Positions 1-64,000 of a stretch of DNA of 64,000 bases are shown here, one piece after another. Location of the stretch: positions 11,656,001 to 11,720,000 of the forward strand of contig JAGUCH010000001.1 in the NCBI GenBank assembly GCA_019096065.1, read 5' to 3'. The position numbers and the translations under genes were made by a program. The DNA comes from Paracyclopina nana (Eukaryota > Arthropoda > Copepoda > Cyclopoida > Cyclopettidae). The notes under the pieces are model-generated. The model was given only the letters and a program-made list of their open reading frames with translations, was not told where the DNA came from and ran no database searches. How positions within the stretch are numbered: position 1 is the stretch's first letter; the number at the start of each line of letters is the position of its first letter.

Positions 1-231
1 AACCTTTGCAAAGCAGTTGTTAGAATAATCAGCAATATCCAAATTCGTGTCATGTTGAAGAGCAGCAGTTTAAAACAAGTTTTATATATATGTATGGTGC
101 TCGCAGCTAGTATATAACAGCATAACAAAACGTACACCAAATTCTGATAGATACACTTAGACGGAATTAGCCTTAACTTCTATAGTCAATTTTTTATTAG
201 CAATGTCTTAATTTTTGCTAAATAATTAGTG

Positions 232-963
232 CTAATGAAAGTACAGCTTATGCATCTTGAGGGCTTGCGCAGTGACGCATTTCGTATCACAAAAGTCACA
301 ATTGGATTGATCAGATTCCTGATTTGCAATGATGGTTTCAATATCTCTTTTTGAAAGCTGTTTATCTATGTGATCACTTTCAATAAGGTCATCGTTTTCT
401 TTCAGCAATCGATTATTGAGGTTTGCGCAGATATGCTGTTTAAGGTGTCGATTCAGTTTGTAATGTCGTTTGCAAAAATCGCACTGGAATTTCCCCATGA
501 TTTTTTTCTTCGCTGTTGTCACTTGACATAGCGGTTTAGTTTTGCCACTTATTTCTTGAGCATGCTCCATACCCATATGGACAGCTAAATTCTTCTGCAG
601 ATTGAACTGCTTACCACACGTGTCACATTTAAAGGGCCTTTCGTGCGGGCAAGAAGCTAGGTCAGTTTTATTCCAAAAGACTTTGCCACAGGTGTCACAT
701 TTATGTTCCTTCTTCATGTGCATGACGAGGTGATCCGTTCTGGAGAATGTCTGGCCACACATGCCACATTTGCACCTTTTGAGGGCCTCATGCACAACTT
801 TCACGTGGCTGTCAAGGTGCCTTTTCAATAAAAAGTTCATGCCACAAAAGTCACATTTGAAAGGCATCAGATCGTCAAGGTGAATTGACTTGACATGTGA
901 CTGCAGAGCACTTTTTTTGGGAAAGCATTTGTTGCAGATTTGGCATTTGATAGTCGTTTCCAT
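232..963 (-). CDS. C2H2 zinc-finger protein, 243 aa
   Basis: A single-exon ORF from ATG to stop that encodes a zinc-finger protein, presumably a nuclear DNA-binding factor. Seven finger modules follow one another from residue 7 to the C-terminus, each beginning C-x2-C (CQIC, CDFC, CGMC, CDTC, CDTC, CDFC, CDFC). Most close with H-x3/4-H. The fourth finger is degenerate: after CDTCGKVF it runs into ASCPHERPFKC and lacks a normal second His. The sixth ends His...Cys. The usual TGEKP linkers are mostly absent. There is no recognisable effector domain, and no orthologue can be named from the sequence. It lies on the same strand as Eb1, downstream of it. Confidence 0.85.
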   Translation of the reverse strand: METTIKCQICNKCFPKKSALQSHVKSIHLDDLMPFKCDFCGMNFLLKRHLDSHVKVVHEALKRCKCGMCGQTFSRTDHLVMHMKKEHKCDTCGKVFWNKTDLASCPHERPFKCDTCGKQFNLQKNLAVHMGMEHAQEISGKTKPLCQVTTAKKKIMGKFQCDFCKRHYKLNRHLKQHICANLNNRLLKENDDLIESDHIDKQLSKRDIETIIANQESDQSNCDFCDTKCVTAQALKMHKLYFH

Positions 964-1482
964 CCTGACTTTAAAACCAACTCATTGAAAGCTCTAATGT
1001 ATTGTGCCACTGTGCTTTCCTTGCACTAAAATATTCCAACTGAGAAATAAGACTATTTTTTGTTGAGCGCTTGGTCAACAACAGGACTTAAGCTGAGAAA
1101 TCACCACGTTGAGAAATGGGGCTTTTTAAAAATGTGTTTTAAAAGGAAACGCGCGCAAATAATAAAATTGAGTAGCATTACTTTGAGACCTTTATTTATA
1201 ATTTCTTTTTCACGTGCGAAGATGATTTATTCGTGTTAACAACTGTAGTGTAGTAATTTTTCTCTTGCCCTTCCACAAGGACAAAACGTTATTCAGATTT
1301 GAAAGAGGACAAGAAGAAGCGCAATCAATGATAAATAGGAGGGATTTCTATCATTCAAATGTATCCATGTCTGATGCTGGTGTTTTCTGGTGGCGGCTGT
1401 TAATCGTTCATTCGTAAAATATATTCACAATGGATCAAGAATGGTAGAATGAAGGTGGAGAAGTCTTGACATCTCATCAGTT

Positions 1483-3161
1483 TTAATATTCCTCAATAGG
1501 CTGAGGTGGCAAATCGTCTCCCTCATCTTCTGGCACCGCGAATCCCTCCTAGAAGAGTGAAATCATCGTTAGCTCGACTGTGTAGACTACTCATGTGACT
1601 TTTTTAGAAAGCGCGTAAATTATTTAATTCCTCACATGAAAAGAGCTAAAGAGAAGAGAGGGCCTCTTTAATCCTGAAGGTCCTCAACCTCCTCCTAAGT
1701 TAATAAACAAAAATTAATTTTTCTCACAGAAACAAAGTACCCTAGAATGCCTAATTTTGATAAGCAACTCTTCATATAAAAGTACAGCACTTGAGCATTG
1801 AATTTACCTCTGTAGCATAAAGCACCCCAAGGACTTTTTGGCAAAACTCCCCAACTCCGTCTTGGGTCTCGTATTCTTGCGCCAAAACTTCAATGTCCCT
1901 CAGCTTTCCAAAGTAGAAATCTCTCTCTTTCTCCAGGCCCTCAATCGTGAGATTCTTTTCCAACACTTGGGCGTTTAACTCGTCCACTTGGGCAGCAGAT
2001 GCGCTGCCAAGGCCACCCACGGGTCGGGCCCTAGGGGCTGCTGGCACACGGTTATTAGCTGATTCGAAGAAAAGAAGGTGCATGTAATAAATAGTGCAAT
2101 CAAAATATGTAAATAGAAATTGAAGGAAACTAAAATAGGGTAAGATCCAGGACAGGAGAAGAGAAATAGCAAGTCGTATTTACCAGGTGCAGGTCTAGAA
2201 ACTCTACTGGCAGCCGGCCTTGAGGCTGTAGGCATTCTACTATGTCCATTTGAGGGTGCTGCCATGGGCATTCTGGACCCAGAGCCGGTTCCGACTTCGA
2301 GGCCACCGCGTGCGGCCTCTGCGTCGTATTCCTGGCCCTGATAATTTGCATCAAAGAACTTTTTGAACCACTGCAAAAATTCAAAGTTGTCCTGGAACCG
2401 ACCCTTGATAAGCTTGTCCACTGGTACAATCTAAAAAAGAACATAAAGAGTGCAACTAAAAGCATAACTCTAGCATTAAATGTCCTCTTCAACTATAGGG
2501 AATTATTTAAGAGTGCAAAAAAACTAAGGATGTCATTTTTTTGCAAGACACCTTGATGGAATTGAGAAATCCTTCTTTGCGGGTAAACTGGAGCAGCAGC
2601 AGAGACTGACAAGTTATTATTGCTGCTGGTGTAATCGGGATCGATGCCGATTCTTTCTAGGGCCGAAATTGGGTCATAAGGGTGACCGTCATAGTTTGCA
2701 TCGAAAAACTTCTTGAACCACTGGATGAACTCGAAGTTGTCTTGAAACCGACCCTTGACCAAACGGTCCACAGGGATGATCTGAACGCCGGGGGTCTCAT
2801 ACTTAAATTCTATTGCTTAAAACTGCATGCTCACCTTATCAACACCCATCTTTTTAAATGCTGCTTGCAACACTTTGAAATTCTGGATATACTCGTGCTC
2901 CAACTTTGTTCTGAACTTGACTTTCTTCAGCTGAACGCAATCTGCAATGACAAGTACAATGATCAGTGCATGCTTAGAAAACGTAAAGATGTGATCCTTA
3001 CTTGGAAATAGCATGTCCATGAATTGGCAATATGCTGCTCCAGAGCAAAGCTCCTCGATTTTGGTGTACTTGGTCATTAGACAATCATTGACCCAGGCCA
3101 ACATTTCATGCCTTGACAGGTTGTCCGTTGTCACAGACGTGTTATACACATTGACCGCCAT
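1483..3161 (-). CDS. Eb1: EB1 microtubule plus-end tracking protein (MAPRE/RP-EB family)
   Basis: EB1 binds growing microtubule plus ends through an N-terminal calponin-homology (CH) domain and recruits partners through a C-terminal EB-homology coiled coil. Exons (minus): 3161-3002, 2941-2835, then either 2780-2552 or 2430-2184, then 2058-1808, then 1548-1483 (or 1694-1668). The CH part includes [16 protein letters not shown] and [18 protein letters not shown]. The EBH part has [17 protein letters not shown]. The main last exon ends PPQPIEEY, the family's CAP-Gly-binding EEY tail. All phases fit. Predicted lengths are 276 or 270 aa, against about 270 for the family. The start ATG opens [10 protein letters not shown], as in other EB1 proteins. 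The intron between exon 2 and the upstream copy of exon 3 is only 54 bp. Confidence 0.95.
1668..1694 (-). other. Eb1: Eb1 possible alternative last exon without EEY
   Basis: Behind an acceptor with a T-rich tract (TTTATTAACTTAG), phase 0 reads EEVEDLQD and then a TAA stop. It lies between the common exon (ending 1808) and the EEY exon (starting 1548), and both are phase 0. Splicing here would give an acidic tail with no CAP-Gly-binding EEY. Only the sequence supports it, and a short ORF behind an AG can occur by chance. Confidence 0.5.
2184..2430 (-). other. Eb1: Eb1 alternative CH-domain exon, downstream copy
   Basis: A 247-nt exon with an AG acceptor before 2430 and a GT donor after 2184, in the same phases (0 in, 1 out) as the 2780-2552 copy. 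It encodes [18 protein letters not shown] and then a Gly/Ser/Arg/Pro-rich linker (about 45 residues). That linker is more basic and longer than in the other copy, so the two isoforms would differ mostly in the microtubule-proximal linker. Confidence 0.85.
2552..2780 (-). other. Eb1: Eb1 alternative CH-domain exon, upstream copy
   Basis: A 229-nt exon with an AG acceptor before position 2780 and a GT donor after 2552, entering in phase 0 and leaving in phase 1. It encodes [18 protein letters not shown] and then a linker ending in SQFHQ. It duplicates the 2430-2184 exon in its first ~35 codons and diverges in the linker. Because its length is not a multiple of three, it can be used only in place of the other copy and not together with it. 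Confidence 0.85.
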
Positions 3162-4988
3162 GTTTCAGTTTCTGGAAGACAAACACACCATTTGTATATT
3201 GTGAAACTTCCACACAGACACTGGGGCAGTTTTCAACCTGAGACTCGTGTATGTGTGGGATGCTTATAGCTAAGCTAGCTCGCGTAGCTGCAGCAGCAAC
3301 TCTCACTTTCTAAATGTGCCATTTTACGCGGTTTTCAATCTACTCCTAAAATTTTTTTTGCAAAAGTTAATGCAACTGTCCATCATAAAATAAGGCACTG
3401 AACAAAATTAAGCTGTTGATTTCAGCCTCTCTTTGTTGTGTAACAACATTCATCACATTATTAAAACTGGTCAAATTGAAACAAAAAAAAAAAAACCTCG
3501 AAAATTTCTAGCGCAACAATTTGTCAAATAAATCTTTTTCAGAATCAGATAAAGTAATTTCCTGCAAATTCCATTTGGACACAATGCAGCAGCGTGGGCT
3601 TGGAAAATATATATGAAGGTCATCTCTAAGGGGAAATCTCCTGAGTGGGTTGTTACATTTTTGGGGGTCAGCACAGCATAGCAATCGCAAACCATTAATC
3701 TGAATTGAGTTTCTGTTGCGTAGTGTGGCAACGAAAAACGTCGATATATTGACAAACTGTACAAGCAAACGCATGAAATGTCATAGAAAAACAACCTAAA
3801 ACGAAAATGTAAATCTGAGAAGAAGAAAAAATAAGTTGCGTAAGCAAATTTTGAATTTTTTTCTCTTTCAAGTTATTGTAAAATACATTCATTAGGTACG
3901 TTATGCAGTTGAGTTTAAAGGTACTTTCAAAAATTCCGCGAAATCAGCCTCGCTCTCAAGCAAATTATCGCATTTCCCGGAAAACGCATTAGCACGATAA
4001 TTCCTAAAATTGATTGTGATCAGGGCGTAAAAATGAGAATTCGGCAAGACACACCCAACTTTTTTACGTTCATGTCTTGACATGAGGTCAAGTCAACTAT
4101 TTGGTGCAAAAAAATAAAGATATTTTCCAATATGGAGACGTTTTCCTTCAAAACTGCCCCAACAGATGATGTTTGGTGGGAAGTGACTGGGTACATGTGA
4201 CTAACCTTGGTGAACAAGTAGAAATGCAACAAGTTGTGGATTAAAAGAGCCCGGAAACGTCGCCTTTGCCAACAAATATTTTTACTTACAGGGCGTGAAT
4301 GTGGTTTAGCAGCCGATTTCAACGGTTTTTCACTTTGAAGGATCGACCTAAAAGTCAAGTCAAAATATCGTGACTCACCTCATGAGAAAACAATGCAAAT
4401 CTTTAAAAAGTCTTTTACTTGAAATAAAAGATACTACAAATTGAAAAAAGTTTACTCTCTCGGGCAAAACTTAATGTCAGTCAGCAATATTAGGGAGTAT
4501 TAGTCGTATCTAAGCAGCAATTTTTACCTTAAAGTGTGTAATTTGTATCTTGAAGTTCACCAACGTTGGAGAACTTTACGCGCAAAAAAGCAGATTAAAG
4601 TTTATTATATCCCTTTTGAATAAAAACACCCATGCGTTAACGGTACTAATTTCTTCATTTTGATTAGTTCTTTTTCTTGTAATGCACCCCTATGAAAAGC
4701 CGGCCAAGAACAAAAGTGAGTATACAATTCAAAGGCAACAGACAATGAACATTTCGAGACGACTAAAAAATGTTCGCGCGTAAGACTGGAGAAATGTCTC
4801 GAAGAAAGAACAAAAGTTTAAAAATGCATGTGATTTACTAGTCCACACAACGTAAGCAATCATTTTTTATTATTTTGCGATACCTTTTTCATTGACTATG
4901 GAGGCTTTTCGATCTGATGATTTCATGACTCGTCTGAAACATCAAAACAATTTTAATAGAACTTCTGCAAAAAGCTGCAATTTTCATC
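3162..4988. other. Intergenic spacer between Eb1 and PSMB2
   Basis: About 1.8 kb of AT-rich DNA between two divergent genes. It must hold the 5' UTR and promoter of Eb1 on the left and of PSMB2 on the right. I see small unrelated ORFs (none over about 110 codons with any recognisable motif), a poly-A run near 3482-3493, and no repeat or RNA gene. Confidence 0.6.
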
Positions 4989-5758
4989 ATGGAGTGTTCT
5001 CTTGCGGTTTGCTTCAAAGACTTTGCCCTTTTGGCCACGGACAGGACCAATTCTAGATCAATCCTGGTCATGAAAGATGGTAAATGCTATAAAACGCCTT
5101 TTTCTCCTACTCTTCAATAACCACCCCTTTTCTAGACTACGACAAAACCTTGAAGTTATCCGATAATATGGTAATGTCTGTGGTCGGAGAAAGTGGAGAC
5201 ACGACCCAGTTTGCTGAGTTCATCGCAAAAAATATTCAGCTCTTCAAGATCCAAAATGGCTACGAATTGTCGCCTCATGCTTGTGCCAACTTCACAAGGA
5301 GGAACTTGGCTGATTACCTGCGATCCAGAGTAATGAACTTTTTGATAATCAGGCAGAAATATGGTAACCGTATTTTTCCTAGACTCCATTCCATGTCAAC
5401 ATTTTGATGGCTGGATATGACAATGATAAGGAGAGCTGTGAGCTCTATGTTATGGATTACTTGGCTGCTTGCATCAAGGCTCCTTTCGCAGCTCATGGCT
5501 ATGGTGGATCTTTCACTACTGCCATCATGGACAGAGACTACAGAAAAGGTGCATTACATTTTTACATCCTTTTATGAGCATTAAACCATTGAATTTGCAT
5601 TTCTAGATATGACCGTGGACGAAGCTTATGAGCTTTTGAGGTCCTGCGTGAAAGAAGTCCAAAAAAGGCTGATCATCAACCTGCCTAACTTTCAGGTGCA
5701 GAAAATCAGCAAAGATGGTATCAAAACTATGGAGGACATCACCATCAAGAATTTGTAA
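4989..5758 (+). CDS. PSMB2: 20S proteasome subunit beta type-2 (beta-4)
   Basis: One of the non-catalytic beta subunits of the 20S proteasome core. Four exons: 4989-5079, 5136-5329, 5383-5548 and 5607-5758, giving 200 aa (the family is about 201). It starts directly [18 protein letters not shown] with no propeptide, as expected for beta-4, which lacks the N-terminal catalytic Thr. Later landmarks are the segment from NLADYLRSR to [10 protein letters not shown], the Gly-rich AAHGYGGSF loop and the final strand around [10 protein letters not shown]. All introns are 53-58 bp. An AATAAA overlaps the TAA stop (5756-5762). The neighbouring mRpL10 converges on it with 24 bp between stops. Confidence 0.95.
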
Positions 5759-5782
5759 TAAAAACCGTAACAAATACAACTA

Positions 5783-6602
5783 TTACTCTCCACTTTTATC
5801 TTTCACGTATTGACTTAAGTTTGTTGATAATAATTGCTGATTCGAGCTCAGTAATTGAAGTGTCTTCTGGGCAGGAGAATTCAGAATAGCCAGAGTTTCT
5901 GCAAGCAACACGTCAATAGTGGGCATTTTGGACATGGCCACAATCCCAGCCCGGTCCAACATGCGATTCTCCACAAAGGCACCTGTAATGTGTAATTTTT
6001 AAAGCATCCATTAGAATATGAAGAAGGCAACTATGCTCGAACCAATCAAGAAGATTTCTGGCACTTTCTTCTCTAGTTTCACCAGATTGGCAACTGAGAG
6101 TTCTGTCGAAAACACCAGCCTTTGATGAGTGTGTCCACCTTCCAGGAAAAAAAGCAAATTTTCCCATTGTGTGCCCTCAACAGCCGAACGCACCATCACA
6201 GCTTCGTAATTCTCCATTTGCAGCTTTAGCCTACGCGCATTTTGCCAAGCCTAGAACACAAAAATTAGTTGCTTCTTGCAACCTTTACATGCCATAACTC
6301 ACCTTTCTCTCGCCGCGAGAGCTCAAAAAATTGCTGTGGAAAATCCCAACAACTTTGCTCGACTCTAAGTGATCGGCGAGTTCACGAGCGTAAATGGCTT
6401 CGTAAGCGTTGGCTTTCAGCATTTTGGACTCTTTTTCGACCTCAGCAACTCGAGGGCAGTCTTGCCAAAGATTTTCCGTAGTCTCGTGCTTCTCTGTGAA
6501 TCTTGGAGCTCCAAACTCCAACATGACCTTTCGTTTCCATGTTGGCATTTTTGGTCTCATGGGGTTGATGTTGTGTCGATTTCGCAGCTGAATGGCAGCC
6601 AT
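5783..6602 (-). CDS. mRpL10: Mitochondrial large ribosomal subunit protein uL10m
   Basis: The mitoribosomal stalk-base protein. Exons 6602-6303, 6250-6043 and 5982-5783 give 235 aa. A basic N-terminus (MAAIQLRNRHNINPMRPKMP) fits mitochondrial import. The conserved body runs through ADHLESSKVVGIFHSN, then VENRMLDRAGIVAMSKMPTI and a C-terminal helix NLSQYVKDKSG, which align with animal MRPL10. The chosen ATG has no alternative that stays in frame. A short upstream ATG at about 6680 (SSFDR) cannot be joined in frame by an obvious splice and may lie in the 5' UTR. The gene is tail to tail with PSMB2. Confidence 0.88.
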
Positions 6603-7053
6603 TTGGTTAGCTGAAACATTTCTTTGTGTTATTAGGCATATAACTTAACCAACATTAGTTCTCACTCGGTCGAAGGAAGACATTTTTTGACAGCCTGCAG
6701 ACCCCTTGCATTTTGACGAGAGCGAATTGTATTTGTTTATTTACAAACTTTTATTTTGATTATTATGTCGGTACCATTATTATAACAAAAAATGAAAATG
6801 TTCGCTTTTTGGCATGTTAATTAAAAATTCCCCGGTTTCTTTCAATAGAAACATAACAAATCTAAAAAATAATCCTACATAATTTTCTACTTTCATTCAT
6901 GATCTTTACACTTTACTCAAAAATCATATACCTGTTTTGCAAGTTTGCGGACAAGGCCCATGCATATCATATCAATGCTTTTTAAAAACAGATATGCGAG
7001 GATAATTAGATCACAAGTGTGGTGATGTTCGAAGGAAAAAAAACTGCAACGCA
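6603..7053. other. Divergent promoter region, mRpL10 / sugar transporter
   Basis: 450 bp between two divergent starts. It holds the 5' UTRs of both genes. The plus-strand transporter ATG sits in a purine-rich context (AACGCAATGG). No other feature was seen. Confidence 0.5.
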
Positions 7054-9180
7054 ATGGAGGATTCTGACCGAGCCATTTTATTAGCTGGCAATGAAGTTGA
7101 TGACTACGTGGACCCCTCAGGCTTGTTCAGCCTTACTGATTTGTCCGAAAATGCACAGAATGACCAAGAAGAAAGCTCAGATATCAATGGTGAACAGGAC
7201 ATTTCATCAATAATTTATGTTGCTGCAGTCATTGCCAGTCTAGGAGGTCTTTTATTTGGCTATGACATTGGTGTTATCTCTGGTAAACCACATTTTCAAG
7301 GTATAACATGCCTGACATCGGCTTGATTTCAAGTTTACCTCTAGGGGCGAAAATACAAATTCAATATGAGCTGGGTTTGTCATGCACTCAAATTGAACTT
7401 ATCGTTGCTATGCTACCTGTTGGTGCTGTTTTTGCCTCACTCTCTGGAGGTATGCCATAAAACTCACTTGCTGCAAAAAAATTTCCTTATCTTATGTTTT
7501 GATAGGTACCTTTGTGGACAAATACGGGAGAAGAAATATGATAATTGCAAATGCTGTGGTTTTTGCACTAGGTGCTGTCATGATATCTGGATCATCAACA
7601 TTCTTTTTTCTCATGTTGGGCAGGTTCATTTTGGGCTTTGCTGTATCTCTCTCAGCCATTGCTGAGTGCATATACATCTCTGAGCTGTCAACGCCTGCAA
7701 AAAGGGGCATGTTTGTCAGTTTTAATGAGCTGGCAATAACAGTGGGCATCTTGATTGCCTTCTTGGTCAATTACATTTTGGCTGATGTTCCCGGTGGATG
7801 GAGGATCATGTTCTCACTTAGCATTGGAATAGCAATTTTTCAGGTAGCTCAATCAAAGTACACTGTTTAATCATTAGGCCAAAGTGTGATGTTTTAATTA
7901 CAAGCAAAAATACTGATCTTCTCATTTTAAGGGTCTGGCTATGCTGTTTTTGCCTCAAACTCCTCAATTTCTGATGATACAGAAAAAGGATAGTCAAGCT
8001 GAGAGCATTCTTAGACGACTGAAATTAAGCACAAATGTGAGGCAAAGTATGGCTGACATGAGATTGGCTATTCAAGAATCGCAAAGCACTAAAGGAATCT
8101 GTCAACTTTTTTCTGAGGAAAATAATTTGAGAGGCAGAATGTTCATTGGTAAGATGCCAATTTAATTCATAGCAATTATTTTCAAAAGAGCTTTTCTTTT
8201 CTAATCAGGCGTAGGACTGGTTATGGCCCAACAATTAACAGGCCAGCCAAACATAATTTATTACGCTGATGACGTATTTAAAACGGTTGGTTTTTGTACT
8301 GAGATCAGCTCAACTTTGGCCTCTGTTGGCCTTGGATCAATGAAGGTCGTATCCACTGCCATTAGTCTTGCTGTAATTGACAAAATTGGAAGGAAAAAGG
8401 GCCTAATTTTAGGCATCACAACAATGGGCTTGGCTGTGATGATTTTAGGCATTTTTGCCATAACTGATGAATCTGAAGTAAGCAACCAAACTTGCCATGA
8501 AATGGAGCCATTCAACTCAACTGGAACCTCAAATGTTTCCTTGCTCAATGAGTGAGTATTCATAAGTTATTTTAGGCAGTTGTAATACTTTAAAAAAAAG
8601 AATGATAAAAACAGCTTGATTGAAAGCTTTACATTTTGTAAATCCACAACTCTCAAGTAGTCAGGCGAAAAAGCTCTAGAAATTGACAAGCTTTGTAGCA
8701 TTTTTATAATTATGTGCTTACAGCCCACGCAGCAATTGTATACAGTCATCTAACACATCGACTACCTTCAAATCGGTGGCCTTTGTGGCCTTAGTTACCT
8801 ATGTGTGTGCATATTCATTTGGGTTTGGACCTATCACCTGGATTTTGCTAAGTGAAATCTTTCCGCCAGCAATCAAAGGACAGGCTATGGCTGTTGTCAC
8901 GGCCTTTAATTGGGGACTGAATTTCATTGTGTCTGCAACATTCGTTCAACTCTCAGGCAAGTATTTCAATGATATGCAAAGTTTGACATAATGAAATACC
9001 TTTTTACCAGGTGCTTTCACTGTGGGTGGATTGTTCATATTCTATGCCATATTGTGCCTGCTTTCTGTCATTTTCGTTGCATCAATTGTTCCAGAGACCA
9101 GGCAAAAGTCGCTGGAGGAAGTCTCAAGAATTTTAAAAAATAAGTTTGCTGTGAACAGCTGCTTCAAGCAGAAAACCTAA
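7054..9180 (+). CDS. Facilitated sugar transporter, GLUT10/12 (class III) type
   Basis: A major-facilitator sugar carrier of the plasma or internal membranes. Exons: 7054-7282, 7345-7449, 7506-7843, 7932-8148, 8209-8551, 8724-8956 and 9011-9180; 544 aa. After an acidic cytosolic N-tail of about 45 residues come twelve predicted membrane spans. Sugar-porter signatures are present: LFGYDIGVISG in TM1, DKYGRR after TM2, PETPQF-like PQTPQF before the central loop, QQLTGQPNIIYYA in TM7, DKIGRKKG, and VPETRQKSLEE after TM12. A long N-glycosylatable loop (about residues 410-450) before TM10, and the GQPNI variant of TM7, point to the SLC2A10/12 group. The last intron is GC-AG. The exact substrate cannot be told. 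Confidence 0.9.
8957..9010 (+). other. GC-AG intron of the sugar transporter
   Basis: A 54-bp intron that begins GCAAGT and ends CAG. Only this donor keeps the frame from LSG into AFTVGGLFIF. The nearby GT (GTATTT) would shift the frame into non-membrane sequence. Confidence 0.8.
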
Positions 9181-9668
9181 TATACCCATTTGCTCACTTG
9201 TAACGAAAAATGTCGTAATATGCTTACAATTGTTAGTAAATTGTACATTTTTTATGTTCAACCAACGAATATGCGCTTCGGACAACTCGTCATTTATCCT
9301 TGCAGGAAATCTCTTTTGAGTAGCTTTGTAATTACATTGGTAACATCCTGAAAACTGATCATTTTCCGCTTTCTAAAAACTATCTGCCCTCTCAGAATGA
9401 TGGTGTATTTTTACTGATTCCCAAGAGCTTCTAAAAAATTGCCACGAAGATTCGCTTTGTGCTTTAAGTATGAAATACCAGTGATGAACAGGAATGTTAC
9501 GAGCCTTTTTAGGTAGTTACCAGCTCAGTTTTAAGAATGACTTCAATGCATAAATTATGAGTGAAGCATTTAGCAATGCAATCTCGTACTCTAAAGGTTA
9601 AAGGGAGTTTTTATTTACGCAACAATATAGCGTTGTACAAATATGAAAGCCGTTTGCGTAAGCAGGAC
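9181..9668. other. Spacer, converging 3' ends
   Basis: About 490 bp of AT-rich sequence between the stop of the transporter and the stop of the minus-strand orphan gene. It probably holds both 3' UTRs. No further structure seen. Confidence 0.5.
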
Positions 9669-10262
9669 TTAGTTACAATGCTTGGCGTTTAATTTGGGGG
9701 TGAGACACGCCTTGGCCAAGACCATTTCTTTCTCCAAACTCATCAGCATTTCTTCGTCGGCACTTTTTTGCTTGACCTTCATCTTGGAGAACCTTGATTC
9801 GCTGTCTTTGTGCAAATCTCCGGCTCTTTGAAAGATATTCCCTTCGTGATCGTTCCACTGCCTTTCCACGTTTTCCAGCGTATCCTTCAGCTTCCTCTTG
9901 GCCATGTCCACCCTCACAAAAGACTTGTGTATCTTCCTCAAGTCAGGATTTGCTGTGTTCTTGCTTTCCTTCTGCAGCCTCAAAACCATGGCCAATTCTT
10001 CCTCTGCCAGCAGCACATCTTGGTGGATTTTGTGCAAATCCTGGATGGAGCTGTGTAAGGATTCGTTCCATGAGGTTCCTAGCTTGCTCGATTCTGTTGA
10101 GCTAGAGGCTGTCAATGGCTGAGAATCAACTGAAGCTTGGCTGCTCAAGCACAAAGACTTCGAAGGCGATTTGCTTCTGGATCGTTTGACTCTAAGGTCA
10201 ACTTGAGACAAAGACAGAGTCTTGAGGTTGTGAAGTTGGAATCGGCGAGCAAACGACTCCAT
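9669..10262 (-). CDS. Orphan coiled-coil protein, 197 aa
   Basis: A single uninterrupted ORF of coding-like composition. I do not recognise it. Residues 1-70 are basic and then Ser-rich (SRSKSPSKSL, TASSSTESS), with many possible phosphorylation sites. Residues about 75-185 are charged and strongly helical, with heptad-like Leu/Val spacing (ELAMVLRLQKES, MAKRKLKDTLENVERQW, MLMSLEKEMVLAKA), so a coiled coil is likely. There is no signal peptide or membrane span. It could be the single coding exon of a cytoskeletal or spindle protein. No function is claimed. Confidence 0.55.
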   Translation of the reverse strand: MESFARRFQLHNLKTLSLSQVDLRVKRSRSKSPSKSLCLSSQASVDSQPLTASSSTESSKLGTSWNESLHSSIQDLHKIHQDVLLAEEELAMVLRLQKESKNTANPDLRKIHKSFVRVDMAKRKLKDTLENVERQWNDHEGNIFQRAGDLHKDSESRFSKMKVKQKSADEEMLMSLEKEMVLAKACLTPKLNAKHCN

Positions 10263-10690
10263 GATGTCGTTGAGAATGCTTGAAACTAACTGCGTTCAAG
10301 GTAGGAAATGCTCGGAGATGCGGATTGAAAAAGAGCGGCATTATGAGAAAGCAACAAGGCCAAATACCCGCCCTGATTGCTTAATTAAAAGGCTTTAATC
10401 GCCCACTTACATCCATATTTTGCTTCCAACTCAAAGCAGAATGCGCTTAAAACTATAAGGATATAGTACATAGATACACATTAGGAATTGATGTAAGCAA
10501 GTCTTGCTTACGCAAGTAAGCTTGATATTTTTCTGGCACGAGTAGATTTAGGTTTAGTAAAACACTATTATGGAAAAAAAGACATATGCTGTATGTAGCC
10601 TTTGTGGATTAAGGGCGTTGAAATGGGAAACGCCTTGGCGTTGCACATCAATTTAAGTCAGTAATTTTGTAGCCTTCGGCCGCTTTGTAT
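10263..10690. other. Spacer upstream of the first DEG/ENaC copy
   Basis: AT-rich DNA between the divergent orphan gene and the channel remnant. It contains a short palindromic stretch around 10500-10525 (GCAAGTCTTGCTTACGCAAG). No gene seen. Confidence 0.4.
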
Positions 10691-10691
10691 G

Positions 10692-12734
10692 ATGAGTAAG
10701 TTTGTGCTACAACTCATTGCGTACATCGGTTTGGGCATATGCTGCTTCATTCAAGTCTTGTCTGGTGGGAATTGATGAAGTTACACGAATACCCATATTT
10801 GTCAGACTAATACAAAGTTCCCACCCACTCACATAACTCATATGTCCCTCCCAAGCCTTCAAACCTGAACAAGTGAGAAAGCAGTACAACATGAGCCATT
10901 TTGGGCTAAAAAACAAGGATTACAGCAATATTGAAAATACCAAATGATAAAGGTCAAAGATTAGCATATATACAAAGTGCATGAATTGATCCAATCACTT
11001 TACTTGGTGACCACAGACAAGACTATTGTTATTGACAATTCCACAGCATTGCAATCCGTGGTAGATAACGTGGTATACATGCCAGAGATTTCAGCTCAAC
11101 CTGTGGACACGTTCATTTTTGGAAGGTGCTACCAGATCACTGTACACAAGAAGATCACTTTCAGGGACTTTATCAAAATTGGAGTCATTAATGATAAGGT
11201 AGCGTTCGCTAGAAGATTGCTCTTATAGGGATTTCGTGGAAATCTGAGTCATTATTGATGATTCGTTAATAGAAGAAAAGAGCCACATAAACAATAATTA
11301 GGAAAATAATTGATATTGATATGAGGCTTTCTCTACCTCTAGATCGAGTAGTGCCAAGTAAGTAAAGTATGACGACGATAGCACTTTGCTGAAAAGAGTC
11401 TAGTCACGTCATGCAAAGCCTGATCTAAAGTCTTGATAATTATATTACTTAAGTTAGTCATGTACTGCACAGTTGAGATACGGCAACCAGAGCTAAGCCT
11501 TCGATTAAGCAATAGATTTTTGTTTCATGCTAACTATACCTTACTAGTTGAAATTGTCAGGTTTTTGGAAAACTTACTGAAAGGAGACATGCCTCTCCTA
11601 CGCTGTTGAAGCAAGCGCGCAACGCAAACTAGCAAGATGAGCATACGCACGCATATAATGATAACTATGGATTGATGCTAAAAGGAAAAGAAATGGAAAA
11701 AGTTTACTTTTTAGGAAGCTCATGGAAGCCCTAAGGCTTACATCATTCCCAAAGGTCAAGAACTCAGCCTGCCATTTCATGTGTTTACTGAAAACCCTTA
11801 TCAAGCCAACCTTCAAAAAGGAACCGAAATAGCCTTATCAATAAATGCACTAGAATACAATTACTACCCTGGTGGAGATGGAGGCTGTGATCCAGACACA
11901 TCTTTAGAGCAATTTCAAGACTGCTTCAAGGAAAAAACCAGAGAATTTATGCTGGATGCAAAAAGAGCTATGGGAAAATTCTGCAACTGCTCTTCAACGT
12001 GGGGAAATTGCACAGTGCCAAACGTAAGCTAGACTTGAACATGATAATTCTGAAAGAAGCATTTTTTGCCGTGCTAATGCTGCATGCAAAAGTCTTACTC
12101 ATTCTATAAAATGGCAAATAAGTTCTTGTAAAAAGCAGGCGAGTACCATTAAGACTTCTACGGAAAAAGCTAAATTTAGGTGTACCAAGCATTTCGATTG
12201 CCTAAGCCCTATGAGTTTGCTAAGCATTTTTAAAAATCTCGTTTAATTGGCTTTCCGTAATACTGACGTTACATTCTATTTTATTATTACAGGCGAATAT
12301 GATCAATCTGAAAACGACAAGTATTGCATTGATGCAGAATCGGCAGCATGTGCCACATGCCTCATGAGAGAGGCCGGATATGTGTACTTGAACTATAGCT
12401 TCAAAGAATGTCCTAGGTCCTGTGTGTACCTTAACTATGCTGTCAAAGCTAACTCATTTGTCACTCAAGATGAAGCAGAAAACATTTCATGGTTAGTGTC
12501 TCGATTGCTTTTCTTTTCACGCACTTTTGAAGGCTTTTTTATTAGGTTATTCATAAACATGCCATATTCATTCGTCCAAGTTCGAAAAGAGATTTTGATC
12601 CTGGACACCAATGCCATAATCGGAACAGTAGGAGGATCCATGGGATTGTTCATAGGCTTCTCCTTTTGCAGTGCTTTGACATAGCATGGGATTCATCCTT
12701 TCATTTAGTGTCAATATTTAAGAAAAAGATTTAA
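10692..12734 (+). pseudogene. Decayed DEG/ENaC (pickpocket-like) sodium channel
   Basis: The family forms amiloride-sensitive trimeric Na+ channels with two membrane spans and a Cys-rich ectodomain. Pieces in order: TM1 (KFVLQLIAYIGLGICCFIQV) at 10698-10757; EVTRIPIFVRLIQSS then LICPSQAFK at 10783-10860; the GRCYQITVHKK block at 10977-11200; EAHGSPKAYI then FQDCFKEKTREF and FCNCSSTWGNC at 11717-12023; CIDAESAACATCLMREAGY and FKECPRSCVYLNY at 12293-12490; and TM2 with GTVGGSMGLFIGFSF at 12546-12675. Lesions: the frame changes between 10757 and 10783, TAA is in frame at 10834-10836, the frame changes again before 10977, and one base appears to be missing at about 12672, after which the tail reads FDIAWDSSFHLVSIFKKKI. 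It is paralogous to the copy at 14582-15867. Confidence 0.7.
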
Positions 12735-13003
12735 TCAAACTGTTGAATTAAAAATACTCTCAAATGAATTGTAACCCCAAATCCTTGGTTTATAACATTA
12801 ACCATAATCCATAATACAGAACGGATCACTCAGGCTCTTAAAGAGATAGTACTTAATACGTATAACATGAGCATTTACCTAATCCGCATTTTCATCTCCC
12901 ACTCCACGTCATTCGTGAAACAGACTACGAAATTTGGTAGGATATTTCAGGTTTCAGCTGCGTTGGACACTTTGGACAGCCAAAAATCCAGGCTTGAAAG
13001 AAC

Positions 13004-13708
13004 TCATCGAGGCTTTTTGGAATGTCTGATATGCTTCAAAGCTTCACGTTTACTCAGAGGCTTGATTTCATGAGATGCCACGAAATTTTTAACCCACTTT
13101 GCGTCAGTCTTAGCATACTCTCTCAACGCCCATCCAATTGCTTTTTGAACAAAGAATTCTTCTGACTGAGAATGACGAAGGATGTTTTCAGAAAGAATTC
13201 GAGTATTGGTATCGCCCTTTCGCTTTAATTGGTAAATAATTGAGGCTCGATTTAGCCAGAAATTCGTAGAAATCTTCCAGGCAGGAATGACTTGAGTATC
13301 AACCAAATCCGGATCTACTTTCCACCACCGGTGCACCAAATTTGACGCAATCAGGTCCACGGTGTCCCACCAACTTTTGCTAGTAATCAAATGCGTAAAA
13401 AGATCGTCAAGATCTTCACTCCTCCACATATTTTGAGATTGCTCCATGAGAGATATTGCGACGTACTGAAATTCCCGTTGAGGACAATTCCAAGCTTCTC
13501 TTACAACTTCAGACAAAATAGACCAAGAGTGAGGAAGTCCATGAGATTTGATGTGATTCTTGAGGATGACTTTGCATTCCGGAGAACGTACTCCGAAGAA
13601 ATCAAAGTTATTTCGCATATACTTGGTCATGGCTTGAGCTTCTTCCTTGTTGGAAGCCAACTTTAACGCAGATTCTATGAGCTTCACGTAATTCACTGAT
13701 TGCGTCAT
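13004..13708 (-). CDS. AlkD-type DNA alkylation repair glycosylase
   Basis: A HEAT-like-repeat enzyme that excises bulky or positively charged alkylated bases (3- and 7-alkylpurines) from DNA without base flipping. An intronless 234-aa ORF covers the whole domain (DNA_alkylation family, about 230 aa). It opens with a region like bacterial homologues (YMRNNFDFFGVRSPE) and carries the diagnostic SWWDTVD motif (catalytic Asp with neighbouring Trp) at about residue 110, then NLVHRWW, FWLNRASIIYQLK and FFVQKAIGWALREYAK. Lack of introns amid intron-rich neighbours, and the mainly bacterial spread of the family, suggest horizontal acquisition, but retrocopy or intron loss is also possible. A hAT MITE lies 40 bp upstream of the ATG. 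Confidence 0.88.
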   Translation of the reverse strand: MTQSVNYVKLIESALKLASNKEEAQAMTKYMRNNFDFFGVRSPECKVILKNHIKSHGLPHSWSILSEVVREAWNCPQREFQYVAISLMEQSQNMWRSEDLDDLFTHLITSKSWWDTVDLIASNLVHRWWKVDPDLVDTQVIPAWKISTNFWLNRASIIYQLKRKGDTNTRILSENILRHSQSEEFFVQKAIGWALREYAKTDAKWVKNFVASHEIKPLSKREALKHIRHSKKPR

Positions 13709-13748
13709 GGAGAACCTGAATTTGTTCGATTCAAATTCAAGCGACGTT

Positions 13749-14192
13749 CAGGGTGACCAGAAAATTTGAGTGGGTTGTAGCCAGATTTTCCCCTAAAATA
13801 GCCATGTTTGGCTATCTCAGAAAAATTGCTCAAAATAGCCACAAATTGGTAAAAAATAGCCACATTTTTAGGAATTTTCAAGATAAAATTAGTTATTATG
13901 AAAATTTTTACCATTTTTGGGAATTGTTGTGTATGAAATCAAGTATTTACTTATGATTTTCTTCTTGAAATGGTGGCAAAAGATTTTTTAAAAAGTCAGC
14001 CATTTTTGCAAATTTCATTTTTTCTCCTGCTTTTTTGATGATTTTCAAGCGTTTATTAACTAAAAATATCAAATTTTCGGACTTTTTAAAAATAGCCACA
14101 AATGGCTATGGCTATTCGGGCTAAATTTCCATAGCCACACACGGGTCAAAAATAGCCACTTTGGCTATAAATAGCCACATCTGGTCACCCTG
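13749..14192. mobile_element. hAT-type MITE, 444 bp, with 8-bp target duplication
   Basis: Terminal inverted repeats CAGGGTGACCAGA and TCTGGTCACCCTG bound the element. It is flanked by perfect 8-bp duplications GCGACGTT at 13741-13748 and 14193-14200, the length made by hAT transposases. It is non-coding and AT-rich. Many copies of AATAGCCA, direct and inverted, lie just inside both ends, as expected for subterminal transposase-binding sites. The perfect TSD suggests recent insertion. Confidence 0.92.
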
Positions 14193-14581
14193 GCGACGTT
14201 TGTTGTGAAATTAGTCCGGGAAACAAGCAGACCGAATAGTAAATTTTAAGGCAATTGCTAACTTTACTTTCATTGCGAAATCCGCATAAATCAACCTTTA
14301 ATTTACCATTTTTGAAGAATTGCCATGAAAAATTATCTTTGAGAATGGAATAATTTAAGCGTCTTGAAAAACAATAAATTAGAATTTATTTATGTACTAT
14401 CCAACTGCAACACTCGTTCGATGCTTATCTGACCAATTTTTCAGTTGTTTGACTTGTTTTAATTGTGGCGAAACTTAATCAGATTGTTCAATTCTATCCA
14501 GAATTCAAGAAGTATCCGAGATTCATATGCGATCGGTGAGTTCTTTCTTCACTTAAAAAGACTTAGGGAAAACTGCTATGT

Positions 14582-15867
14582 TCAATTGTAATTACATCTT
14601 TTACGGCAATATGATCTTAGGCAATTAATTGTTGCAAAAATCAAGTCTAAAATGGATCCACCCAAAAATAGTCCTAGGGAACCTCCAACAGATCCCAACA
14701 TGCCCAAATGGTCATAGAGCAACTGTTCCCTCCTCACTTTTTTGACAGTTGTGGCAAAAATTGATAAATCTTCATCTGATGCTTATTATCGAGCTCATGA
14801 GACTCCAAATTTTCTCCCAAATATTCAACTTTGCTGCAGCCAACTTTGCACGCATCAATTCCTGCTTTTAACCCTTCCTGTAGGAGTGGAGAGAACTGCA
14901 ACTCATCAGACCTGTTATTGCAAGTATTTTGAATTCCAAGTACTGCTTGATAACCTACAGAGGCACAGGCATGTGAATTGGTGGTTTTCATATGATGGAA
15001 AGCAAATGCTGCAATGCAGGAATAGACATTGCTTCCACTGGGATAAGTATGACAGAGTTCTTTTCTTGGGACATAAGTCACTTCAACCATCTCTAATAAT
15101 ATGCTGACTGATGTGCCCATGTCAACTTTGACTTGGTAAGGCTTGTAATTGAGAGAAATTGTGAGAGCAAACCCGTAGGCTTCCTGAGGGCGTGGACATT
15201 TTCACTATGGCTGCAGTAGGCATTTCTTCCTTGAGATTAGGATCATATTCAATGGTAAACACAAAGGTTTTCACAGCTTGGATTTCAGTGTGAGGAGTGA
15301 TTGTCAAGCATGTGCCAAGGCTTAAAGTAGAGATTTCTTTCAAGTTCCACAATGAACTGATGCAGTACGCCTGACTCATTGTAATTAAAGCTATTCATAC
15401 CTATAGCAAAGGTGTTGTAAGAATCAATATTTAATCTTAAAACACGGGTTACCTAACGCAAGCATCTTAGAGTCAACTATATTTAGATATCTTGCGACTG
15501 AAATGTTGTAATCTCTGCCCAAGAGATATGAGGCATTTTTGTACAACTCAGTTGGCGATTCTTCCATTGGTAATTGAGACAGCTCAAGGGTTGGCGTTTC
15601 AAAGTAAAACTTGGATGTGTTGTGCTTTGACAGAACCGAAGCCTTTAGAGCTTTGTCAGGGCAAATTGTCATGGTGGGCAAAGGTAGATTTGGGAGAATA
15701 ACTTGTTGTAATGCAAAAGTCGTCAACCCTTGCATATACTGATCAAAGATGCCCCAGGTGTATAGCACAAATAAGCCTGCTAAGAGGCAGGTAAAGAACA
15801 ATTTTAGCAGGTCCATTGACTTAAGTGAGTAATAGCTTATAAAAGTGTAGATTCGTAGTGAAATCAA
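14582..15867 (-). pseudogene. Second DEG/ENaC channel copy, probably decayed
   Basis: Read on the minus strand: TM1 (LLKLFFTCLLAGLFVLYTWG), then LPLPTMTICPDKALK, an ectodomain with LGTCLTITPH, EAYGFALTISLNYK, TYPSGSNVYSC and CKVGCSKVEYL, then VRREQLLYDHLG and TM2 SVGGSLGLFLGGSILDLIF, ending in a Cys/Arg-rich tail and TGA at 14582. TM2 and its lead-in (DEDLSIFATTVKKV) are one frame off from the Cys-rich block, with the change near 14770-14790. Between SLGTCLTI... and EAYGF the exon junction expected from the paralogue has no GT donor (AAG is followed by GAAGAA). These lesions suggest a pseudogene, although base errors in the assembly would look the same. Confidence 0.65.
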
Positions 15868-17105
15868 TAACCAGGCACTTCCTCAAAATATTTGAAGAGC
15901 AAAGTTGGACTAGGCACGTAATGGATTGACATTTTAATGCTCTATTTCCAAGTAAGCAAATAGAATTCTTCAGCGGAAATTGTGTAATAGTATTAGAATT
16001 ATGGTTGCTAAACAGTTAGTCAGATTTGAGTACTGAAAATAATTCAAGAAAAGCAACGTTAGGGGGAATCGATGAGCTACACCTTTCTAACACTAATGTT
16101 TGCTTTCATTCTATTTTATAAGTTTAATATTTGGTGGCTACGTAATCATGTTAATATTATTTGTTTTGCCATTGTTAAGTATTTCGGGTTTCTTATTATT
16201 TCTCTTAATTGTGGTTCGTTAAAGTTAATTGACCTTTACTGTACGACGTACGCTACTTTGAAAGATTGCGAGATTGACGGAAGAATCATCCGATAGCCTA
16301 GGATACAATAAAACTTACTTGGAAAGAATTCGTGCTGGAACTTGTGGTAGAAACCTTTTATTGTAACCTTGCGGCAATTCAGGAGTACATTGTACTCTTT
16401 TACCATTGGAAGCGCAATAAATCCCACCAAAACAAAAATTACATCCTATATTTGTCTCTATAGAAAAACTATCAAAGCTCTTTACTAAACTCTTACCTAT
16501 ATTTTGTCTATTGGAAATCATACCAAAGTACAAATCAGAAAAGTTTATTATCGAACAAAATTCACTTGTACTTTTAAATTCATTTGCAGTAGCAACCAAC
16601 TGCCTGTGGTCCCGTGGGAAATTCACCATATTTCCTCTCTTCATTATTGCAGTCACAAGGTCCTTTCGAGGTCGAAGCCCAGTTACCTGAGTCTTCCATT
16701 GTCCGCTCCAAATTATCCCATGTAACGGAGACGTGTGTTCCATGTTGCATATCCTTTTCTTGAGCAAGGCTGAACAATGTGTTGTGAGACTTTTTGTGAC
16801 ATTGCAATTACGTGCGGAAATCTCACCCAAAAATGACCAAGTGGAAAACGAGAAGAAGTGATACCCTTTGCATTTTTGCTGAAAACTACCTGTTTGCAGA
16901 AGATTACTGGCTGCCTTTATAGCGTACTATAGCTGGGTAATCCCCAAGTGATCTGCCAAAGGGAATTCCAGTGCTGTGCTGCATTAGGAAACATCCAGAA
17001 TCGCAACAGAAAGTCTCAGTTACCAGGGAACTGGGAAATTTAGTATTTCCCTCACAAATAATATTGCTATCCTTCACAGTAAGCTAGCCTAAATGAATTC
17101 GAAAA
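15868..17105. other. Spacer with unresolved minus-strand ORFs
   Basis: Contains an open frame at 16315-16830 (minus) with a Cys-containing patch (NIGCNFCFGGIYCASNGK) and an overlapping frame with PCDCNNEERKYG. Neither matches a family I know, and neither has clear splice partners. They could be coding remnants or chance. Confidence 0.3.
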
Positions 17106-17329
17106 AATGTGACTGCTCGCCTTTGTGGCACTGAAAGCTATACAACATTTCCAGAAGGATGCTTTGACCAATCTTTGCCTGCAGCTGGAGTAACTAAAAA
17201 ATATTTAGCATACTTGCTCCAAAGTTAACAGCTTCTTTTTGCTTCTAGGTTATTAGTGAGGTGTGTATTTGCAAATCAGATGATTGTAACAACTCTGAAT
17301 ATTTCACTGCCAAGCGGAGAGAGCAATAA
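17106..17329 (+). pseudogene. Ly6/uPAR-like C-terminal fragment
   Basis: Two pieces that join in phase: up to 17189 (LCGTESYTTFPEGCFDQS) and 17249-17329 (VISEVCICKSDDCNNSEYF, stop TAA). Between them is a 59-bp intron (GTAACT...TTCTAG). The ending C-x-C-x2-D-x-C-N-N is the signature of the three-finger Ly6 fold. In-frame TGA at about 17092 and no clear N-terminal exon suggest a remnant, or an exon I failed to find. AATAAA overlaps the stop. Confidence 0.35.
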
Positions 17330-20300
17330 ACTAAATCTTCTTGCTATACACTTATACATTTATTCATTTTCAACTTTTTAGGGCATCATTGTAGTCATAG
17401 TTGGCTCCATGCACATTGGTGGCAAATATCTTTTGCACATTTCATCACTGGAATCTGCTTGGTTATCTTCTTCTGCTTCAGAAGAAGAAGAAGGCCCTTC
17501 AATTGTGAAATTTTGCCAGTAAAAAGGTGGCCTACAAATGCCACAAATCATCATGTCAGTGTTTTCCTGTTTAACAACGCATCTCTGCAAAAAAGAGCCG
17601 TACCTAAAAAAAGACTGCAGTCTACAGCCTGTTCCTTTTTGGGACTACGCGAACGGGAAAAAAGTGCTACCAGATTTGAGCTTTGAATGTTACCTTAAAA
17701 GGGTTAAAAGTTGTCTTTTAGAATCACAAAAATTTTCCTAGTTGGGTGGACTACTTGAAAGGCTTATAACTCCAGAACCAAAAATATTTCAGCCTTTCAA
17801 TTTCAATGGTTGAAAAGCTAAGGGTTTGTAGCTATTCAAATTGGAACTGAGTTTGTCTAAATGTCATCTGGTTCCAGAGATACTGAGCTTAATAACAATT
17901 CCATCTTTTCCTAAAATTCCAGGCTGGCCTTTGGGCTGGCTTACAGGCAAGCTAGAGCACTAATTAAAAGTGTACCCAGATTGACACATTAAATTAAAGT
18001 TGCTTTTTTATAATAGGAAGCTGGCTCCTTTTGACTTTTTTATTTCGTTCCCATGTAGTAACTCATTTGTTGAACGTGTCAGCTACGCTTGCGCACTGAT
18101 GACGTCAAGCCGTCTGAACTCAGTGCCATCTAGTGCAGTCAGCTTGACTTCGGGTAAATATGAGATGCAGCTTCAATATTCTAAATTGGAAAATTCTTTA
18201 ACCAAGCCTATTGGCATATTAAGTATATTTTATCATTAAAAGGGTCCCGTCCACCATTATAGTGCTATGTTAATGTATTCAATGATTGTGGAATATCTTT
18301 CTTGTGTTCCATGATAGCTCATAACTATTGGCTTTCAGTGCTCTCATGACTAAATACATAGCTCAAAACTTTATATCAGCATGCTTTGCTAGCTATCATC
18401 TATCTAAATAATTTTATTTCTTGAGCTTTGAATTGTTTTTTGCTGCATTCCTTTTTATCGTTTTACCCCAAAGTAAAACGATAAATTGACCGCAAAAATA
18501 AAGCGCAAATTTCACACCTAATCGTAAAAATTAATATTTACCGTTTTCTCGATTTAACGCTTTATCTCTTTACCCATGCCGCACCTTACAGAAAATAATC
18601 ATGAGAAAAAACTTTTGTTTTTGGGGATGCCCTACGCAAGCAGCGATCGGGCATGCAAAAATGTTCCCTTATTTACGGAAAGGGTAGCTATAAACTTGTT
18701 TTCTGTTTCCTTCAATGGCACTTGCCAGATATCAACGTTGCCATAGATCATCTTGCTTCTGGCTGTTCTTACCCATTTATATTAGTGATCCTAATTGTGC
18801 CTCAACTTTGCAATAATGTTCAATCAAAAATTGCTTCGAGACATCTAAAAAGCTTGGACATGCACGTACATGAATATTTGAAATCTAACACAATGTATAT
18901 ATATTCCATATGAAATGTGCACGCATCAATGCAGCACGTGTCTTATGAGGGTTCAATCTTGGGTTCAATGTGGCTGCAAAGCTCTTGCACAAGAAGATAT
19001 TCCAGAGTAGAGTTTGGCATAAACATTTGTATTTACTAGGCGTATCTTGATTCTGCTGTTGAAGCCTATTGTCATTCAATTTTCTCCTAATCAAATGTTT
19101 AGGTGAATGGCTGAATAATTGTACAAGAGTTTTTCTTATTAGTTTTCTGCGTTTGTTTTGACAAGCATAAGGTTGAATTTTCCTAGTTGTTTCCAACTGT
19201 TGCTTGTTTCGCTATGCCGAAATATTTCAAAACCACGTGTCTTTTGAGGGGAAAACTGATGAAATTGGTGCACGTTGGCGAGTAGCGCACGAAAAAAGTA
19301 TCCATCTTCCTAAAGGCCAAATATTGATTGACAAATAAAACGTTTGATCTATTGCATAAAAGCCAAAATCGACTGGTACTTACTAAGCTTGACTCACGTG
19401 CCAAGACGCGTGGCCAGAGCAAGCCCGCTATTTTGAAGGCGAGCTTTCTTTCTTCGAGTTAGGCCATAGACATCGTGCGTGAAGGCCGTCGCTAACAGGT
19501 TTGACGTGATGCATGCGTATATTCGGGAAAGCAAGCGTCGCGTCGTCGGGTATTTAACCGGACATTTGCAAATTATCACCTAGATTTTGGATGACGAACA
19601 ATGCTATTTTTTTTTTTTTTTTTTTTTGGTTTTTCTTACCTGGAGTCTTGCATGTCCTCCGTGTTATGTTCGCAATGAACTCAAGGGTTTTCTTAGCAGT
19701 CAAACACACGCTTTTAAAGTAGTTGTCACCTCTATTCCTGAAAATTCCACAAAGCATTTTTTTATAGATAAGCAATCTTTTTTTCGGCTGAGCAACAGAA
19801 TCCCAGGCATGGGAAATTATGTAATTAAGATTTAATGAAAAACAGTATGGATCTGAGATATCGTGGACACTGTTTGCATTAACTAATGGGGGAAGTTTAG
19901 ATCGACGAGTTGTGGTATTTTCTTATTTTGTGAATCAGTTCTAGCTCGATCGAGGTCAGAGTAATCTTAAAAGTCCTTGCTAGCTCCAATTCTTGTAGGA
20001 AAATGATGATTTATAAATTGTATTCTCGTTAAAGGCCACGTCGTGTAGTCGAAAATAGCATTTTTAACTTTGTAGATCAAATATCAGAAGAGGTTTATCA
20101 ATCATGGTGCTTACAATAAACCAGTTGATTATCCAGCTGATTGGACTGAGCATCGCTAAAAACTTGATATCAGCCGAAGGATTGGATTACGAGATACCTG
20201 GAGACGTTGCTGAGGTCAAGACCATTGTAGATACAGGCTTAAAAAAGGAGCGAACTCAAATCAAGCTTGGAATCCAGATAAAATTGCCTCAAAATCACCA

Positions 20301-22005
20301 AGACGAATTTCGGTTTACTGAGTTGCCTTTCGATGAGTATAAATAAGTTAGCAAAAATCCTGGTCAAATAAATGCATACCCATAATTAGTAAGCCTTGCT
20401 TTTCCGTCTGATGGCAACGTCAGGAAAATCCGTACTCTGATTTTTGGCTAATATTCTGCTCGGTCACTGATTACTTGCCTCCATAATAGCCTCTAATGTG
20501 CTCAAGTTCTTAAAGAGCTAATTTAAAATTAACAGATTTTCCCCATAGCTTTGCAGAGGTGGCGAAGCATTGCCGAATTTTAGCCTTCTTAGAAAAGCAG
20601 ATCAGAGCCCTAAACGTTTGTCAATACTCGTGAGCAACGATGTAAAATCCATATTCAGATTTGATGGTAGCCTGAGGACTGGAAAGAAAGCCGGATAATT
20701 CAAAATTGGTCGATTTCCATGTGAACGCTAAATGTACTTGATAAAAGGGACTATTCAGCTGCTAAGTAAGGCCGTTATTTCTGTCAAAAAAACCTTGATT
20801 ACTCGCCGAAATGAGCGTAGATTAGCTAGTTGTGCAAAAAAATGAGTAATAATATCCCCAACAATTGATCAGGTGTTCAAGGCCTAAAAATCCAAAATTA
20901 ATCAATGCTCCATATACAGACTGATTCAGATAATTGTGATCAACTCGGTAATAAGATGCTACAAAAGTGTTTACAATTCTCTAGTTGAATCAGGCTGTAT
21001 ATTAGCAATCACTTTAGGTCAAGCCTTCTACATTGCTCTTAAATCTACATGAAAGCAGTGGCAAACTGCAGTCTCAGTTGTAAATGTGGGACTACAGCAC
21101 AGTAAAGCCAACATAGATCTACTGCCCTTGTTTGCTGAGCCTCAATTTTCCCAAATTTGGCAAAAATGACGCAACTGTTGCTTAGACTTATCAGAGACAA
21201 CTTCATACATGGCTCGTTCTTCGACTTCAGTTTGACACGTGAAAACATTTGAATAGGCTATCAAAAAATCTTGAACATGCTCCGCGCTATCAGTCAATCC
21301 GGCCAAAACTATGAAGGCAATTGAATTAGATCTTCTTGCGCAGTCTGGTGATACTTTTTTATTGTTGCGTTATCCAAGAGGGAACAAGGGCAAGCACCTC
21401 TCTATTTTGCAGTAACGCTTGCAATGAAAAAAATCACTTATTTAAGCCCGCTGAAATATCCATTTCCTAATGTTCATCACTGCATTATTGTTTCTATGTA
21501 TAATTGCTATTGAGTGTTAAATGCAATTTCAAGGCCGAATTCAATGCTGGAGGATGAGGAAATCGGTTTTGGAGCCATTTTTGGCCTACTGACAATGAAT
21601 AAGAGTCTCACGTGCGCGAACTTGGAAACACGAGGCCGAAGCGGTTCCGCGCACGAGGCTACACCGCTGCTCAGTGTGCAGTCACGTTGCGACTCTCCGG
21701 ATTGCATCAGAGGAGTAGCAGCGCGTCACTCGCATACAGACTGCTCTCTCCAGTCATTACTTTCGAGGCTGAAATACAACAGAGTGGACAGCCTGTATCA
21801 GCTCCGACTCACGCGTGCCCGCACTCCTCTCCTAGTATATCGCGCAGCAGTCGACACAGTGCGTTTGAGAAAGGCAATTTTTTGACTGAGGCTGTCAGTG
21901 AGGCTGCTTCAAGATCAGTCAACCTCAAAGCAGCCTCGAAATACAACCTCTCAACTACATGGGGTTTGTTTGAGTGAAGAAGATCCTTGCAACACACTGA
22001 ACCAA
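17330..22005. other. Gene-poor region before the ZAD gene
   Basis: 4.7 kb with no convincing gene apart from a doubtful 80-codon ORF at 20104-20346. A minus-strand ORF at 17378-17590 follows a good acceptor (TTTTTTGCAG) and reads MMICGICRPPFYWQNFTIEG then an acidic Ser/Glu stretch. It may be a last exon of an unknown gene. A run of 21 T lies at 19607-19627. Sequence from about 21540 to 21980 is GC-richer and probably holds the 5' UTR and promoter of the ZAD gene. Confidence 0.4.
20104..20346 (+). CDS. Doubtful small ORF, 80 aa
   Basis: ATG to TAA, opening with a hydrophobic stretch (INQLIIQLIGLSIAKNLISA) that could be a signal peptide or a single membrane segment, followed by an acidic/basic mature part. 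AATAAA follows at about 20368. No family is recognised, and an ORF of this length is expected by chance in the region. Confidence 0.2.
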   Translation: MVLTINQLIIQLIGLSIAKNLISAEGLDYEIPGDVAEVKTIVDTGLKKERTQIKLGIQIKLPQNHQDEFRFTELPFDEYK

Positions 22006-25000
22006 ATGTCAATCTCGAGTGTAGCAGTGACGTCAAGGACGTCTGGGGCCTCTTCAGGCTACCATTCCATGAAGGTGGCCTCTGGAGCCAGAAGCCCCTC
22101 CAGCTCGGTTTGCAGCTTTGCTGGAAGCACCTCCTCAGAGGTTGTCTACCCCAACAACAAGTACCTCATGAAGACCCTGTGCTTGTCCAAAAGGTCACCG
22201 AGCTTACCTGGCAAAATGGAGTATTCCAATTTGCTTACATGTGGTCTAGGTAAGCTTCAGTGAATGCTTCAAGGCTCTCTTGCGTAACAAACCGGTTCTC
22301 GCCATAGCTAAAAAGATTAGTTGGGATATTTTGCTGCCACAGTGGTCACGAAATTGTACATATGTTTATCTTTTGCGATTTCTTATAAGTCTAGAAGCTT
22401 GACTAAAGTGACCAGTTAATTTTTACGTGAATTGTATAAATAGGTTATCATTGCAGCTGACATCAACAAGGAAAATACGCAATTATACAGCCTTAATAGA
22501 GAATTTTGTAGTAGCCTATAGCTTGACCAATTTGCTGAATCAGTCGGCATACGCGCAGAGCTTTGAAAATAAAAGCCTCGTTATATGAGCTTAGATGAAG
22601 TAGACAAAGAGACCCTAGTCAAAAAGCGGAAGTCGACCGCATATCCAATTTTGGTAATGCAAGCACTAAGTAAGCAGTCGTTATATAATCTTCTAAACAG
22701 ACTTTATACCAATTTTAACAGACTTTATGCCAATATTTCTTTGATCAGCTGTTCGTATTTTCTCACATCTATACAGTAAACTTTGCTTGCGATGTGATAA
22801 TGCGCTCATCCGGTTTGATAATAAAAGCCAGCATTAAAGGAGCTTTTTTAGATCTGCCAATGACGATGCTCCATTATATTGATATCTGAAGCTGAACGAA
22901 GCTCTTTGCCAAAGAGTTATATTTAATGAGTACTTCGAGGTTATGCAATCTCGTCTCGCATACGCCGGAGTAGAATATGCGTTGCGATGTTTTCTAAAAA
23001 TTGATAGCTCAAAATGCATGATTCTAAATTGTGAGTCATTATAGGCAAGAGCCATATTAAAAGCTTTTCATGATGAATTGTTCCAGAAAAGCTGAAGTTA
23101 TATCTCAATGTAGGGTACACAGCTGAGCTTGCGTAAATTTTGCACACGTGAATGTTTCAACATGTGCACGGGTGAGTTTTGAATTTTCAAAAAAAAAAAA
23201 AGATCATAGGCCAATTTCCTTGATATCTCTCTCTGATCGACTTCACATGAGACCACGTGAAAAAAACCAAATATATTCTGCAGAGGACACGTTGTTCCCC
23301 GAACAATGAATAATTAAGAAAGAAAGAGAATCGTGTATTTTGATGAAATCTGATACATTTATAAGTATTATGACTCGTGCACTGAAGTCAGCACGTGAAA
23401 AGGCGAGCAAGAATTCTCATCAAATATGCCGTACATCCTCGACCGCGACGATTTTCGGCCTTTGACATTGTTCCTAAAAATATATTTTTTTAAATTACTG
23501 CAGGTGCTCGAAAATGGTTGGCAAGCTTGGATTTCGACGCTGACAGCTTCAGGGCTGCCATCTTGAACATCTACCCAAGGCTGTCTACGGTCCCAAGTTA
23601 CTCATTATGGAATGTGAAACCTGACAAATCCTTTGAGAAGTTACCTGGATCCGTCAACACTCCTAAGAGGATTAAGGCCTACTTAGGCCCAACCTTCACA
23701 GGCAGCCTCGTGATCATGCCCTCCGATGAGATCTCCATGGTAAACCTTCCTTCATCAATCAACGTTCAGATTATCTGCGCTTGCTTCTAATTAAGAGCAC
23801 GTTAATGTAAAAAGTAGAGCAAGTGGCCCATGCAAATTGGGCTACACGACCTAACGAGCGCGGACAATCATATGCGTTGCTTTTTAGTAGAGCATGTTTT
23901 TTGTATTAGTTCATTGAATGACTTGAATTTTTGATTTTTATTAATAGGGCCCCGTTAAGGTGCCGATGGCTCGCAACTTTTCCAGCTTGAGCTCCTCCTC
24001 ATCCAGAAGCTGCTTGAACGTGTCCAACAAAGAGGAGAAAGAGTCCAGCAGCAGCTACAGTGATTACCAGAACTGTCACAGTCTATCTGCCTCTTCGGTG
24101 AAATACGAAAAGGAGAGCGGATATGAAAGCTACCAAGAATCCATCAGCAGCCTCGATCAAAAGGTATGCGTACATTCAAGCCATGAGAATCATTAGGGCG
24201 TTCCCATATTGACCTGTTAGTGAAGTTAAGTTAGGTAAAAAGTAAAGTTTAGTTCAGTTCCATTCTCTGATATTTATGTAGGTAGAACTTAACTTAGCTT
24301 AATTTTATGTAGCACTAGCTTGCTTGCCTAGCTAAGTTGCCAAGCTGAACTTAGCTACAAAAAGTGTTCTTTTATGTTTAGTAGCTGCAGCTTGGTTATT
24401 TGAGAAAAGCTACTTTTGCTCATCAGAAGCTGATGTACAACGCGTTGGCGTGTCAGCTCAGCGGTCAACTGAACATTACTAAAACGAACCGATCTTGGCT
24501 AGAACAAGCTGAACTTAACTGATCAAGTAAAGTTGCTGTTTTAGCAAGGTAACTTTACTAAAAATTCGAATATGGGATCGCCCTATTGCTACGATCACGT
24601 ACGTGGACTAGCGCACGATTTTTAGTTTTATATACTGTAATACGATTTCCTCGTGTTATAATTCAGTTTACCGATCCGACTCAGCTCTTTTATATCACAG
24701 TTCTTTCTAAGCAATTTGGGGGATATTAAATACTTAACTGCCCTTGAATCAAATTTGAGGGATTTTAAGTAATTTAATGCCCTCATATTCCATGGAAGTA
24801 ATGCAAATTCCAAAGAAGTTGGAAAAAGAGAGGATCATCCAAGATTCGAACCTCAGACAGTTGGATTAGCATCCCAATGTTCTAACCACTGAGCTATGGA
24901 AACATCATGATAATTGCATGCTATGTATAGGACTCTTAACCATAATTTTAGCCAGATAAAGAAAAAAAGTTAGTTGAGGAATGACTGGGGTTTGAACCCT

Positions 25001-27234
25001 AGACTCCTGAATCAAGAGCCTAGCGCACTAACCAATGTGCCATAGGAACACATCTGAAGAAATGGATTTTGAAAGTCTATTTAATTGCTCCCAACCCACT
25101 GGATATTTAGTTAATGAGAGCCAGTGATATTCACATAGCAACTAAAAACCGAGCAGTATTTTCTAGGGCACGGGGCAGCCCGGTAACTTCATTAAAACAC
25201 TCAAAAATCGTATTACAGAATATAAAATTGTATATTCCGAGCTGGGGCACGTAAAATTGGGTCATTAAATAGCTGACCTCGGATTTAAAAATGGAAAAAC
25301 ACTCGTACAATTACAGCCCTCGCAGGCTCGGGCTAGTAAAGCTGTACTCGAGTTTTTCCATTTTAAAATCCTCGCTCAGCTATTTAATGACCCTACTTTA
25401 CGTGCCCCAGCTCGAAATAAATAACTATTATTGCTGAGTCTAGCTCTTAAATAAAACGTCTAGCTGATGCGAAAGCACTGACGAACGAAAGCGTGGCTTG
25501 GCCGCGGACACGTGATCGTTTATCGTATTGTTACAAAATATGCGGGTGGTAATTTTCCGATATAAGTACAGCAGCATAAATCTTTTTTTTTCTAGTTGTA
25601 TGCCAAGCCGAATCCGCACAAAAGTCTCCACTCTTCAGTACCCTCGACTTCGGGAGGCGCCTCAGGGTAAACATCAGCATATATACAGAATTTATATTGG
25701 TTATATACTGATGTCCTCTCTTGCAGCAGGAGCACGAGGTGCATTTGCTTGACTTGCGGCAGACTTGGGAAGCAAGTTGGGTCCATGACGTTCTACGACA
25801 TCAACAGTCCTACCACGATGGCCACTTCCGATGGCTACGTCTCCATCTCCAAGAAAATGAAAGACTTGTTCCACATTGAACTACCAAGAAGCAAAATCAT
25901 CCCTAGCGATCAAATCTGCCGGAAATGCTTCCGAGCACTCAATGAAATCCACTTCTTGGAGACTCAGGTAAACATCAATTCTCACTTTAAAATAGTATAG
26001 CGGTGAAAGCAGTCCAGCTTTACCACTGCAAGTGTGGTAGAGATGAAATAATTGAAAATTCGTTCCGTGCACTCTAATATGATGAAGATCTTATTAGCGC
26101 TCACGCAATGTTGGAAAAAAGATCACATTGCAAAAAATGTTTTTCCAGCTGAAAAGGAGCAAAGAGGAGTTGATGGCCACCTTCTTCTCCACCGTGGCCA
26201 AGATCAGCCGGCTAGAGCAAATGGCCAGGGAGGCCTCGGGCTCCTCATCCTCGGACAACTCGACCTCGTCCCTCTTCACTCTCAGCCCCTGGATACAAGA
26301 GGCCAGATATGCTCTTGACCAACAGAGGGCAGCCGTTGCAGCCGTCCGCCTCGGCCGCTCGTCCTCCAACATGAAGCAAGAGCCTCAGCAGCAGCAACAG
26401 CAGCAGCCTCAGTCGGATTCTCCGACGAAAACGACAGTCGCGTCCGTCATTTTTAAGGGGCAAAACGAGGGCCACTACGTGGACTACCGCAGCCCTCAGC
26501 CCGTTTTCCTCGCACCTCTGGCCGGCCTCGCCAACCCCGGAGGCCGCAACGATGGCACTCAGGGCAAGGCTGACTATGACAAGCACGACTCCATCTACGC
26601 CAAAAGGTCCCTTGTGCCGATGGGCCTTTTGACAGCGGCCTCTGATGCCGCCGGGGGCGGCCAGGCCAAAACTGCACCCATTTTCTTCACCACCTCCCCC
26701 ACGGCCTCCGAGGTCATTCAGGAGCGTAATCAAGAAATCGAGGAGCAAATGGCCGCTGAGGCGGAGGCCGAGGCCAAAGAGGCCGAGGAGCGCGCTGAGG
26801 TCGCGGCCGTGGCGCTGCTGGAGAACGCCTTCAGGAAAAAGGCCGGCTCTGGATCATCGCGGAGCAGCAGCATCATAGGCAACAATTCAAGCAGCCCCGA
26901 CAGCCAGAGCCCCAGCCCACCGGCCACCGAGGTGATGAAGAACGTCCAGGAGAGCTCAAAGAGTAACAACACGTCCTCCGAGGATCTGCGGAGGCCGTGG
27001 AAGAAACGGTACCATGAAGTGGCCGCACAAGAGGCTGACGACCTCGAGAAGAAGCGGCCTCGCAACGCCGACCCTGACAAGAGGTCCAAATGCGGCGACC
27101 ATGGAAGCAGTTCTACTAATACTGACAGCGGTCCAGTCTCCAGCTCAGGGTCTTCAGGGTCGACCAATGAGGAGGAGGATTTGACCAGTTCCGATGCTTC
27201 GGTCAGCCCAAAGGCCTCGTCAACAAAGCAATGA
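22006..27234 (+). CDS. ZAD-domain protein with a second conserved domain, 697 aa
   Basis: Exons: 22006-22249, 23504-23739, 23948-24163, 25596-25666, 25727-25967 and 26149-27234; phases fit throughout. The N-terminus is Ser-rich. Residues about 82-160 form a compact conserved-looking domain (ARKWLASLDFDADSFRAAI, YPRLSTVPSYSLW, TPKRIKAYLGPTFTG). A Ser-rich linker follows. Residues about 260-335 form a ZAD (zf-AD) domain with CLTCGRLGKQVG and the closing SDQICRKCFRALNEIHFLE, then a short Leu-rich coiled coil (LKRSKEELMATFF). The C-terminal 350 residues are low-complexity, with Gln, Glu/Ala, Ser and basic patches (KKRYHEV, DLEKKRPR). ZAD is an arthropod-typical dimerisation domain usually linked to C2H2 fingers, but none is present here. 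Probably a nuclear regulator. The function is unknown. Confidence 0.82.
24196..24583. mobile_element. MITE of the GGGCGNTCYCATATT family, copy 1
   Basis: An inverted-repeat element in intron 3 of the ZAD gene. Left end GGGCGTTCCCATATT, right end AATATGGGATCGCCC, flanked by TA on both sides (24194-24195 and 24584-24585), as in Tc1/mariner-type insertion. The interior is made of degenerate repeats of AGTTAAGTTA/TAACTTAACT-like units. It is non-coding. It shares ends with elements at 36774-36914 and 38573-38951. Confidence 0.75.
24832..24903 (-). repeat. tRNA-like sequence 1 (pseudo-tRNA or SINE head)
   Basis: On the minus strand, a pol III A box (TAGCTCAGTGGTTAG) and B box (GGTTCGAATC) sit at tRNA spacing around a possible anticodon arm with loop ATGCTAA. 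The D stem has a mismatch, and the T stem and acceptor stem do not pair, so this is not a functional tRNA. Confidence 0.55.
24978..25054 (-). repeat. tRNA-like sequence 2 (pseudo-tRNA or SINE head)
   Basis: The minus strand shows A box TGGCACATTGGTTAGTG with a perfect D stem (GCAC/GTGC) and B box GGGTTCAAACCC. The anticodon arm is weak, position 33 is not T, and the acceptor stem does not pair. Resembles a Gln- or Glu-type tRNA fossil or SINE head. Confidence 0.55.
25234..25416. repeat. Inverted repeat, ar about 70 bp
   Basis: The left part (about 25238-25305, CGAGCTGGGGCACGTAAA, GGGTCATTAAATAGCTGA, AATGGAAAAAC) recurs inverted at about 25348-25416 (GTTTTTCCATT, TCAGCTATTTAATGACCC, TTTACGTGCCCCAGCTCG), with a 40-bp loop. 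A foldback or MITE-like element in the ZAD-gene intron. No target duplication was identified. Confidence 0.7.
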
Positions 27235-28349
27235 TTGAGAAACTCGGAATGAATGGCGATTTTTTGACGGGCTTTACTATCCAACAACCCACAACATGAT
27301 GACGACGAGGTGTCAGACAGTCTGGCGCCACTAATGCCGTTAGAAGCAGCCACCAGACTCTTTGGCACCAGGAAAATTCAAATTTGCCTGCGTAGCCATT
27401 GAACAGGATTCACGCGCGCACCACCCTTTTGATGGCTACAGTCCATGTATTTTTGTGCGCCGATAACTTAAAGCTGTTGGAAAATGGCTGTGGATGATGC
27501 AGTTTCTTTTTTTTGGTGGCGAAAGAAGTATTTATATTCTATTATCTGCCCTGATCTACACGCTAAATGCCATGAATCATGCTGACTGGCGGCAATTGTG
27601 AAACTTTCCCCACTTAGATGTTCATATACTATATATCTATATTATAATACTTGTATGGAGACCAAAAAAGTATACAAAAGCGCATATTACACATCATAGA
27701 CTGGTAAAGTTTATTTAATGTATACAAGTGCTAACAATGTTGCATTGCATCACAAAGCTGAAAATCATAATCTCACCTGAGTGATTTTTCAACGAAGATT
27801 TCTTTCTCCTCCTCAAACTAATTTTAAGTTTTAGGCTGCTCAATATGAAATTGGTAATTGGATTAGCAGCAGGCTTCTTACAACCACTACAACACAAATA
27901 ACCCCCCTTTACTTAGCTAACATGAGTATGCATTATTACTAATCATATGCGCATTCTGTAGATAAGTGTATCACGAAAAATGTTTGTTCCCAATAAAAAA
28001 CATGCATGATGTGAAAATAATTCGAAATTTTAGCGTAGATTCAGCACTAAGGCCTCATTTTTTCTTCTGCTGAATTGGACAGGTAAAAGAAAAAGCTTCA
28101 TTTAATGCCTTTGAGACGAATTATGAGAAAGCTGCCAAAAGCAAAGTTGATGCAAAAAAGGGTACACGTGATGGGAGAAAGTCTCAAATGATGTGCTATG
28201 AGAGCCACTTCAAAGGAGCGAGCCTATGCTAATGGGGTAGTTGAAGATGTAAGAGAGCTTTACATAATGTTTATTCATCAGTCTCTCTACCTTGACATAA
28301 TCATATGCGTTGAGAACGTTCATAGTCAAAGCAACAGTGTGTATAAGAG
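27235..28349. other. Converging 3' regions, ZAD gene / PP5
   Basis: 1.1 kb that holds the 3' UTR of the ZAD gene and the PP5 3' UTR. AATAAA occurs near 27991. AT-rich, with no ORF of note. Confidence 0.5.
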
Positions 28350-30244
28350 TTAACAAAACATACTTAGGAATGAGTTGGCGTACGCCATTGGTCGCACTGC
28401 AGGATGAGGAACGGCTTCGTAGGTGACAAACTTTGGGGGAGTCAGTCCTTTGCCGTCCGTGCCCCACAGGTTGATGAAGGCACCTTTGTTGCCTATTGTG
28501 TCACAATAATTGGGGGCAGAGAAGACAGTGATGCATTTGCCATCATGGCAAATTTCGTAGCCCTCCTCCTTCACCTCGTGGCTCCGCACAATGTAATCCA
28601 GCTTATTGAACTGCAGAAACCTTTGAGTGACGTCCGGACCGAATTGGCAGCCCACGCCTCTCTTGGACGGGGACCTGCCCAGCATGGGCTGAGGATCAGA
28701 CCACAGGAGCTCGCACATGATGCCTTCATCCGGAGGTTGTCGGTTCCTCTCGGTGGCCCTGATGTCATCCAAGCTGATGTCATCCTGAAAATTTAATTTT
28801 GACCCTATTACGGCACGGACACAAAAGAGCTCTGCATTTGCAATGATTGCAAACTGTCGATGGAGGAACGAGGTTGACCTTGCACTTTGTTGCAAGCAAC
28901 TCAGAGATCCATGAGCTTTGCTATTGGAAACCGATGAGGGCCCCACCAAAGACTGAAGCTAAGAGGGGCCAAATTCATCAAAATCCTTGTTGGTTCCCAT
29001 GGGAAAGTGAGTAGGCAGGTTCTGCCTTCACGTTTTGAAGAAGCTTACCTTCGAAAATAAGCCTCCGTGCATCACAAGTACTTTGTCGTTGATGCAATGG
29101 CTCAAAGGAAGCCAATTGTAGACTTCGGTGAACAGATCCACCATGTTGGCTGAATATTTGGCCTTCACTTCCCCTTCGAAGCCATACATCTTGTTCATGT
29201 TTTCGCTCTCGTGGTTGCCCCTGGACATGAAAAAGTGGTTGGGGTACAACAGCTTGAAGCTGAGTAGCACGAAAATGCATTCCACCGAAAAACTGCCTCG
29301 GTCCACAAAGTCCCCGTTAAAAAGGTAGGGATTCTTCTCCGAGGGCTTCCCATTCAACTCAAAAATGTTGAGCAAGTCATAAAACTGGCCATGAATGTCT
29401 CCACAAATGGTGAACTTGTTGTCAATAGGGACCTGCAAGGAGGCTATTACTGAAAAACGCCCAGTGGAATATTTCCTAGCACAGCAGCAACAATGAATGC
29501 TTCAACAATAATGCAATTGTCAATAACTTACATTGATATTGACTAGGGTCGGTTGTGACATGAAGTATTTTCGAGCGTCTAATAAAATCTGGAAGGCATA
29601 TCTGCGATGGAGGATTTTCTGGTTCTTGTAATACTCCAAAAGCTGTTCAGTGAACTCGGCGGTCACTCTATTGGTTCCGGATTCAAGGTGAGGCCCATCA
29701 TACTTGTCCTCGACAAGCATGGCCTCCACATCAATGGAGTCGGCCACAGACGCAGACTTCTCCTCCACAGAAATGGCCTTGTTGAAGGCGATTTGCTGGA
29801 CAATTTTGCGACACTCTGTGAACTTGGCCTTGGCCTCCTTATCATTCGGCCTCACTTTGGACACTCTTTCGTAATCTCTCAGGGCCAACTTGTACTTGCC
29901 TAAGGCCATGTGTGCAGCAGCCCTCCTGTCGTGAATCTGTGCATTGAGTGAAAAGCGCTTTCGCTTTGATTTTTGCATTACCTGTAGTAGGCCTTGAGGT
30001 AGGAAGGGTCCAATTCGATGGCTTTGGAGGCATCAGAGAGAGCGTAGCCAAAGTTTTCTTGCTTCAAGTGAGAAAAGGATCGATTAGCATGATAAATGGC
30101 ATTTGTCGGCTCCAGCTCAATAGCCTTCGAATAGAGTTCTTCGGCGGCTGCAAACTTTTCCTGCTTAAAGCACTCGTTAGCCTCGGCTTTGAACTTCTCA
30201 GCAGCCTCGTGATTTGGGCCATCGCCATTCTCTTTCGATGCCAT
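28350..30244 (-). CDS. PPP5C: Serine/threonine protein phosphatase 5
   Basis: A TPR-fused PPP-family phosphatase that works with Hsp90 and in stress and steroid signalling. Exons 30244-29982, 29925-29532, 29432-29049 and 28784-28350 give 491 aa (human 499). Residues about 15-125 are three TPR units ([17 protein letters not shown]-like start, [16 protein letters not shown]). The catalytic domain carries all metal-binding motifs: GDIHG, GDFVDRG, RGNHE, HGG and RSHE. It closes with VFSAPNYCD and the autoinhibitory C-terminal helix [12 protein letters not shown]. All active-site residues visible are intact, so it should be an active enzyme. Confidence 0.97.
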
Positions 30245-31965
30245 GATGATACCAAAATTCGGGGGTAAACGAAAAGTCCAGAAATCGCCGTGGATTCTGT
30301 TTATTATTAACAAACAAGCAAAAAGCGGTAGCGCAAAGTAGAAAAGAACGTGTCAACCCGGCCAATTGAACCGAAAATCCAATCCATTTCGATGAATGTC
30401 AACAAAATTAAAATATCAAATTCCATTTCTATAAGCCTCTTCTTATTGAGGCAATAGAATCTTGAGAACAGTTAAGTAAATGGGTTAATAATTTTTGCGC
30501 TACCTATTTGCAGATGTTTTGGTTGTACTCCTTGTAAACACCAAATTCGTTCAATAAATAAACGGAAGAACATCAAAGAAATCACTCAACCTTTCGCAAT
30601 GTTTCCCGTGCTAAAAACAGAATCTACCTTTGTATGGCTTCTTCTTTTCACAACTTTCTTTTGAATGGATATCGGTTGTCGAATAAAAAAGGAAAAGAGG
30701 TGTGACAAAAGATAGAAGAAACAGCCTTAAAAAAGTTTGCGTTTTCCAAAAAAAACCCTCTTAATTTAGACAAACTCACAAATTCTAATATTTTATGTAA
30801 AGCATTTGCTTAAAAAAATGGCCAGAATGGCAAATTGAAATACACATTTTAGAAAAGTTGCTTGATGATTATGCAATAGGACAACTCACTAAAATATCAA
30901 TTTATAAGCCAGTGAGTGATCAACATTCCAATGTAGCCGGAAACCAGTTGGAAAAAAATCATCTTTTATTCAGACTTTGAAGTTTGAAGCGACGAGCAGA
31001 TTTTATGTCAGACATTATGTTGGGGAAAGTTTTATCATGCGCATAAAATTATCTTGCCCCTTTAGAGCATCAAGCCAAGAAGAAATGCAAATAATCCTCG
31101 GAATTATTATTGTCGTCAATTTGCATCATGCAAAGTATCTTGGCAGTCCAAGGAGAAAAAACATAATTCAATTACAATACGACCTTTAAAGGTAAGCTCA
31201 TTTTAAAGTTTTGAGTAGGAAAATATTTTCCAGGAACTCAGATAGGAAAACAGGTCTAGCAACTAATCAATTATTAGCTCATTAAAGCTTTGAAATCATC
31301 AGATTGCTCCTAATTCAAATATTAGTCAGGCTTCACATTTAATTACTTGTTTTGCAGCGTTTAGCTTGTTTTCGGTACGTGAATCAATCGACAGCGCCCT
31401 CAGTTATGCTACGGCGAAAACCTCAAACAAAACCACACGGTCTCCCCATTATGAACAAACGCAACTCGAGTTGGAGAATTACTATCGAACTCACATTAAA
31501 AATGCGTGTTGAACACGCCAGCTGGAACATGGATTCGTTACGAAACCAGCTCGCTTTTGTATTTTACTGCTCGTCAGCCACCATCCCACCTCGCCGTATT
31601 ATTGCGATCCATTCTCACTATTTACACTTGTCAAGCTAGTTTAGCTATTCAATTTCGAATATTTAATTAAGGAGCAAACTGCCATTTATGGGCTAAGTGG
31701 CTTTTAAAATGCAACGAAGCCTCACCAAATAGGTAGAAAACGCCGATGAATATTCAATTGCTACAAGTTTATTTTGCTGCAACAAATAAATACATAAAGT
31801 TTTTGGCACCATATATTCATGACTTGGTGATATTAATATTGAAAAAGGGATCATCATCGCTAGAGCTAGAGAGAACAAAACTAACATATGGCATTCAATG
31901 GTCAATACTGATGCTGTGTAATGAATTAATTAATTATGTGTGTGTGTCTGTGTGGTGGGGCTCCT
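30245..31965. other. Spacer between PP5 promoter and Iroquois 3' end
   Basis: 1.7 kb. The left end must hold the PP5 promoter, the right end the Iroquois 3' UTR. AT-rich, only short ORFs (a 95-codon one at 31352-31639 looks random), and a short TG-rich tract at 31935-31955. Confidence 0.5.
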
Positions 31966-34900
31966 TCACATCATCTTGAAGCCGTTCATCGAGCTGTTGA
32001 ACATGAGGGCCTTGGAGGCCGCCGAGGCCGCCGAAGCCGCGGCAGCTGCGGCCTCTTCGCGGCCTCCAGAGGACGGAGACATCTGACTATAGCCATTGTG
32101 GAGGCCGTTGTACCCACTTAACCCGAACTGATTCGTCTTCACGGTGGGCGGGGTGTGAGGTGGGGTATCATTGCTGGATGATTGTACCCCATCGCTGTTG
32201 AGGCCGGGCGAGGCTGTCACGTGGCCGCCGGAGGCCGACGCGGAGGCCTGCAGAAACTGCTGAGGCTGCGAGGTGGGCGGCGGGGCCAAGCCCATGTAGC
32301 CCATGCCCAGCATGTTCCTGTGGTGGTTCAGCCTCATCATGGTGGGATCGACGAACTGGCTGAAGTTGTGGCCAGCCCACGAGGCCGCCGAGGCCCCGCC
32401 GAGGCCGTAGCCCGAGGAGTGAAGAGGCTGCTGGCCGTAAAGCTGGTGCTGACCCTGGTGATGCTGAGCCTGTTGCTGCTGCTGAGACGGCGGCGGGGTT
32501 TTGCAAACGGCCGTGTCGGCCAATGACCAGATCTTGGGCTTGGAGGGCGGGATTGGGATGCCCGCGGAGGAGTCGCCCACTTTGGAGTCGTGGAGGCCGC
32601 CTAAGTGGCCCAAGTGCCTGTGGTCAGTCTCATCTGCAACATGAGGCATGGTAAATAAACCGTGCGTGTCACGCGGGTTATTTGGTTGCATTCATGCTTC
32701 TATTTGGCGCTTAACCAGTCACATGACTTTGTGGCAAAAGGCTTTCCATAAAAGAGGGCCATGCGAGCAGCGCGATGTTTATCTTATTTTGATTCCCTAA
32801 TCCAGATGTGGATATGACGCTGAAATTCCTCTTTTGTCATTGAATCCTGAGCTGCCATTGATGTCAGGACGGCGTTATCCAATATTGGATGTGATTTATG
32901 ATAAATGGAGCCATGGAGTACTTAAAATAACTATATGGCTAGGGGCGTCATCCAAATAGTTGCAGCATGAAAAACCGTTTTTCCGCGCAAGCCACATACG
33001 TAGAAGCTACGGCTATCCAAGAAAAATTGCCGAATGCAATTGAAAGAAGTCACGCTATAATGTGCAAAGGCTGATGCGATTTTGCTCAGCTTGTAAGTGG
33101 TGGAAAACCCGAGAGTGCTCGCTTCGGGGCAAATTATATGCGCATGTCGGCACTTTGTCGCTACATAATAATATACACGGTGATATGGCCAACTCGCGCG
33201 CTCTTTTTTGGCCGATGTCAAACAAGCTGCGCTTGACTATCTCTTGGTCGTTGTCGAACACTCCAATCCTCAATTTGCAGATGCGAGAAGCGCCGCCCCG
33301 TGGCTAAGCCGCATAACGTGAACGGCGGTCGCGCGGACTCGCTTTCAAGCCTCGAGCTCGGTGCGGGTAAAAGCTCGCTGTGGCTAAACTTACCGTGCTT
33401 GTCGTCGTCGCGGTCCTTGTCGTCGTCGTCCGACACGTCCACGTCCTCGTCGTCCAATTTGTTCTTGGGCTCCCATGTCATCTTGTTCTCCTTTTTGAGG
33501 CGGCGCCGCGCGTTGGCGAACCAGGTACTCACCTAGGCGAACAGAAAGAGCGAAAATAGCCAGAGTTGCTGGGAAAAAGCCAAAAACCTTACTTGGGTCA
33601 AAGTCATCTTGGTGATAATTGCCAGCATGATTTTCTCTCCTTTTGTGGGATATGGATTCTTTTTGTGCTCATTCAGCCAAGCTTTGAGCGTCGCGGTCGA
33701 CTCGCGGGTGGCGTTTTTCCGACGCGAAGCAAGGTCATAACCGGTGCCGTACCTTGAATGGGAAAAAAACAATCATCACCGTGCTCCCTTTTAGGCCAGG
33801 GAAAAATTACCCGTAGGCTGCCAGACTGGGGTGGTCGTAACCCGCGTAATATCCTGTGGGCTGCAGTGCCGTGGCCTGCGACCACGCGTTCATTTCCGCC
33901 GGGGAACCCGCGGGCCCATCCTTGATTCCATATGGGTTGGCCTGCGGAGAAAACACCATCAATATACGGCGGAAGGAGCGGCAATGAGTGAATGGCGCGT
34001 GCTATGGCTTTACCCGCAACGCTTTCCTCATGGAGAAAAGATTCTCCTTTTGTCAGCTCATAGCAGCAATCTTCGATGCACGCAAAGCGCGCGGCCCTCT
34101 CTGATCGACGCTCCTACTTAACCAGTTACAAATGTAAACCATGTAAAACATTTTCCAATGGGCTTTACCCGCAAATCTCGCATGGCACCTCGCTCAGATA
34201 TGCCATTAGGGCTTTACCCGCACCTAACGTTTTCCCAGCCTTCCACGTTTTACCCAGTTGCTTGGCTTTACCCGCAAAGGAAAACTGGATAGAGCTTAGC
34301 TGACTTAGGGCCAAAACTTGCTTACAACAGTCAAAACACGGGAAAATGAGCGCATCAAGCGGGAAGATCAGCCAGTTTTCTTAGCTGAGCAGTTTCTTGG
34401 CTTTACCCACAAAGAAAAGCTAGTACAAAGAATCAACATTACAAAACACATAGGAAAACGTGAAATTCGACTAGTTTACAATTGCCGCTACTAGCAGCCA
34501 AAACCAAAAGAAAACGGAAAGCTTTTTCATTAGCTTACATGTTTCTTGGCTTTACCCGCAAAGAGTTGACATGCGGCCAAAACTCGCTGACAACCGCCAA
34601 AACACGAGAAACGGGAAAAACGAACGCGTCAAGCTCGGCCAGCTTTTTCAGCTTATCGCTTTCTTGGCTTTACCCGCCAAGAAATGCCAGCGAGAAGATG
34701 TGAAATAATGCCCAAAGTTGCTAAAAACAGCCAAAATGCGTAAGAAGCTCAATTAAATTGGGTGTTCAGCCAATCTACCCGTGAGAGAAAAGCTTCACAC
34801 GGTTTCCTGACTTTACCCGCAAAGAAAAATAAGAGTTGCTCAATAGCCAGGAACTGCGAAAAATGAGCCCAAATACGTAAATTCAGCTGGTTTGCTCGTA

Positions 34901-35360
34901 AGAGAGTGGGATGTTTTTCGCTTACCAGCCCCCCGTAAAAGGAGTTGTCCGCTACGGCAATGCTTGGGTAGGGGTTCTGCTCGTTGCTCGGGTACGTGGC
35001 GGCCGCGGCGGCCGCCGAATACATGGAGCCCATCGAGGCCGCAGACAGCCTCGGGTAGGTCAGGCCCGCGGCCGCGAATCTGGCCGGATCACAGTCACTT
35101 AAGTTTAAAGCAGCCGCGGCCGCAGCCGCTGATAAATGGTTGTTATTGTCCGAGGCCGCGGCGGAGGCCACTGGAGTCGTGGAGGCTGCGGAGGTGCACA
35201 GGTTGGACGCACTGAAAGAGGTCAAGCTGGTGTTTGGGTTGGCGTCGGGGCTGGCCGAGCCCATGGTGGAGTCGTTGATGGAGCTGCCTCCAGAATTCGC
35301 CCCGGGTAAACACGAAGTCATTCTCGAGGCCAAAGTGGAGGCCAATGGAGTAACGGTCAT
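31966..35360 (-). CDS. Iroquois-class TALE homeobox transcription factor
   Basis: Iroquois proteins pattern eye, wing and body axes. Exons: 35360-34926, 33941-33811, 33752-33593, 33532-33394 and 32633-31966; 510 aa. The N-terminal half is Ala/Ser-rich ([18 protein letters not shown]). The TALE homeodomain spans exons 3-4: [36 protein letters not shown], and recognition helix [18 protein letters not shown], with the class-typical split at TQ/VS. An acidic stretch ([18 protein letters not shown]) follows, then the IRO-related [12 protein letters not shown] block, poly-Gln and His-rich parts. The class is clear, but I cannot decide between araucan/caupolican and mirror. Exon 1 extends upstream to an acceptor at 35384, so a further 5' exon with another start may exist. 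Confidence 0.9.
34006..34820. repeat. Eight copies of GGCTTTACCCGC in an Iroquois intron
   Basis: Copies start at about 34006, 34161, 34210, 34264, 34399 (CCCAC variant), 34548, 34666 and 34809 (GACTTT variant), usually extended to TTTCTTGGCTTTACCCGCAA. The sequence between copies also resembles a degenerate unit of about 120-150 bp (GCCAAAACTCG..., AAACGGGAAAA..., CAGCTTTTTCA...). This is an old diverged tandem array in which one motif has stayed nearly constant. Confidence 0.8.
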
Positions 35361-36773
35361 AAATGGAGGTTTCTCCGAGTGTTCCTGCAAAGAATTACAC
35401 ATATAGACATGCGATGAGGTCACTTGTACATAGGGAAAAAGCAAGTGTTTTGCAGCAGCAGCAGCATACTTTTTTTATACTGTTGAGGGCATTCCTCAGT
35501 TTTGTTGCAATTTCAGCGCAATCAGCATGAGCAAAAGTGGCATAGATAAGCGTCTTTTAAGCCCCAGAATCAAGGCCATTGCAAGGAAAAAAGATTTGTT
35601 AAAAAATACTAATTTAGACGATGACGTCAATTATCAATTTTAAGCTTTTCTCTTTACACTCTTGGAAGTGTCAAACTTTGGAGCATAGACAAAGCGGCTT
35701 TCAATTTTGGCCGCGTTAAAATCTTGGAACTTTCTGCCACTTCACGTTGCGTTACTCGTGAGCGTGTCCACTTTGATGCAATCAGTCTGACACCACATTA
35801 CGCCATGCTTAAGTGATTTTACGTGCACGTGACCCAAGTTTTTTCTGGCAGAAACTGCCCAGTGTGCATTATATGAATGAGCTTTAACTCATGATGGTTG
35901 GATACTTTGTTTTGCCTCTCAAGATAAGCTCTTGATGGTGCACATAATGAATTGAGTTGTCATTTGTTTTTTACTGCCTCACAGATTTATGTCCAATGCT
36001 AACTGTTTTAAATTTCCCGCTCTTTCGAGAATGCATGAACAAAGACCTGCTGCTGGTCGCACAATTACTGTATCGATTAGGCGGAAATAAAATTGGCAAA
36101 AGTGACTTCTTGCAATCAAGCTTGATTCTGTGCTTTAGCCAGTCGAAAATTCAAATGATGAACAATTGCCGAAGCGAGCTTAAATTGACATGCTCACCAA
36201 GGTTGTTCAATTATCCAAATATTCATGTAGTATATTTCCGGAGTAGGAAAAGGGCGCGAGTTTTCAAAACTGTATCTTCCGCCTAATTATGTGATGTCCA
36301 ACATGTGTATAGCTGCTTGACCTCTAGATTTATCTGCAATTTTAGACAGCAGCAGCTGCTACTTATGCTGATGGTCATCTTTCGGCCCTTGTTAAACAAA
36401 TTCTTGCTCATTTGGGATAATGTGACAAGACAAGCTCAAATTTCAGATTTAAACCCACAAAATGTGATTAGGAAACGTTAATATTTCCTTTGCTTTTCAC
36501 TTCTGCGCTCACTTGCAAAAACTGCTAAATTACACCTCAAATGGCTTACTTCAACTTCAATTGTTTTATCTCGAAAGAAATCGGAGTTGGTGGTACATTA
36601 ACCACGTTAATAGTTAATTGCGCACTACACAGCTCCAACAGTAGTAATCTAGGCCAGTTGGCGACATCAATTTTAAAACAATAATTCAAGTTCATTCGGA
36701 GAAAAGAACAAGCTCGAGCTTAAAATAATCTGAAAAGAATATTAAACCATGGATATACCAATACGATATAACA

Positions 36774-36914
36774 GAGGCGTTCTCATATCGCATTTTAGTT
36801 TAACCAAAACTGAAACTGGTCAGACCAAACTGACTTTAGTCCGAACAAAAGTCAGCATTCCTGTAGTGTTTAGTTTAACCATAACCAGATTGGCTAAACT
36901 ACACGAGAACCCCC
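36774..36914. mobile_element. MITE of the GGGCGNTCYCATATT family, copy 2 (worn)
   Basis: Left end GGCGTTCTCATATCGC, right end CACGAGAACCCCC followed by TA. The interior has inverted, repeated AGTTTAACCA/TGGTTAAACT-like units and GTCAGACCAAACTGAC. The ends match copies 1 and 3 with several differences, and the left TA is lost, so this is an older copy. Confidence 0.55.
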
Positions 36915-38572
36915 TACAAATAAACATCATGTTCTCCTAGACGGAATTGTAAAAGCATTTGTGTCATGTAAAAAATACAGAAAAAATGTGGTAATGCTAT
37001 CTACAACCGTCAATAGCGGTGTAGCATCTATCCAGAAATAGGTAAAATATAAGAGGCATTAAACTTTCGAATGATAGCAGGCGAGCGCATCTGCTAGTTG
37101 CGGTTCATAATTGCTTTTCGTGGTGAAAAATAATTGTTAACCTTTGAATGTTGATAACATTGGTCAACATTGTCCGTTAGACTAGATAACATGTTTGCGG
37201 TTCACTGCGGCTTGGCTTAAAGCGATTTTTTAGATGTTTTAGTTTCTCAGGGAGATCTAAAATCCTAGCAAATATTGAGTCACATCAAAGCCCCGCCAAA
37301 ATACTGATAATAAGTTAAGTGCTAATTACATAAGCCTTCATTTCCACCTCATTACTTGCTCTTCCTGCTCGGAAATCCAACTTTTCTCGCTTAAAAAGTG
37401 GCAAAAGATGGCTGTAGGGTGAAAGGATTTAGCAATAAAAATTAAGCTTACCTGTAATTATCAAAGTGGCGTCACTTAAGGCTTAAAGCTGCACTTTTGA
37501 TGACACTGAACATTCCGACCTGCACTCGACTTTTTGTAGGTTTGGCGTTTGAAACATAACTCCCAATTATCCTTGGGATGTAGTACAAATGTTTGACAAA
37601 GTTAACATGACCATTACATGCACGACCGAGAGCAACGGCGCGAAAGCGCGCAGCCGCGCGAGCTTAAACCACGAGAACGACTCCTAGGGGCGGAGCTTAG
37701 CTTAAGGAGCTTATATCTTTGAAACTTTAAGGTATTAAAAAAACTTTTTTCATGCTAATCTAATTACTGAAGCCTTACGAGCCTTTGGGTCAAGTATGAA
37801 ATGTGTAAGAGTGCTGGAAGTGGCTGAAGCTCCAAAATTGAAGTCGAGTCCCGCCGCGATCAGCGCTTTTGTTGCAGTCTTTTTGCTTGCGAGGAACTCG
37901 ATGTTCTACGAGGTATGGACAAGTCGAGCGTTTTGTACAAACATCGTGTTCAACATAAGGCAAATTAGACCACACCATAAACTCGAATAAACCGCAGAAC
38001 AACGGAAAAATGAAGCGGTAATTAGGCTTAAAACATACGTAAATAAGTGCACGCTTATGCCATTCATTAGTCACACTACTCGCGGATGTGTTTACCTTAC
38101 GCAGAAAAGAGTTGCTCTTGGGTACGGCATCTCATTGTGAGTTGGGCTGTAGGCAAAAAAGAGCTACCAGAACGGTGTTATGATGCATATTCGAGGCATT
38201 TCAGATCTGCTGATATTCTTGAATGCAAAAGTGTTTCTTTGTGTTTATAATAAATGGCACCTTGATGCAGTGGCTGATATGAAAATAGAGCTTCCTGCCC
38301 TCTCGTCAAATGAGGCAGGGAAAACCGACAGAATTGTTAATCAAATTTCATGCCAGTCAATTTAGGTTAGTAACTTCCCATCATCATCGTCGTTTTTTGT
38401 GGGTGTTGTTGATCAATTGCATTAGATGCCACCACCAGATAGCAATAAATTATAATGAACTCGAAAATATAGCTATTCGGGGATCTAAAACCAAGCTCTA
38501 TTGAATTTTTAGGCGACCTTTAACCCGTGGTTTTATTTATCTGAGACAGAGCTTTTTTCCCAAAAGCTAGTA

Positions 38573-38951
38573 GGGCGGTCTCATATTCGTCAATTGGGCA
38601 AGGTAGGTGGACTCACCTTCCCACCTACCTAGGGTAGGTAGGTGAGGGTAGGCAGGTGAGGGTAGGCAGGTGGGTAGGTGGGTAACCTGGTAGCTTAGTG
38701 AACCAGTTAGTGCAGGCAATTTAAGTCAATTTTTTAAGCATAACAAAAAGCTGCTTCTACACAAAATGTCCTCTCGTGATTTCTGAGTCAAATTGACTTA
38801 ACTTGCCTGCATACTAACTGGTTCACTAAGCTACCAGGTTACCCACCTACCCACCTGCCTACCCTCACCTGCCTACCCTCACCTACCTACCCTAGGTAGG
38901 TGGGAAGGTGAGTCCACCTACCTTGCCCAATTGACGAATATGAGACCGCCC
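38573..38951. mobile_element. MITE of the GGGCGNTCYCATATT family, copy 3 (foldback)
   Basis: Two nearly perfect arms of about 160 bp (38573-38733 and 38790-38951) around a 55-bp loop. Ends GGGCGGTCTCATATTCG and its inverse, flanked by TA at 38571-38572 and 38952-38953. Each arm contains a small array of GTAGGTGGG and GGGTAGGCAGGTGA units. Non-coding. The close arm identity suggests a young element or arm homogenisation. Confidence 0.85.
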
Positions 38952-39285
38952 TACTGTGTTAATAGGTTTCTGATCTGTCACTACAGATATGCGCGGTGTT
39001 TTTTTGCTAAATTGACTCTGAAAATGCACCGTGTCGAGCTCATTTGCTTGAGACGAGAGCAATAATAAATGCAAGATGGTAATCAAACATGCTGCAAATT
39101 TAGTATGCTGTATCCTACATTTTTATGAGAATTTTATGCCAAATATTAGCTTTAAAATACTATGTACAAAATCTGGCTCCCAAATCTAATGGCTGAGCTC
39201 CAAAATTAAGCATAAACATGTCAAACCGCCTAGATTTCTACCAAATATAAAATTCTGCTTTTGCTCTCAGTGCACGCATTTTTTG

Positions 39286-39675
39286 CTACACATTCAGGAA
39301 AAACAGCGAGCTGGAGAGAAAGGTCAGCAATATAATACTGTGAAATGTCTTTGTGATTCTGAGCACTTTTGTCAATGTCTGAAAGCCCTCCTTTAGGACT
39401 CCTGCTTTTTCTTTCGTGACTTTCACAATGAGGTAAATTGCATCGAAAAACTCCTTCAAGTGAAATATTTCATCTAAGAACTTATAGATCAATTTTTTGA
39501 AATGCCATTTGGCATTTTTGTTTTTTTGGGGCTTAAAATGACTACTGTGGTGCTTATAGTGCTCATATACTATTGTGTAGTGTGTCCTCGTTTCAAAAGC
39601 ATTATCTGGCTTTCTTTTCAGTGCCACTAAAGGTTTTTTGCTCCCGTACCCCCGGGGTGTAAAGTGGAATTGCAT
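39286..39675 (-). CDS. Doubtful ORF, 129 aa, possible tail anchor
   Basis: ATG to stop. The N-terminal half is basic with aromatic/His content, the middle is helical (EFFDAIYLIVKVTKEKAG), and the last 20 residues are hydrophobic (FHSIILLTFLSSSLFFLNV), as in a tail-anchored protein. No relative is recognised and no introns or neighbours support it. May be chance. Confidence 0.25.
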   Translation of the reverse strand: MQFHFTPRGYGSKKPLVALKRKPDNAFETRTHYTIVYEHYKHHSSHFKPQKNKNAKWHFKKLIYKFLDEIFHLKEFFDAIYLIVKVTKEKAGVLKEGFQTLTKVLRITKTFHSIILLTFLSSSLFFLNV

Positions 39676-40450
39676 TCATTTCCAGAATGATGGCTGAACG
39701 ATGAATATGAACCTTTTTCATGCACTCACACGCCCCGCTGTGGCCATTTCGTGCGAGAAGGTGGGATTTAAAAGCAACTTACAAAACTTTCCAGCTCTGC
39801 ATCATCATATAATCCTTATAAGGAGCGAATTTTTCTAGGCAGAACAGCTTTCGTAGCAAGTATAACGAATTGACAGCTTTTTTGTATGACATCCTCTCTC
39901 ACGTGTTCTTTTAAAGTTATGTCAATGATTTGCTGAGGAATTCCGACAAGTGTTGAGAAAATGGGAAATTCTCAAGAGAAAAAATGACATCTTTGCTCTC
40001 ATCGCCTTCATTTACACCTACCCACAGTACTAAACTAACTTGGCAGAATCCAAAACTTTTTAAACGTGGCGAATTGGAATTCTCAATGAGCGCAACAATT
40101 AAAAATTGACTCACGCAACCTTTGACAAATTTCATCTCCACAGCTAGACTACGAAAACTTTACTACCTTAAAGAGCAGTCTAATTATTTCTTGTCGTCTC
40201 TATGAAGAAATGTAAGAAGAGTAGTGTTTCATTTTGGCAAGTGGCTCTTATTTTAACAGCACTAAAAGCTACGGGAGCATAAAGCAGCTTTTAAGATGCA
40301 AATTCACAAGAATGCACAATCAAGTGGCAAGCTCTCAGACCCAGAATAAAGTGCACATTTTAAGCAGGAATTTTTCTATTGTCAGGCAGTCGGTATACAT
40401 TTCAAAAAGTATATTAAAAATGTTATAACAAAATAGTGTCTTGTTCTTCT

Positions 40451-43400
40451 TCAGGACTTAATAGATCTGCTCTTAGGAACCGCAATTGTGGTTAGTAAAT
40501 TGATGCTATTTAGCTTCTTTTTTCGGCGTCTCACAAATGTGGACAAGTGCGTGGACGGGATTCTGGCTGCCTTGGACTTGTGACTGGTCGGGCTGAACCA
40601 GGGGAATTCGAGGCACGTGGAGGCTGAGACACGTTGCGAAGTGTTGACGCATAAAATGCGTTGAATGAGATCCTTGGCGTCAACGGAGACCCAGGCGAAA
40701 TACTCCTCGGGGAAGCTGAAATCGCCTCGTAAAATGTTGTTGTTCGTCTCGTCCACGGAGTCATCCAGGAACGGAGAAAGGCCGCTAATGAAATAGATGG
40801 AAAAAAGTTAGGTCATTTGGTCGCCAGCACGAGAAGAAAAAAAGTGGACAAAGCCTCTTGTTTAGCATCCCTAATGAGATTTTGAAGCTTCTTAGTCGAA
40901 TCTTCGCGATACAGCTTCAGAAATGAGCAAAAACAAAGATCAAAGAGCACTACCGTTCCAAGGCCTCAAATTCCTCTGAGGGCATTTTTCTACCCAAAAA
41001 CAACTAACTTTTTGCATACAAAAGCAGGAGCTGAACGGCGGCAAAGTTTGTGAGCAACTTGCATCATCAGCATTGAATTGCAGCAGCCAGATAAATTACA
41101 CTGATCCACACAAGGCCAATAAAAATTTCCTCTCGACAAATTTCAATTACCTGAGAGCCACATAGAGGATGACCCCAAATGCCCACATGTCTGAATAAGT
41201 TCCCACTGGTCCGTGTGAGACGAGCTCTGGCGCGAGGAATTCCGTACTTTCGTACAATTGAGTGGCATTGTTATTCTTGTTTTCAATATTGCGAGCCTGA
41301 ATCGATTGGGCACAGCCGAAATCAATTAGGCGCACGCTGTTCGACTTTGTGTCCAGAATGACATTTTCCGGCTTCAAGTCCAAATGAACAAGATTCCGAC
41401 TAGTGTGAAGATAATGGAGGCCAGCCAAAGTCTGATGCATGTACGTGAACACGTCCACTTCAGAGTAAGTGCTTTTCTCGCAGAATTTCTCCAAAAAAGG
41501 CTTGCCACCAGGAACCCTGAAAAGGAAGATGAATGGCCGGTCACTAGCTGCAATATAACAAAAGAAACGACAACCGCGCGTTGACTGTAAAGTAACTTTT
41601 TTTGCTGTTATACAGTTGACTATGCAGCAATTTTAGTCTTCATTAGCAAAGGCTCCCGAGTGCAATTCTAGATGACCGTGTAACGACTTTTTTATGGCCT
41701 CCAGGATCAGGAGGGAAGAAAATGTCAAATTTCATTTCCTTCGCGGTAAATAAAGAAGGCCAATGCTACAAGGAGCCAAGCGGAAATAAAAAAAGGTCAC
41801 GTAGAAAAGGCCATCAAGACTGGTCAAACACAAAGGCCAGAAAATTATACAGAAAGTCCATCATCATCATCATCATAAAAGGCCATCCTTATTTGGCAGT
41901 GCTTCCTACCAATGCTCCTGCGCGTACGCTAAAACTACTGATAAGCAATAATACTCACAACGTGAGGACGATGGCATAGCTATTGGAGGTCGTGTACAAG
42001 GCCAACGAAGTAATGATGTTTGGGTGTTTGATATCTGACAAGCATTGGTACTCTCTTAATGTATCCTCTTCGCTTTGCTTACGCTTGTTGACAAACTTCA
42101 CAGCCACCTCATTGCCGCTTAGAATTTCTTGGCACCTTCTCACCACGCAGAAACGGCCTCGACCCAACTCTTCCAGTTCAATGTAGGACCTCTCGAAATT
42201 TGACTGGAAAATTGACCCGGAGAGGCTGAGGTCGGCCGTGGCAGCCTCAGACCAGCGCCTCAAAGGGCTGACCTCAATTTGAGGACTTTTGATGGGAGCC
42301 GTGGCCGATTTTGGAGGCTGGATAAAGTGGCTTTGTGTCCTCGGCCGGTTTTGTTGCGGCGGAGGCTGTTTGGAGGTCGGCAATTCCCCCTCTGAGCCGG
42401 CTTCTGTGGGAGAAATGTCCCACGGATCACGGTGGCTGAAAAGTGCAAAAATCAAACCAAAGCACACAAAGAAAATAAATAAGGTAAATCAATCTACAAA
42501 ATAAAAAAGAAAAAAACCGTTTCCAGGAAGCACCGTGAAAAAAAGAGCGATTCGGTTGCTTCCAGGTTGGAAACAGGCGACTACACTAAATACATCAAGA
42601 ACACAAAAAAATGCAAACATTAAAAAAAAATAGGGTAGAAAAAGCAACTAAAAGAGGAGGGGGACATGACAGCAAAGTTGAGAACCATGCAAAGCAATGA
42701 TGAAGAGAGCTCAATCGAATATCTTCTTCAATATCCATCATATCGGTTTTATTTTCATACGTTCGTTTTCCCAACATGGTCATCATATATAGTAAACGTC
42801 GATAATATAGAATTCAGCTGGCGCTGAAGCTGCATGGCAAGGAAATAGAGTTAATTTTTGCTGCTGTCATCATTGTTACAGTGTATTCATGAGAAGTAGT
42901 AGTACATCAATTTTGTGTTGTTTTAGTAGTAGTTGCTGCTATTGATCTTATTGAAAGAAGCTGGAGTGGATTTTGTTGTTGTGGGTAAACGGTAGAAATC
43001 ATAATAATTTATAGTAACTATTCTCGTGAAAATAGACTGGCTGGCAAATGCGCGATCGAGAGAGGAGTTGTGACTACTTTTGTGGTTGCTTTTTATGCGC
43101 TGTTCTTGCTTTTGTTCCTGGAGGGCCTCTGCATAGTATTCAATGGGCCAAAGGAGGACATTTGAAGCAGATAACCTTGAGCCGTTTCATATGAATCATC
43201 CGAGGCTAAGAGCGGCAATCAGCTGACACTGGCCAAGGAATGCCTCAATTAAGCATATGAGGGGTTGGGAGGGTGGGCAAATATGATCATCGTGAAATTG
43301 AGTAGCTGCACACAGTTATGGCAAATTCTGACTGAGAATGATCATAATCACGCTGCGGTGAGCAATTAACAGTGACACGCAAATTGCAGCTACTTTTTGG

Positions 43401-46400
43401 TTCATGTAGTATACATAACATAATAATGATAATAATAATCTCGGGATAATTGAATTTTGAGATCATCTAGAGAAGTGTGTGTCTACTTACTAGTCTTTGG
43501 CTAGCCGGTTGTGGTAAGCAATGGGCGCTTGCAGCGCGCGTAAAAAGTCCATTTGTGTTTGTAGCTGCTTCTTCAGGATGCCAATCCACTTGTTTTTGCT
43601 CGCCTCGTCCTCGGCCTGGCAGAGGATCTTCAGCTCGTCCCTGGCGGGGTCGTTCGACTTGATCAGGAATTTGAGGGGGTCCCCGTCCTCCGTCCGCTCC
43701 TCGAGGGCCATTTTATTCACCTGGAAGAAAAAGTCGAAATCTCAAATCTTGCACGATCATCAAACAGAAATAGGATCTGGGAATTGGGTAGTAGTTTTGT
43801 TTGTCATGCGACGGCTACTACTACTACTACACATATGCCACTCCAGGCCCGCGTGTCAATATTGACAGAGCTGACAACAAATATTGGTCCGTTGGTGGCA
43901 AATTGCAACAGATCTCGATGTGAATCTCGCGCATACCAGAAAGTGAGCTTTGTAGACGTAGACGGGATTGGTGAAGGGCGTCTTCTTGCCCATGGTCTCG
44001 CTGAAGATCATGATTTGCTCGAAGAGGAAGCACGTGAAGGCCTTCATTTTGGGCGGGCCGTTTGCGGCCGCCGGCGACGAGAAGGTGTCGAGGGCGTTGA
44101 GCGGCCCCCGATGTAAAAGCTTGCCTTGGGCCGTGATTTTGCCCTCGAAGCCCTGGAGGCGACCAATGTCCATCATGTCGTCGGCCTGGTTCGGCACGAT
44201 CGTCATCACGTGGAAGGCCTTGCCCAGGGCGTCGGCCTCCTCGGTGAGGCCGGCGCGCTGCGAATACTTGACGAGGTCGCGCAGCAGCAAGTGGTACTTG
44301 GTCAGCCTCTGGATGGGCTTGATCAGGAGATCGGTGAGTCTGGGCTTGAATCCCAATTTGAGCCGGATTTCCTGTAGAGGATGCGATAGATGCAAAGGAT
44401 GACATCAGACAGCAGAAAGCGGTTACCTCGAAGTATGTATCGATGTACTCGGACACGATGTACTCTGACTTGGGCTTGTTTTGACAATACACCACATACA
44501 TCTGGAATTTGCGGTCATACTTCTTGAACAGGTTGCCCAGCTCCACGGGCTTGTCGATGCAGCCCTCCAGGTTGCGGAGGAAATGGCTGCGCAATAAAAA
44601 GGGCCATTAAGATAGATTTATCGCGTTCATCACACACAATGCAAATGCCATTGCGAATGAAGCATGGCAATAAAAAAGATATTCTTACTCTCGATGCCAC
44701 TCGTAGATGGCCTCGATGTTGCCGAAGATCATGCGGTCCTTGCCGTCGCGCAGGTCTTCGGGCATGGGCAACTCGTGGTCCTCCTTCTCCTTGGACTCCC
44801 TCATGAACTGGATGTATTGACAGCAGTGCTCGAGGTCGCTCACGTAGCCTCGCTCGGAGTCGAGGAGCTCCTGGAGGCGGTAGGAGCGCTCCTGGATGTT
44901 CTTCTCCACCGAGTCGGCGGTGATCACGGGGGCCGGGGGCGGCGTGGGCGCCGAATCACAGCTCTCATTTGGCTTGAGCTCGCCGCCGTCGAGCGAGCTG
45001 AGCAACTCCAACTTGTCTGAGGTCACTGCAGGGAGGGGTGCGATGGGGTCCATGGGGGGCGGCACCTCGGCCACCTGCTCCTCGGCGTGGTCGTCCGCCG
45101 CCGCCGCCGCCGCCACCACCCCGCCGCCATCAAGGCTGCCGGACTTGCTCGAAGCAGCCTTTTTCGTGGCAGCCTTGCTGCTCACAGCCGAGTCGGGTGG
45201 GCCGCCGTGGCCTTCCCCGTGACCCAATTTGTTGCCCATTGGCGGTTTCGAGAGCTGCAAAAGCATGAGACATTAGTTTATGCGATACCAAGGATACCAG
45301 GATATGCCATCATCGTGTAACATTACCGCACACATTTTTTGTTCCATATACAAGCCACTACTACTAGCTCGCGCGGGGAACGGCTCATTATGGGTTTTCA
45401 AAGGGTGTGCCATATAGGTAAAGGTATAAAAAAGTGAAACCTTCATAATCCCCATCATGGTGGGGTAGAACTGCTGGTTGAGGTCTGAGAGGCCACTGCC
45501 CACGGTGCTCTTCCTCTTGGGCCGGTCAGCCTCCAAATTCGGAGGCTGTTGCACCGCTGAGTGATGCCGATGGCCTCTCATCTTGCAGCCAGGCCAAATC
45601 GCGGACTGGCTGCTGCTGCTACTAAGTAAGTAAGTGCTCGCGCGGGTTACGTAGATATACTTGGCATGCCGAAGAAGGTCTGTTTGTCGTAGCAGTCGTT
45701 GTCTGGCGCCAGAGGGCTCGCTCAAGCGCATGTATGCGCATCTTTTAAGGTGGTAGCCGAATAATAGACCGCACAGTGGGGGATACGCTCAGGAAAACCA
45801 TGCACAGAGGACTGGTGCCAAAACTTGACCCAAGCATAACGCACCCCAGCCACGCACGCACACACACACACATGTGAATTTTCCACAGAGCCAATTGACG
45901 GAGATTGCTATTTATAAGCCCCTGGTGAAGATACCCACTACCAAAAGAATGTTAAACTTGCGAGCGTAGCTCTAATGACCTCAATTCTAATCAAAATACT
46001 GATCAAATTCTCGGGAAAAGGGCAAAGTCAAGCTTCTAGGCATCATCACTCGGAAAAAAAATTGGGAAAACAATCTAAGGAGCCTAGCAACAAATGAAAT
46101 ATTGAGTTATTTTATATGAAGTCAATTACGAGTACGCCGTAGTTTGGTATCGAGGAAAATCTCTCGTTTTGGGTTCCCATACAACACGGGATTATAATTT
46201 CATCGTCTAATCAATCTCCAGCAAACGGCTTAGGCGAAACTGCACACGTGTCTAAGCAGTGCATTTTATCCGGGTTAGCACACGCGAGATCACAGTGTAC
46301 TACGGAGAATGTGTATGTACGAATGCTATCATACAATGGCCAATTTCACGAGAGAAGGATTGAGGAAGGCACACATTTCCATCACTACCATTTCCCCTAC

Positions 46401-49400
46401 CTTGAAATTGTGCTTGGATGACTGCTGCTGGTTGACGCTAGCCAATTTGGTTGCATCTGTGGTAGAAGACGACTTGTCGCCACGTCCTTGCGAGAGTTTG
46501 CGAATGTTGGGCAGCCATTTTCTGCAGGCAAGAAAGAGCGTCATCAAATGATGTGCTGAATATGAAAGAAGAGACACTTACCCACTGAAGCCTCCCTTCT
46601 TCTTCGAGGCCGCGAGGTTGCCCTTATTGTTGTCAGCCGCGACCGAGGAGGGCGAGGAGTTGTCTGCAATCGAGGAGGAAACAGCTAGTAATATCGCTGA
46701 TCATGGAAAGAATCGTGCACTACTCAAACAACATATATACATGATATACGACGCGAGTAGAGACAGCAGGCGACGACGCCTTGGAAGCAGCAGTAGCGCA
46801 CACAATGAGAAAGCAGCTCAGGATCGAGGCCGCAAGTAGTGCACCACAATGTATCAGTTTTAGCTAAAGCGTAATATTAATGCTACTGTACCATCATCAC
46901 CAATCTCCTCTTCAACATTCCTAAGCACTTTTCGTGCCAACAGCCGCCACCGTAACGACCTCGGCTTCGCCGAGGCCGCAGGCGGGGACGCTTCGCCATC
47001 GCTGAGCGAGGCCAACTTTTGCTTTGCCTCCGCCGCACTTCCTATGGGCGAAGAATGCCTTCGCGAGGACACCGACGACACACTTCTTCTGAGGCCATAG
47101 GCCGAGCTATGCCTGCGGCTGAAGAAGGCAAAGGCCGCCGACGTGCTCCGGTCGAGGCCAGAGGCCGAGGAGGCTGGCTTGCTCTTATTGCTCATAATCA
47201 CATCAACACGATCACTTCATCTTGATTTTTGGCGTTACAACGGGTGTGGATAGATACTAGAGCACTCAAGCTGACGACGACCTTGTCACAGTCATCGTCG
47301 TCAACCTGGCAGGCCCGCAGCACTTGTTGACCAGAATGTCAAGATCTTCTACCTGGGCCGAAAGTTGGGCCCGCTCAACTTCACATCTAACCTAAGCTAG
47401 CCCAGGCTACTACTACGACTATAATAACGAAACCTTTCAAAACACCTGTTGTTCCAAAACCGCACACACTTCAAACACGCGCTAATGCCAAAACTTGACA
47501 CTTAACCATATGCAATTATATGTCTGGAAAAATCAGGCGCTTCTCGAGTACGGATCGATTTTTGACTAAATAAGTAGTACGTGGAAAATATCGGATTCCA
47601 TATTCAGAGCATAATGGCGCGCATGCTGAAATGCTGTTAATCAAATGGTAGCAGCTTTTATGGCCTGGCAAACAAAGGAGGAATTGTGGGCTGCTCACAG
47701 ATGGCGCAACTCGCTTACTTACGTCAGCTGAAGTCAGAGCGTCAGGAAATGACTTGCTTGACCCCTGAGGCCGCTACATCATCCCCACACCGATCAAATC
47801 TGACCTCAGGGTTGAATGTTTGTTCTCACAGCTAGCTGATGGCAAAAGACTTCTTCTCTCGACTGCTCTCTGCTTCGGAGGCCTTTCCACGAGTTATGAG
47901 GAGGCTGCTGAGCATCCTTGGGAAAGGCCGCCAGGCCCGACCACTGCAGTAGTAGCACAAGCGACCTCGAAGGTCATAATAGAAAGCAGTAGCCTCAAAG
48001 GACGTCTGCGAAGGCCGCCAAAGTCGTTATCTTCTTTTGCAATAAGGCGAAAAATATTCTATATGTGTAGTTGTTGGCCTAGTGATGATGGCCGCGAGAA
48101 GTTATTGTCGCTAATGCCAGCTTTAGAAAGCTGCTTTGCTTCGGGCAGCGATCAAGGCTGCCGCCTTAAAGGCCGCCGCCACTGCCTCTTGCAGTTATAT
48201 GCTGCATTTTTGGAAAGCTAGGCCTATAGAGAGACTACTGAAGCTACTGAAGCTACTCGCGCGCTTTCAAGCGGGCGCGCGCGCGCGCACACACGCGACA
48301 AAAAGGCTGAAGGACAACGCTACTGAAGGTCAACATGGTAACATCACTCGAGAAGTAACGACGCACGGTCATGTCATGCGTCATGCTTACCCTCAGAAGT
48401 AGTCCGCAGCTTGAACCCGCCCACGGGCTGCTTCAAGCATGACAGTGGCACGAGACCCTCCTCTTTGGCTCCGTTGTTGCTCGTTATCCTCACCATGACC
48501 ATGGCGGATGCGGCCGGCGGATGCTCGATGACCTCCACTTGCTGGCCTCGGCTCACGGCAATCTCGCCTGGGCCCGAGGCCGCGTTATCTGCCAGCACCC
48601 ATGTTTCACAGCCCTGCAAATTGAGTTGTTGTACTTCAGTATAAAAGATAGGAGGCAGGAGGCAACTACTGCTGAAACTTCAAAGAGGACGCGATTGTCC
48701 TCAGTCGAGGCTATCGTGTGCTGCTTGGGCAATTTTTTGTGAGGGGTCGAGACAAAGCCCATGGAAGGCTGGCGAAACCAGGGCAGCGAAATTTTCCGCC
48801 TCGGAACATGCTGAGGTCGGTCGGCGTGCCGCTCAACTTCGTCGTCCGAGCGAGCTTCTTCCTCTGCCATTTTCCCCGTTTCTACACCATGAGCAAGCAG
48901 CCCAAAATTCAGCGATTTTTTTCTAGCGTCTGGCTTACGGAGGCTGAGGACGCCGCAACGCAACTACTTGTTACAAGCCTGGTGTGCTACAAGTTGTAGC
49001 TCTTCCTCTTCCTTCGACGGCAATTCTGCTCTCGACAAGGACACGCCGGGGGAATAGATTTGATAAAAAGCGCTACTTGAAAAGGTGCATAGTTTAAGAG
49101 GAAACTTCGTTGCGAATCGCTCCAAAAAAAACTTGGCCACATCAGATAGGTTTAACTGGTTTTCAGATTTCGAAGATATGCTAATTAAACAAGATCAATT
49201 GGACAATTAATGGGGTACGTTGCTGGACTAGGAAAAAACCGGTTGATGCAAAAATTGAGCTCCCACAGTTTTTTTGTTGTGTTTCCCCCACCGTGCCCTT
49301 GGGACCCCCGCCGCCCTTTAAACTGTTCTCTCCTAACTCATTACAGCCTCCGCAAACGTAGCATGAACCGGCAAGCTAGCTCCTCCTCTCTGTTAAGATA

Positions 49401-52400
49401 TTTCACTTTTACCTGGGAGGGCTTTTGTGGTCACAAAATGCCTCTGCTGCTTGCCAGCTGGCTGGAGCGAGCTCTCCAAATGGTAAGCCCGCATATTTTG
49501 GGCGAAATTTGGAGGCTCACCCAATGAGGAATGACATTTCAAAGCAGCACACAGCAGGGCTAAATGTTAAACAAATCAAGGCTCGAAAATGCTACATCTT
49601 GTTTCTCATCAACAAATGCGAGATTGGGCTGCAGCCTTTCCCAGCAAGCTGAGGCGAATGATTGCTACTGTCATGGCATCGTTGACAAACAACCAAATTG
49701 GCACTGCACTGCTTGGAGAGAAAGTAGGTGTGTGTGTGTAACAAAAAAGAGCCACTTGTAGAGCTCCTGCTCGTCTAGATAAATATTTAAGCAGCAGCGA
49801 GAGGAGATGATGCTATTCACGACGACTAGTTTTGAAAGCCACCTCCTTGCATTATAAAGGATCTCGGATTCATTTTCTCAGGATAAGCCATAGAGAAATC
49901 CCCCCTCAATTAGGCCTCTCGCTCGTTTTGGTGCGTTCAATATTATTGAGCCATGAAAATCTCCTACGCACGTATACAAAATTACCATGCCCAATCTCCG
50001 TCAAGGAAAAAATCCTGATGAACGAAGTAGACGTTTATCTCGTTCCTTTGTGGCCTTACATACTAGATAGTATTACGCTCGCATGATAGGTCACTAATCT
50101 AATAGTGTAATTTAGGCTGCTTACATGTTGCTTATCCTTGTGCTCTGAGTCAGTTGTGTTGCCACTTCCAAACGAGGCCACACTGCCACGCTCCATGTTT
50201 TCGAGGCTGCCGTCGAGTGAAGTATTGTCCTCGAACTCCCTACAAGTGAAACAAGTCAATCAAGCAGCAATAAAGTGATGATGAATGATGCAACAACGCA
50301 TTCATTCCAACGCTAGATAACTCCCCCCTTTCGTGCTGTGATACAACAGCGCTAAATCACCGTGCTAGGCAATTCAAAGGTAGTATACAGCATAATTAGT
50401 TGCATAGTTGACAATTGTTGTTGCTGGAAGCCATGTTTATGGGAGAAGGAGCTGTTTTGTTACCTGCTGAACCTTGATTTGGCCTTTCCAATTGTTGGCA
50501 ATGTTGAAGAATTGAAGTAAGTCTCTTGGATGAGCTCTCGTAGCTTTTTCACCCACAGCAGCTTTGTTTCGATTGACGAGCCCTAGTTATTCAGGAATCA
50601 AACGTGATGACGCAAACGCCCAACTGATAAACAACTTTATTACCTTTAAAATCATTTTATTCTCCACCATGGGAGTGCGGCCAGTCCAGGCGGCAAATTT
50701 GCATTCGTCACCCTCAATGTGCTCGGTAATGCCCATGTCTGCAGTCTGTAAAAGAGAGAAATGTCATGCTACACAACTAAGGCTGCATTGCCAAGGCATA
50801 TTCTCACCAGCAGCTTTGACTTGTAGATGTACTTGGCCTTTCCGTTCGTGTCCTTTACCTCTTTGGCAAAGACGAGGTAGAGCTCGAACAGGAAAATGTG
50901 CCTGTCCTTGGCCTTGCGGATAATTTGCTTCGGCTCCCACACTTGAAAGCTGTCCTGCATTATGACTTCGCCCAGCCTTTCGATGGGTACATCACAGCCC
51001 TCGAGCATGGACAAGTGCAAGGCATCGTTGGCCTTTTTGGGCACGCTCAGGCACACCTCTAGCCCCTCCTTGATTTCACCCTGCTCCTGATCACTGCTAC
51101 ACGAAAGCAGATCCTTCAGCAGCAATTGGTATTTGGTGATCCTCTGAACCGGCTTGATCAGGTACGCGGCAATAGGGTGCTCTAGGCCAAACTTGCGCTG
51201 CAGCGCCTCAAAATACTGGCCCCCATGAGCCACCAAAATGGCCGTGGAATGAGGCTTGTTGGTGCAGTATTTGACGTAGCTGTCAAATTTGGGCGCCCAC
51301 GTGACGAAAGCATGGCCAACATCCTCGGGCATGCACTCGTACTTCTCCAGTGCCTTGAGAAAGATAGTCTTGTGGAACTGTAGGATCTCCTCGACATTGC
51401 CAAAGATGACTTCTTCAGTGCCTTTCAAAGGGCCAGGAACCTGCTCAGGGTCTCGCCTCATTGGCAGGAGGAAGCATTGCACGGCTGACTCGAGATCTTT
51501 GACGTATGACCTTTCTGTTTCCAGTAGCTCTGCCATTATGAATTCACGACGTCTGGCTGACCGTCGCTTCTCTTCATTGAGCTCTTTGATCTCGCGAATA
51601 TCTTGAGATCCCACCTAAAATATTAATGGCGTAATTACTAACGAGAGCATGTGCAGTGTGATCCTCTCATAGAATGCATCACTATGGAGGATGCACATCA
51701 ACTAATTTCCTGAGTGGAAGGCGCAATTACAAAATGTGTCATCGTCTCACTTACGCTACTCGAGTTGAGCTCGCTTGATGAAGAAAGCCTCGAAGCATGG
51801 CCGGAGTCTACGCTCGAAACGGAAGCCCGGTCCAAGGCCAATTGATCTTTGCTCGACTGAATGCCAAGATGTGCTTCCAATTTGGCTCTATACTGGTCCA
51901 TCCGAGTTGAAAAGTCCTTGTACGTGTCATCCACCTCCTCGACCCAGGACTTGATCGAAGGTGCGTGCGCGTGGCCTTTTTCCATGAGGGTATCAGCGAG
52001 CTGGAGCAGCAGCTTGACCTTTTCCCTCGTTTCTTTGGCCTTCTCCTTGAACGAGTTGTGCTCCTCCAACAGGTTCTGAGTCTCCTCCTTCGTTTGGCCA
52101 ACATTGGTGTGAGTGCTGAGGTAAATGTCGCCCTCTTCCTTGATCCAAGCCAACGATTGGCGAGCAGAACGCTCAAAAAGGCAATATTGCTGTGTTTGAT
52201 CGAGCCGCTTCTTCTTTGAGGTCCAGTACTCCAGTACTCGGTTCTCTTGAGTCAAGAGCTTCTCCAGAATGGCTGAAATGCACGACGAGAAAAATGTTGG
52301 AGAAAAAACGAGCGTGAAAGCCTCAAAAGAATGCTGACCTTTAACTTTAGTCTCGGGACCTTTAAAAGTCGATTGACTAGGATGGCTAAAGTATTGCAAA

Positions 52401-55400
52401 CTCCGGTTGGAATATTTCAAAAACGTCTCCGCCGTGCGTCGTGCCAAAGTGCAGGCCTTCAAGAAGGCTTCTTTCTGCTCTTGGTGCTTGCAAATGAGCT
52501 GAGTGACGAGAGTGACTTTATCAATCTCGCTGGAAGTCAAGTGCTTCTGGAGCAAATCGTCATCACGACGATATTCTCGCTCGAGGCTGTCAAGCACTGA
52601 GCATACCTGAAAAAGGAAATCAAGCATACTAATGTTGGATCCCATTATTAATTAGCTGCAGCATTCAACTAGCTGAAAAATGTAGCTTAGTATATACAAA
52701 ACGTGAGAGGAGTATAACTCAAACGTAGCCTTAATCCATCTTAAAATAATCTCAAAATGCAACATGGAGAGCTTGTAGGCGAAATTGGTGTGCGACGACA
52801 AAAGTGAACCCATCGCTGCTTTTCCTCGTGGTCTTAGGGACCAAATGGATACAAATTACCCTCCCAATTGAGATGTGTAATGAGAGTCAGGTTACCTGCT
52901 CGGCGGTCTTATAGAAGTTGAGACTGGCGGTAACTAATTTGTGCCTCTCCTCGGCTCGGGTAACCAATTGTTGCCACCGTCCGGTCACGCCATCCGCGAT
53001 GTCCTTGACAGCCTTGGGATCATAGTGATTGTTGCTGAGGAGCGTCTCGGCACGTTGCCTCACATGCACCGCAGATGCATGCGTTTTCTCGATGGCCGTT
53101 TGGAATTGCTCGTGCTCCTTCTTCAATTGTTCAGCCTCACTCAAGGAGCCGGGAATGGCGAATCCGGCCGCAAGCATGCCCTCAGCACTGTGGATCCATC
53201 GGTTGACCTGGTTGGCATCGCTTTCGAATTGGCACAGTTGGACGCATTGCTCAAGCTTGATTCTTCGAATTGATCCCAAGTCTTCAAGGTCGATCTCCCT
53301 TTCTTGAAGCCACTCGAGAAGCACCTGGACTCTGGTGACGCCATTGTATTGACTGTCCGCCATGAGGTTGATGCCGGAATTCTCGAAGTGCTGAACCAAC
53401 TCTTCACCCCTCTGAGCGACCTCATAGGTGGCAGACTGAATGTGGCTCACGTGATCAGCCAAGTTGCGCAGCTGAACTTCAGCCTCCTTCATTGATCTCG
53501 GAATATCTCCATGCTGGAGCTGCTCGCCCCATAGCTCAAATTGCGAGGAAAGCTCTAGAGCGTCCCTCTCAAACAGTCTTAATTGAAGGCACAAATCCAA
53601 CCTAAGCTTTCGAGTTGCCCACAAGTCCCCAAGTTCATCACGCTGAGCTGACAAACGGTCCAGAGTGGCTTGAACACTCCCAATGGAACCCGAGTTGTCC
53701 CCGACCAAGTTGCCGTTGGAGTTGGGGCTGTTGGCCTTTAATTCATCGAGTAGGGTTTTACCCTCCGCAATCGTCGAAGCGCAAGCATCCAATGTTGAAT
53801 CTCGTTGGGCTCCAAATTGCTCAAGAAGCCGTTCAGCTCCTACAAACAAAAAGAAATGGTGTCATTGTTGTGGTAGAAGAAAAGACTCTTCAGGAAAGTG
53901 TGCATGCTTCTCACAAGCAAATATTGTGAGCTTTCTCATGTAGTGGGCAGATGTTTCAAAAGGAAAACAACGAATTACAATTATGATGCTGTTATGGCAT
54001 GTTCATTAATGTAGTAAAAGTTTCGTTTACGAGCAGGGAATCCCCAAGGCAGTCCTAAAAACTATACGCAACAGCGCCTCATAAAACTAAGCCCAATCAT
54101 ATATCAAGGTGAATGTTATGCAGCTCGTAAATGACATTACCCTCAAGGGTATCCGCCACCTCTTCGCTCAGTAATTCGACTCTGAGCTCAGTGAGCCAAT
54201 TGGTCAATTCTTCTGTGTGCGAGTAGAAGAGGACGCTCAATTCCAGTAGCCTTCGTCGTTGCTCAACCCTCTGCGCAAAACTTGATATGTGAGATTCCAA
54301 TTCATGGGCAACGGAATAAATGTCCTCAGCATTGCATTCTCCGGTCTGCGCCAACTCAGCAGCGGCTGCCAATAATTTCTCCGCATTGGTGTAAGTGTTT
54401 TGCACGACGCCTTCAAAGGTCTCATGACTTTTCTGGTAGGCCCTGGCCTTGGCCAGATTTCGCCCAATGCCCACGTTTTTTCTCAGGAAAACTTCTCCAT
54501 GATTCTGCAGCCAATCCAGGACTTGCTTCACATCTTCTTGAAACAGCCTTAAAGCCAGCCTCTGGTGAAGCTTTATTTTTTTGCTATGCCATCTGGCCTC
54601 CAAGGCTCGATGCTGAGCGAGAATGTTGTGAATGACAGATAACACGTGGTTGGCTCCATCGGAGTAATCTTTGGCTGGATCACTCGGAGGCTTAGGTGAT
54701 GTAGCTGTTCGAGGTTGATCCTAAAATATTGCAAGATTTAGCAAAATCATTCAAAAATGCTTTTAAAAAATTATGTAAATATACAGGCCAAGTCTGACTG
54801 CCCGTTGATCTGAAAACTAATTCAAATCCTCACACTATGATAGCTCTACAAGACAATTCACACAATTCTTTTAACAGGAAAAGTACCTTTTTACCGTGAG
54901 GACATCCCGCTCTCTGTTTAAGTCCACAAAAGATTTATATGAAACAGAAAAGAAAGTTAAACACAAAGAATAGAAATGCAAAGCAGCTTTTGCGTCAGCC
55001 TGTGTATAAGCAGCAACTTAGAAACGAGGTAGCAAAGCAAAATTATCATATAAGAGCCTAAAGCCATGCCAAATCGCAGCTTTCTAAGGCGTAATTAGAT
55101 ATGCAGTATATGGGTTGGCGAAAATTGAAAGTATTTACATGTCTTGGCTCAGTGGGTTGTTTGCATAGTTGCACAAGGTGATCAAGTTGGTACAGGAGCT
55201 TCTTTGAAGTGCTGTGGACTTCCGTGTACGCCTGACACATGGTTTCATACAAGGATTGGTGGTTGTGGATCGTGGCCTCGAGGCTGGCAATATCAGTGGA
55301 AACGGAGGCAATTTCGCAGGCTGAATTCCACTTGGGCACATTCTCCTTGTATTGCTCTGCTTTTTGATGGAATAGTGTTGACAACGCTAATACTGTGGTT

Positions 55401-57695
55401 CGTTCATCAAAAACTGTTGCCAGATCTTTCCATGTGGTCTCCAAACGAGTAGCCACAGACCGCACGTGAACAGCTGCGTAATGCCCATTTTCTAATATTT
55501 GAGAGGCCTCACGTAGGATCCGCGACACACTGGTGTATGCAGTCTGGAATGTGAAAAGTGCATCAATTTTCTCGTTTTTCAATCATTTTTGGGTAAATAC
55601 GTTTGAATTGTGAGTGCGAGCTGACTGCTCGTCCTGGAGCTTTTTTGCAGAGGCATAGGAGTGTCCAATGTCCACATAGTTGACTAGAAAAGCCTCCTTA
55701 TTGCTGAAAATCCAGTCGAACATCTGAAAAGTAGCAAAGTAAACACAAAGTCAAATAAAAGAGCTCTTTAATATTCGCATCACTACCTTTTCGCAGTCTT
55801 GCTCAAAAACGCGTAGCTGGAGGCACTGTTCCAACTTGGTCTTTTTGATTTGCCACAAATGCATCAAATGTTGTTGACCCGAGTGCATTTGGTCTAATAA
55901 GTGCATAATTTGTGGGATAGATGATTGAAGGTCAGGGTTGTAGGCCATACTGATGACCAAGTCCGGATTACTGTCATTAGCAGTTGATAAGCGGAGGAGT
56001 AGCCTTTGTCCTACATTGTCAACATTTTCGACAGGTACTTTATGGATCTTTCTACGGGCCTCGAGATGGAGATCTACGGCTTTCTTGGCAGATACCACGT
56101 CATCAGCAAAGTCGTTTGCGTTCAAGTCCTCTCGCATGTCGTCAAGTCTGCCAAGCAAATCGCTGCTTTGCCACAAAAAATCTTCCAGGGCCTGAAAAGA
56201 GTGCTTATTCTGTGTAAAAAGTACCTGTAAGAAGATCTAGGAGGAAAGTTCTTCCGTTTATCAAAATGATTGGTTTTGTTCGACAGGCAACGGTGGGATT
56301 AGCTTAAAAGGTGTTTTTTTCGGCGTTAGCCTACATTTGTCAATAATAAAGTAACTTTTCCCATGAGTCATGTGAGCGTTTCAAATTTGTGTTTTGATGT
56401 GCTGGCTTTGAAAGCCTTTCCCATGCATTAAGGAGAGCGATAAGCTCTCTTATTAATTGAAGACAGTTGCCAAAGATCCTCGTTGTATATCATGCTCTCA
56501 AGATGAAAATTGACTTACGCAACGAAGCTCTATCCATACAGAGTGCTCGTAGAGTAAAGTGCCATCTAGATCAGGTGTGAGTTGCGATGGATCGAGAACC
56601 TTAAGTAAAGCATCCATGCCAATGAGATTCGTCTAGAGAGGAAAAAAGGCACATTAATTGCAAGATGTCAATCACAATAATAACCACAAGAAGCGATTAC
56701 TTCAAACTTGTATTTTTGGCTTCCCAAACTGGTCCTTTGCTTCTGCCAGAAATTGTCTGGCTTGATGATATGCGCTGTGTGGATATGTGCTGCAAAGTAC
56801 TCTTGCAGCACCTTGAGAATAGGCTTGACAGAGTTCCAAGTCGATGTGCCTCGCATGTCCACAATCACAGTGAACCCGAGGCCACTGATTTCATCGCTGA
56901 AACGCAATTAGGATAAGTAATGGAACAACCTTGGATGGAATAAGAACAGAGCATTTAGGCTAGCACGTTGCTTGTTTAGGAGGAAAATGCCAAATAAAAT
57001 ATAAATTTGCGTTCAGTTAAATAGGATTAGGAGCACGCGCAGCTTGCACAACTGAAGCTTTCAACATGCCTTTCGTCCTAATGATTTGTTTTCATGCGGA
57101 AAAAAGGTTTCCGACATCCTCTAGATATGCCCGGCTGATGGCATGGTAAACCAATTACCTTGGAATTGACATCAGGTATTGCAAAAGCAGCCGGTAATCA
57201 TCAGGCTTAGCTTTGTCTCTCCGTCCATTAGAAGGAAACGTGATTATGGCACCTCCTCGCCTATCTCGGCCTCCAGAGAGAACTGCTAACATGTCCTGGA
57301 TCAAGCTCATGACATCAATGCATCGAAGGACTCCAACACTTCTCCGGCCTGAAAAAAAGAAAGAATCGTTCTTAGTAAGAGGCGAAGTAGGCGAATAAAT
57401 GAATAGCTTTCAAGGGATCCTATTTCATGCTCAATGGCCTTATTTAACGAGCTAGTGTCGATTTTAGTAGCATATTACCACTTATTTTGAAAAATCTGAC
57501 ATTTTCAGAATGTGAAAGCCAGATAGAAAACGAAAACTGAGGGCAATTGAGGAAAAACGAAAAAATGCAAGTGTTAGGACTAGTTTCAACAATAAAATTT
57601 GTCTTACCTGTAGCCAGGGGCATTTTTGCACCCTCAGCCTCAATGGGGTTGCGAGGCCGAGCCCCACCCCCAGCGGCTGAGGCCATTTCGTTCAT
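40451..57695 (-). CDS. trio: Trio: dual Rho-GEF with C-terminal kinase, 2702 aa
   Basis: A scaffold that activates Rac/RhoG (GEF1) and Rho (GEF2) in axon guidance. Exons: 57695-57608, 57348-57159, 56896-56701, 56632-56519, 56191-55787, 55723-55601, 55543-55139, 54720-54141, 53839-52896, 52606-52339, 52272-51755, 51614-50808, 50745-50644, 50582-50464, 50239-50125, 48613-48391, 46663-46582, 46521-46401, 45581-45441, 45254-44689, 44586-44427, 44371-43937, 43720-43491, 42435-41959, 41516-41151, 40784-40451. The total, 8109 nt, is in frame. Domains: SEC14 (~35-195, GFTVIVDMRG), spectrin repeats (~200-1250), DH1-PH1 (~1290-1620), SH3 (~1659-1730), DH2-PH2 (~1965-2305), kinase (~2390-2650). Kinase motifs are intact: AVKFVNK, HLDLKPEN, DFGCA, APEL. 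No Ig domain or second SH3 precedes the kinase. Confidence 0.95.
45851..45872 (+). repeat. CA microsatellite in a trio intron
   Basis: A short ACGCACGCACACACACACACA run. No function inferred. Confidence 0.6.
46892..47195 (-). other. trio: Probable alternative first exon of trio, before GEF2
   Basis: An ATG-initiated open stretch of about 101 codons (MSNKSKPASSASGLDRS, then SRRHSS repeats and LRWRLLARKVLRN), leaving in phase 1 through GTACAG into the 46663 exon, which needs phase 1. The SH3 exon also leaves in phase 1, so this exon is an alternative to everything upstream. An in-frame TGA 18 nt above the ATG supports a true start. It would give a GEF2-kinase isoform, like the internal-promoter forms known for vertebrate Kalirin/Trio. 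Confidence 0.65.
48270..48300 (+). repeat. GC/CA microsatellite in a trio intron
   Basis: Alternating GCGCGCGCGCGCACACACGC, a possible Z-DNA-prone tract, in the intron below the SH3 exon. Confidence 0.6.
48679..48870 (-). other. trio: Probable alternative first exon of trio, before SH3
   Basis: An ATG-initiated 64-codon open stretch, MAEEEARSDDEVERH then RRKISLPWFRQPSMGF and ending NRVLFE, with donor GTTTCA. It leaves in phase 0, which matches the acceptor of the SH3 exon (48613). No in-frame acceptor lies upstream, so it fits a first exon better than a cassette exon. It would give a protein of SH3-GEF2-kinase only. Confidence 0.6.
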
Positions 57696-58500
57696 CTCTT
57701 CAGGAACTTTTCACCTTGTTGCCTGACATTCGAGCAATTCACTCGCGTCTCTTGACCTCTGGATCCTGTTCAAGTTGATGCGGATCATGACGAGCGCGAG
57801 GCAACAACAAATGGAATCATTTGTTATTTCCAGTTTGTGTCAAATTCGCTAATAACGAGATGTTTGTTCATACGTGCGATGGATCGAAAGAAAAGCCCGT
57901 TCATTTGAAGAAGCCGCTTTCTTCGCCCCGAACCAACTTAATTTCCCAACACTAATGTCATAATATACAATAGCTATTTTCTTTAGAATCCGTTTGTTCA
58001 CATTAAGCGAATTATTTTGCCTTTAAACAGCTCTTGGCTGCTACTTAAGTCTGCGTTTGTGCCCTACAGTTATAGGAGCAGTTTGGAAAATAATTTGGCT
58101 TTCGGCCACCAAGCTGCTCGAGGCAGCGCTCGACGCGGCTCACAGTAGACAAATATGGCTGGGAAAATGTCAAGGCATTCACTCATGTGATGAAGATGCT
58201 CACTACTCGACATTAAAAAACTCTCACTTTTATTGACTCAAGTCTTGAGCGACAGGGGCAAGGAATAAAAGACTGGCCTTTTCTCATAGGAGTTGGCTTC
58301 TTTCACACCTGGTACTTCATCGGTACTAACCCGATATGAATCAGTTGAACTATCATGGGCCCCTTTCCCCACTGTGATCCACTGCTCCCTCCCCCTCCTC
58401 CAACATATCCCATGATGCGTAACAAGGGTGTGCGAACAAATGAATAATGAATGAGCGTTTTGTAGTTCTTGTTGTGTATTTTGTTACATTTTCATAGATT
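57696..58500. other. Spacer between trio 5' end and RpL13 3' end
   Basis: 800 bp. The left part is the trio 5' UTR/promoter and the right part the RpL13 3' UTR. No repeat or ORF of note. Confidence 0.5.
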
Positions 58501-60176
58501 TTACTTCTTGGCCGGCTTGGACAAGTCGTCAGCCTCGGCTTCCTTGGCCTTCTTGGCACGGATGCCCCAAAGTCTGGCCACAGCCCTGGCTTGACGGACG
58601 CTGTTAAAGGCCTTGAACTTCTTGAGGTCATCGGTGACCTCCATTGCTCGCAGGCGCTTGACAGTTTGCTTGACTGGCATGATTTCTCCAGACAATTGGG
58701 TGGCCTTCTTGGTGTCCTCCTCAGTGGCCTCACCCTTCCTGGGCTTCTTGTTGTTGATGGGGAACAAGATCAGCTTGGACTGGTACTCCTTCAGCCTTTG
58801 CACGTTGCGCTGCAAAGATTCGAGGGACTTGTTCTTCCTGCGGTGGTCAACACTGATGCCGATGGTCTTGGCCTGAAAATTAAGAAAAGAGCATTTTAAA
58901 AGAGGCTTCACATCGCATATTCCGATGGCTAAATGGTTAGTTGAGCGTGATTCTGCGAAAATAGTAAAATGCGAGGCACAGACGAAGCCTATTAGTGCTC
59001 CAGAGAGACGATGAAAGTAAAAGCCTCAGAGAGAACGAAGGGAAATCGTTAATGCAGATAAATATAGAAGTGGCAATTTAGGCTCTCTTTTGCAAAAACA
59101 AAAATATTTTTACGAAAGAACGAGTGTAAAAAAGGCACTTTCGTGATAAAAGAATACTGTCAAAACTTCCTGCACCGTGAAATTAGAAAAAAAACTGCCT
59201 CAGCTGGGCCTCAAAGTAGCAATGAATATAGCCATGGACCAAGAAAATTAAAGACTTAAAACTTAGGGCTTCCAATTAAACAATTTAGACGCAACAATTT
59301 GAGACCAAATAAAAATTAAAAAGATTGTGAGAAGCATGATAAAGCTTACGACTTTTAATGAGAGGCTGAAATGAGCTACGTTGCTGAAATGAGCGGATGC
59401 CTATACCAGGAACTACAAACAGAACGCACGCAAAACTACAAATAACGGACGCGCACATGGATCTACAAAACTTTTTTTATTAAACCAACCGCATATGGAC
59501 CTACACTGAACCAAGCACACCCAAGCTACATTTAGCAGATACGCACATGGACCTACATAAAAAGCTCTTAGCACAATGAACACAGATGATTCGCACATGA
59601 AACTACATTTGACTAAACGCACGGACTATTTGGACTTTTTGGTCTATTGGCTTTTCTGCCTTCTCAAACTTTTAGGACTTTATGAACAATTTGGACTTTT
59701 TTGACCATTTCGACTCTTCAAATGAGCTACGTTGCTAAATTGGCCAAAAACAAAACGTCATATGCTTTTGCCTATATGCTTCAATTCGCTTGGTGTTAAG
59801 CGTAGTGCTAGAGCTGTTATTGAGAGCTAAGAATGATCGCAGACGCCAGTTTACTTCATTGAAACAGAACTCGGCAGAAATAAAAAAAAACACCATAAGC
59901 ATGGCTTACCATGTTCCTCTGGACACCAGCAGCCTTGAGCTCCTCAAGAGTGAATCCACGTCCCCGACGATCCTTGATGTTGTACTTGAAGGTCGGGCAC
60001 CTGACGACGGGGCGCAGGCTCTTCACGGGCCTGGGGGCGACCCTGGCGGCCTTGGCAGCACGAGCACGGCGACGACGATCCTTCCTGGCAGGTTGGTTGA
60101 ACCAGGTCTTGACGTAGCTAGCCCAATCCTTGTGGAAGTGCGCATTTGGCACCATCTGATTCCGCTTGGCCGGCAT
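58501..60176 (-). CDS. RpL13: 60S ribosomal protein eL13
   Basis: A structural protein of the cytosolic large ribosomal subunit. Exons 60176-59910 and 58872-58501, 212 aa (the family is about 211). Starts [18 protein letters not shown], with the basic [20 protein letters not shown] and [20 protein letters not shown] blocks, then [16 protein letters not shown] in exon 2 and a Lys/Ala-rich tail ending KPAKK. Both exons are in frame at GVQRNM/AKTIG. The 1037-bp intron is long for a ribosomal protein gene here and contains degenerate repeats. I looked for C/D-box snoRNA pairs in it and saw none. Confidence 0.97.
59369..59740. repeat. Degenerate repeats in the RpL13 intron
   Basis: A direct repeat ATGAGCTACGTTGCT(G/A)AA occurs at both ends of this stretch (about 59371 and 59722). 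Between them are four copies of a CGCACATGGACCTACA-like unit at about 59452, 59492, 59544 and 59594, spaced 40-52 bp. Followed by short GGACTTTT repeats. An unknown degenerate minisatellite or the remains of a mobile element. Confidence 0.55.
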
Positions 60177-60927
60177 TTTGGCTGTTTAGTAAAAGCCTCT
60201 CACAATGCAAACTGAAAAAACGGGTCACTAAAGGCCGAATTCGTCAAAAAACGGGGATAACTTTGTTACTTACACGTGCCTACACAAAAATTGCGGATCG
60301 AAAAGGAAGTTTCGAAATCGTTATAATCTTGTTTACACTTAAAAACAGCCACTTTTTCAAAAAGTGCCATATCTCACATTTCATTTTTAATCGATTTACC
60401 ATGCCGAAATGTGATTAAAATGCAACAATATTTAAGCTTCATGCATGTTCCAGAGTCAGATTCCAAATCTAAAATCAGATTTGGTGAGTTTTCATGCATT
60501 TTTATTTCTATTTTCAAAATTTGTTTTGGTAAGAAGTGTTTCCAGATAATTTCTGAAGAGTAGTCGAGGTAGCGCAAACATCATTTCCGCTTTTGCTCCC
60601 AATGGCTTGCTACTTTTTTTTCAAAAATTATGCAACATAGGTTGACGAATGTTTCAATTTCAGTCACTGCTGACGTAAAAGAAGTACTTCAACTCGCATC
60701 ATTCACCAAGCACTTCTTTTTTATATTTTTTTAAATTAATGCGCCACCTTGATTTATAAAGGCGCTGAGATTTTGACAGAAAACGCGCTGGAGCGAGTAC
60801 TAAAGAAACCGTTCATGGATAAGACAAAGAAATTACACAAAATTCACAATTGGAAATGATTTATTGTAGTTGAATTCGAAAAGATAAGCGTTTTAGGCTG
60901 GTTGACAAGTCACATAATTTACTACAA
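60177..60927. other. Spacer between RpL13 promoter and CycE 3' end
   Basis: 750 bp. Pyrimidine-rich sequence just upstream of RpL13 may hold its promoter and TOP-type leader. The rest is AT-rich and presumably CycE 3' UTR. Confidence 0.45.
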
Positions 60928-62644
60928 CTAATACATGTCATCTGATGAGGGTTCAGGCTGCGCATAGAGCACTGCTGCATGACGATGTGCCAAAGTTAGC
61001 AGTTCGATGTTGACGGAATGCGGTTGCAAATTGCTAATATCCTCTTGGGAAGTGTACTTGGGCTGAGGAAAGCCTTCAGTGTTCACAGCTTTCGCGAATG
61101 GAGTCATCCAGGAAATGCACCGAGATATTTCGTCATGATCAAGTTCTGTAAAAAGCCCAACTTTAGAAAAGTACTCTATTTTAAAATGCAATAGCATTAC
61201 CTTCGGGGAAATTGGTTTCTTTGATAAAGAACATTGCGCTTGCAGCTAAACTTGGGTAGCTAAAGTTCAAGCTGGTTATGTCGAGCATACAGAGATCGAG
61301 CAAGTGCATGATTTTTCGATGAGTCTCTCCGCTGTAAGAAGGGTTGATTAGACTAATGATGTTCTGGCTGAATCCTTGGCTTTCAAGCTGCAACAGGAGC
61401 TTGGTCCAAGCGTTGGGCGTCTTTGGAGACAAGGACCAGTTCAACTTTTTCAGCACGACTAGTTCCATGGCCAAGATGTCCTCCTCGGTGCAAGCACCGT
61501 CGGTCACGTAAGCAAATTCTTGCAATTTGGGTGGATAAATTTCTTCTATTTTGGCGCTTATGAATAAGCATGTCACGCCTGAAATGAAAAAGTTGCATCG
61601 TAACTCAACTACACTGCATAATTCTAAAAACCTACCTATGAGCTGTAATTTTGTCTTTGGCATCTGCATTTCCCTCGACATGTAACGATCGAAAAAGTCT
61701 GCGGCCAGGTAAAATGTTTCACGATGAAGTCTATACACTTCGCAGACTTCAATGAGCCAATCTAGAAGAATGGTTCGCATTCGCGGAGACAACGAGGGGT
61801 GTTGGGACAACAGCATATCCGAGGTCGATCTTTTGTAAGACTTGCGCTCCTTGGTCTTGAACGGCAACCACAAATCCTCTGGGCACATTTTCGCCACCTT
61901 AGCCTTGGGCTCATGGATTTCCTCCTCCTCTACAGCGTCTCGAAACCTGAAAAAAGCCATAATTATGCTTTTGTGGATCAAAAAGCCGTTTTCGCGCACA
62001 GCGAGAAAATCCGCGCCAAATTATCATTATAGGGCCGATATTTAGTTTTTGATTTGTATGGCTTCTACGCTATCGAATTTGATTGAAAATCAATCACTTA
62101 AAATAGGCACGAAAGTTACGGAATAAGGATATTTGATAGTCTGCGTTTAGCTTACGGTAATACGGCTGAGACAATGCAGAAAAATATGCTACGTCAATTT
62201 CGCGTCTTTTTTGGGGATGAGCGTGAAAGCGGTATTTTTAGTCACTGCACTGTGCATAAGTAAAATCCGCCTTATTAGAGTTATTGAAGCACATACCTCT
62301 TCCACGAGTCCCTGAGAACAAGGCCTGAAGTCGCGGGCTTTTTCTCCTCGTTAGGCTTGTCTGTCGTTGCAAAGTTAAATTCAATGGGTAAAAGTGGGGA
62401 TCGTGACCTCATTTGTGCCTCACTCGATTTGAGGTCGTTTGAGGAGCCCACGAACATGGAGTTTTCCTGATTCTCACTCTGCAAAAGCACACATGTGTAG
62501 CATGGGATAGGAAAAGCTTAGCAATTGATGAAAAATTACCATGAATGTCTTTGGGTTTGACTTGCGCTTCCTGTTCAAGATGCTAGGTATGGATTTTCCA
62601 CTGGAGGCCGGTGGATAGTCAAAGATCTGGAATGCGTCCGCCAT
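60928..62644 (-). CDS. CycE: Cyclin E, G1/S cyclin
   Basis: Partner of Cdk2 that drives entry into S phase. Exons 62644-62540, 62478-62297, 61946-61636, 61578-61201 and 61145-60928, 397 aa. The N-terminus is disordered (KSIPSILNRKRKS). The cyclin box begins in exon 3: LLDWLIEVCEVYRLHRETFY and FFDRYM, then FISAKIEEIYPPKLQEFAYV and TDGACTEEDIL, hallmark cyclin E sequences. The second cyclin fold includes LLDLCMLDITSLNFSYP and ISWMTPFAKAV. An alternative start in intron 2 (see separate entry) would replace the first two exons. The gene is divergent from the TPX2-like gene, with 381 bp between ATGs. Confidence 0.93.
61958..62020 (-). promoter_or_regulatory. CycE: Putative internal CycE promoter with two E2F sites
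   Basis: Intron 2 of CycE carries two perfect E2F consensus sequences (TTTSSCGC) in opposite orientation: TTTCGCGC at 61990-61997 (plus) and TTTGGCGC at 62020-62013 (minus). Just below them, ATG at 61960 reads MAFFRFRDAVEEEE in frame through the exon 3 acceptor. This would be an alternative first exon overlapping exon 3. E2F control of cyclin E is well established in animals. The promoter itself is inferred. Confidence 0.55.
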
Positions 62645-63025
62645 TCTTTGACATTTATTTTTGCGGCTTTTTTCTGTTGTCAATTATTATAAAGGCGCCA
62701 GATGAGAGCTCGAATCGTTACCAGATTACCAACTCTGCTAAAGTGCCATTTTGACCACATTCCGTAAGGTGGAATATTTTTTCGCCTCTTTCACGAATTT
62801 TAATTTTGTTCGCTAAATCGCAAAAGGTCAACGAGAAACGTGCATTAAAATGATCCGAATAGCATTTTCAAGCTTTTCACACGTTTTTCTTGCAAAAGCT
62901 CCGACTCTGGTAGCGCTTGATTCAAAATTCAGCGGTTCACCAGCTGGCCAGTAACTACAAACTTGCAACTGCGGCAGTGCTGAAAAAAGAAGAAAAGCGG
63001 ATCACAGAGAGCCGATTCGAAAACA
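62645..63025. promoter_or_regulatory. Shared divergent promoter region, CycE / TPX2-like
   Basis: 381 bp between two head-to-head start codons of cell-cycle genes, so a bidirectional promoter is likely. I see T-rich stretches, a TTTTTTCGCC near 62778 and a GGCGCC at 62694-62699, but no exact E2F consensus here. There is no ORF. Confidence 0.45.
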
Positions 63026-64000
63026 ATGGCGTTCGACTGTGATTTCAACGCACCCATGTTTGTGGACTTTGAGAACAACGTGGACCACGATGATGCAGAC
63101 AACTTTTTTGGTGAGCCTTGAAACAACGACAATTGACGGTTAATGAATGTTTTAATGTGATTTCCTTACAGATGTGCATGGAGAGGATGCTCCGTCGAGT
63201 TCCCTGAAGGCGAATTTAACTGAGGATCTTCCTCCAGCATTGCCTCCAAAGCCCCAAAGAGAAGCGCGATCGACCGGTCGTCCATTAAAACGTAATGGTC
63301 TCAGTTGCTTTTTTGCCCAGAAATAATCCAATTCTTCACTGTTTCAGCCGTCAACAGACAAGTTGCCAACACTAGTGTTGATCATCTTCGGCCAAAGTCG
63401 TCTTGCTCGTCTTCCCTGAAGACGATCAATAAAAGTGCTACTAAATCCACCCAGCAGCAACGCTATGTAAGCCTTAGTAGGAAAAGCTTGATTGAACAGA
63501 TCCAATAATGTTCTTTTTCAGATCACTAAGGAAAAGGCGGCTCAGATAGTCGATCGATTGTGCCCCTCCAAGGCCACCGGGAGCGTCAAAAGCAAGTTTA
63601 TCTCTCTAGCTGAGGAGTCGAAAAAGTTCTTTGCCACTCCAGATCGCTTTCGCTCGAGATCAACTGTCAAGCCCAGATCTTCTTCTGTGGATGCTCTTTT
63701 CAAGAGGAAGCGATCGCCCTCTCCTGCTGTCAAACGTGCCATTTTCGCCACAGAGCCTCAATCGCCACGGTTGTTGACAAGAGAACGATCCAGGTCCAAG
63801 GATGTTCATCATGCCGAGCCCGAACCTCCAAAGTACTTTGCTTATCTAGCTTTAGTCAAAGATATATTTCTAAAATAGCCTTTTTCAGAATCAAATCTGC
63901 AGAAACCAGACTAGCTTCGTTGAAGAAAAGAGTAGCATTGACAACTCAACAGCCTATAAAGCAGACCTTAACGTCCAGGGCCAGGATGGAAAAAGAAAAG
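63026..64000 (+). CDS. TPX2-like spindle protein, 5' part
   Basis: Exons 63026-63110, 63172-63291, 63348-63466, 63522-63832 and 63889 onward, in frame to the window edge. The product so far is about 249 aa. The N-terminus (FNAPMFVDFENN, then DDADNFF) resembles the acidic-aromatic Aurora-A-binding start of TPX2. The rest is Pro/Ser/Lys/Arg-rich with SRSTVKPRSSSVDALFKRKR and helical basic stretches (RLASLKKRVAL), typical of microtubule-binding disordered proteins. No folded domain is visible in this part. Assignment to TPX2 rests on the N-terminus and general character only. The neighbour CycE fits a cell-cycle-regulated pair. The 3' end lies outside the window. Confidence 0.5.

Follow-up and report, generated by a model that had tools for sequence, protein, structure and literature searches.

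A tandemly duplicated third coding exon in a copepod Eb1 gene, predicted to be used one copy at a time and to give two linkers

EB1 recruits many other proteins to microtubule plus ends. In EB proteins, the basic linker contributes to microtubule binding and is targeted by kinases; it has usually been studied with engineered mutants or by comparison of paralogous genes. In vertebrates, EB variety comes from separate genes (MAPRE1-3), whose products EB1, EB2 and EB3 have similar heads and different linkers; of these, EB1 and EB3 were compared with the locus described here.

A second route to such variety is the tandem duplication of an exon. As described in the accessible text of two studies, tandem mutually exclusive exons are homologous neighbours of similar length and the same phase, with GT-AG splice sites (PMC3228551, PMC9741552). 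The earlier of these predicts such exons from a length difference of up to 20 amino acids, a shared splice-site type and reading frame, and a peptide homology score of at least 15%; on the fly X chromosome, the predictor features also occur in 90 of 16,180 other exons, which belong to 6 of 1705 genes (PMC3228551). A survey of duplicated exons counts such events in 154 fly genes and 214 human genes, reports that structured parts are conserved while disordered residues are generally poorly conserved, and gives three quarters of the resulting human isoforms as tissue-specific (PMC9741552). A comparable layout is described for the C-terminal CH domains of smoothelins, in which the first helices come from an earlier, constant exon and the later ones vary (PMC10643981).

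Here we describe a candidate exon pair of this kind in the Eb1 gene of Paracyclopina nana, within a window (the whole stretch of DNA analysed) of 64,000 nucleotides. It resembles the smoothelin case in its constant early and variable late CH helices, and differs from it in gene family and in CH domain type. Eb1 is named in the main text of neither PMC3228551 nor PMC9741552, whose supplementary lists may include it. Among the literature matches listed, taken by title and the start of the abstract, none reported an Eb1 exon duplication; most subscription papers and transcript databases lay outside the scope of that search. A term search of the available text of PMC3303723 gave no mention of Eb1, the isoform passages found in PMC4159139 concern Kank, and in PMC13406575 the EB1 linker is not treated in 12 of the 21 places matched by term. 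In some species, an annotation of the pair may already exist. Events of this type are well known and common; the interest lies in the gene concerned, and the Eb1 pair is, on its sequence, a sound prediction.

The Eb1 gene and its exon pair

The minus strand from 3161 to 1483 is, as read from the DNA, a complete gene for an EB1-type protein, Eb1 (Table 1). Every junction of exons 1, 2, 3a, 3b and 4 has a GT donor and an AG acceptor, and the exon coordinates and phases given in the initial annotation were all correct. Spliced as 1-2-3a-4-5b, the predicted protein has 270 residues; as 1-2-3b-4-5b, it has 276. Two of the four possible forms (3a with 5b and 3b with 5a) were scanned against Pfam. 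Both contain an N-terminal CH domain (PF00307, 55.6 bits in each; cut-off 26) and a C-terminal EB1 motif (PF03271, 59.8 and 59.9 bits; cut-off 27), the combination by which the predicted protein is assigned to the EB1 family. The 3a form also aligned over nearly its full length with the human EB3 and EB1 chains. On the minus strand, an acceptor-like cttccag ends at 3173-3172, 10 nt ahead of the start codon, which makes an intron in the 5' UTR likely.

Table 1. Coding exons of Eb1 and a candidate cassette exon (positions within the window)
Feature	Position	Strand	Basis and content
Coding exon 1	3161-3002	minus	ATG at 3161, GT donor; translation matches human EB1/EB3
Exon 2	2941-2835	minus	AG acceptor, GT donor, translation; ends after codon 89, phase 0
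Exon 3a	2780-2552	minus	229 nt; last part of CH domain and linker of net charge -2 with RRIS stretch
Exon 3b	2430-2184	minus	247 nt; last part of CH domain and basic linker of net charge +2
Exon 4	2058-1808	minus	Splice sites, Pfam PF03271; common end of linker, coiled coil, EB1 motif
Candidate cassette exon 5a (in intron 4)	1694-1636	minus	AG acceptor, GT at end; coding 1694-1668 (EEVEDLQD)
Last coding exon 5b	1548-1483	minus	AG acceptor, 21-residue translation; ends EEY, then stop

Residues from 90 onward are supplied by either 3a or 3b: first the last part of the CH domain, then the first part of the linker. Both exons are of the GT-AG type, enter in phase 0 and leave in phase 1. Their lengths both equal 1 modulo 3 and differ by six codons, so that the frame is kept with 3a alone or with 3b alone. 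It had been claimed from these lengths, neither of which is a multiple of three, that inclusion of both exons or of neither breaks the frame; counted on the translations, such mRNAs do reach early stops, after 181 residues with both exons and after 116 with neither.

Are the two exons truly homologous? When each exon peptide was searched by tblastn through the window with an E limit of 1, the hits were the exon itself and its partner (9.8e-20 and 9.1e-20 for the partner hits); a third copy was not found there at that limit. A 29-base degenerate pattern for a 10-residue peptide matched twice in the window and not at all in any of 100 shuffled windows. Chance likeness of 3a and 3b is excluded by these two results, which also uphold the earlier view that adjacent exons encode the same CH segment. 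Beyond the window, a pattern search for relatives of the Eb1 locus gave 192 matches in prokaryote contigs and 21 in viral contigs, none of them confirmed, and says nothing on other animals; the degenerate peptide pattern had no match in either set of contigs, which is likewise uninformative on animals. We regard the arrangement of the exon pair in the DNA as sound.

The pair fits the published features by which mutually exclusive exons are predicted (PMC3228551), at least as the available text sets them out: the six-codon difference lies well within 20 amino acids, splice-site type and reading frame are shared, and the global BLOSUM62 score of the two peptides is 0.40 and 0.38 of their self scores, a ratio that is our own calculation and not the output of the published program.

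Around Eb1, a proteasome subunit gene (PF00227) lies from 4989 on, on the plus strand, upstream of Eb1 and transcribed away from it; its product is probably beta 2. Downstream lies a 249-codon frame (232-981, minus strand) with stretches that look, by eye, like C2H2 zinc fingers. A further minus-strand frame at 31966-32691, where local GC is high (0.549 in 32001-34000), contains a 16-residue stretch by which it is presumably an Iroquois-type transcription factor; a 113-residue piece of it had no Pfam match. Scans of the window for tRNAs and for Rfam families gave no hits.

Constrained CH parts and diverged linkers

Over their first 35 codons, 3a and 3b differ at 29 of 105 nucleotides; the first, second and third codon positions account for 7, 2 and 20 of them, respectively. 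Synonymous differences are saturated (pS 0.86), against a dN of 0.17. Only seven residues differ (91 I/V, 95 R/K, 97 V/I, 108 I/L, 120 D/Q, 122 H/Q and 123 P/E), and the replacements are mostly conservative up to residue 108. When 29 changed sites were placed neutrally in 40,000 simulations, the mean number of changed residues was 18.5 and the minimum 11; none had seven or fewer. This control is a rough one, made without a tree or base composition, and its margin is wide. So few changed residues in the face of saturated synonymous sites indicate an old duplication, after which both copies stayed under selection as protein. Given such long selection on both copies, an assembly duplicate is untenable as the source of the pair.

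Against human EB1 and EB3, the CH part of 3a is identical at 30 of 35 residues in each case, and that of 3b at 28 and 27, respectively. Both copies have R100 where both human proteins have K100; this single shared site hints at a duplication later than the separation from vertebrates, or at sequence exchange between the copies. The positions that we take to contact the microtubule are kept, with K89 in exon 2 and R100 and Q102 in both copies.

Past residue 132, 3a and 3b have no clear likeness to one another, nor to human EB1 or EB3: in four comparisons, 76, 1314, 820 and 362 of 2000 shuffles scored at least as high. The first two of these values are those of the 3a linker with human EB1 and EB3, respectively, and with them the idea that this linker is ancestral by its likeness to human EB1 was rejected. 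From residue 120, the part encoded by 3a has three basic and five acidic residues (net -2), and that encoded by 3b has six and four (net +2); with the common linker of exon 4 the values become +1 and +5. In the segments of human EB1 and EB3 used for comparison, also from residue 120, the net charges are +3 and +5. The proposal that the two exons give different microtubule-proximal linkers is thus borne out. The title of the initial annotation laid its stress on the CH domain; a CH segment is indeed present in both exons, but it hardly changes between them, and the exchange concerns the linker.

Because basic EB linkers add to microtubule binding, the 3b form is expected to be the stronger microtubule binder. 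The RRIS stretch of the 3a linker presumably fits a basophilic kinase motif. The 3b linker (2325-2184, minus strand) carries the repeats SRMP, SRMP, SRP and SRVSRP, of which SRMP resembles the SxIP motif by which partners bind the EB1 C-terminus; whether Eb1 might bind itself through these repeats could be asked.

A linker free to drift could have produced the same divergence. Were that so, the exons would be mutually exclusive while the two proteins were equivalent, and the pair would do little beyond making EB1. The lack of clear similarity among the linkers is what such drift would give, and the poor conservation that is general for disordered residues of duplicated exons agrees with it, a conserved structured part next to a diverged disordered one being common to the Eb1 pair and the surveyed events (PMC9741552). 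The strong constraint kept on both CH parts argues against equivalence, as does the tissue specificity reported for most human isoforms of such events in the same survey. We consider equivalent proteins unlikely.

Splicing signals and the predicted use of the two exons

The donors of 3a (2552) and 3b (2184) have U1 duplex scores of -5.2 and -5.3, and each is the best U1-pairing GT beyond the CH core among the 8 and 9 scanned, respectively. They are weak beside those of exons 2 (-9.6) and 4 (-6.9), though equal to that of exon 1 (-5.2). Of the 20 nucleotides before the acceptor, 10 are pyrimidines for 3a, the lowest count of six scored, and 16 for 3b, the highest. This difference suggests that 3b would be the default exon and 3a the regulated one. 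The weak donors and the low pyrimidine share of 3a are also points that count against the productive use of both exons favoured below.

Could 3a make no protein at all? Its acceptor, the poorest of the six, and the early stop on joint inclusion are what one would expect if only 3b were productive and 3a were a silent copy or a poison exon, lowering Eb1 through nonsense-mediated decay when joined with 3b. Its CH part, however, has not decayed and stands closer to human EB1 and EB3 than that of 3b (30 of 35 in each case, against 28 and 27); no stop interrupts frame 0, and the phase at its donor is the one required by exon 4. A pure poison exon, moreover, has no need of a conserved protein. We thus hold a silent or poison 3a to be quite improbable. 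Still less credible, to the point of being very improbable, is a terminal form of 3a in which the donor is skipped and 19 more codons are read, up to the stop at 2495; the product would be a CH protein that lacks the coiled coil and is monomeric. The frame is open that far, but among the GT of that stretch the phase-matched donor at 2552 pairs best, and in a minus-strand scan from 2600 down to 1, no AATAAA or ATTAAA occurs between 2600 and 1673.

If both exons are used, what would enforce their exclusivity? The intron ahead of 3a is 54 nt long, and that between 3a and 3b, at 121 nt, is not too short to splice. Nor was there an excess of docking and selector pairing in the three intron pairs examined, since 72, 53 and 124 of 300 shuffles paired as well or better; a model of competing RNA pairing was rejected on this ground. 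Because the stops at 181 and 116 residues precede the final junction, transcripts that carry both exons or neither should be degraded, and removal of frame-broken mRNAs would be the simplest answer. From the frame it follows that mRNAs with both exons or with neither would be unproductive, but not that splicing of 3a to 3b never occurs. As a prediction, mutually exclusive use, as originally put forward, is well supported by the anatomy, the phases and the selection on both copies.

Splicing may also touch the tail. The GT at the end of candidate exon 5a has a U1 score of -5.0, and the GC content of the exon is 0.458, against 0.283 and 0.368 in its flanks. Its inclusion would give Eb1 a tail ending in EEVEDLQD and lacking EEY, which is uncertain: a coding test needs more than its eight codons, and the exon remains a lead. 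CAP-Gly domains bind the EEY/F tails of EB1 proteins, according to the available part of PMC3583065. Two linkers combined with two tails (EEY, or none via 5a) would yield four EB proteins, with microtubule affinity and CAP-Gly recruitment set independently by splicing and a single Eb1 gene acting as a small EB family; we put this forward as a tentative and rather doubtful reading.

A probable source of two linkers in one EB gene

The explanation that we favour, and consider probable from the sequence features above, is that the third coding exon of Eb1 was duplicated in tandem long ago and that each productive mRNA carries one of the two exons, hence two linkers. Both 3a and 3b would stem from that duplication; each would now be spliced in some tissue or stage, with 3b, which has the stronger acceptor, as the default form and 3a as the regulated one, and mRNAs with both or neither would be cleared by nonsense-mediated decay. 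Both proteins would keep a working microtubule-binding head and carry different linkers. The basic Ser-Arg/Pro arm of the 3b form should add electrostatic microtubule binding, whereas the near-neutral arm of the 3a form, with its RRIS stretch, should have a weaker hold on the lattice or be open to switching; this functional difference draws on general knowledge of EB proteins.

Like vertebrate EB1, EB2 and EB3, the two Eb1 forms would thus combine similar heads with different linkers. Where vertebrates obtain this variety from separate genes, a single gene would here supply it through exon choice. If this is true, two linkers that occur naturally on a protein otherwise the same would offer a clean test of the role of the linker, and the animal would be tuning plus-end tracking through the choice of an exon.
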